The notes beneath the pieces were generated by a model. The model saw only the letters and a list, made by a program, of their open reading frames with translations, searched no databases and had not been told where the DNA came from. The translations under genes were made by a program, and so were the position numbers. DNA of 35,383 nucleotides, taken from NCBI GenBank assembly GCA_021794655.1, contig JAJYQJ010000138.1, positions 1-35,383 of the forward strand. The letters are read 5' to 3'. Below are positions 1 to 35,383 of this stretch, one piece after another (position 1 is the first letter of the stretch; each line of letters begins with the position of its first letter). This stretch comes from Actinomycetes bacterium (lineage in GTDB: Bacteria > Actinomycetota > Acidimicrobiia > Acidimicrobiales > RAAP-2).

Positions 1-380
1 ACTCTACAACGAGGGTGTGTCACCAACGCTGACCTTGGTTCTGTGGCGGCTTTGCCGCCAGTGTCCCTCGACCCCAGGGCTGAAGCCAGGGGCTTGCGGG
101 ACGCGGTCTGGTCACGCTGCCCTACGAGCGCGTCAACCAACCCGACAGAGGGAAGCTCCTCTGTGGAAGTGGAAGCAATCGCCATGCTGAGCGCACCCGG
201 AACTGCCGAACGAGTAGTACCCGCCTGGCGCAAACGTTCGATCCCGGTTGCGCGAGGTGGTGGCGACAGCACCGCGACAACTCGACCCCGGTCCGTGATC
301 TCTTCAGCGACGTTCGACGCTGCTACCCTTCGCACCACCTCCGCTGCATTGCGCTGTAACGCAGTAATTGGAATCGACAT
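1..380 (-). CDS. Phd/YefM-family antitoxin, partial (3' end beyond window)
   Basis: An ATG at 380 opens a frame that stays open to the left window edge (126 codons, no stop). The N-terminus MSIPITALQRNAAEVVRRVA, followed by ITDRGRVVAVLSP (residues 28-40), is the classic Phd/YefM DNA-binding fold pattern (ALQRN..EVV, then TDRGRxVAxL). The stretch IERLRQAGTTRSA (47-59) resembles the toxin-contacting tail of VapB/Phd antitoxins. Antitoxins of this family normally end near residue 85-95. Here the family-like part ends around LVDALVGQRDQ (81-91), and what follows looks unrelated, so the gene may have an extended tail or a frameshift. A PIN or RelE/Doc toxin would be expected just left of the window. 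No clear Shine-Dalgarno precedes the ATG. Family assignment is fairly confident; the 3' end is unknown. Confidence 0.7.
   Translation of the reverse strand, partial: MSIPITALQRNAAEVVRRVAASNVAEEITDRGRVVAVLSPPPRATGIERLRQAGTTRSAVPGALSMAIASTSTEELPSVGLVDALVGQRDQTASRKPLASALGSRDTGGKAATEPRSALVTHPRCR
44..60. repeat. Perfect 7-bp inverted repeat with 3-nt loop
   Basis: The arms TGGCGGC and GCCGCCA flank TTT. The repeat lies in the distal part of the antitoxin-like frame, after the point where family similarity fades. It could be a small terminator-like or REP-like hairpin. There is no T-run on either side. Confidence 0.4.
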
Positions 381-499
381 GTGCGTATCGTGGCTGCGTA
401 TGATCAAGAAACGAACTCGGTATCTACTTACAACACGCCCGTCCGCTCGCTGATGGACACCTCAGAGAGCCCGGGGCGTCACAAGACCCGAACTTCGGC
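381..499. other. Intergenic, nothing recognised
   Basis: These 119 bp separate the antitoxin start from the thiolase stop. The antitoxin promoter should lie here, but I see no convincing -10/-35 pair and no Shine-Dalgarno. Confidence 0.4.
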
Positions 500-1687
500 T
501 CAGTCGAGACGCTCGATAACCGTCGCGTTCGCCTGGCCTCCGCCCTCACACATCGTCTGGAACCCGAAACGCCCGCCGGTGGCCTCGAGCTGGTTCAGCA
601 CCGTCGCCGTCATCCGCACGCCGCTCGCGCCCAACGGGTGACCGATCGCGATCGCACCTCCTCGCGGGTTGTACAAGAGCGGGTCCGGCGAAAACGCCTT
701 TGCCCACATCAACGCGATCGCAGCGAACGCCTCGTTGCACTCAATCGTGTCGAACTCGTCTATCTTCATCGAGGACCGCTCGAGGAGCATCTTCGTCACC
801 GGAACCGGGGCCGAGAGGACGAGCGCCGCATCTTCGGCAGCGACCGCAAAGTGGGCGAACCTCGCTCGAATCGGCAGACCCAAGTGCTCCGCTACCGAGC
901 GGTCCACGATCAACATCGCGGACGCACCGTCTGTCATCTGGGAGGAGTTGCCCGCCGTGATATCAGGAGCCGTCTCAGGCTCTCCCGCCTGCGCCGGTGG
1001 GAGGCCCGCCAGGATCTCCATCGTCCCGCCCCTACGTATACCTTCGTCGGTTTCGAGCATCTCCCCGGTAAACGTGCCGTCCTCCGCCTTGATCGGGACC
1101 GCTATCGCCTCTTTCTGGAAGTGCCCCGAGTCCCACGCGTGTGCCGCTCGCCTGTGACTCTCCAGGGAGAACGCGTCCATATCCTCTCGGGTAACCCCCC
1201 ACTTGTCGGCCAAGACTTGGGCCACCCTGAACTGCAGCCAGAGCCGACCGTCGATGTTGGAAAGAAAAGAAGGTGAAAACGGTCCGGTTCCGCCGAACGC
1301 ATTGGAAGCCAACGGGACTCGGCTCATAACCTCTACTCCGCAAGCAACAACTATGTCGTAGTGTCCAGCGGCAACTCCCGCGGCGCCAAAGTGCATCGCC
1401 TGTTGAGAGGAGCCACACTGACGATCGACCGTCGTCGCCGGAACGTGTTGGGGAAGTCCCGCCGCGACCCACGCGTTGCGTGTCACATTCGTGCTCTGCT
1501 CTCCGACCTGGCTCACACATCCACCGATAACGTCGTCGACCTTTCCGGGGTCGATCCCGGTGCGCTCGATGAGGCTCGTGATCGCGAATCCGAGCAGATC
1601 GGTCGGATGCCAGTTCGCGAGCGCCCCGCCTCTCTTCCCGAACGTCGTACGCAGCACATCGACTATTACCGGCTCTCTCACCGTCAT
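500..1687 (-). CDS. Thiolase (acetyl-CoA C-acyltransferase)
   Basis: A 395-residue thiolase that cleaves a 3-oxoacyl-CoA with CoA, or condenses two acyl-CoAs, in the cytosol. All catalytic elements are visible: nucleophile Cys91 in VDRQCGSSQQA, Asn318 in CNEAFAA, His350 in GGAIAIGHPLGASG, and Cys380 in MCEGGGQA. Length is normal for the FadA/AcaB family. The ATG at 1687 is preceded by AGAGGAG. It is the last gene of a leftward series and follows livF after a 194-bp gap, so it may have its own promoter. In this catabolic setting a degradative beta-ketothiolase is likelier than a biosynthetic one, but the chain length of its substrate cannot be judged. Confidence 0.93.
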   Translation of the reverse strand: MTVREPVIVDVLRTTFGKRGGALANWHPTDLLGFAITSLIERTGIDPGKVDDVIGGCVSQVGEQSTNVTRNAWVAAGLPQHVPATTVDRQCGSSQQAMHFGAAGVAAGHYDIVVACGVEVMSRVPLASNAFGGTGPFSPSFLSNIDGRLWLQFRVAQVLADKWGVTREDMDAFSLESHRRAAHAWDSGHFQKEAIAVPIKAEDGTFTGEMLETDEGIRRGGTMEILAGLPPAQAGEPETAPDITAGNSSQMTDGASAMLIVDRSVAEHLGLPIRARFAHFAVAAEDAALVLSAPVPVTKMLLERSSMKIDEFDTIECNEAFAAIALMWAKAFSPDPLLYNPRGGAIAIGHPLGASGVRMTATVLNQLEATGGRFGFQTMCEGGGQANATVIERLD

Positions 1688-1785
1688 AACGGCTCCTCTC
1701 TTATCGCCTCGGCACCCTCAGCCACGCGCACAGCTTTCCTCAGAGAACTTTGAACGGCCAATTTGGCGCCTTACAACACCGATTT

Positions 1786-1811
1786 ACACTAGCAACACAG
1801 GTTCACACTAG
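1786..1811 (-). promoter_or_regulatory. Direct repeat ACACTAG/ACACTAG, 19-bp period, upstream of thiolase
   Basis: ACACTAG occurs at 1786-1792 and 1805-1811, reading CTAGTGT toward the thiolase gene, about 100-125 bp before its ATG. The same heptamer occurs at 9126-9132, upstream of the CoA-transferase-like gene. A shared regulator site or promoter element is possible. I cannot show binding, and heptamer matches do arise by chance. Confidence 0.3.
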
Positions 1812-1816
1812 CGATC

Positions 1817-1837
1817 GGATCGACGGCAACTCGATCC
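1817..1837 (-). terminator. Inverted repeat 45 bp after livF, possible terminator
   Basis: GGATCGA and TCGATCC form a perfect 7-bp stem around a 7-nt loop, downstream of the livF stop in the leftward direction. There is no T-run, so it would be a weak or factor-assisted terminator. It could equally be an operator for the thiolase gene. Confidence 0.3.
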
Positions 1838-1881
1838 ACTCGATCTACTGTAGTCGGGTATCTCCCACTCACGCGCAGCCG

Positions 1882-2841
1882 TCAACGGGAAACGCCGCTA
1901 GCCGCGTTCCTCTCCCCCCGGGCCGCCAGTATCTTCTCGACCGCACCCATCGCCTGCGAGGACGGGCCGTCATATGCGACCGAACCGTGTTCTAAGACGA
2001 CCGCGCTGTCGGCGATATCGAGCACTCTGTCCACCTGCTGCTCCACGATCAACAGCGCCGTCCCCGTCGAGTGGATCCGTCGCAGGCCATCGTAGACGGC
2101 GTCGACGACGACCGGCGCGAGACCCAGCGATAGCTCGTCCGCGACCAAGAGCTTCGGGGGAACGATCAACACTTTCGCGAGCGACAACAGCCGCTGCTGA
2201 CCGCCCGAAAGCGTCCCACCCCTCTGCTTCCTGCGTTCGCCGAGAATCGGAAACGCCTCGTACGCCAACTTCAGCGAAGACGCAACGTTGCGACGTCCAG
2301 CGCGTTGGTGGAACGCGAGCGTCAGGTTCTCCTCCACCGTCAGATTGGAGAAGACTCCCCTACCCTCTGGCACGTGGGCCAGCCCCGCCCTCGCAATCTT
2401 GTACGCCGGGTACTTCGAGACGTCTACTCCGTTCATCCTGACCGCACCCTGTGAAGCAGGAAGAAGGCCGCTCACAACTCGAGCAATCGTCGACTTCCCC
2501 GCTCCGTTCGACCCAAGGAGCGCAACGACTCCCGCAACAGGAACGCTGAAGCTTACGTCAAAAAGCGCACGATAGGGTCCGTAGGCGGCACTTACGTGAT
2601 CCACTTCCAAGATGTTCCCCGCGTGAGCCGCTCCCGGCCCCGGCGAGTACGCAACCTGACGCGAGCCTGGTGCTCCAGACGGCGCGGCGTATACACCCTG
2701 TTGAGGGGCACCGTAGCTTTGCACCGGCGGCTGTGTCGGCTCGACCCACTCCGGCTCCGGCTGCGGCTCCGGCTGCGGCTGCGCGGAGCGCCCCCGCTTG
2801 TCACGCCTCGCGGAGAAGAAGAAGTCGGGACTAACGCTCAC
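1882..2841 (-). CDS. livF: Branched-chain amino acid-type ABC transporter ATPase LivF, with Pro-rich N-tail
   Basis: A 319-residue ATP-binding subunit of a LivHMGF-type importer. The ABC domain begins near residue 77 (NILEVDHVSAAYGPYRALFDV). Walker A is GSNGAGKST (110-118), the signature LSGGQQ (211-216) and Walker B LLVADE (231-236). HVPEGRGVFSNLTVEENL (156-173) is typical of LivF. The first 76 residues are an unusual Pro/Gln/Glu-rich tail (QPQPEPQPEP and onward) that ordinary LivF of about 235 residues lacks. The GTG start at 2841 overlaps the livG stop by 4 bp (GTGA), which supports the long version, and no internal start with a good ribosome site replaces it. It pairs with LivG to energise the fused permease. 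Confidence 0.92.
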   Translation of the reverse strand: MSVSPDFFFSARRDKRGRSAQPQPEPQPEPEWVEPTQPPVQSYGAPQQGVYAAPSGAPGSRQVAYSPGPGAAHAGNILEVDHVSAAYGPYRALFDVSFSVPVAGVVALLGSNGAGKSTIARVVSGLLPASQGAVRMNGVDVSKYPAYKIARAGLAHVPEGRGVFSNLTVEENLTLAFHQRAGRRNVASSLKLAYEAFPILGERRKQRGGTLSGGQQRLLSLAKVLIVPPKLLVADELSLGLAPVVVDAVYDGLRRIHSTGTALLIVEQQVDRVLDIADSAVVLEHGSVAYDGPSSQAMGAVEKILAARGERNAASGVSR

Positions 2842-3710
2842 GCCGATACTCCAAGATATGCGTTTCTCACCTCGGGATTGGCCATGACAGTATCGAAAGG
2901 ACCGTCTGCGATCACCTGTCCGAGGTCCATGACGACGGCCCTGTCGACGACCTCTCCCACCATACCCAGGTCGTGCTCCACCAAGAGCACAGCCATGCCC
3001 CGCTCGTGTTGGAGCGTGCGAAGAACCGACGCGAGTTCCCTCGTCTCGTGGACGTCGAGACCCGACGACGGTTCGTCCGCCATAAGGAGTATCGGTTCTC
3101 CTACCAACGCCCGCGCCAGCTCAACGAGGCGACACATCCCAAGCCCGAGCGCCGATACCGGCACGTCCGCCTTGTCCGCGAGGCCAACAAGGTCGAGCAC
3201 CGCACCTACCCGGGAGCGTTCTTCTGGAGTCGGCGAACTCAAGTTAAGAAGGTCCTTCCACATGCGTCCTGTTCCCATTCGGGCCCGCTCGGACACCATG
3301 AGATGGTCGTAGACGGTCATGTCGGAGAAGACTTCCACTCGCTGGTACGTCCGTCCTATCCCGAGCCTCGCCCGCTTGAAGGTTGGCAGCCTGTCGAGTT
3401 CCACCCCATCGAACTCAATCGAACCTGACTCGTGTTGAAGCTGGCCACAGACACAGTTGAACAACGTCGTCTTGCCCGCACCGTTTGGTCCGACGAGCCC
3501 TACGCTCTCGCCTCTTTCCACCGTCAACGATACGTCTTGGACAGCTTGGACCCCCCCAAACCACTTCGAAACCCCGCGCACGAGCAACAGTGGATCAGGA
3601 TTCCCAATTAATCGAGGTTCCATACGCGGCCAACCCGGACCACTAAAGACACCACCTTCGGCTCCAGTTGCGCCAGACCCAGACGTGTCAGACCCAGACG
3701 TGTCAGACAT
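2838..3710 (-). CDS. livG: Branched-chain amino acid-type ABC transporter ATPase LivG
   Basis: A 290-residue ATPase. Walker A is GPNGAGKT (74-81), Walker B ILLMADEP (207-214), and the switch His lies in LLVEHD (242-247). The C-loop reads ALGLGMCRLVELARAL (187-202), a departure from LSGGQ that resembles the L-P-L-G-type C-loop of some actinobacterial LivG proteins. The C-terminus, VMANPEVRNAYLGVSA, is typical of LivG. An N-tail of about 40 residues rich in Ser/Gly/Asp/Thr contains a 15-bp tandem duplication. I chose the ATG at 3710 (GGTGG 6 nt upstream); it overlaps the permease stop by 8 bp. An in-frame GTG at 3746 would add 12 residues. Third gene of the importer operon. Confidence 0.92.
   Translation of the reverse strand: MSDTSGSDTSGSGATGAEGGVFSGPGWPRMEPRLIGNPDPLLLVRGVSKWFGGVQAVQDVSLTVERGESVGLVGPNGAGKTTLFNCVCGQLQHESGSIEFDGVELDRLPTFKRARLGIGRTYQRVEVFSDMTVYDHLMVSERARMGTGRMWKDLLNLSSPTPEERSRVGAVLDLVGLADKADVPVSALGLGMCRLVELARALVGEPILLMADEPSSGLDVHETRELASVLRTLQHERGMAVLLVEHDLGMVGEVVDRAVVMDLGQVIADGPFDTVMANPEVRNAYLGVSA
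3674..3708. repeat. 15-bp tandem repeat, 2.3 copies, in livG start
   Basis: The unit cagacccagacgtgt occurs at 3674-3688 and 3689-3703, followed by a 5-bp partial copy. It encodes SDTSG-SDTSG in the disordered N-tail of LivG and covers the last codon of the permease gene. Confidence 0.85.
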
Positions 3711-5742
3711 AGTCGCCACCACTGCTCCCGGGCACAACAACTCCACCGGGGGCGGCAGACACCGGCACCGTCGGCCCGCCTGGATTCAGGCCACTCCCGG
3801 CGTCTTTGTCTTTGAACAACAACCGCTCAAAGCGCGTCGTCCAACGTCTCTTTTGAAACTCCAAGATCCCCTCCGGGTGTGCCGCGTAGTTCATCGCCCC
3901 GAACGCGAACAGCACGAACACCAAACTCGTTCCCCCAAAGCGCGCGGGAAGGTAGGTAAGGAGTTGCTGCATCACGACAAAGCTGATCCCGGCCTGGATC
4001 GCACCTTCCACGGTCCCGACCCCGGTCGTAATAACAATCACGACGAACGCGAGCGAAAGCTGGTAGTTGAACTGACTAGAGTTCGCAACCGTCTGTTGGA
4101 TAGCCAACAGAGTACCTCCGACACCCGCCACTGCTCCAGAAAGGGCAAAGATAGAAATCTTCTGCCAAGTCAGGTTGATGCCAATACCCGACGACGCGGT
4201 CTCACTGCCACGCATCGCCGCGAGGTACATACCTACCGTGCCTTTTCGTACCTGAAGGATGACCAACACGCAGACGACGATCACGACCATCGCAACGATA
4301 AAGAACTCGTGCCCGTTTGAATTGATCAAGTTGAGTGGTGTCGCCCAGTTGTGGTGGAGAGCTAAACCGACTTGCCCGTTAGTTATCGACGTCTGCGAGA
4401 AAATCGTGTTGTCGAAGAACAGGGCCGCCGCCAACGTCATCAGCGCTAGTCCCAGGCCTTTTAGCCGCAGGGAGAGCAACGCAAGGACGACCGCGACGAC
4501 GGCGGCAAGAGCGGCCCCAACGATGCCACCTACGAGCATCGATAGCCCTAGGTGGTTCGCGAGTTGTGCCGCGGTGAACGCTCCGACACCGGCCAACGTC
4601 GCCTGGCTGAGCGAGAGCTGCCCACCCATCCCAGTTATTAGAGTGATCGACAGAAATATTGTCGCGAACGCCAGACCGGAGTTGAACACGTTCTCCCAGT
4701 TCTGTGGCATCCACGTCAGCATCGACACTACAAACCCCGCAAGCAGCGCGTACCAAAGGACGCGAATGATCCGGTCCAACTGGGGAACGCGCGAAGCTGT
4801 GATCCGTGGCGGAAGCGGAGGATCTACTGACGACAACGGGTCCTTCGCGTCGTCCAAGGAACGCATCCCGGGAACGAAGAGAAGTGCTAGTACTAACACG
4901 ATAAAGGGGAGAGACGGCAAGACCGCGGAGTAAAGGACGCTGCCGGTCGGGAGGTATCCCTGTGCGACGGTGTCCGCGACGCCGATCAAGATGCTGACAA
5001 GCGCCGCTATCGGCATGGAACGCAGCACCCCCCACGCTGCTGCGGCGATCGCTCCTACCATCAACGTTATGTAGTCTTGAGCCTGGAGCTGGGCGTAGAT
5101 CGGAGCCAGCAGTACGCCCGCGAGGCCGGCGAGGAAGCTCGAAATCGCCCACGCGACAGCGACGACCCCACCAGCGTTCACACCATCGAGTTGGACCAGC
5201 CGACGACTCTCGACGGCGCCACGCATCTGGAGACCGAGGTTGGTAAAGCGCATCAGCGCAACAACAGCCACCAAGACCGCCGCGGTTACGATGATCGTGC
5301 TCATATAGATCCCGTTGATCGGGCTACCGAACAGGTGGAAGTAGACCACGTTCGGGTTAAAGACAAGACTAGGGGTGTTGTAGAGGTTCTCGTTGCCGAA
5401 CAAGACCGGCAGCAGTGCCGGAATGCCCACCAAGAGGCTGAGTCCGGTCACAACCTTGGCCGTCGTATTGGTGTTTGGGATCTTCCTGAACAAGAACCGG
5501 TCCATCGCTAGACCAACGACCGGTGCGAGCACCACTACCGACAAGAAGAACGCGAGCAGAACCGGCATGTGCTCGTGCTCAGTGAGCAACGTGAAGACGA
5601 ACGCGGACATATATGCCTGCGCCGCAAACGCGAAGTTGAACACTCCCGTCGCCTGGTAGGTCAGTACCAGTCCAACCGCGACAATCGCATAGGTGCACCC
5701 ATAGGGCACACCTGGAATTGCGAAACCCGCGAACTGCTCCAC
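3703..5742 (-). CDS. livHM: Fused LivH-LivM ABC permease
   Basis: A 679-residue polytopic membrane protein that joins the two permease subunits normally encoded by livH and livM. Residues 1-292 are LivH-like (GVPYGCTYAIVAVGLVLTYQ at 11-30; coupling loop LGLQMRGAVESRRLVQLDGV at 169-188). A polar linker follows (about 293-325, DDAKDPLSSVDPPLPP), then a LivM-like half with its own loop AAMRGSETASSGIGI. The last 30 residues or so are a Gly/Pro/Val tail. The start is a GTG at 5742 with only a weak upstream ribosome site. It lies between the binding-protein gene and livG in one leftward operon. Such fusions are known in actinobacteria. The imported ligand could be an amino acid or an aromatic or short-chain acid. 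Confidence 0.92.
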   Translation of the reverse strand: MEQFAGFAIPGVPYGCTYAIVAVGLVLTYQATGVFNFAFAAQAYMSAFVFTLLTEHEHMPVLLAFFLSVVVLAPVVGLAMDRFLFRKIPNTNTTAKVVTGLSLLVGIPALLPVLFGNENLYNTPSLVFNPNVVYFHLFGSPINGIYMSTIIVTAAVLVAVVALMRFTNLGLQMRGAVESRRLVQLDGVNAGGVVAVAWAISSFLAGLAGVLLAPIYAQLQAQDYITLMVGAIAAAAWGVLRSMPIAALVSILIGVADTVAQGYLPTGSVLYSAVLPSLPFIVLVLALLFVPGMRSLDDAKDPLSSVDPPLPPRITASRVPQLDRIIRVLWYALLAGFVVSMLTWMPQNWENVFNSGLAFATIFLSITLITGMGGQLSLSQATLAGVGAFTAAQLANHLGLSMLVGGIVGAALAAVVAVVLALLSLRLKGLGLALMTLAAALFFDNTIFSQTSITNGQVGLALHHNWATPLNLINSNGHEFFIVAMVVIVVCVLVILQVRKGTVGMYLAAMRGSETASSGIGINLTWQKISIFALSGAVAGVGGTLLAIQQTVANSSQFNYQLSLAFVVIVITTGVGTVEGAIQAGISFVVMQQLLTYLPARFGGTSLVFVLFAFGAMNYAAHPEGILEFQKRRWTTRFERLLFKDKDAGSGLNPGGPTVPVSAAPGGVVVPGSSGGDYV

Positions 5743-5792
5743 TAGACCCTACGCTCCAGCAGTCTCGATCCTGGTGGCCCTAGCCGTCCGTC

Positions 5793-7106
5793 CTAACCCC
5801 CCGGCGTTCCCGCTGGCGGCGTAACGGGTTTTGGATGGTTAGGGTTCAGATTGAAGCAGAGAAACACCTTGTGTCCGGGCGCAAACACCGACACAAAGCG
5901 TTTCCCCTGGACCTGTATGAACGCAGCACACGAAAGGCCGCTCTTCGTCGTATGCGCAGTCGTCCAGTTCGTCGGCGTGGTCAGCCCGCCTGCGGTAAAG
6001 GCGGTCATCTTGTTCGTTAGCGCAACAACTCGCTGCTGGGTCAGGTTCGAACCCGCAGCCTTCACCCCCGCCGCAAACAACGCCGCTGACTCCCATCCCT
6101 GGATAGCCGTCTCGTCGTAGGTGTAGTGAGGCTCGTACTTGTTCATCGCGCTCAGATACTGAGCAAGTCCAGGGTAGTACTGAGTCGGGGCGGTAAAGGG
6201 CACGTGAGCGGTGATGAAGTACACTCCCTTCATCAGCGAAGGATAGGCGTTCAAGACATTCTGGTCGTTCCCGTTCAGCCACAGCTGGTGGATCTTCAAA
6301 CCGTACTGCTGGATGTATCTAGCCATGTTGATGTTGCCCGTAACGTCCATGCAGCTGAGCACGAAGTCCGACCCAGCCTGTTGCATACGCTGGACATCAG
6401 AGGCCAGTGAACTCCCATAGTTGACGCTCAGGTCTACGTAGCTCACGTTGTAACCGGCCGACTTGAGGCCGTTCTCGGTTGCCTGACATGCGTCAGATGA
6501 CGCTGGAACGTTATAGCTGATGATCGCTATCGACTTCGCATGTATCTGGTCTATGACGTAGGCAACCTGCGGCACGACTCCTGGGTAGTACTGAACAGAA
6601 CCGCCAGCGGCGAATAGATTCGGAGGTCCAGCCCAGTTCCCCGTAACGTTATAGCCGTAAGTTGGTACGCCAGTGGATGCAAAGTACCCCGGCTGGAAGA
6701 ACGGAGACGATATCGCCGATACCGCAAATACGTGATCCTGGCTGATCAACGTGTGAGCGAGCGTGTTGAACTGGCTCGGGTTCCCACCGTCGTCGAGACT
6801 ATGAGACAACAGGAGCTTTCTGCCGTTGATGCCGCCTTGGGCGTTCACCATGTCGAAGTACGCCTGGACACCTGGAACAAGGTCCTTGAAGTTCCCGGCT
6901 AGCGGACCGGTCAGGGTAGAGATCGCGCCTGTCACGATAGCTGTCGGAGTAACCCCTGGCGCGGAACTACCAGACGTCGAAGAGGCCGGACCGGACGCGG
7001 ATGAAATTGACGACGAACTCGAATTGTTGGCACAACCCGCCGCCAAGAGTCCAGCAATCGCTAACGCTGCGACCAACTTTCCGCCCTTGCTCCACACCTT
7101 GTTCAT
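5793..7106 (-). CDS. ABC transporter substrate-binding lipoprotein (periplasmic-binding-protein type 1, LivK-like)
   Basis: A 437-residue extracytoplasmic solute receptor. A lipoprotein signal is clear: basic MNKVWSKGGK, a hydrophobic core, and lipobox LAAGC with Cys25. A Ser-rich linker (28-52) precedes the LivK/Peripla_BP_6 domain, marked by ISTLTGPLAGNFKDLVPGVQ and NAQGGINGRKLLLSHSLDDG. I chose the ATG at 7106 because GGGGG lies 5 nt upstream; the same frame extends to 7145 without a better site. It is the first gene of the liv operon, directly before the fused permease (50-bp gap). The C-terminus ends in a Pro-rich stretch. Ligand unknown; the CoA-catabolic neighbourhood argues for an organic acid. 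Confidence 0.92.
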   Translation of the reverse strand: MNKVWSKGGKLVAALAIAGLLAAGCANNSSSSSISSASGPASSTSGSSAPGVTPTAIVTGAISTLTGPLAGNFKDLVPGVQAYFDMVNAQGGINGRKLLLSHSLDDGGNPSQFNTLAHTLISQDHVFAVSAISSPFFQPGYFASTGVPTYGYNVTGNWAGPPNLFAAGGSVQYYPGVVPQVAYVIDQIHAKSIAIISYNVPASSDACQATENGLKSAGYNVSYVDLSVNYGSSLASDVQRMQQAGSDFVLSCMDVTGNINMARYIQQYGLKIHQLWLNGNDQNVLNAYPSLMKGVYFITAHVPFTAPTQYYPGLAQYLSAMNKYEPHYTYDETAIQGWESAALFAAGVKAAGSNLTQQRVVALTNKMTAFTAGGLTTPTNWTTAHTTKSGLSCAAFIQVQGKRFVSVFAPGHKVFLCFNLNPNHPKPVTPPAGTPGG

Positions 7107-7127
7107 GAAACCCCCTTCTCGATCCCC

Positions 7128-7146
7128 GATGCCATCCCTCGGCATC
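7128..7146 (-). promoter_or_regulatory. 5'-leader hairpin before the binding-protein gene
   Basis: GATGCC and GGCATC form a perfect 6-bp stem with a 7-nt loop, ending 21 nt before the start codon and just upstream of the G-rich ribosome site. It could stabilise the abundant receptor mRNA or modulate its translation. Confidence 0.4.
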
Positions 7147-7231
7147 TCTTAACACATCCCTTTGTTGCCGATACCTTCCACTTCAAACGCAGCGCCGGCC
7201 GCTCGGAGCGTGAACCCCAGATAACCTTAGC

Positions 7232-7264
7232 TGTACAAGACTGTACATGACACCCCTGTCATGT
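7232..7264. promoter_or_regulatory. Overlapping palindromes upstream of the liv operon
   Basis: Two palindromic TGTACA hexamers (7232-7237, 7242-7247) are separated by 4 bp. A perfect 8-bp inverted repeat, ACATGACA-cccc-TGTCATGT (7245-7264), overlaps the second one. The cluster lies about 125-160 bp before the receptor ATG and 80-110 bp after the CoA-transferase stop. It may be an operator for the transporter or a terminator of the upstream gene. Nothing like a T-run follows. Confidence 0.45.
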
Positions 7265-7277
7265 TTGTCGTCACTGT

Positions 7278-7294
7278 AGCGGGAACAGGCCGCT
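7278..7294 (-). terminator. Small hairpin after the CoA-transferase gene
   Basis: AGCGG and CCGCT flank a 7-nt loop about 50 bp downstream of the CoA-transferase stop in the leftward direction. It may act with the 8-bp hairpin at 7245-7264 as a tandem terminator. There is no T-run. Confidence 0.3.
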
Positions 7295-7342
7295 GACACG
7301 AACCACCCCCTCTGACCTGGTGAAGCTGCTTCGATGGATCGC

Positions 7343-9016
7343 TTAGCGCAGGAAGATTCGCTCCCGGTCGTAGTTTCTGAGCGCCGCGACCTCTTCTGCT
7401 CCCACGGGGTCCGTCTCGCTCACTTCGCGGGCCACCTCGGGCCTCCACCCGCACGACCCTATTAACGCCTCGACCCTCGATGAGATCGATCCGACGCCGG
7501 AGGGAACCGCGCACACGATAAGTCTTCCATCGACGCGCCGTAACACCCCCTTGTCGGTAACGACGCTGACCACCCTCTCGCCGGGCGCCGTCACGTACGA
7601 AACGCTCTCAGGAAGACGGTCCTCGCGCGCAAGGGTAACCACGACGCAAGCTTGTGCGCGGCTCGCGACGTCGTTCGCGCCGCCCGATCCAACAATGAAC
7701 TTCCCGCCGTTGAGCTGTGTAGAATTGAGATTCCCATAACGGTCAACTTCGGCTGCGCCGAGACACCCGACAACGTTGGTGCCTGGCCCACCGACGACCA
7801 TCCCCAACACACTCGACGCATCTGACAAGACGTTCGTGCCCGGGAAAACCCGGTGATTGAAGATGTAAGGATCAGCTGGCGTAGGCGTGTATCCAAAGAG
7901 TCCCAACTCTGCAGTCAGGCAGACCTCAACGCCAGATCGACGACATCGCGCGACGGCAACCCAAGCTGCAAGATTTGCGACACCCGCTCCGGCGAGGACG
8001 GCGTCGGCCCCGTAGGAAGAGACAACCGCCTCAACTTCACGCGCCGCGAGCGCAGCGGCGATCTCCCACTTGCTCACCGGCTCTGACTCTAAAATTGGGT
8101 GAGCGAGGTCGTCTTCCTCCCACGAGCTTGGATCAGCTCGTCCTTCGAGCCATCTGAGACGCTCGGACCCGATCGCTCTAAGGTACGAGTCATGATCCGG
8201 CGGGTCCAAGAGGCGTGTCCGCGCCCAGCTCGCAAAGTCGCCCCGGGCAGCAGTTGCCGCCTCGTTCCAGAACTCAATATCTTCGCCGTAGCTCTTGACC
8301 GGCAGGCCGGGTGCGTAACAGCCGCCAGGGTGGGCCCCGAAGGGAGCTTCTACAACACTCAAGACCCTGTGCGCCGGAACGCGGACACGATATCCGAGGT
8401 CTCCGAGATCGTCGACAATGCGCTCGGCGGTCGCTACAACCCCCCTTCGTGCGGCCCAAGCTCCCCATACGCCTTCGAGGAGAGGCTCTGACAACGCGAG
8501 GTTACCGTTGCGATCCGCGACCGCCGCGTGCAGGAGTGCGACATCAGGAAAGAGTGGGGAGACGAGGCCCACCGGACCAAAATCAGACACGGCGACCGCG
8601 AACCCAGCGTTACTCTCCATGCTCGAACCTCTAATCGATCCAGTTACCGCGGCCGGCAAACCACGCGCCGCCGCCTCCAGACGCTGCGCGAGGGTGAGAA
8701 TCGACCAGTGTTCTACCTCTACGTCTCCACTCTCATAGGCCCTCGTGAAAATTGGGTTCGGCGTGTATCGAGGAAAACTGTTCCCCGAGTAGGCAGTGAC
8801 GACCTTGCGCACCAGCCCACCTTCGAAAAAAAGCGCGCCCAACGCACCCAAGCTCGTCATGATCAAGGTGAACCCTGGATCGGTTCTCCAGAACTGACGA
8901 GCCAGTTCCCGCGCCGCCGCCGTCCAGCGACTATGGCCCAACATGACGTGGACGCTGTCCCCTGGTTCGACGTTGGACTCGATCGCCTCTCTAAGAGATA
9001 CGCCCACTTCAGCCAC
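7343..9016 (-). CDS. Single-chain class I CoA-transferase-like protein (fused alpha and beta domains)
   Basis: At 557 residues this is about the sum of the two subunits of glutaconate-CoA-transferase/IpdAB-type enzymes. Residues 1-290 look like the alpha half (SNVEPGDSVHVMLG, then GLVRKVVTAYSGNSFPR and GPVGLVSPLFPDVALLHAAV). Residues 310-557 look like the beta half, with LTAELGLFGYTP (367-378) holding a candidate catalytic Glu370, and GAAEVDRYGNLNSTQL plus VGSGGANDVASRA (442-454), which are hallmarks of that family. It would transfer CoA between acids or, as in IpdAB, hydrolyse a ring CoA thioester. The start is a GTG at 9016; the purine-rich GGAAG lies rather far upstream, so an internal GTG three codons in is possible. 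Divergent from a TetR gene that may control it. Confidence 0.85.
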   Translation of the reverse strand: MAEVGVSLREAIESNVEPGDSVHVMLGHSRWTAAARELARQFWRTDPGFTLIMTSLGALGALFFEGGLVRKVVTAYSGNSFPRYTPNPIFTRAYESGDVEVEHWSILTLAQRLEAAARGLPAAVTGSIRGSSMESNAGFAVAVSDFGPVGLVSPLFPDVALLHAAVADRNGNLALSEPLLEGVWGAWAARRGVVATAERIVDDLGDLGYRVRVPAHRVLSVVEAPFGAHPGGCYAPGLPVKSYGEDIEFWNEAATAARGDFASWARTRLLDPPDHDSYLRAIGSERLRWLEGRADPSSWEEDDLAHPILESEPVSKWEIAAALAAREVEAVVSSYGADAVLAGAGVANLAAWVAVARCRRSGVEVCLTAELGLFGYTPTPADPYIFNHRVFPGTNVLSDASSVLGMVVGGPGTNVVGCLGAAEVDRYGNLNSTQLNGGKFIVGSGGANDVASRAQACVVVTLAREDRLPESVSYVTAPGERVVSVVTDKGVLRRVDGRLIVCAVPSGVGSISSRVEALIGSCGWRPEVAREVSETDPVGAEEVAALRNYDRERIFLR

Positions 9017-9060
9017 TATGTCTATCCATATCGTGACGACTTCCTTTCACCGCTTTCACC

Positions 9061-9087
9061 ACCCCAGGAAGCGTCGCTCCCTGGGGT
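9061..9087. promoter_or_regulatory. Near-perfect 27-bp palindrome in the CoA-transferase/TetR divergent region
   Basis: The outer arms ACCCCAGG (9061-9068) and CCTGGGGT (9080-9087) match perfectly. After one mismatch the inner arms AGC and GCT also match, leaving a 3-bp centre. It lies 45 bp upstream of the CoA-transferase start and 200 bp upstream of the TetR start. It is a good operator candidate for the neighbouring TetR protein, or a stable leader stem-loop if transcription starts upstream of it. Confidence 0.6.
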
Positions 9088-9122
9088 CCACCAGATCTCC
9101 TGGCCGTGCGGTAAACTTGGCT

Positions 9123-9154
9123 CTGACACTAGGTTAGTAAGCAACACCTGTCAG
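9123..9154. promoter_or_regulatory. Spaced inverted repeat CTGACA/TGTCAG
   Basis: CTGACA (9123-9128) and TGTCAG (9149-9154) are 20 bp apart in the divergent promoter region. The half-site TGACA/TGTCA is shared with the inverted repeat at 7249-7260. This region also holds ACACTAG (9126-9132). Confidence 0.3.
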
Positions 9155-9286
9155 TGAATACGATCGAGAGTGCGTGCCAAATCCAATTGCACAGGCCAAC
9201 AGCCCAACTAAACGAGACGCCAGTCTAACCATCACCGGTCGCGCCGACGGTCGGAGTGTGCCAAGTGCCGGTTCGTTAACCCTTTC

Positions 9287-10171
9287 ATGGACGGCCCTGC
9301 CGTGGACGGCCCTGCCGTGGACGGCCCTGTCGTGTGCGGCCCTGTCGTGACGACGACCAACGTCGGCTCTGCCGAAAGTGAAGAAGTCAACCCTTCGGTC
9401 AAACGTTCCAAGGCGGGCTCCAGCCAAACGACGAATCCGTTCGTCGCACCGGACGTGAGAGCCGCGGCGAGCAAGAACGGGAACGGCGCCACCTCACCTC
9501 GCACGTCACGGACAAGGTCTGAGAGAAAGACGCCGACGAAGTCCGCTACGAGGTCTCCGAAAGAACCAAAAAGGCCTAACCCCGGGGGTGGTCCTGCAAG
9601 CCGTCGCGCCCTCAGGAGTCAGGGGCGCATAACGATGCGTCGTCTGATGGACGCCGCGATGGTCTCATTTGACAAGCGCGGGTACCACGCTACAAGGGTC
9701 AACGACATCGTCGAGATCGCGAAGACTTCGCATGGGACCTTTTACCTCTACTTTTCGAACAAGGAAGATCTAGTCAAGGCACTGGTGATCGAAGTCTCGA
9801 CCGAGGCTTCCAATCTAATTCTCAAGCTTCGTAAGCCACCGATCGAAGAGACCAGCTGGGAGTTCTTGCGATCGTGGATTGGGGACTACTCGGCGCTCTG
9901 GAGCCGATACGCACCACTCTTTCGTTCCTGGACGGATCTCACGGCTAACGAAACCGAGTTCGGCGAACAGATCCAGCACACCGTGAACGCTCTCACAGAA
10001 GCGATGGCGAGTCGTATAACGAATCCCGAGTTGGACCCTGGGGTTGCGGGAATGGCGGTCGTCGCGATGCTCGATAGATTCCACTACATGCGTGAACTCA
10101 CGTTCGATCCGGTTGAATCCGACGCACTCGACACGCTAACGACGTTCGTCTATCGCGCACTTTTCAAATGA
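9287..10171 (+). CDS. TetR-family transcriptional regulator with long low-complexity N-tail
   Basis: The C-terminal 180 residues are a TetR repressor: helix-turn-helix at about 118-160 (MRRLMDAAMVSFDKRGYHAT, RVNDIVEIAKTSHGTFYLYF, then SNKEDLVKAL), followed by an all-helical ligand domain. The HTH resembles actinobacterial TetR regulators of acyl-CoA catabolism. About 110 residues precede it: four DGPAV-like repeats coded by a 15-bp tandem repeat, then a Lys/Arg/Ser/Pro-rich stretch. There is no Shine-Dalgarno at the ATG (9287), so the true start may be downstream, for example GTG 9455 or the ATG at 9635 (AGGGG 10 nt upstream). It probably controls the divergent CoA-transferase gene and perhaps the liv operon; effector unknown. 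Confidence 0.82.
   Translation: MDGPAVDGPAVDGPVVCGPVVTTTNVGSAESEEVNPSVKRSKAGSSQTTNPFVAPDVRAAASKNGNGATSPRTSRTRSERKTPTKSATRSPKEPKRPNPGGGPASRRALRSQGRITMRRLMDAAMVSFDKRGYHATRVNDIVEIAKTSHGTFYLYFSNKEDLVKALVIEVSTEASNLILKLRKPPIEETSWEFLRSWIGDYSALWSRYAPLFRSWTDLTANETEFGEQIQHTVNALTEAMASRITNPELDPGVAGMAVVAMLDRFHYMRELTFDPVESDALDTLTTFVYRALFK
9290..9349. repeat. 15-bp tandem repeat, four units
   Basis: The unit gacggccctgccgtg occurs at 9290-9304 and 9305-9319, then in diverged form at 9320-9334 and 9335-9349. If translated it gives DGPAV repeats at the TetR N-terminus. If the TetR gene starts later, it is intergenic. Confidence 0.85.
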
Positions 10172-10208
10172 TCCGCTCTCGCTACGCCGGCTTCTAAGAC
10201 ACGCTTTC

Positions 10209-11009
10209 TCAGATCCCGAGTCTTCCAGTGGTGAGCCCCGCGGAGAAACCGCCGTCAACGTAGACGTTTGCCCCGGTAATATACGACGCCGCGTCACTGT
10301 TCAAAAATACCAAGATATGGGCCTGTTCCTCTGGGGTCGAGTTACGGCCGAGCGGTTTTGGAAAGCTGTCCATGAAGTCTTTACCCATGTACTCTTCGAA
10401 AGACGGCATCATCGGCGTGTCCGTCGGTCCAGGACTCGTGCAGTTGACCCTGACGCCCTTAGGGGCGAGGTCCAACGCGGCGTGAAGAGTCCAGACGATT
10501 ATCACTTGCTTGGAGAAGAGGTAACCTTCCCCGACGAGCTGAGGGCGATCTTGAAGCCACGTGCGCGCTGCCTCGTACCCGTCGGTCGCGACGAGCTCAC
10601 CGATCACCTCCATCATGTTCTCCCAACCGATCCCACCGGCGGACGAGATCGTAGCTACGGCGCCGTGGCCGTTCATCATCGGAACGACAAGCTCCGTGAG
10701 GTGCCTCGCGGCCACAAAGTTGACGAGCATCGTATCCAATCCACTGTGTGGAGGCCCCGGTAGACCTGCACAGTTGAAAAGTGCGTCAACCCGACCTCCG
10801 ATCGCCTCTACCGCGGAGTTGATCGCCTCGGGTGAGCGTAGGTCCACTTGATGAAAACCCGCGACGTTGGCGGAGGGTTCCTTCAAATCGATCACGTGCA
10901 CTTCGGCTCCAAGCTCCAAGAGATCGTCGACGACCGCCGCGCCCATTCCGGCACCACCACCGCCACTCACGATGACTCGTTTTCCGTCATATCCCCACGG
11001 GATGCCCAT
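10209..11009 (-). CDS. Short-chain dehydrogenase/reductase, 3-alpha-hydroxysteroid-dehydrogenase-like
   Basis: A 266-residue Rossmann oxidoreductase. The glycine motif is SGGGGAGMG (15-23). Asp41 at the end of the second beta-strand (HVIDLKEP) predicts NAD(H). The active site shows Ser122/123 (ISSAGG) and Tyr163-x3-Lys167 (GYLFSKQ). The insertion between Ser and Tyr and the C-terminus YVDGGFSAGL match the family annotated as 3-alpha-(or 20-beta)-hydroxysteroid dehydrogenases. The substrate here is probably an alcohol or ketone in the same acid catabolism and not necessarily a steroid. The ATG at 11009 has GGAGG and AGAGG upstream. It converges with the TetR gene (37-bp gap, no hairpin) and follows the AllA-like gene in the leftward direction. 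Confidence 0.88.
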   Translation of the reverse strand: MGIPWGYDGKRVIVSGGGGAGMGAAVVDDLLELGAEVHVIDLKEPSANVAGFHQVDLRSPEAINSAVEAIGGRVDALFNCAGLPGPPHSGLDTMLVNFVAARHLTELVVPMMNGHGAVATISSAGGIGWENMMEVIGELVATDGYEAARTWLQDRPQLVGEGYLFSKQVIIVWTLHAALDLAPKGVRVNCTSPGPTDTPMMPSFEEYMGKDFMDSFPKPLGRNSTPEEQAHILVFLNSDAASYITGANVYVDGGFSAGLTTGRLGI

Positions 11010-11124
11010 TTAGCCTCTTTTCCTCCAGTCGTGACTGTCTGACCCAGCGACTTACAACTCTACCCGACTGACCAGCGAAGCGCGCCGTAAGCAAGAACAG
11101 CAGTTACGAGCCCACGGCTTTTGG

Positions 11125-11664
11125 TCAAACTTCGAGCACCACCTCAAAGGAGATGCCCAGCTCTTTCAAGTCGACTCGCCGGTTGTCTTCTTGGTAACGA
11201 AAACCTTGAACGTTGAAGAGGCGAACCATGGGATCCGAAACCGGAAACGGCCCCCAGTGCCAGGTCCCCCGGTGAAGGACGAACGCAACGAGTGGATGCA
11301 GCAAGAAGGCTTTAACGAAGTTGAGGTCGCCTTCGTTCGAGAACTCGAGCGAAGGCGGAGCGACCGCGACGACCGCCAGCGTATTGATAGGCATGATCGT
11401 CTGAGTGTGCGTGTCGTGTCGATACATCATCTCGCAACGCAGTCCCCGTTGCGTTCTTGGAACTTCAGAAAGTCCGTGTCCGATCACGTTGACGTGGGGG
11501 TCGCCCCATTCGAATTCGAGGCGATTACTGCCGTCTGTAGGATCGGTATCGTCGACTGGGAGCCATCCAAACGGTCCCCAAGACTCCCTCGTCAACGCCT
11601 CCGGGTACACGTAACGACCGTCCCCGTTCCCCGATGCACTTCCCCCTGCTCGCTCCTCGGCCAT
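11125..11664 (-). CDS. Ureidoglycolate lyase (AllA)-like cupin-fold protein
   Basis: A 179-residue protein with the layout of the ureidoglycolate lyase family (PF04115): CEMMYRHDTHTQTIMPINT (77-95), like the ErHp..sQ.f.Pl motif of AllA, then FVKAFLLHPLVAFVLHRGTW (117-136) with WHWGPF (135-140), like the GTWHhpl motif. A hydrophilic 25-residue N-tail precedes it. AllA releases urea from ureidoglycolate to give glyoxylate. Homologues outside purine pathways act on other small hydroxy or keto acids, and no allantoin genes lie nearby, so the substrate is open. The ATG at 11664 has GGGAG upstream. It lies 115 bp before the SDR gene on the same strand and is divergent from a cupin gene across a tandem repeat. 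Confidence 0.75.
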   Translation of the reverse strand: MAEERAGGSASGNGDGRYVYPEALTRESWGPFGWLPVDDTDPTDGSNRLEFEWGDPHVNVIGHGLSEVPRTQRGLRCEMMYRHDTHTQTIMPINTLAVVAVAPPSLEFSNEGDLNFVKAFLLHPLVAFVLHRGTWHWGPFPVSDPMVRLFNVQGFRYQEDNRRVDLKELGISFEVVLEV

Positions 11665-11715
11665 GCGTTCTCCCTTCGATTCGATCTATCCTGGCGTAGG
11701 AGACATCTTAGATAC

Positions 11716-11810
11716 AGCGTGAGTGGTGGGTGCAGGTAAGGAGCGTAGGTAGCGTGAGTGGTGGGTGCAGGTAAGGAGCGTAGGTAGCGTGAGTGGCGTA
11801 GGTAGCGTAA
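11716..11810. repeat. 35-bp tandem repeat (about 2.3 copies) between divergent genes
   Basis: Identical 35-bp units lie at 11716-11750 and 11751-11785. A third, internally deleted copy follows (agcgtgagtggcgtaggtag, from 11786). Shorter words inside the unit (agcgt, gtaggt, gagtgg) also recur. The array is in the promoter region of both the AllA-like gene (leftward) and the cupin gene (rightward). Confidence 0.9.
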
Positions 11811-11868
11811 GTTAAGGCCCGAGTGGCGCTTAGCTACGAAACGAGCGCCGGAGAGCGGAGGTGCGACG

Positions 11869-12258
11869 ATGGCGATGGACGTGAGAAGCATAGAGGACAC
11901 GGCTCCGATCGTGGAGCATAACGGGACTGTCCCGGTGTGGTGGATGATCAAGTCGAGAGAGTTCAAGGATGTCACCGACGGAGGTTTCCTTGAACTGGTG
12001 AATGAGTTCGAAGTTGCGGGAGGCGGGATCGTCGATCCGCACTCTCATCCGACTCACGAGTTCTACTACGTCACGAGCGGCCGAGGGATCATGACGGTAG
12101 GAGACGAAGAGCGCCGTATTGCCCAAGGCGACCTCGTTTACATACCCCCCGACGTCGTGCACACGTTGAGGCCGGTGAGCGATAACGCACCGATTCACTG
12201 CTTCTGCTTCGCTATCGGGGTCAAGGGATCAGAACCGGTCAACTACACGACCCACTGA
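11869..12258 (+). CDS. Small cupin-domain protein
   Basis: A 129-residue single-domain cupin. Motif 1 is DPHSHPTHEFYYVTSGRG, giving probable metal ligands His58, His60 and Glu64. Motif 2 is GDLVYIPPDVVHTL, giving His98. All four ligands are present, so a mononuclear metal site is expected. Such proteins act as isomerases, dioxygenases or sensors; function cannot be set from sequence alone. The ATG at 11869 is preceded by GGAGG at good spacing; a second ATG two codons on is less favoured. It is followed after 16 bp by a 2-hydroxyacid dehydrogenase gene, so the two are probably co-transcribed. Confidence 0.87.
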   Translation: MAMDVRSIEDTAPIVEHNGTVPVWWMIKSREFKDVTDGGFLELVNEFEVAGGGIVDPHSHPTHEFYYVTSGRGIMTVGDEERRIAQGDLVYIPPDVVHTLRPVSDNAPIHCFCFAIGVKGSEPVNYTTH

Positions 12259-12274
12259 GCGAGAAGGGACCCGC

Positions 12275-13240
12275 GTGGGCGACGAGGAAAAGAAGGTACT
12301 AGTTACGCGCGCGATGCCCAAGGGAGGGCTCGACCCACTTACGGCGGCGGGCTGTCAAGTGACGCAACGACTTGACGACGTCGCGTACACGCACGCGGAG
12401 TTGGTCGAGCTGGCGCCGAACTTTGATGGAATGGTCTGCCTCTTGACCGACAAGATCGACACAGACGTCCTCGAAGCGGGAGCACGAGGTCGCCTTCGTG
12501 TCGTCGCGAACGCGGCGGTCGGATACGACAACATCGATGTCGAAAGAGCCGAACGTCTCGGGGTCGTGATATGCAACACACCCGGAGTACTCGACGAGAC
12601 CACCGCCGACCTTGCGTTCTTACTGATCCTGGCCGCCGCGCGACTCGCGTCAGACGCCGAACGCGATCTTCGCGAGGGGAAGTGGGCCGGCTGGGGGATA
12701 TCGGACCACCTCGGTCGTGACGTGCACGGTCGGGTTCTCGGTCTGATCGGCTATGGACGGATAGCTCGCGAGGTAGCCCGAAGGGCGGAAGGCTTCGGTA
12801 TGGAGGTCCTCCATCATACGAGGAGACCGACCGGGTTCCCCGGGTTTGTCGAAACTCTCGACGAGTTGTTGTCGACCTCCGACGCGGTCAGCATTCACGT
12901 GCCGCTCACCGATACGACGTCCAAGATGATCTCTAAACGCGAGCTCGCACTTATGAAACCGACGGCGGTGTTGATCAACACGTCGCGAGGGCCGGTCTTG
13001 GACGAAGAAGCGCTATGTGACGCGTTGGACGGTGGCTCGATCTTCGCTGCCGGATTAGACGTCTACGAGTCCGAGCCGGCGGTAAACCCTCGCCTCATCG
13101 CATCGCGACGTACGGTCCTGCTTCCTCACATCGGGAGCGCGACGATCGAAACACGAACGAAGATGGTCCGTCTCGCATCACTTGGGGTCGTCGAGGTCCT
13201 GAGTGGGAGGACCCCGGAGAACGTGGTTACTCCGAGGTGA
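12275..13240 (+). CDS. D-2-hydroxyacid dehydrogenase (glyoxylate/hydroxypyruvate reductase type)
   Basis: A 321-residue NAD(P)-dependent oxidoreductase that interconverts 2-oxo acids and D-2-hydroxy acids. The dinucleotide motif is GLIGYGRIA (156-164). The catalytic triad is Arg238 (NTSRGPVLDE), Glu267 (LDVYESEP) and His285 (LLPHIGSAT). The strand after the glycine motif ends HHTRRP, whose basic residues favour NADP(H). Length is standard for GhrB/GyaR. The GTG start at 12275 follows GAGAAGGGA. It lies 16 bp after the cupin gene and converges with the RraA-type gene after 13 bp. Glyoxylate or hydroxypyruvate are natural guesses, in line with the AllA-like and RraA-like neighbours. Confidence 0.92.
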   Translation: MGDEEKKVLVTRAMPKGGLDPLTAAGCQVTQRLDDVAYTHAELVELAPNFDGMVCLLTDKIDTDVLEAGARGRLRVVANAAVGYDNIDVERAERLGVVICNTPGVLDETTADLAFLLILAAARLASDAERDLREGKWAGWGISDHLGRDVHGRVLGLIGYGRIAREVARRAEGFGMEVLHHTRRPTGFPGFVETLDELLSTSDAVSIHVPLTDTTSKMISKRELALMKPTAVLINTSRGPVLDEEALCDALDGGSIFAAGLDVYESEPAVNPRLIASRRTVLLPHIGSATIETRTKMVRLASLGVVEVLSGRTPENVVTPR

Positions 13241-13253
13241 AATAACGCGCCGA

Positions 13254-13880
13254 TCAACGCTCCTCGACCAGCGACGCGTCCAGTCCGAGAAGCGATACGG
13301 TGGTCTCCCCGCGCCGAAGGGCATCGAACAACCCGTTCTCCTTATCGGCTCTCGCGAGTGCGGCGGCAAAGACGTCTTCGGTGAGCGCGGTTGGAATCGA
13401 TACGACGCCGTCGTTGTCGGCGACGATCCAATCTCCCGTCGAGACGGTGACACCGCCAACTTCTACGGGAGCACAGATCGTCCCTCGCGAGCACTTCGTA
13501 GCTCCCCGGAGCGCGATCATCGAAGAAAACACTGGAAATCGATGAGACTCCAGCGCGGCGCTATCACGGACACCGCCGTCGATAACCAAGCCGGCCAGTC
13601 GACGGGTCTCAGCTGCAGTTGTGAGGACTTCGCCCCAGTACCCACGTTGGGCTACGTCGCCGACGTTCACTACGAGCACGCTTCCCTCTGGCGCTTTTGT
13701 CACAGCGACGTGGACCGCGAGGTTGTCACCCGGGCTACACTGAACCGTATACGCGGGTGCGGCAAGTCTCGCCCCGCTCCAGGCGGGCCGCAAGCGCGGG
13801 TGCATCGAGAGGCCACCGGACTCTCCGATCGTCGCCGATCCCAACTCCAACAACCTCTCCGCAGTGAACACAGCTGACAT
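13254..13880 (-). CDS. RraA-family aldolase (4-hydroxy-4-methyl-2-oxoglutarate / 4-carboxy-4-hydroxy-2-oxoadipate aldolase type)
   Basis: A 208-residue RraA-fold protein. GDVAQRGYWGEVLTTAAETR (74-93) and LVIDGGVRD (98-106, Arg105-Asp106) match the substrate and metal site of HMG/CHA class II aldolases, which split oxo-hydroxy diacids into pyruvate plus a second oxo acid. The family also includes RNase E inhibitor RraA and oxaloacetate decarboxylases; length and motif suit the aldolase. I chose the ATG at 13880 because AGGAG ends 4 nt upstream; an in-frame GTG at 13910 would add 10 residues. The leader carries a stem that masks this ribosome site (separate entry). It converges with the hydroxyacid dehydrogenase gene. 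Confidence 0.87.
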   Translation of the reverse strand: MSAVFTAERLLELGSATIGESGGLSMHPRLRPAWSGARLAAPAYTVQCSPGDNLAVHVAVTKAPEGSVLVVNVGDVAQRGYWGEVLTTAAETRRLAGLVIDGGVRDSAALESHRFPVFSSMIALRGATKCSRGTICAPVEVGGVTVSTGDWIVADNDGVVSIPTALTEDVFAAALARADKENGLFDALRRGETTVSLLGLDASLVEER

Positions 13881-13883
13881 CGT

Positions 13884-13941
13884 TCTCCTATGACTCGCTT
13901 TATTTGTCACTCAAATTCTAGGACGACGGAATCATAGGAGA
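13884..13941 (-). promoter_or_regulatory. Leader stem that sequesters the Shine-Dalgarno of the RraA-type gene
   Basis: TCTCCTATGA (13884-13893) and TCATAGGAGA (13932-13941) are perfect 10-bp inverted repeats 38 bp apart. In the leftward mRNA the distal arm UCUCCUAUGA comes first and pairs with UCAUAGGAGA, which contains the AGGAG ribosome site 4 nt before the start codon at 13880. A translational switch (riboswitch-like or thermosensor-like) is therefore possible if transcription starts beyond 13941. Alternatively the repeat is a DNA operator in the region divergent from the alcohol dehydrogenase. Confidence 0.6.
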
Positions 13942-14055
13942 CGAACTCGCGGCGCGTGAACAGGCGGCCCGAGATCTTCCCTTAGCCGCCTAATACCGCT
14001 TCTACGCTTTGATCTAGACATCGAAGTACCTGGTCAACTCCCATGTCGGTGGGCA

Positions 14056-15150
14056 ATGTCATTCAGCACTAGCCTCCAAGAGATGAGTGCGTTACCCGAG
14101 GTAATGCGAGCAGCGGTCTATCACTCACCCGGGGTCATCGAGGTGGAAGAACGCCCGGTGCCGATCCCACCCAGAGATCACGTTCTAGTAGAAGTCGAAC
14201 ACTGTGGGATCTGCGGTTCTGATCTCCACTTGCTGCTAGAAGGCTGGATAGATAATCCCGGCCTCATAGCTGGACACGAGTTCTCAGGGGTAATCGTGAG
14301 GCTAGGTGAGGGGGTAGATGGTTGGAGTGTCGGTGACCGAGTCGTCGGGGGTCCATCTCCACGATGCGGCACGTGTCGGCGCTGCGTCGAGAAAAAGCCG
14401 TCGCAGTGTGAGAACAAGTCGGGTTCGATTACTGACGTCCACGACGGAGCGTTCGCCGGTTATACCGTGGTCTCGGCAGAATCGCTGTTCGCGATACCGA
14501 ACAACTTATCGACCAGAGAAGCCGCCCTCTGCGAGCCCCTCGCGGTTGCGCTACACGGCATCACTCGATCGAACGTCGTACCCGGAGATAGCGCGATGGT
14601 CATCGGCGTAGGACCGATCGGAGCGATGACGATCGCCGTACTCCGCTCGATTGGGGTAGACGGCGTGATAGCCGTCGAACCCGGAGAGCGCCGACGCGAG
14701 CTTGCGTCGGCAGTCGGGGCAACGGTCGTGCTCCAACCAGAAGAGCTCCACGAGTTCCCGATATGGGAACCAGAGAGCATCTCCGAGGAAGCCGTCGACG
14801 TTGTATTTGAGTGTTCGGGCAAGAAGCAGGCGATGGAAGCTGGTTTCAGCCAACTGAGAAGAGGCGGGATCCTCGTTCTCCTGGGTCCCAACATTGAGTC
14901 TCCGACGTTCGATCTTAATCGAATGATCTTGAACGAACTCGAAGTCAAGGGTTCTTTTATCTACGACTTCGGCGGTTTCGAAAAAGCGCTCGAGCTCCTC
15001 GCGTCAGGCAAGATTCCAAACAGTCTCCTCGTTGAACCCATCGAGATCCCACTCGATTTGATTTCAGAGACTTTGGTCGGGCTTTCAACCGGCCAGTTAG
15101 CCGGCAAGGTGCTCGTTGCGCCAAACCTCGTGAACGAGCCCGCCAAATGA
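14056..15150 (+). CDS. Zinc-dependent medium-chain alcohol dehydrogenase (threonine/sorbitol dehydrogenase-like)
   Basis: A 364-residue MDR-family dehydrogenase. Catalytic zinc ligands are Cys50 (CGICGSD) and His74-Glu75 (AGHEFSG). The structural zinc site is complete (Cys104, 107, 110, 118). The nucleotide motif is GVGPIG (184-189), with acidic Glu208 suggesting NAD. It oxidises a secondary or polyol-type alcohol. The start is uncertain: ATG 14056 (GGTGGG upstream), ATG 14083, or ATG 14104, the last giving the MRAAVYHSPG beginning common in relatives. Its stop overlaps the following VOC gene by 4 bp (ATGA), so the two are translationally coupled. Divergent from the RraA-type gene. Confidence 0.9.
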   Translation: MSFSTSLQEMSALPEVMRAAVYHSPGVIEVEERPVPIPPRDHVLVEVEHCGICGSDLHLLLEGWIDNPGLIAGHEFSGVIVRLGEGVDGWSVGDRVVGGPSPRCGTCRRCVEKKPSQCENKSGSITDVHDGAFAGYTVVSAESLFAIPNNLSTREAALCEPLAVALHGITRSNVVPGDSAMVIGVGPIGAMTIAVLRSIGVDGVIAVEPGERRRELASAVGATVVLQPEELHEFPIWEPESISEEAVDVVFECSGKKQAMEAGFSQLRRGGILVLLGPNIESPTFDLNRMILNELEVKGSFIYDFGGFEKALELLASGKIPNSLLVEPIEIPLDLISETLVGLSTGQLAGKVLVAPNLVNEPAK

Positions 15151-15629
15151 GCGGCGCCACCCATCCCTTCTACCGATCTGGAAAACCACGTTTCAATCAC
15201 GTCGCGATGAGCGTGGAATCAGAGCTGCTGAGCGCCTCGGGGCGTGCAGACATATGTCGTTTCTGGGGAGACGTTTTTGGATTCACCGAGATGCCGACGA
15301 TGACGATCGATCGCAAGCGAATGATCCTGAGCTGCGTACACTGGGACCAGTTCATCTTCTTGATCGCACAAGACGACCCGATGAAGTGTCCGAGGATGGA
15401 TCACTTCGGACTCGCGGTCGGCAGTTTGGACGATCTAAAGGGAGTTCAAGAACGTGCGTCGAAATTCAAAGACGGCGATCCGCGGGTAGATCTTGTGGAG
15501 TTAAACGTAGACGACCAGGGGAGCATCAAGATCCACTCGCTCTATGTACGCTACATCCTGCCAATGATGTGCGAACTGCAGTGGTGGGAGTTTGTCGACA
15601 CGCCGTCAACTCTCGTCAATTCGGCATAG
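15147..15629 (+). CDS. VOC-superfamily (glyoxalase/extradiol-dioxygenase-like) protein
   Basis: A 160-residue protein with a vicinal-oxygen-chelate fold: FNHVAMSV (His18), FWGDVFGF (39-46), then MDHFGLAV (His86) and CELQWWEF (Glu143). The His-His-Glu spacing matches the metal facial triad of glyoxalase I/extradiol-type enzymes, but with only two betaalphabetabetabeta modules the chemistry could be epimerase, lyase or dioxygenase. The ATG overlaps the alcohol dehydrogenase stop (ATGA), so it probably serves the same pathway step. It is followed by a convergent RidA-like gene 14 bp on. Confidence 0.82.
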   Translation: MSGATHPFYRSGKPRFNHVAMSVESELLSASGRADICRFWGDVFGFTEMPTMTIDRKRMILSCVHWDQFIFLIAQDDPMKCPRMDHFGLAVGSLDDLKGVQERASKFKDGDPRVDLVELNVDDQGSIKIHSLYVRYILPMMCELQWWEFVDTPSTLVNSA

Positions 15630-15643
15630 AGTTATCCATGCAA

Positions 15644-16117
15644 TTATCTCGACGATACGGCCACAGTAACCTCGATCTCGACGGCGCCTCCTCTGGGTAG
15701 GGCCGCAACACCGATAGCTGAACGACTATGCCGTCCTCGTTCTCCAAATATCTCGTAGAGCACCCCGCTCGCTCCGTCTATCACCGATGGTTGCTCGTGA
15801 AAGTAGGGGCTGGACGCCACGAAGCCGGTGACTGTGATCACCCTCTCGATCGAGTCGAGTGTGCCGAGCGCCTCTTCCAGCACGCTCAAGGCGTTCAACG
15901 CACACACCTCTGCGGCCTTCTTCCCCTCTTCCACGCTCACCGTCTCCCCGAGCGTGCCGACGCACGTAAGCTCGCCATCGATTCGCGGGAGCTGCCCTGA
16001 GGTTCGTGCGACGCCGCCGTGGACTACGACCGCGTCCAGTGGATCGTGGGGTGGATGTGGTCCATGAAGCGTCAGACCGAGTTCAGCGATACGACCCCTG
16101 ATCTTTCCCTCCTTCAA
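15644..16117 (-). CDS. RidA/YjgF-family protein lacking the canonical Arg
   Basis: A 157-residue YjgF/YER057c/UK114-like protein. VHGGVARTSGQLP (32-44) and the C-terminal SRSAIGVAALPRGGAVEIEV (131-150) are diagnostic. Canonical RidA has an Arg (E. coli Arg105) in VARLP that binds the carboxylate of enamine/imine acids. Here the motif reads VAALP (Ala139), so imine deaminase activity of the RidA kind is doubtful and it belongs to a divergent Rid branch. The start is a TTG at 16117 overlapping the class II aldolase stop by 4 bp (TTGA), with GAGG 8 nt upstream. It is therefore coupled to the aldolase and may act on its product. Confidence 0.85.
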   Translation of the reverse strand: MKEGKIRGRIAELGLTLHGPHPPHDPLDAVVVHGGVARTSGQLPRIDGELTCVGTLGETVSVEEGKKAAEVCALNALSVLEEALGTLDSIERVITVTGFVASSPYFHEQPSVIDGASGVLYEIFGERGRHSRSAIGVAALPRGGAVEIEVTVAVSSR

Positions 16118-16764
16118 GACTGGGTCCTCAAGAACTCATAGACGCTCGCAAAACTCTTGTCGACCTCTTCGGGTAGCGGGTACGCCTCGCCGAGCATCTT
16201 GGCTCCCCAGATGATCTCCGCGCTCCTCTCGACGAGCGCAGTAATGTGCATCGCCTTCTCCGGAGTCGGTGCTACCGCAACCATCCCATGGTTTGCTATC
16301 AGCGCCGCTCCCCTACCCTGGAGGGCCTTGACTGCCTGTTCTCCCAACTCGTCGGTTCCACTCATCGCGTAGTCGGTGCATCTGACGTCGCCTCCGACGT
16401 ACACGGAAAACTCGTCGATGCACGCCGGAAGTCCTTGACGCGCGACTGCGAACATCGACGCGTGGACGGCATGAGAATGGATCACCGCCCCGATATCGTC
16501 GAACGCAGCCATACACGCAAGATGAAGCAGCTTCTCCGACGACGGGGCCCGCTCACCCGATACGACCTCACCGTCGGGTGATACGACGACGAGGTCGCCC
16601 AACGTCATCTCGCGATAGTCGAGCGAGGACGGAGTGATGCAGATACTTCCATCTTCAAGACGCGCAGACAGATTGCCTGCTGTTCCTTCTACCAATCCCT
16701 TCGCCAAGAGCTCTTTGGCCGCAGCGAGCACGCGCGCGGGTGCGTCTTCTACGAATCTGGCCAT
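16114..16764 (-). CDS. Class II aldolase/adducin-family protein (FucA-like)
   Basis: A 216-residue zinc aldolase-type protein. The phosphate/substrate loop GTAGNLSAR (28-36), Glu77 (APSSEKLLH), and zinc ligands His96 and His98 (VIHSHAVHAS) and His159 (IANHGMV) are all present, as in L-fuculose-1-phosphate aldolase. Relatives cleave sugar phosphates or act on oxo-acid substrates. I chose the ATG at 16764, which has AGAGGTGG at good spacing; the frame extends to 16857 but the extra residues do not look like the family. It is the first gene of a two-gene unit with the RidA-like gene, and divergent from the SDR at 16921. Confidence 0.9.
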   Translation of the reverse strand: MARFVEDAPARVLAAAKELLAKGLVEGTAGNLSARLEDGSICITPSSLDYREMTLGDLVVVSPDGEVVSGERAPSSEKLLHLACMAAFDDIGAVIHSHAVHASMFAVARQGLPACIDEFSVYVGGDVRCTDYAMSGTDELGEQAVKALQGRGAALIANHGMVAVAPTPEKAMHITALVERSAEIIWGAKMLGEAYPLPEEVDKSFASVYEFLRTQS

Positions 16765-16847
16765 CGTCCACCTCTTTCCTTGTACGGATCTGCTTGTAGG
16801 TAACCCGATCAACGGTTGCCCCGATGCTATCGCACGTTCCAGGGCCG

Positions 16848-16891
16848 CCTGACGCAACCGTCACCGCAACTCCACCTGACGCAACTGTCAC
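16848..16891. promoter_or_regulatory. Two 17-bp direct repeats with dyad symmetry, candidate operator
   Basis: CCTGACGCAACCGTCAC (16848-16864) and CCTGACGCAACTGTCAC (16875-16891) differ at one base and are 27 bp apart. Each contains a small dyad (GACG-caac-CGTC in the first). They sit in the gap between the divergent aldolase and SDR genes, ending 29 bp before the SDR start, so a repressor bound here could block SDR transcription. Confidence 0.55.
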
Positions 16892-16920
16892 AGAAGGGCC
16901 AAAGGAGGTAAGCTTGAAGC

Positions 16921-17811
16921 ATGGGACTTCTAAATGGACGAGTAGCTGTCGTTACGGGTGCTGGACGAGGGATTGGCAGAGATATCGCGCTCTGCCTCGC
17001 GAGCGAAGGTGCAAAGGTCGTCGTGAACGACGTAGGCGTGTCGCTCGGCGGCGAGGGGACGAAGGACGACCCTGCAGCTCAAGTATGTGAAACGATCGTC
17101 TCTCGCGGTGGCGAGGCCGTCGCGAACCACGACTCGGTCAGCGACTTCGAGTCAGCCGGGCGAATCGTGAACACCGCCGTCGAATCGTTTGGAAAGATCG
17201 ATATCCTCGTGAACAACGCGGGCATCGTACGGGACAAGACGCTCGTGAAGATGGACGAGGCCGACTACGACGCGGTCGTCGCGGTCCACCAGAAAGGAAC
17301 GTTCAATATGGCTCGCCATAGCGCTCCACTGATGAAGGAGGCCGGTTACGGCCGGATCGTGAACATCACCTCGTCCGCGGGGTTACGTGGAAACTTTGGC
17401 CAGACGAACTACGGAGCCGCAAAAGCGGCGATCATGGGAATGACCTTTGTTTGGGCCGTCGAACTCGGACGCTACGGGATCACGGTAAACGCTGTCGCAC
17501 CTGCCGGGTTCACGCGGATGACCGAAGGACTCTACCAAGGCGCAGAGCCGCCGCCCGATCAAGACCCCGCCCTCAACGCTCCTTTGGTTGCCTACCTCGC
17601 GTCCGAAGACGCGTCGTACGTCAACGGTCAAGTCCTCGGTCGCAGCGGGTTCGCATATACGATCTTTCAGACCCCCCGCCAGGTTGCAGCGATGTGGCGA
17701 GAAGGCGGGTGGACCCCGAGCCAGGTCGCGGAGAACTTCCACGAAGTCCTCGGTCAACACCTCCAACCCGTCGGCATGCCGGCCCACCCGCTCCTTGGAA
17801 ACAAGCCGTGA
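16921..17811 (+). CDS. Short-chain dehydrogenase, (3R)-hydroxyacyl-CoA dehydrogenase (MFE-2/HSD17B4-like) type
   Basis: A 296-residue SDR. TGAGRGIG (12-19) binds the cofactor, and Asp37 in VVNDVGVSLGGEG favours NAD. That long loop after the second strand is typical of the dehydrogenase unit of peroxisomal multifunctional enzyme 2. NNAG is at 98-101, Ser151/152 at NITSSAG, Tyr164-x3-Lys168 at NYGAAKAA. The C-terminal 50 residues (VAAMWREGGWTPSQVAENFH) exceed FabG and fit the MFE-2-like group. It would oxidise a 3-hydroxyacyl-CoA to the 3-oxoacyl-CoA that the window's thiolases cleave. The ATG at 16921 is preceded by AAAGGAGGT, slightly far at 11 nt. Confidence 0.9.
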   Translation: MGLLNGRVAVVTGAGRGIGRDIALCLASEGAKVVVNDVGVSLGGEGTKDDPAAQVCETIVSRGGEAVANHDSVSDFESAGRIVNTAVESFGKIDILVNNAGIVRDKTLVKMDEADYDAVVAVHQKGTFNMARHSAPLMKEAGYGRIVNITSSAGLRGNFGQTNYGAAKAAIMGMTFVWAVELGRYGITVNAVAPAGFTRMTEGLYQGAEPPPDQDPALNAPLVAYLASEDASYVNGQVLGRSGFAYTIFQTPRQVAAMWREGGWTPSQVAENFHEVLGQHLQPVGMPAHPLLGNKP

Positions 17812-17838
17812 GCGAACAACGGTGCGGCCGATGGTTGC

Positions 17839-19494
17839 TCAAAGCGGGTACAGGTCCCCCTCAAACATGGTCCCCCAAACGGAGATATCTTTGAGCTTCT
17901 CGGGTGGGAGCGAGTAAGGATCGTCTTCTAATACCGTGAGATCTGCGAACTTGCCTACCTCTATGCTCCCGATCTCATCTTCTTTCCTTAGCGCAAACGC
18001 GGCGTCGAGGGTTACTGCACGTAGCGCCTGATGAACTGAGATCCTCTCTTCTGGCCCCAAAACACCTCCTGACAGTCCCAGCCGGTTGACCGCACACCAA
18101 GCGAGCAGAAGCGGCTTCGCGGGCGCAATCGTCATATCGGAGTGAAGCGAGAGCGCGACTCGACGTTCTAACAACGATCGAGAGCGTACGAGATGAGTCG
18201 CTCGATCCGGTCCCAGCCCGTGTTGCGAATAGAGCTCTCCGAGAAGGTGGATGTAGTAAGGGTTTGCCGACACAACCGCCCCGAGCTCCGCGATTCTCTC
18301 CACCTGATCCAAACTGCAATACCCAACATGGTGAAGGGTGAACCTGTGGTCGTCTCTCGGAGTTTCGCGCCGGAGTGTGTCGAGGATGTCAAGCATGACC
18401 TCTACACCGAGATCGCCGTTTACGTGTACGTGAATCTGGAATCCTTCGTTCCAATAGCTGCGCGCGGCCAAAAGGAGGTCGTCGGGTTGAGACATCCATT
18501 CCCCGTCGTGTCCATCGAGATATCCGGCCTTCATCTGCATCGCCTGAGAAAAGAACGCACCGTCTGCGAAGAGTTTGACGGCGTTCAGGAATTGAAGCCT
18601 CTTGCCTTTGAAGTCCTTACGTCCTCTTACAAATTCCACCGCCTTCGTCGAATCGTTTCCCATGCTCGCAAGGAGGCTCGAACCTTCTTGGACGAGGTAA
18701 GTTCGAAACGGCGTCCCTTCGGAGTCGAACACATCAGTCAAGTACGCGAGCTCTTGTTCTCCCAAGAGACCAGCAGACATGTCCGCTATCGTCGTGATTC
18801 CACCCCGATGGACCATCTCGCGCAAGTCAAAGAGACCTCGCTTCCACCGACCCTCTTCGAGCAGGATCGGCGTGAGGGCCGTCAGTGCGACCAACAACCC
18901 GGTTTCGTAGAAGTGTCCAGCATTCCAGTCGACCTGTGGTTCGTCCGCGACACTACTCTCGCTGATGCCGAGCGCGCTCATCGCGGCTGAATTCATGTAG
19001 AGTTCGTGAAACGATCTGTGCCAAACGACGACCGGTCGAGAGTTCGAGATGCGGTCCAACTCGGACCGATCGATCTCGCCGTGGAAGTACTGACTGAATC
19101 CCCAAGTGAACAACCATTCGTCGGGACTCTCGCGGTTGGACTCGAGTTCACGTAGACGGTTCGAGAACGCGTCCTTTCCCCGTACTGCTTCAACCGTACC
19201 TCTTGGAAGCTCCCAATCGTCTGGTGGTATGAACTCCATCGGCAAGAGCGCACCGCCGAGGTACGGGTGCAGGTGGTTGTCGATCAACCCGGGAGTCACC
19301 ACCTTGTCCTCAAGCGTGAAGTCAACTTCAAACCCGGGGGCGATCGGTTGGATAGAGGCTTTCACGGTTTCGAGCGATCCCACCGCGATCACTTTCGAAC
19401 CTCGAACGGCGACGGCGTCCGCGCTCGGCACTCGATCGTCCATCGTGATGAACTTTCTCGCTACGTAAACCCTGGTTGTCGAGTTCTCTCCCAT
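17839..19494 (-). CDS. YtcJ-like metal-dependent amidohydrolase (Amidohydro_3)
   Basis: A 551-residue TIM-barrel hydrolase. Metal-site residues visible are His74 and His76 (IDNHLHPY), Lys307 with Asp311 (VKLFADGA), His355 and His357 (IHVHVNGD), His389 (LHHVGYC) and Asp453 (LHSDMTIAP). The C-terminal [20 protein letters not shown] is typical of the superfamily. YtcJ relatives hydrolyse amides or cyclic imides; none has a broadly established substrate. I chose the ATG at 19494, with GGAGG upstream; the frame extends 46 residues further without family similarity. It converges with the SDR gene and is divergent from the aldehyde dehydrogenase. Confidence 0.88.
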
Positions 19495-19615
19495 GAATTG
19501 CCTCCCCGTTCTCCCACAACACCCGTCTGTCGCCGCAACGTTAACATCGCAACGACGAGACGGACGACCGGCGCCGGCCCGCCGTCGAGGAACTATAACG
19601 ACTAGCGTCGATGCT
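19495..19615. promoter_or_regulatory. Divergent promoter region, amidohydrolase/aldehyde dehydrogenase
   Basis: The 121-bp gap contains TATAAC at 19593-19598, 18 bp before the aldehyde dehydrogenase ATG, as a possible -10 element. No good -35 is visible. The short distance would give a very short leader, which fits the absence of a close ribosome site there. Confidence 0.3.
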
Positions 19616-21034
19616 ATGGAGATCAGAGACAAGATCTACGTAGGGGGAAACTGGGTCCACTCGGAAGCTACGACGATGTTGGACGTGATCGACTCCAACA
19701 CCGAAGAGGTGATCGGGAAAGTCCCTGACGGAACCCGAGCTGACGCCGACGCCGCGGTTCAAGCGGCGGTCGCAGCTTTCCCCGCGTGGTCTTCCACCCC
19801 CGTCGCTAAACGCTGCGAACTGATCCGTTCACTCGGTGACGCTCTAGCGGCACGCACCGAAGAGATCGCGTTAACCATCTCCAAAGAGGTCGGGATGCCG
19901 ATATCTCTGTCCGGCGGTATCCAGGTCGGCCTGCCTGTAGGAGCGTTCTTGGACGTCGCGCAGCACGCCGTGGAGGTTCACTGGGAACAAGAGGTCGGTA
20001 ACTCACTGATAGTGCGCGAGCCGGTCGGGGTAGTCGGCGCGATCACGCCGTGGAACTATCCGCTCTACCAGATCGTGTTAAAGATCGCCCCGGCAATCGC
20101 TGCGGGCTGCACGGTGGTCTTGAAGCCGAGCGAAATTGCCCCGTTGAACGCGTTCGCGTTAGCCGAGATCGTCGACGAAGTTGGCCTGCCGCCAGGGGTG
20201 TTCAACCTGGTAAGTGGAGTCGGAGCGGTGATCGGAGAGGCCATCGCCGCTCATCAAGATGTGGACATGGTCTCCTTCACCGGGTCGACGAGGGCGGGTA
20301 AGCGGGTCATGCAACTCGCGGCCGAGACCGTGAAACGGGTCGCACTCGAGTTGGGTGGAAAGTCGGCCAACGTGATCCTCTTCGACGCCGATCTAAACGC
20401 GGCGATTCCCGCCGGTGTGTTCGCGTGCTTCTTGAACTCAGGTCAGACGTGCTCTGCGCTCACCAGGATGATCGTGCCCCGTTCTCGCCTCGCCGAAGTC
20501 GAGGAACAAGTCGTCGCGGCCGCCGTTGGTTTTGCACCCGGGAACTCCCTCGAACCGACCACGACGCTTGGACCACTCGTCTCCTCCGTCCAGCGCGACC
20601 GCGTCCGCAACTACATCCAAAAAGGCATCGACGAAGGCGCGAAGCTCCTCACCGGGGGCGTCGACCCACCCGAGGGTTTGGAGAAAGGATACTTCGTGCG
20701 CCCGACCGTCTTCTCCGGAGTGACGCAGTCTATGACGATCGCACGCGAGGAGATCTTCGGTCCCGTCCTATCGATCCTCGCCTACGACACCGAGGAGGAA
20801 GCCGTTGAGATCGCGAACGACTCGGTCTACGGACTTGCCGGTGGTGTCTGGGGTGGAGACGCCAACCACGCCGAGCAGATCGCACGCAGACTCCGCACGG
20901 GCCAGGTCGACGTGAACGGAGGAGCGTTCAACCCACGAGCACCGTTCGGCGGGTACAAACAGTCCGGCTTCGGGCGCGAACGCGGTACGTTCGGGCTCGA
21001 GGAGTTCTTGGAGACTAAGTCCCTGCAGCGCTGA
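19616..21034 (+). CDS. NAD(P)-dependent aldehyde dehydrogenase
   Basis: A 472-residue ALDH-superfamily enzyme that oxidises an aldehyde to the acid. Active-site elements are Asn147 (TPWNYPL), Lys170 (VVLKPSE), Glu245 (ALELGGKS) and nucleophile Cys279 (NSGQTCSA). [13 protein letters not shown] (220-232) lines the cofactor site, and the C-terminal [14 protein letters not shown] is standard. I chose the ATG at 19616 because the family sequence starts there; the frame extends upstream without similarity. There is no Shine-Dalgarno near this ATG (GAGGAA is 23 nt away), so a near-leaderless transcript is possible. It converges with the thiolase gene after 16 bp. Confidence 0.94.
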
Positions 21035-21050
21035 GCGGACCGCGAAACGG

Positions 21051-22229
21051 TCAGCTCGCGTTAGTCGTCAAGATGTTGACGACCGCGACTCCCGAACCTC
21101 GCCCGCCGACGTTGTGTTGGAGTGCGTTACCGTTTCGCACCTCGATCTGACGATCCCCTGCTTCGTGGCGCAGCTGCCAGAAGCACTCTGTGACTTGGGC
21201 AACCCCCGTCGCTCCGATCGGATGACCTTTAGCGAGCAGTCCCCCCGAGGGGTTTACCGGTATGCGCCCACCGATCGCCGTCTCGCCTTCGATGCTCGCG
21301 ATACCGCCCTTTCCCTTCTCCACAAACCCCAAGTCCTCGATGTCGAGGATCTCGGTGATCGTGAAGCAGTCGTGGACCTCCGCCATGTCTATCTCGTCCG
21401 GAGATACACCCGACATCGCATAGGCCCTCTCTGCCGCCATCGTCGTCGCCGGCAGGCCGACGTAGCTCGACTTCTCGTGCATGTAGGGGTGATCCGTCGC
21501 TACTCCAAAGCCTGCGACCCACACCGGCTTGTCCGTGAACTCCTTCGCCCGTTCGGCACTCACGAGCAGCACCGCCGCCGCGCCGTCTGTCTGTGGACAG
21601 CAGTCGAGGAGGTGAAGTGGGTGACACACCGGAGGAGAGTCGAGTACCTGTTGCATCGTGATCTCCGACTGGAAGTGAGCGTAGGGGTCCAGTGCGCCGT
21701 TGTGGTGGTTCTTCACCGCGACCGACGCGAGCATCTCACGAGTAGTGCCGAAGTCGTGCATATGGCGGGTCGCAAAAGGAGCGAACAGTACCGGCGCCGT
21801 CTCTCCTCGGTTGTAGACCGGGTGACCGGCGGCGGCCCTCGACAACAGGCCTTCTTCGGTCGACTTGTCCCTCATCTTTTCGACCCCGATGACGAGAACG
21901 ACGTCATGGACGCCGCTCGCGACGACCATCGCGCCTATCCTGAACGCGTCCGAACCTGAAGGACACGCGTTCTCGACTCGCGTGCACGGTATCCCCGCAA
22001 TTCCAATCGCGCTCGGCACTGTGTTTCCGCCGATTCCCTCTTGCCCCCACAGTGTCCCACGTTGGGTCGCGACTATCGCAGCTTCGACCTGGCTCGGGTC
22101 GAATCCCTTGTCGACGCTGTCGACAACCGCCTTGAACGCGCCGTACGCCATCTGCTCGTAACTCTGGTCAAACAGCTCGCCCATGCGGATGAGCCCCGCA
22201 CCGACCATCGCCACCTTGTTCCAACCCAC
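21051..22229 (-). CDS. SCP2-type thiolase / lipid-transfer thiolase-like acetyltransferase
   Basis: A 392-residue thiolase-fold enzyme of the SCP-x/Ltp branch. Cys89 (VENACPSGSDAF), His286 (VHDCFTITE) and His336 (AKGHPIGATG) are present. The C-terminus NALQHNVGGRGSGVAVV is typical of this branch, which lacks the second Cys motif of FadA thiolases. Family members perform thiolysis or, as in actinobacterial Ltp2, retro-aldol cleavage, and they often need a DUF35 partner protein. Here such a partner is encoded next door as a fusion. The start is GTG 22229 with GGGAGG upstream. It is the last gene of the leftward run from 27070. Confidence 0.92.
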   Translation of the reverse strand: MGWNKVAMVGAGLIRMGELFDQSYEQMAYGAFKAVVDSVDKGFDPSQVEAAIVATQRGTLWGQEGIGGNTVPSAIGIAGIPCTRVENACPSGSDAFRIGAMVVASGVHDVVLVIGVEKMRDKSTEEGLLSRAAAGHPVYNRGETAPVLFAPFATRHMHDFGTTREMLASVAVKNHHNGALDPYAHFQSEITMQQVLDSPPVCHPLHLLDCCPQTDGAAAVLLVSAERAKEFTDKPVWVAGFGVATDHPYMHEKSSYVGLPATTMAAERAYAMSGVSPDEIDMAEVHDCFTITEILDIEDLGFVEKGKGGIASIEGETAIGGRIPVNPSGGLLAKGHPIGATGVAQVTECFWQLRHEAGDRQIEVRNGNALQHNVGGRGSGVAVVNILTTNAS

Positions 22230-22319
22230 GACAACTACCTCCCTCTACTCAGATCCTCGTCAACGTCAACGATTAAACAAACGATCCAACTCGACCACAC
22301 CAACACGACTCGCCGCGTC

Positions 22320-23804
22320 CTACTCCTCGTCCTTGGAACTCGCCGACGTGTCAGACGGCAGTCGGTATACCTTGAACCCGTAGACCGGAGCACCCCGTTC
22401 GAGCGCGTAGCGCCGCAACTCGAGTCCGACCTCGTCGCCTATCGACAGCTCGGACGCGTCTTCTGGCATACCTTGCAACATCACTCTCGCCCCGTCCCCC
22501 AAGTCCACCACCGCGAGAGGTAGCGGCGCTTCGAACGGGGGAGGCATCGTGTGGTTGATCACAAACGTCTGCACCGTACCGGAGCGCGCGAGCGCAATCT
22601 CTTCGCCGCCGAGCGCACCACAAGACGGACAGACCGGGTGGATGCTCGGAGGGACGGCGATAGCAGAGCACCGACCACATCTACGCCCTCGAAGCCGGAG
22701 CATCTCGACGTTCCCTCTCACGAACGCCGCACTCCCGGGAGGGACTCCCATCGGAACGGGATCCGACATCGCAACCAACTGTTGACGGGAACGCAAGACG
22801 GACGGATAGCCGAGAGGCCTCACCCCGCGAGCTCCCCCGTCGAACTCCGAGATCGCATCGCTCGCCCCAGGGAGCGGACCGCTGAGCTCGACGACGACGA
22901 CGCTCGATCTTCCCCCACCCGCGGCCACGACACACACCGTTCCGGCGTCTTGAAATCCCCGTAGCGCCCCGAGCAGCGCGGCCGCGGATCCCGCCTCGCC
23001 GACCTTCGCGAACACTCCTTCAGAGCAGACTTCTTTGGCGCCAGTCGCCCTCGCCAACACCTTTCCGAGGCGGCCGTCAGGGTCTGGAATCGACCACCGT
23101 GCGTTCGCCGGGATCTCGTCGCGAATCTGATCGACGGCTCCAGAGACGAGGGGGACGAGTTCTTTCTCTCTGTAGAGCCGTGCGTCGTAGGGGTCGCCGG
23201 TGCCGGGTTGGTTATCGCCACGGTAGCGATCGAGGAACGGTCGGGTGAAAGATGAACGCGACACGAGCTTTCCAGCCGGGGAGGACGAACCGTCTAGACC
23301 ACACAGCACGAGGGCGACGGCCCCAGCTCCGGTGGAACGTTCCGCTCCCGTGCCGAGCCCGGGAATCAACGCATCAGACGCGACGACGAGCGCAGTCTTT
23401 ACCGCTCCGCAGGCAACCGAGTCCCACGCCGCCCACAGCGCGTCGACGCCGGCATGAATCGAACCCGACGCCAACATCCCGTCCGCAGTTTCATCAAGTC
23501 CAACCGCCGTCGCCAAGAACGCGTAACTAGGACCCTCGGGCATCGGAGGACGAGCCGTCCCCCACCACAGACCACCCACGGTATCGATCGCGACATCCGC
23601 CGCGTCGAGGGCACGCTCGACGGCCGAGCAAGCGAGGGTGAGGGTGTCTTCGTCAGGGCCGCACACGGCGACCGAGCCGCGCCCCCCGGGTAGACCCCAC
23701 GCCGACGCGATATCCACGACCGCCAGCCGGCCCCTCGGGATCGACGCTCCAACAGAGAGCACTCCGACGGGACACAACGCGGCACTCTTTGCGTCATCAC
23801 TCAC
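22320..23804 (-). CDS. HMG-CoA-synthase-like (thiolase fold) domain fused to DUF35 OB-fold/zinc-ribbon domain
   Basis: A 494-residue two-domain protein. Residues 11-310 resemble archaeal-type HMG-CoA synthase/KAS III (ALDAADVAIDTVGGLWWGTA, then VGLDETADG and GAGAVALVL). Residues 365-480 are a DUF35 acyl-CoA-associated module with zinc ribbon CGRC...CPSC (Cys376, 379, 392, 395) and an OB-fold. By eye, the synthase nucleophile position (ACKAG-like) reads SIHAG (115-119), and the catalytic His (FHQPNGR-like) reads IPDPDGR (239-245), so both seem lost. In archaea thiolase, HMG-CoA synthase and DUF35 form one complex; here a fused pseudo-synthase/DUF35 lies beside an SCP2 thiolase. The start is GTG 23804 with a weak ribosome site. 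Confidence 0.8.
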   Translation of the reverse strand: MSDDAKSAALCPVGVLSVGASIPRGRLAVVDIASAWGLPGGRGSVAVCGPDEDTLTLACSAVERALDAADVAIDTVGGLWWGTARPPMPEGPSYAFLATAVGLDETADGMLASGSIHAGVDALWAAWDSVACGAVKTALVVASDALIPGLGTGAERSTGAGAVALVLCGLDGSSSPAGKLVSRSSFTRPFLDRYRGDNQPGTGDPYDARLYREKELVPLVSGAVDQIRDEIPANARWSIPDPDGRLGKVLARATGAKEVCSEGVFAKVGEAGSAAALLGALRGFQDAGTVCVVAAGGGRSSVVVVELSGPLPGASDAISEFDGGARGVRPLGYPSVLRSRQQLVAMSDPVPMGVPPGSAAFVRGNVEMLRLRGRRCGRCSAIAVPPSIHPVCPSCGALGGEEIALARSGTVQTFVINHTMPPPFEAPLPLAVVDLGDGARVMLQGMPEDASELSIGDEVGLELRRYALERGAPVYGFKVYRLPSDTSASSKDEE

Positions 23805-23861
23805 TTGATGAAAACCATCCTCTCTCTTGTCTCCGTTTTCTCTCGAACCAACGTCTCAGTG

Positions 23862-23891
23862 CCTGTTCAGCACCTGTTCAGTGCCCGTTCA
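23862..23891. promoter_or_regulatory. Three 11-bp-phased repeats of CCTGTTCAG
   Basis: CCTGTTCAG occurs at 23862-23870 and 23873-23881, and CCCGTTCA at 23884-23891, exactly 11 bp apart (one DNA turn). They lie 57-87 bp upstream of the HMGCS/DUF35 start and downstream of the acyl-CoA dehydrogenase gene, a plausible array of binding sites for an activator or repressor of the last two genes. Confidence 0.55.
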
Positions 23892-23964
23892 AAGAGTCCG
23901 ACCCTGTCGAGAAAGCACCCGCCGCTCGACGCGTCTTTAACTCGGTGTTGGAGCCCGGTGTTCG

Positions 23965-25161
23965 TCATAGTCGCCAGGCGGGACCCTCCGGGGAGTTACC
24001 CGCCAAGAGACTCTGGGCGATAAAGTTGCGAAGCACCTCTACGGTACCGCCTCCGATGCAAAGGCCACGCACGTCGCGATAGATCCGCTCGACGGGCTCT
24101 TCACGACTGTAGCCGTAGCCTCCGAGCATCTGGATCGCCTCGTCGCAGACATACTTTGCGGCGAGGTTAGCTTTGGCCTTCGCTATCGCCGACTCCAACG
24201 GGGGTGGTGTCCCACCCGATCGCTCCGCCAAGCCAACCGCTCTATACAACAACAACCGCGCCGCGTCGAGCTCGACCGTCATATCGGCGATCTTCCATTG
24301 AAGCCCTTGGTGACCGGAGAGCGCCTTACCTCCGGTCTCTCGCTCTCCCAGATGCTTGATAGCCCGCTCGAGCGCACCTTGGGCCGCTCCGACACACATC
24401 GCCGCGTTCCCGCATCTCTCGTGGTTCAAATGACCAAGCAGCGTCCTGAACGCGTCACCGTTGTCGGGGTCTCCTCTTACAACGACGTCTTCTCGCTCTA
24501 TCCTCACTTCGTCAAACGCGAGCTCCGCCTCGCTGCAACCCCTCAGGCCCATCTTCTTGTGAGTTCCAACAACGCTCACGCCCTCTGCAGACGTATCGAC
24601 GAGCACCGCTCCGATCCCTTTTCCTCCCTTGCTCCCAGGGAACCTACACCAGACGAGGCAGGCGCCCGCCCGGTGACCACCGGTGACGTAGTTCTTGTAC
24701 GCATTCAGCCGGTAACCGGCGCCGTCTTCGGTGAGCTGGGCGCGCATCGAACCCGCTGCAGAACCTGCGTCGGCTTCGGTGATCCCGATGCACATGAACA
24801 TCTCGCCCGACGCGCACTTCGGAAGCCACCGCGCCTTGAGGTCGTCCGATCCGAAGTGCTCGACAACTCGAGACGGGCCGTTGACCGCGAGCTGGCAGAG
24901 GATCGCGCTCGACACGTCGGCGCGGGCGAGTTCCTCCAAGACGATCGTCGACTCGACGTCACCGAGCCCCGATCCGCCGTACTCAGCTGAGATCGTGATT
25001 CCGACCAAGTCGGCTTGGACCAACGCCTCCCAACTCGGCTCCGGGAACTCCTCGGTCTCGTCCCAGTGTCGAGCGTTCGGAGCGAACTCGCGATCTGCGA
25101 CCGACCGCGCGAGGCCGCGAAGCTCGGATCGAATCCCGTCCTCTTCCATGCCCTCTAGCAC
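23965..25161 (-). CDS. Acyl-CoA dehydrogenase
   Basis: A 398-residue FAD enzyme that introduces the alpha-beta double bond in an acyl-CoA. The FAD/substrate motif CIGITEADAGSAAG and the C-terminal IQMLGGYGYSREEPVERIYR with DVRG are characteristic. The Glu used as base in MCAD (YEGT) is replaced: the sequence reads IGGGTVEVL. A Glu in LNHERCG (Glu248) sits where isovaleryl-CoA dehydrogenase has its base, suggesting a branched or aryl-acyl substrate. I chose GTG 25161 with GGGAGG 4 nt upstream; ATG 25149 is an alternative. It follows the HyuB-like gene after 91 bp and is followed by the HMGCS/DUF35 gene after 160 bp. Confidence 0.92.
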   Translation of the reverse strand: MLEGMEEDGIRSELRGLARSVADREFAPNARHWDETEEFPEPSWEALVQADLVGITISAEYGGSGLGDVESTIVLEELARADVSSAILCQLAVNGPSRVVEHFGSDDLKARWLPKCASGEMFMCIGITEADAGSAAGSMRAQLTEDGAGYRLNAYKNYVTGGHRAGACLVWCRFPGSKGGKGIGAVLVDTSAEGVSVVGTHKKMGLRGCSEAELAFDEVRIEREDVVVRGDPDNGDAFRTLLGHLNHERCGNAAMCVGAAQGALERAIKHLGERETGGKALSGHQGLQWKIADMTVELDAARLLLYRAVGLAERSGGTPPPLESAIAKAKANLAAKYVCDEAIQMLGGYGYSREEPVERIYRDVRGLCIGGGTVEVLRNFIAQSLLAGNSPEGPAWRL

Positions 25162-25252
25162 GAAACCTCCCGTCGCATCGCGGCGTCGCCAAGAGCCGCG
25201 CCACCCGAACCGGTACCGCCGAAAGCGGCACCTAAGGCAGAGTACGTGGCGG

Positions 25253-27070
25253 TCACCTGCCTCTTGACCCGCCGGCACGCATCTCGGCCCGGCATGCCTC
25301 GGTTGCGGCTTCGTCAATCTCAAGGGTCAGATCTTCTAGCGATCCGGTGAGAACGACGCCGTAGTCCCTCTTGGCGCCCTCCACACTCACGTACTCGTCT
25401 AAGACGTCGTCGAGAACGGCGCTCGGCTCCCGATCAAGGGGATCTCCCCATCCCCCACCGCCGCCGTAGTCGTAGACGATGCGATCTCCTGCATCCATCG
25501 GGACCCAGTCGGCGGTGTGTTGAACGACGAACGGGCTCTTAGAGGTGGCCCTCAGCGTGAGCTTGTTTGGCTCACCGGCGAGTCCGCCGGCTATTCCGGG
25601 CATCGGGTACTTCATCCCGACGACGTAGGTGTAGACCGCAGAGGGAACACGCACTTCCTTTATGTAGTGACTCCCGCAACCTCCACGCCACTGGCCGGGA
25701 CCGCCCGAGTCGGTGCGATAGTCCCGACTCCACTGGATGTGCGGGTAGTAACTCTCGTTGATCTCCGCGGTCGCTTTCCACAGGTTGCCAAACGAAGCGC
25801 TGACGGCACCCCAGGCGTCCATTCCCTTGGCTGCGTTGCACCATCCCGCGTAGACCTCAGCGGAGGAGTCTACGAACACCTGCCCAGTCCGTGGGTCTAC
25901 GCCACGTATCGTCGTCGGTATGCCGGTTTTATAGGTCTGAGGTACCGCCCTCTCGGGGAGTACCTTTGAGAGCGCGACTGCGATTACCTCTCCGATGTCG
26001 GCGCCGGGATGATGCGTCCCGGCGCTCACGGGGCGCCCAGGGACCGGGTTGAGCACACACCCTTCGGGGACGATCAGCTCGATCGAGTTGAAAAAACCCT
26101 CGTTCTTTGGGATCTCGGGGTCCATCATCGCTGCGATCTGTGCGACCGTGTAGCCCCTGGTATTGCCGTAAGTTGACCAAGCCTGGAGCTCTTGGCGCTC
26201 ATCGGATCCCGTGTAATCGACCGTCAGGTGCGAACCCGAGACGGTGATCTTGGCATGAAGGTGGATGTCGGGATTACCGAGCGGATCGTGATCCACGTAC
26301 GCGTCGCCTTCGTAGACACCGTCAGGCCACGCCGCTACTTCCTCTGCGAAACGTCGTGAGGCGTAGTCGATCGCGTGATCCACAGAAGACTCGACGACGT
26401 CGACGCCGTACCTCTCGATCAAGTCGAGGAGTTCGTCGGCGGCCTGCTTCGCTGCCCCGATCTGGGCTCTCAGGTCGCCGAGATAGCCGTCGAGGCGGTT
26501 GTTGACCTGCAACGCGTAGAGCACGTCTCGGCGCTCGACTCCACGGTCGAGAACTTTCAACACCGGCCAACGAACGCCTTCCCCCCAGACGTCACCCGCG
26601 GTAACGTTGTAGCCGCCTGGAACTGCACCTCCGGTATCTCCGTGGTGACACTGGATGCTCGAAATCAAGACGAGATGGTCGTCGACGACCACCGGAGAAA
26701 AGACGTTGTAGTCAGGCAGGTGACCACCGCCGTGGTATGGATCGTTCGCGACGAAGACGTCGCCTTGATGGAACTCGTCGACGCCGAGAAAGTCGAGTGC
26801 GAATCGGACCGGCAGGGTCGACGTCAACATGAACTGGGGGATCCCAACGCTCAACGCGGCCAACCGACCTTTCCCGTCCAGGATCGTCGCGTTTCGCTCG
26901 TTCGACTGGTTCAAGATCGGGGTGGTCGCGGTGCGCGATACGTACATCGCCATCTCGAAACAGATGGTCTCCATACTCCCCCGGATCACCTCGGCCGTTA
27001 CCGGATCCACGCTACCGCCGTCCATTAGACGTGTACGTGGTCCCGCCAGTGCCTTTAGATCGACGTTCAT
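25253..27070 (-). CDS. Hydantoinase B / oxoprolinase-family protein (HyuB-like)
   Basis: A 605-residue member of the hydantoinase B family (PF02538). QGDVFVANDPYHGGGHLPDY (102-121) and CHHGDTGGAVPGG (141-153) are the family's most conserved elements. SGGPGQWRGGCG and YGGGGGWGDPL mark the C-terminal half. The family forms complexes with HyuA ATPases and acts in ATP-dependent opening of hydantoins or in carboxylation of acetone/acetophenone. No HyuA is encoded in this window, so it is an orphan here. I chose the ATG at 27070 with GGGAGGG close upstream; the open frame beyond lacks similarity. It is the first gene of a leftward run with acyl-CoA dehydrogenase, HMGCS/DUF35 and thiolase. Confidence 0.92.
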   Translation of the reverse strand: MNVDLKALAGPRTRLMDGGSVDPVTAEVIRGSMETICFEMAMYVSRTATTPILNQSNERNATILDGKGRLAALSVGIPQFMLTSTLPVRFALDFLGVDEFHQGDVFVANDPYHGGGHLPDYNVFSPVVVDDHLVLISSIQCHHGDTGGAVPGGYNVTAGDVWGEGVRWPVLKVLDRGVERRDVLYALQVNNRLDGYLGDLRAQIGAAKQAADELLDLIERYGVDVVESSVDHAIDYASRRFAEEVAAWPDGVYEGDAYVDHDPLGNPDIHLHAKITVSGSHLTVDYTGSDERQELQAWSTYGNTRGYTVAQIAAMMDPEIPKNEGFFNSIELIVPEGCVLNPVPGRPVSAGTHHPGADIGEVIAVALSKVLPERAVPQTYKTGIPTTIRGVDPRTGQVFVDSSAEVYAGWCNAAKGMDAWGAVSASFGNLWKATAEINESYYPHIQWSRDYRTDSGGPGQWRGGCGSHYIKEVRVPSAVYTYVVGMKYPMPGIAGGLAGEPNKLTLRATSKSPFVVQHTADWVPMDAGDRIVYDYGGGGGWGDPLDREPSAVLDDVLDEYVSVEGAKRDYGVVLTGSLEDLTLEIDEAATEACRAEMRAGGSRGR

Positions 27071-27121
27071 AAAGCCCTCCCTTAGGCCCTCAAAGTTCGC
27101 TCCGCAATCAACGTTGTTCAC

Positions 27122-27193
27122 CTCTGTTGACACACTTCTCTGTTGACACGCTTCATTCGAGGCGTTCGCAGCCAGCTGCTCGCGGCCAGCTGC
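27122..27193. promoter_or_regulatory. Two sets of direct repeats in the HyuB/oxidase divergent region
   Basis: CTCTGTTGACAC is repeated at 27122-27133 and 27138-27149 (16-bp period), each containing a TTGACA hexamer. GCCAGCTGC, with palindromic CAGCTG, is repeated at 27171-27179 and 27185-27193 (14-bp period). Together they mark a candidate control region for the divergent genes. Confidence 0.5.
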
Positions 27194-27227
27194 CAGAGTC
27201 CACTCGTACAGTGGCATCGAACCTTTC

Positions 27228-27257
27228 CTGACAACGGTGTCACCTTTACTCTACACT
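27228..27257 (+). promoter_or_regulatory. Candidate sigma-70 promoter for the oxidase gene
   Basis: CTGACA (27228-27233) and TACACT (27252-27257) are separated by 18 bp and point toward the gene at 27368. The resulting leader would be about 100 nt. The match is moderate and untested. Confidence 0.35.
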
Positions 27258-27367
27258 GAGCAAAGAGCCGCTGAGCATGTCGGGGAGACGCTCCACCCTC
27301 GGACCTGGGAGGCGGTCGCAAAACTGCTGGCAGTTCGACGACGATGTGGAAGCGAGAGGGTATCTAA

Positions 27368-28141
27368 ATGGCCGACGGCAACAGGAAATTTGAAAATATC
27401 CGGGGTAGGCGCGAGGTGGGTACCGCCCAACCTGTCGACGAGTTCATGGCGGAGCTCGAAGCGCTCCAGTCCGAGATCCGCACCACCAAGAACCACCTCT
27501 GGGAGGCGGGCGCCGACGGATCTTTGAACCTGGAGTGGGTGAAGCGGCTCTGCAAGGAGTACCACGCGCTCGGTCGCTACTACACGACCGAGTTCGGCAC
27601 CCTTTCGTCACTGGCCCCCGACGCAGACGCGATCATGCTCAGCCACTCTGAGCACTTCAGCCACTGGCTCCAGAACTTGGCCGACGAGACCGGATACACC
27701 GGCGACGCGAACCACGTAGATATGAAAGTGACGTGGGCGCATCAACTCGGCATAACCGACGACGAGCTCGACTCCTACCGCCCGATGCCCGAGACGATCG
27801 GCGCATTGTTCACAACGCTCTACTATATGCGACGCACCTACGAGGAGGGGTTGGCGGCGTTCGGGTGGGCGGGAGAGCGCTTCGCCGCGAGCACGGGTTA
27901 CGCGAAGATGATGTACGAGGGCCTGCGTGACCACTACGGCATCGAAGTCGAGAACTTCAAGGTGCACGCGTATGCAGAAGTTGACCACGGCGACGCCGCC
28001 GACTACCTCTTGCGTCAAGTCGTTATCACCCCGGATCAGCAACGACGGGTGCGAAGAGCGGTCGAACACGTCCTTATCTGTCGCGACTCGCGGACTGCGG
28101 CGCTAAACCGGTGGTTGGACGAGCCCGGCGCCTTGCGATAA
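27368..28141 (+). CDS. Haem-oxygenase-like iron-dependent oxidase/oxygenase candidate (PqqC/TenA fold, HDO type)
   Basis: A 257-residue, largely helical protein of the TENA/PqqC/CADD superfamily. The third metal-binding helix reads HAYAEVDH (His200, Glu204, His207), matching the H-x3-(D/E)-x2-H pattern of haem-oxygenase-like di-iron oxidases. Candidate ligands on earlier helices are Glu107 (ADETGY), His116 (ANHVDMK) and Glu159/160 (RTYEEGL). PqqC itself lacks a metal site, and TenA would carry a catalytic Cys, so an iron redox enzyme is favoured. Family members cleave C-C or C-N bonds of small acids and amino acids with O2. The ATG at 27368 has GAGAGGG 7 nt upstream. Divergent from the HyuB-like gene. 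Confidence 0.75.
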   Translation: MADGNRKFENIRGRREVGTAQPVDEFMAELEALQSEIRTTKNHLWEAGADGSLNLEWVKRLCKEYHALGRYYTTEFGTLSSLAPDADAIMLSHSEHFSHWLQNLADETGYTGDANHVDMKVTWAHQLGITDDELDSYRPMPETIGALFTTLYYMRRTYEEGLAAFGWAGERFAASTGYAKMMYEGLRDHYGIEVENFKVHAYAEVDHGDAADYLLRQVVITPDQQRRVRRAVEHVLICRDSRTAALNRWLDEPGALR

Positions 28142-28208
28142 ACCGGACCCGGCTTCACCTTCGCGTCGCTTATCTCGACTGGTTCTCTACGACAGCGGTC
28201 TCACGCGT

Positions 28209-28240
28209 TTATTGCGACCATCGACGCAATGAGGCAATAA
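28209..28240. terminator. Inverted repeats in a convergent gap, possible bidirectional terminator
   Basis: TTATTGC (28209-28215) and GCAATAA (28234-28240) are perfect 7-bp arms. Inside and overlapping, ATTGCG (28211-28216) pairs with CGCAAT (28225-28230), so two alternative hairpins are possible. The gap lies between the convergent oxidase and DUF2510 genes, the usual place for a shared terminator. Confidence 0.4.
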
Positions 28241-28280
28241 GGTAACTCGCCGACCACGCGGAGCACACGACTACCGCTCC

Positions 28281-28316
28281 TCGTCGGATCCTCGAATCTC
28301 GTCGGATCCTCGAATC
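28281..28316. repeat. 18-bp perfect tandem duplication abutting the DUF2510 stop
   Basis: The unit tcgtcggatcctcgaatc occurs at 28281-28298 and 28299-28316. The TGA stop of the leftward gene begins at the next base (28317-28319). Confidence 0.85.
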
Positions 28317-29540
28317 TCATGGTCCAGAGACCGGTTTCCATTCGGTTCCGTTCCATCTCACCCGTGCCGACCACGCAGATCCGTCCCAATACCGGTTCGT
28401 CAGGCCGTCACCACCCTCCGAGTGCCAACCGACGCTCGGTGGTGGCTCAACGGATTCGACAGAGTCGACGGCTTCGGCGGGACCGCCGCTGAACGGGGAG
28501 AGGCTGACAGGCCCGTCGACCTTCACAGGCGATGCAAACGATCCATCGCCAGGCCGCACAAAGCTGTCCGTCGAATGCCCGCTCGGGCGTTGACCTTGTG
28601 GAACTTGCGGGACTTGCGGGCCTTGGCCGTATTGCTGGCCTTGGCCGTATTCCGGGCGTTGACCTTGTGGAACTTGCGGGCCTTGGCCGTACTGCGGGCC
28701 TTGGCCGTACTGCGGGCCTTGGCCGTACTGCGGGCCTTGGCCGTACTGCGGGCCTTGGCCGTACTGCGGGCCGAGGAGATCAGGGAATCCCGCGGCGACG
28801 ACCCGGCCCGACGACCTTCTCTTTAACACGAAGAACGCGAGGGCACCGGCGGCGAGGAGAACGAGAACGAGAACGATGACGACCGGTAGCAGCCAGTCAG
28901 TTCCTGATCCGGCCGGCAGGCCGCCGGGTGGAATCGCGTCGGACTGACGACGAGTAGTGGAACTAAGTAACGCTGATCCTGCTCCGTTTCCCCCGACTGA
29001 CTCGACTCCGATCAAGACGTTACCTTGGATCGCCGCTTCGGCGGCGCCGTCGAAGGGTTGACCGGTTGACGTGGTGGAGCTACAGGTTCCCTGCACGGCG
29101 CCGGGCACGGTCGGATCGGATGCGGTACTCACGGGACCGCTCCCGGTAGTACTCAGACAGAATCCGTTCACGAAGCTCTTGAGACTGACGGTCGGGATCG
29201 ATGTGGAGTACGAGACCAACGTAACGATCATCGACCCTCCTCCGGATGGAGAGAGCCATCCCTGGGCGGCGACGGAGACACTCGCTCCGGTTCCCGAGGC
29301 TTTCAACAAGCTGCTCTCGACGCTCTTGACGGTAGAAACGTAGAGCTGGACCCGCGCACTCGGGAGCTGGACCCAGCCTGATCCCGGGGTACTAATGAGA
29401 TAGCCGTTCAAAGCCGGGTCACCGACTGCGCCTGCCGGGGACACGGCAAGAGCGGAGAGGGAGGCGAAGATGAGCGAAGCGACGACGGCGACACCTGCGA
29501 TAGCTCTCAATGTCGACGAACCCCTAGAGATTTTCATCAC
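28317..29540 (-). CDS. Secreted/membrane-anchored DUF2510 protein with PQYGQG repeats
   Basis: A 407-residue protein. An N-terminal signal peptide (hydrophobic residues 14-36, ending near SPAGA) precedes an extracellular domain of about 170 residues. A single membrane helix (LLPVVIVLVLVLLAAGALAF, about 217-236) is followed by the stop-transfer KRRSS. The cytoplasmic part has five exact PQYGQG repeats plus variants, then a C-terminal DUF2510 module (GWHSEGGDGLTNRYWDGSAW). DUF2510 is a short domain common in actinobacterial membrane proteins, of unknown function. Start ATG 29540 (second ATG at 29537) has GGAGGGG upstream. The exterior domain is weakly reminiscent of surface lipoproteins that handle hydrophobic compounds, but I do not recognise it. 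Likely single-gene unit. Confidence 0.85.
   Translation of the reverse strand: MMKISRGSSTLRAIAGVAVVASLIFASLSALAVSPAGAVGDPALNGYLISTPGSGWVQLPSARVQLYVSTVKSVESSLLKASGTGASVSVAAQGWLSPSGGGSMIVTLVSYSTSIPTVSLKSFVNGFCLSTTGSGPVSTASDPTVPGAVQGTCSSTTSTGQPFDGAAEAAIQGNVLIGVESVGGNGAGSALLSSTTRRQSDAIPPGGLPAGSGTDWLLPVVIVLVLVLLAAGALAFFVLKRRSSGRVVAAGFPDLLGPQYGQGPQYGQGPQYGQGPQYGQGPQYGQGPQVPQGQRPEYGQGQQYGQGPQVPQVPQGQRPSGHSTDSFVRPGDGSFASPVKVDGPVSLSPFSGGPAEAVDSVESVEPPPSVGWHSEGGDGLTNRYWDGSAWSARVRWNGTEWKPVSGP
28678..28767. repeat. 18-bp tandem repeat, five exact copies
   Basis: The unit gggccttggccgtactgc runs five times without change (28678-28767) and is flanked by diverged copies from about 28600. It encodes PQYGQG in the DUF2510 protein. 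Perfect identity, including third positions, points to recent expansion by slippage or unequal exchange. Confidence 0.92.
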
Positions 29541-29632
29541 TCAAACCCCCTCCTAATCGATGCCAGTCGGAGCCGGACTGTGCGTCGAGATGAACGCTAC
29601 CAGACGATCGCTGCTCACGAGCGGACGTGCGG

Positions 29633-31219
29633 TCATCCGAGCCCGGGGTACCCTCCTCCGCCAAAACGCCGGTCGAGTTCATCGTAGTCGATCGCCCAAC
29701 CGTCCTTTGGAAGTTTGTCGACGAACTCGACGAGACTTGGCTTCTTGTACGAAGCGATCTGCGACTTGCAGTGTTCTATCAACTCGTCCGAACTAACTGA
29801 CATTCCGTCGTTCAACACGACGACCGCCATCACCTTTTGAGTCCACACTTTGTCAGGAATCCCTATGATTGCCGCCTCCTTGACGGCCTCGTGACGGATG
29901 AGGCAGCTCTCGACTTCGGCTGGATAGATGTTCTCCGCGGCGGACTTGACGATCCTCGTCAGCGGGGCGACGAATGTGATAGAGCCGTCGTCCTCTCGCC
30001 GACCGAGATCTCCGGTGTGCCACCATCCCCCCCGCGACTTGGATTCGTTCAGCTCGGGCCGGGACATGTATCCGTTTGTGAGGATCGGACCTCTCGCGAC
30101 GATCTCGCCGGTCTCGCCTGGGTCGACGTCGTTTCCGTCTGGGTCGACGATACGGACCTGGACGAGAGGGGACGGGCGACCGCTCGTGCCCTTTGATCCG
30201 ATCCCGAGGGCGTTAAAGGTGAGCATCCCTGTCACCTCGGTCTGCCCGTAGCCGGCGGGGTGGGTGCCCCAAGGGCTGTCGTCGACTTGAATCATCTTGT
30301 TCCACTCGGCGTTTCCACCGAAGGTGCGAAGGCTCGAGATGTCGTAGCGTCCGTCCTTGTTGATCTTCATGATCTCGGTTGCGGTCGGGCCCATCACGAA
30401 TCCATAGTTACAACGCTCCGTCTCGATTATCCGGCAGAGCTCCTCTGCGTCGACCCTCCTCGTTATAACGTTGGTCCCACCCATACGAAGCGTCGCAAAG
30501 GTGGTCATGAGGGTCGCCATATGAAACATTGGACCCGAGTTCAAATAGACGGTGTCTTCACTGATGCGTTGAACCATTGCGACCATGAGATCTTGTGCCA
30601 AGATCGCGTTGTGGGAGAGTTGCGCGCCGTTTGGCACTCCCCCGAATGCGCCGGTGTAGAGCTGGATTAGCGCGTAGCTCGGCTCTACTTCGACCGAGGG
30701 GCACTCAGATCCACCGGATGCAAGAAACTCCTCGTAGCTCTCCTCTCTCGTCTCCGGGGTTTCGCTCGAATCAGAACTTCGTAGAGTGTTCGAATCGTGG
30801 AGCAACCACCTCGCGTCCCCGCTCCACTCACGACGCGCGCTTAGCACGTTCTCACCGATCTCTTCGGCCTGCCAGATGACAACTTTGGCTCGGGTGTCTT
30901 CTAACAAGGTAACCATCTCTTGAGGGCTCTGGCGCCAGTTCGCAGGGCACAACACCGCGCCGGCCTTCCCGCAAGCGGCGAGCGTCTCGACGACTCGATG
31001 ACAGTTCTGACCGAGCCAAACGACGACGTCTCCGGGTAACACACCTGCTGAGATGAGCGCGTTAGCGAGTCGATTGCTCCTCTCGTCAAGGTCAGGATAA
31101 GTAAATCTATCGTTGCCGCACACGAGCGCTGTCTTGAGCGGTCTGGAACGTCTGTGCTCCGCGAGCACGTCTCCAAGTGTCAGATCGTGGATAACGTCCA
31201 ACTTATAATCCTCTCTCAA
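29633..31219 (-). CDS. Acyl-CoA synthetase-like AMP-binding protein with degenerate motifs
   Basis: A 528-residue ANL-superfamily protein. The adenylation fold is clear (GQTEVTGMLTFN, WWHTGDLGRREDDGSI, AENIYPAEVESCL). Two key elements deviate: the phosphate loop reads YTGAFGGVPNG (188-198) instead of YTSGTTGxPKG, and the end reads LPKDGWAIDYDELDRRF (503-519), without the GK Lys needed for adenylation. Some actinobacterial FadD-like groups show similar changes, so it may bind but not adenylate, or use another Lys. Start TTG 31219 overlaps the upstream ligase stop (TTGA); TTG 31201, six codons in, has the better ribosome site (AGAGG 8 nt away). Coupled to the canonical ligase. Confidence 0.87.
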   Translation of the reverse strand: MREDYKLDVIHDLTLGDVLAEHRRSRPLKTALVCGNDRFTYPDLDERSNRLANALISAGVLPGDVVVWLGQNCHRVVETLAACGKAGAVLCPANWRQSPQEMVTLLEDTRAKVVIWQAEEIGENVLSARREWSGDARWLLHDSNTLRSSDSSETPETREESYEEFLASGGSECPSVEVEPSYALIQLYTGAFGGVPNGAQLSHNAILAQDLMVAMVQRISEDTVYLNSGPMFHMATLMTTFATLRMGGTNVITRRVDAEELCRIIETERCNYGFVMGPTATEIMKINKDGRYDISSLRTFGGNAEWNKMIQVDDSPWGTHPAGYGQTEVTGMLTFNALGIGSKGTSGRPSPLVQVRIVDPDGNDVDPGETGEIVARGPILTNGYMSRPELNESKSRGGWWHTGDLGRREDDGSITFVAPLTRIVKSAAENIYPAEVESCLIRHEAVKEAAIIGIPDKVWTQKVMAVVVLNDGMSVSSDELIEHCKSQIASYKKPSLVEFVDKLPKDGWAIDYDELDRRFGGGGYPGLG

Positions 31220-32784
31220 ACCGAAGCGCCGGGGCGCAGTTGACTGTCACCAAATTCGCTTGGATCGTTTTCGAGCAACTTGCGAAGCTCTGTTTTTAGA
31301 ACCTTGCCGGTAGCGTTTCGAGGAAGTTCTTCTACGAAATACCACTGTCTTGGCACCTTGTAGTCCGCCAAGAGCTCCAATGCGTATAACCGTAACTGTT
31401 GATCGTTGACTTTGGATCCGCCTTTGATCACGACGAACGCCACTATGTCCTCGCCGAGAACTTCGTGGGGAACACCTACGACGGCCGCCTCTTGAACGTC
31501 GTCGTGTGCGACGATGACGTGTTCTACGTCTGTCGCGTGGATGTTGTTACCACCCCTGATGATGACGTCCTTGCTCCGACCGACGATGTATAGATATCCG
31601 TCCTCATCCACCTTCCCGAGGTCTCCGGTAACGAGCCAACCTCCTATCCACGTCTTCGCGGTCGACTCAGGGTCACCGAAGTACTCGCGATGGCGTCCTG
31701 GAATCTTGAGCCGCACCTCACCCACTTCTCCGATAGGTAGTTCATCACCATCTGGAGTTGTAATGCGTACTTCTGCCGGTGGTACAGGCTGTCCGACCGA
31801 TCCGGGTCGTTTCACGGCTTCGCCTTTGGGTGTGATGCAGTAGACGGATCCAGCCTCAGTCATACCGTAGTTGTTGTTGACCATTGCATCTGGCATCTTT
31901 TCCTGGAGGCGCTCGATCACGAACGGAGCGAGCGGGGCACTCCCGATCGCGCAGATCTGAATCGACGCGAGATCCGCGCTCTCAAAGTTAGGATGGTCCA
32001 ACAAGAGATGGGCCATCGCGGGAACCAAGAAAACTGCGATCGGCTTCTGTTCCTCGACTACCTCCAACCAACGCCCTGCATCGAAGTGGGGCTGGTAGAT
32101 TCCACAGAGCCCCAACTTCATCGGGTTGTAGACGAACGCGAGGCCGGCGAAGGTAAACATTGGACTCGAGTGGAGCCAACCGCCACCCGTCCAACTAGGC
32201 GCCATCGGCGGAATCAGAGATGCGTTGACGTGGCGAACCGCGACACCCTTAGGGGAACCGGTCGTTCCTGAGGTGTAGAGAATATCGGCCAAGTCGTCGT
32301 CAGAGCGCGGCACCTGAAAGTATTCATGATCATCGCTCAGAATCTCTTCCCAGGGAACCGGCGTGGGTGAAAGGCGTTCGACCGAGGACGGTTCGACGCC
32401 GACGTCTACGAGCACAGCAAGCCCGTCGTAACAACTCGCGTCTTGAGCGACGAGGTCGCCGTCTGTTATGGCGCCGCGCGCACCGGAGTGTTGCATCATG
32501 TGTCCAACTTCGGCCGGTGCCAACCGCGGATTTAGCGGCACCGCGACCCCTCCGGCACGATGGATTGCTCCGTAAGAGACCATCCACCTGAGTGCGTTGT
32601 CGACACCGACGTGAAGAGCGACCCGATCCCCCGGAGCGATCCCTCGCTCTACGAGCCCCCTGGCCATCCGGCTCGCCTGAGTGTCCCACTCAAGAAAGCT
32701 CATCTCAGCTCCGTCGACTACTCGATATGCGATCTCACTCGGGAACGCTTCAGCCATCGATCTCAGGTACTCGGGAAGCAGCAT
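31216..32784 (-). CDS. Acyl-CoA synthetase (AMP-forming)
   Basis: A 522-residue acid-CoA ligase that activates a carboxylic acid with ATP and CoA, feeding the beta-oxidation-like genes around it. All core motifs are intact: YTSGTTGSPKG (170-180), NNNYGMTE, GWLVTGDLG, GRSKDVIIRGGNNIH and LPRNATGKVLK with catalytic Lys494. Length is typical of medium-chain or aryl ligases. The ATG at 32784 has GGGGAGA upstream. It is first of a two-gene unit with the degenerate ligase and divergent from the DUF35/thiolase pair. Substrate class cannot be decided; fatty, cyclic or aromatic acids are all possible. Confidence 0.94.
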   Translation of the reverse strand: MLLPEYLRSMAEAFPSEIAYRVVDGAEMSFLEWDTQASRMARGLVERGIAPGDRVALHVGVDNALRWMVSYGAIHRAGGVAVPLNPRLAPAEVGHMMQHSGARGAITDGDLVAQDASCYDGLAVLVDVGVEPSSVERLSPTPVPWEEILSDDHEYFQVPRSDDDLADILYTSGTTGSPKGVAVRHVNASLIPPMAPSWTGGGWLHSSPMFTFAGLAFVYNPMKLGLCGIYQPHFDAGRWLEVVEEQKPIAVFLVPAMAHLLLDHPNFESADLASIQICAIGSAPLAPFVIERLQEKMPDAMVNNNYGMTEAGSVYCITPKGEAVKRPGSVGQPVPPAEVRITTPDGDELPIGEVGEVRLKIPGRHREYFGDPESTAKTWIGGWLVTGDLGKVDEDGYLYIVGRSKDVIIRGGNNIHATDVEHVIVAHDDVQEAAVVGVPHEVLGEDIVAFVVIKGGSKVNDQQLRLYALELLADYKVPRQWYFVEELPRNATGKVLKTELRKLLENDPSEFGDSQLRPGASV

Positions 32785-33115
32785 CAGCTCAGATCTCCCC
32801 TGTCAAAGGGATGAAGGACCCCGCTGTCTCGTCGTTCTCGTCGTTGTATATTTATTTCCACCTCTCACCCCTCTTCAACTCTCCGCCAAGTGAACACTCT
32901 AAGTTAAACCGTCACCGTCTCGCGAACTGCAGTTCTATCTGCGCCTTCAAGTAGTTGTCTAGGGCGTCTACGAGCCGAAGTTGACGCGACGGCCTGATTC
33001 GAAGCAGCATTACCCATCGCGGCTTTGGGGTCAACCCGAACCACTAATGTGCTTAATTAGCGGTCAGGATCGACCGAGCCAACGACGAAGAGGAAATAGA
33101 GACAAGAGGAGCAAC
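32785..33115. other. 331-bp divergent intergenic region
   Basis: It holds the candidate leftward promoter described separately. A weak 5-bp inverted repeat, CTAAT/ATTAG (33044-33060), lies 56 bp before the DUF35 gene. The 50-bp stretch around 32840-32890 is richer in A+T than its surroundings. I see no gene in it. Confidence 0.5.
32849..32878 (-). promoter_or_regulatory. Candidate promoter for the acyl-CoA ligase pair
   Basis: On the minus strand TTGAAG (complement of 32873-32878) is followed after 18 bp by TAAATA (complement of 32849-32854), within an A+T-rich patch, about 65 bp before the ligase ATG. Moderate match to a sigma-70-type promoter. Confidence 0.35.
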
Positions 33116-33523
33116 GTGACGACTGTCCGCTACGACTTGCCAACGCCAGAGGGTGACACGATTGAGTTCTGGAACGCAGCGAAAGACGAACGGCTATTGA
33201 TCAAACACTGTGGCGATTGCGGGGAGTTCTCCTACTATCCCCGTCCGTTTTGCCCGAAGTGCTGGAGCGAGAACGTTGCCTGGCATGAAGCGAGTGGCAA
33301 CGCCACCCTCTACTCCTGGTCGGTCATCTACAGCAACGACCAGCCTCCGTTCAAGGAACGAGTCCCTTACGTTGCGGCGATCGTGGACCTGAGTGAAGGG
33401 CCGCGTATGATGAGCAACGTCGAGGAGTGCGAGTTCGACGACCTTGAGGTCGGAATGGCGCTCAAAGTTAAGTTTCGCGCGATCAGCGACGAATTCACTA
33501 TTCCGGTTTTCGTTCCGGCCTAA
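33116..33523 (+). CDS. DUF35 OB-fold/zinc-ribbon acyl-CoA-associated protein
   Basis: A 136-residue stand-alone DUF35 protein. The zinc ribbon is CGDC...CPKC (Cys32, 35, 46, 49), followed by an OB-fold with SWSVIY and the family-typical VPYVAAIVDLSEGPRMMSNV. Such proteins bind thiolase-fold enzymes and help hold the acyl-CoA, as in archaeal thiolase/HMG-CoA synthase and ChsH2-Ltp2. The GTG at 33116 has GAGGAG 4 nt upstream; the frame is open from 32981 but the extra residues are not family-like. A thiolase gene follows after 42 bp, so the pair is a probable complex. Confidence 0.9.
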   Translation: MTTVRYDLPTPEGDTIEFWNAAKDERLLIKHCGDCGEFSYYPRPFCPKCWSENVAWHEASGNATLYSWSVIYSNDQPPFKERVPYVAAIVDLSEGPRMMSNVEECEFDDLEVGMALKVKFRAISDEFTIPVFVPA

Positions 33524-33565
33524 CGTCAAGCGTTCCGAGCGATATCAACTGAAGGAGGAGGCCTT

Positions 33566-34738
33566 ATGAGTGACGCCGTCATCGTGTCCGCGGTCCGCAC
33601 GCCGATAGCAAAGGCCGGGGGTGGTCTCGCGCCACTCGCTCTTTACCAAATAGGAGAAGTCGTCGTACGAGAGGCGCTAAAACGCTCCGGGGTGAACGCT
33701 GAAGACGTCGACGACCTCGTCCTCGGGGAAACACTCCAAGGGGGAGGATGCACGGCGCGTTACGTCGCGGTGAGCTTGGATCTGCCTCCTGACACCCCCG
33801 GTTTGGCGGTGCAACGCCAGTGCGCAACTGGAATGGCCGCGATCCAAGATGCTGCCGCCCAGATCAAGGCCGGCATGGCAAGGGTTGTCGTCGCAGGCGG
33901 GATCGAGTCGATGACGCGATTTCCTCAACAGTTCTCGAAGTCTCCGTTTCCGTTCGGCGGGGTCGAACCGTTCCTCCCACCGAGTCACCCGGACACACCT
34001 GACGCTCCTAATATGAACATGCTGATAACGGTAGGTGAGAACACGGCGAACGAATGTGGAATCACCCGAGAAGAGCAGGACGAGTGGTCTTATCACTCGA
34101 ACCTGCGTGCTATCGACGCGATGGACGCAGGGCGATTCGAGTCAGAAGTCGTCGCCGTAGAGATTGCCGGCAAGGTGCCGACCACTTTCTCGACAGACGA
34201 ACAACCCCGGCGCGACACAACCTTTGAGAAGCTCGCGGGCTTGCGGGTGCTTAGCGGTCCGGGTGGGACGATTACGGCCGGCAACTCGTCTGGCATCGGA
34301 GACGGTGGTGCGGCCCTCGTGGTGGTTGATCGAGACTACGCAGACTCTCACGGTTTGGAGATCCTCGCAGTCGTCAAATCGTGGGCGTCAGCGGGCATCG
34401 AACCAGCGAGAACCGGCTTGGCTCCTACCGTTGCAGTCCCAAGAGCTCTTTCACGAGCTGGTTTGACCACATCGGACGTGGATCTAGTCGAGATAAACGA
34501 AGCTTTCGCGTCGATGGCGATAGCGTGCTCACGAAAGCTCGGTTTTCCTCACGACATAGTCAACGTCAACGGAGGCGCGGTGGGCATCGGCCACCCGGTC
34601 GGATGCTCAGGGGCACGGATACTCGTCACACTGATCCATGAGCTGAGGCGCCGCGGTGGAGGAGTCGGCGTTGGTACGTTGTGCGCAGGAGGAGGTATGG
34701 GCTCAGCGACCGTCCTCGAGGTGCCACAACCCTCCTGA
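33566..34738 (+). CDS. Thiolase (acetyl-CoA acetyltransferase, FadA-like)
   Basis: A 390-residue degradative-type thiolase. Cys86 (VQRQCATGMAA), Asn311 (EINEAFASM), His343 (GIGHPVGCSG) and Cys373 (TLCAGGGMG) form a full active site. Length and motifs suit 3-oxoacyl-CoA thiolysis. The ATG at 33566 is preceded by AAGGAGGAGG, one of the strongest ribosome sites in the window, which suggests high expression. Co-directional with the DUF35 gene 42 bp upstream. A FadA-type thiolase paired with DUF35 is less usual than the SCP2-type pairing seen at 21051-23804. Confidence 0.95.
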   Translation: MSDAVIVSAVRTPIAKAGGGLAPLALYQIGEVVVREALKRSGVNAEDVDDLVLGETLQGGGCTARYVAVSLDLPPDTPGLAVQRQCATGMAAIQDAAAQIKAGMARVVVAGGIESMTRFPQQFSKSPFPFGGVEPFLPPSHPDTPDAPNMNMLITVGENTANECGITREEQDEWSYHSNLRAIDAMDAGRFESEVVAVEIAGKVPTTFSTDEQPRRDTTFEKLAGLRVLSGPGGTITAGNSSGIGDGGAALVVVDRDYADSHGLEILAVVKSWASAGIEPARTGLAPTVAVPRALSRAGLTTSDVDLVEINEAFASMAIACSRKLGFPHDIVNVNGGAVGIGHPVGCSGARILVTLIHELRRRGGGVGVGTLCAGGGMGSATVLEVPQPS

Positions 34739-34774
34739 TCTCGGGTTAACTGCTCCGCTAGGCGGCCAGCCAAT

Positions 34775-35251
34775 CTACCCGTCGCTGCTGCCCTTCGAAC
34801 CGGTCGATCCACTCGACGTCGTTCCAGTCGAGCTTCCGCCGCCGCCATCTGATCCTTTGGGGCTACTGTCACCTCCAGAGTTCTTGGAACCACCGTCGGT
34901 ACTAGTCGGATCGGTCGGCTCAGTCTTCTGGGTCGGCTCGGTTGTCTGGGTCGGCTCGGTTGTCTGGGTCGGCTCGGTTGGGTCTGTCGATTCAGTCGGA
35001 GGAGGACTCCCAACGGGGGCGGGAGCGACCGTTGGAGGGGTGGTAGTCGGGGGAGGAGATGGCTGAGTCGTCGGCGCGGACGTCGTCGGTACAACCCTTG
35101 TTACGACACTTCCCACCTGTCCACTCCTAGAGATGTGGACTGGGTTTGCGGAGGCACCTCCGAGCGCTGCAGCTGCAGCGGTTCCACCGACAGCGATGCT
35201 CGTTGCGGCGGCAAAAATCACTACTTTGGCACTGAAGACTTTTCCAAACAT
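34775..35251 (-). CDS. Secreted low-complexity Pro/Thr- and Ser/Gly-rich protein
   Basis: A 158-residue protein. An N-terminal signal-like segment (MFGKVFSAKVVIFAAATSIA, then VGGTAAAAALGGASA) is followed by a disordered chain: Thr/Pro-rich to about residue 110, with EPTQTT repeats, and a Ser/Gly/Lys-rich tail (GGSKNSGGDSSPKGSDGGGG). No folded domain is recognisable. It may be a wall-spanning or surface protein, or a glycosylated linker. I chose the ATG at 35251; a GTG at 35272 would add seven residues and has no ribosome site. It converges with the thiolase gene after 36 bp. Composition is coding-like on this strand only. Confidence 0.65.
   Translation of the reverse strand: MFGKVFSAKVVIFAAATSIAVGGTAAAAALGGASANPVHISRSGQVGSVVTRVVPTTSAPTTQPSPPPTTTPPTVAPAPVGSPPPTESTDPTEPTQTTEPTQTTEPTQKTEPTDPTSTDGGSKNSGGDSSPKGSDGGGGSSTGTTSSGSTGSKGSSDG
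34927..34980. repeat. 18-bp tandem repeat, three copies
   Basis: The unit tctgggtcggctcggttg occurs at 34927-34944, 34945-34962 and 34963-34980. It encodes EPTQTT-type repeats in the secreted low-complexity protein. Confidence 0.88.
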
Positions 35252-35275
35252 CTCATAACCGTTCCTAAACACTGA

Positions 35276-35292
35276 TCAGGAGTGAGTCCTGA
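35276..35292. promoter_or_regulatory. Inverted repeat upstream of the low-complexity secreted protein
   Basis: TCAGGA and TCCTGA form a perfect 6-bp dyad around GTGAG, 25-41 bp before the ATG at 35251. A further GGTGAC/GTCACC pair (35299-35304, 35320-35325) follows. Possible operator or leader structure. The remaining bases to the window end show nothing else. Confidence 0.35.
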
Positions 35293-35383
35293 CCAGGCGG
35301 TGACTGCGAACGGTCTTCGGTCACCTGGTTCCCTTCGCTTCCGGTGGGCATTGTGGTCTTACTACCACTCGTCAAGGCCCGCC

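Follow-up and report, generated by a model that had tools for sequence, protein, structure and literature searches.

The question raised by this locus is what a protein joining an HMG-CoA-synthase (HMGCS)-like domain to a DUF35 module does beside an SCP2-type thiolase. The window (the whole stretch of DNA analysed, 35,383 nucleotides from an Actinomycetes bacterium of the order Acidimicrobiales) encodes together all three parts of the thiolase/HMGCS-like/DUF35 kind. The features of the fusion protein were as follows:

22320..23804, minus strand: fusion protein of 494 aa, pseudo-HMG-CoA-synthase plus DUF35, GTG start, by profile and PDB matches
22770..23771, minus strand: HMGCS-like domain, residues about 12-345, matched full length by the family profile to 6esq_I and 5m3k_A (PhlA)
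22356..22727, minus strand: DUF35 module (zinc ribbon plus OB fold), residues about 360-483, by PF01796 and 6esq_E
22620..22679, minus strand: zinc-ribbon Cys376, 379, 392 and 395, by alignment
23553..23555, minus strand: Ala84 at the HMGCS catalytic Glu position, by alignment to M. thermolithotrophicus HMGCS
23457..23459, minus strand: Ile116 at the HMGCS catalytic Cys position (GSIHAG), by the same reference alignment
23085..23087, minus strand: Pro240 at the HMGCS catalytic His position (SIPDPDGR), by the same reference alignment

The N-terminal part was matched by the archaeal HMGCS family (NCBIfam NF003274, E 1e-21; PDB 6esq_I, E 2e-10), while the HMGCS equivalog cut-offs were not reached (77 bits against 244 for NF003274; 44 against 353 for TIGR00748). 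The C-terminal part scored 33.9 bits with the OB-fold model PF01796, above the Pfam gathering cut-off of 27.1, and also matched PDB chains 6ok1_B and 6esq_E. The zinc-ribbon model PF12172 reached an E-value of only 0.026, with all four Cys of the C4 ribbon present. A family profile built from 40 relatives of the fusion and searched against solved chains gave much stronger matches, over the whole length of the N-terminal part to M. thermolithotrophicus HMGCS (6esq_I, E 7e-63) and PhlA (5m3k_A, E 2e-63), and in the C-terminal part to the DUF35 chains of both complexes (6esq_E, E 1e-27; 5m3k_B, E 2e-18). Among the PDB matches listed, no solved chain spanned both parts. The coordinates and both domain matches agree with the first-pass annotation, which had placed an HMGCS-like domain and a zinc-ribbon DUF35 in one protein. 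An AlphaFold prediction of the fusion alone, from an alignment of two sequences (the window and L023), had a pLDDT of 32. A peptide-pattern genome scan returned one close relative; an orthologue with 63% identity exists, and about 24 orthologues at 45-66% were found in the host's order. The fusion was considered as a pseudogene and this was ruled out, with the reading frame intact and the orthologues conserved.

Aligned to M. thermolithotrophicus HMGCS, the window fusion carries Ala84 for Glu82, Ile116 for Cys114 and Pro240 for the catalytic His, and by these three residues it falls outside HMG-CoA synthase (EC 2.3.3.10). SIHAG and IPDPDGR had been read beforehand as the nucleophile and His sites, and the alignment puts both motifs there; the claimed loss of Cys and His, staked on exactly this comparison with an archaeal HMGCS, was borne out. 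The same loss was observed throughout the family. Neither the catalytic Cys nor the catalytic Glu was kept in any of 69 distinct fusions, and the His was missing in 68, the one exception being a Haladaptatus protein that has His without Cys or Glu. Eight different residues (L, T, P, V, A, I, Q or S) occupy the Cys column, so no replacement is fixed at this site. The fusion family therefore shows both loss of the HMGCS active site and lack of constraint on it. Since the entire family lacks these residues, their loss is an old state; a recent local decay, as in the earlier statement that the synthase had decayed "here", is ruled out.

The adjoining thiolase, encoded in the same operon, presented the opposite picture, with the following features:

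21051..22229, minus strand: SCP2-type thiolase, 392 aa, NF004720 above cut-off, 6esq_A E 3e-79
21963..21965, minus strand: nucleophile Cys89, conserved in 69/69, by alignment
21363..21374, minus strand: HDCF motif, His286-Phe289, with H, D and C in 69/69, by alignment
21222..21224, minus strand: His336 (GHP), in 68/69 with one gap, by alignment

The window protein has the complete SCP2-type set, comprising the Cys89, His286 and His336 originally noted and also Cys288 of HDCF. Across the thiolases adjoining fusions, Cys89, His286, Asp287 and Cys288 were invariant. Its best solved relative was 6esq_A, the thiolase of the archaeal complex, and the best PDB relatives of all parts of the two proteins were chains of the same two complexes (6esq A, E and I; 5m3k A and B). 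Our strongest single result is this contrast, with the pseudo-site unconstrained and the thiolase site fixed.

Full-length fusions were gathered from 61 relatives, 296 genomes of the phylum, 397 genomes of the order and plasmids, the plasmid-borne copies coming from haloarchaea, Sphingomonadaceae and a betaproteobacterium. The 69 distinct fusions span Actinomycetota, haloarchaea, Alpha- and Betaproteobacteria; no relatives were found in viral contigs. A same-strand thiolase lay within 400 bases of the fusion in 69 of 70 cases (67 downstream, 2 upstream), and the single fusion without one (L047) stops at a contig end. This survey bears out the expectation of conserved adjacency. In two haloarchaea the annotated loci have the thiolase preceding the fusion. 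Natrinema halophilum encodes the HMGCS-like, OB-fold and thiolase proteins as three separate consecutive genes, and its unfused HMGCS-like protein is also dead. Possible fusions of all three parts (L040, L034, L037) were rejected, as the long thiolase ORFs lie in other frames, and none was found.

Pairwise identities among the HMGCS-like domains tracked those among the neighbouring thiolases, the two matrices correlating at 0.93 (best of 2000 permutations 0.14), in part because of shared species history. For pairs whose thiolases were 80-90% identical, mean identity was 56% in the HMGCS-like part and 66% in DUF35; the pseudo-domain diverges fastest and is under the weakest constraint. Of the 69 fusions, 13 (L016, L022, L011, L014, L096 and others) had lost three or more of the four zinc-ribbon Cys, so the scaffold is not identical throughout the family. 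All structurally characterised DUF35 proteins have been reported to bind zinc (PMC6996347).

In a tree of HMGCS-like domains, the window protein fell in a clade of 21 sequences from the order (support 0.998), separate from the remaining fusions; support was weak (0.58) for grouping the unfused Natrinema protein with the two haloarchaeal fusions. Two neighbours are conserved at the loci of the window clade:

23965..25323, minus strand: acyl-CoA dehydrogenase, upstream of the pair and co-directional with it; 12 of the 23 clade loci also have it upstream
16921..17811, plus strand: SDR of the 3-hydroxyacyl/oxoacyl dehydrogenase type, convergent; 9 of the 23 clade loci also have it downstream

Also recurring near the pair were a branched-chain-type ABC importer, a class II aldolase, a second thiolase, CoA ligases and a CoA-transferase-like protein. 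As judged from gene content, the locus appears to be a catabolic CoA-thioester island, though the sequence does not reveal its substrate. The host genome carries Dxr, so its isoprenoids would come by the MEP route and need no HMG-CoA; a mevalonate role for the fusion is ruled out by Dxr together with the dead HMGCS site.

Several other genes were observed around the pair. The CoA-transferase-like protein (window 7343-9016, minus strand) is a single chain with both halves, 49-64% identical in the clade's loci. A haem-oxygenase-like/CADD-like protein (PF14518; 27368-28141, plus strand) lies beside the operon in six clade loci at 69-77% identity. A hydantoinase B/oxoprolinase subunit (25253-27217, minus strand) is 90% identical to its G001 counterpart, and the adjoining listed ORFs do not look like hydantoinase A. 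A stand-alone DUF35 (33053-33523, plus strand) is followed directly by a thiolase (33566-34738, plus strand) with INEAF and GHP motifs, of the classical rather than the SCP2 type. Some relatives have a second, separate pair of DUF35 and thiolase genes immediately upstream of the cassette with the fusion (L128 7554-9193, and similarly in L126-L133); by a simple pattern search, the thiolase of this extra pair has no HDCF.

We consider it likely that the two genes encode one heteromeric thiolase with the fusion as its non-catalytic partner, and that fusion and thiolase are probably a widespread, overlooked two-gene complex. The best reading, by analogy, is a pseudoenzyme-DUF35 scaffold for a degradative thiolase, with the architecture of archaeal thiolase/HMGCS/DUF35 and of PhlACB but with two subunits fused. 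Chemistry would be carried out by the thiolase subunit, as CoA-dependent cleavage of a beta-ketoacyl-CoA via Cys89 with His286, Cys288 and His336. The DUF35 part would dock to the thiolase and help form the CoA/acyl site, while the dead HMGCS-like part would sit where HMG-CoA synthase sits in the archaeal complex or PhlA in PhlACB, where it would provide structure and close off the shared cavity. With both parts in one chain, their ratio would be fixed at 1:1. Because the proteins fit the PhlACB plan with the PhlA- and PhlB-like parts joined, we infer that the fusion is a scaffold without catalysis of its own that would complete the CoA/acyl cavity; the complex itself and a CoA or cavity role are predicted on this plan. 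The degradative direction is suggested by the nearby acyl-CoA dehydrogenase, SDR, CoA ligases and importer. Of the first-pass interpretation, the loss of residues, the neighbourhood and the idea that the fusion serves the thiolase as a scaffold or by holding CoA have stood, this last through a direct analogy to PhlA and to archaeal DUF35; decay "here" and the retro-aldolase option have not.

An acyl transfer to carbon as in PhlACB (C-acylation or another condensation), with the dead domain shaping the cavity, is unlikely. PhlA, the best profile match of the family, is also dead (PMC6392133), but the numbering suggests by spacing that PhlC has Tyr298 opposite His286 of HDCF (PMC6392133), the window thiolase matches acetoacetyl-CoA thiolase (E 3e-79) far above PhlC (E 2e-30), and the neighbouring genes are catabolic. 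Even with no recognisable catalytic residue, a protein could have acquired a new activity, and a catalytic role of the HMGCS-like domain's own (hydrolase, decarboxylase or acyl-holding site) would accord with a domain that is full length in all members and has nearly invariant DEDxxT and VGxxGxA motifs. We nevertheless find this quite unlikely, as the three old catalytic columns hold no conserved residue, and DEDxxT, present also in true HMGCS and PhlA, may be structural. Least probable of all is a retro-aldolase like Ltp2-ChsH2 or Sal-Shy, in which DUF35 is needed for cleavage of a beta-hydroxyacyl-CoA, for although those aldolases likewise combine DUF35 with an SCP2-type thiolase fold (PMC12329534), Ltp2 uses YDHF and Tyr344 and Sal uses YDCY (PMC12329534), whereas the thiolase set is complete here, with HDCF, nucleophile Cys and GHP His (His, Asp and Cys of HDCF in 69/69), and the nearest solved relative is a true thiolase, the archaeal acetoacetyl-CoA thiolase 6esq_A.

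The heteromeric thiolase reading bears on a published puzzle. In the oestradiol edc cluster of Novosphingobium (Caenibius) tardaugens, EGO55_13555 was called an HMG-CoA synthase; its authors found such a reaction senseless there, and their tree sets the gene apart from true HMGCS (PMC7793797). We observed a dead fusion with its thiolase inside an oestrogen-degradation-like cluster of Novosphingobium ES2-1 (L093 9016-11573). EGO55_13555 is syntenic with it in cluster position and adjoins an acetyl-CoA acyltransferase, and from this gene order, rather than from its own sequence, it is a probable relative of the fusion; the substrate in that cluster is an oestrogen intermediate. More tentatively, and with some doubt, we suggest a widespread undescribed two-gene family of bacteria and haloarchaea in which the pseudo-HMGCS-DUF35 fusion might build an enlarged shared CoA/acyl cavity, so that bulky or cyclic beta-ketoacyl-CoAs, those of oestrogen degradation among them, could be cleaved by a subunit resembling acetoacetyl-CoA thiolase. 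Public names on fusion genes include "HMG-CoA synthase", "OB-fold domain-containing protein", "zinc ribbon domain-containing protein" and "hypothetical protein". If the fusion is a thiolase partner, these labels would be wrong in many genomes, the oestrogen-degradation puzzle would be answered, a thiolase expressed alone would be half an enzyme, and the family would offer a clear example of a pseudoenzyme retained in more than one domain of life solely for its place in a complex.

In the open-licence literature, no paper was found that treats these fusions as a family whose HMGCS domain is dead. The authors of the SSO2064 study noted DUF35 fused to thiolase-superfamily domains and an active/inactive pair in the phl operon (PMC2954200), so the pseudoenzyme-DUF35 idea is not new in principle. 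In the archaeal complex (6ESQ), thiolase and HMGCS are joined by DUF35 and share a CoA site (PMC12329534, PMC6996347); all three parts of our locus match the corresponding chains, but here the HMGCS site is dead, HMGCS and DUF35 are fused, the surroundings are catabolic and the host uses the MEP route. The PhlACB acyltransferase (PDB 5M3K) likewise combines DUF35 and an active thiolase-fold subunit with an HMGCS-like subunit, PhlA, that has neither Cys nor Glu and is needed for assembly; only PhlC carries out the chemistry, and activity needs the whole complex (PMC6392133). It differs in consisting of three separate proteins and in performing C-acylation, whereas the window thiolase keeps HDCF. 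In the steroid aldolases ChsH2-Ltp2 and Shy-Sal (PDB 6OK1, 9MYR) a fused DUF35 also serves a thiolase-fold partner, but it is joined to a MaoC hydratase instead of HMGCS, and the partner has the aldolase residues YDHF or YDCY. Benzoylsuccinyl-CoA thiolase BbsAB (PDB 7PXP) pairs DUF35 with a degradative SCP2-type thiolase and lacks an HMGCS-like part. We judge the fusion pair to be real and well conserved, and its present annotation to be wrong; it varies a known type of complex by a covalent link and does not amount to a new type.
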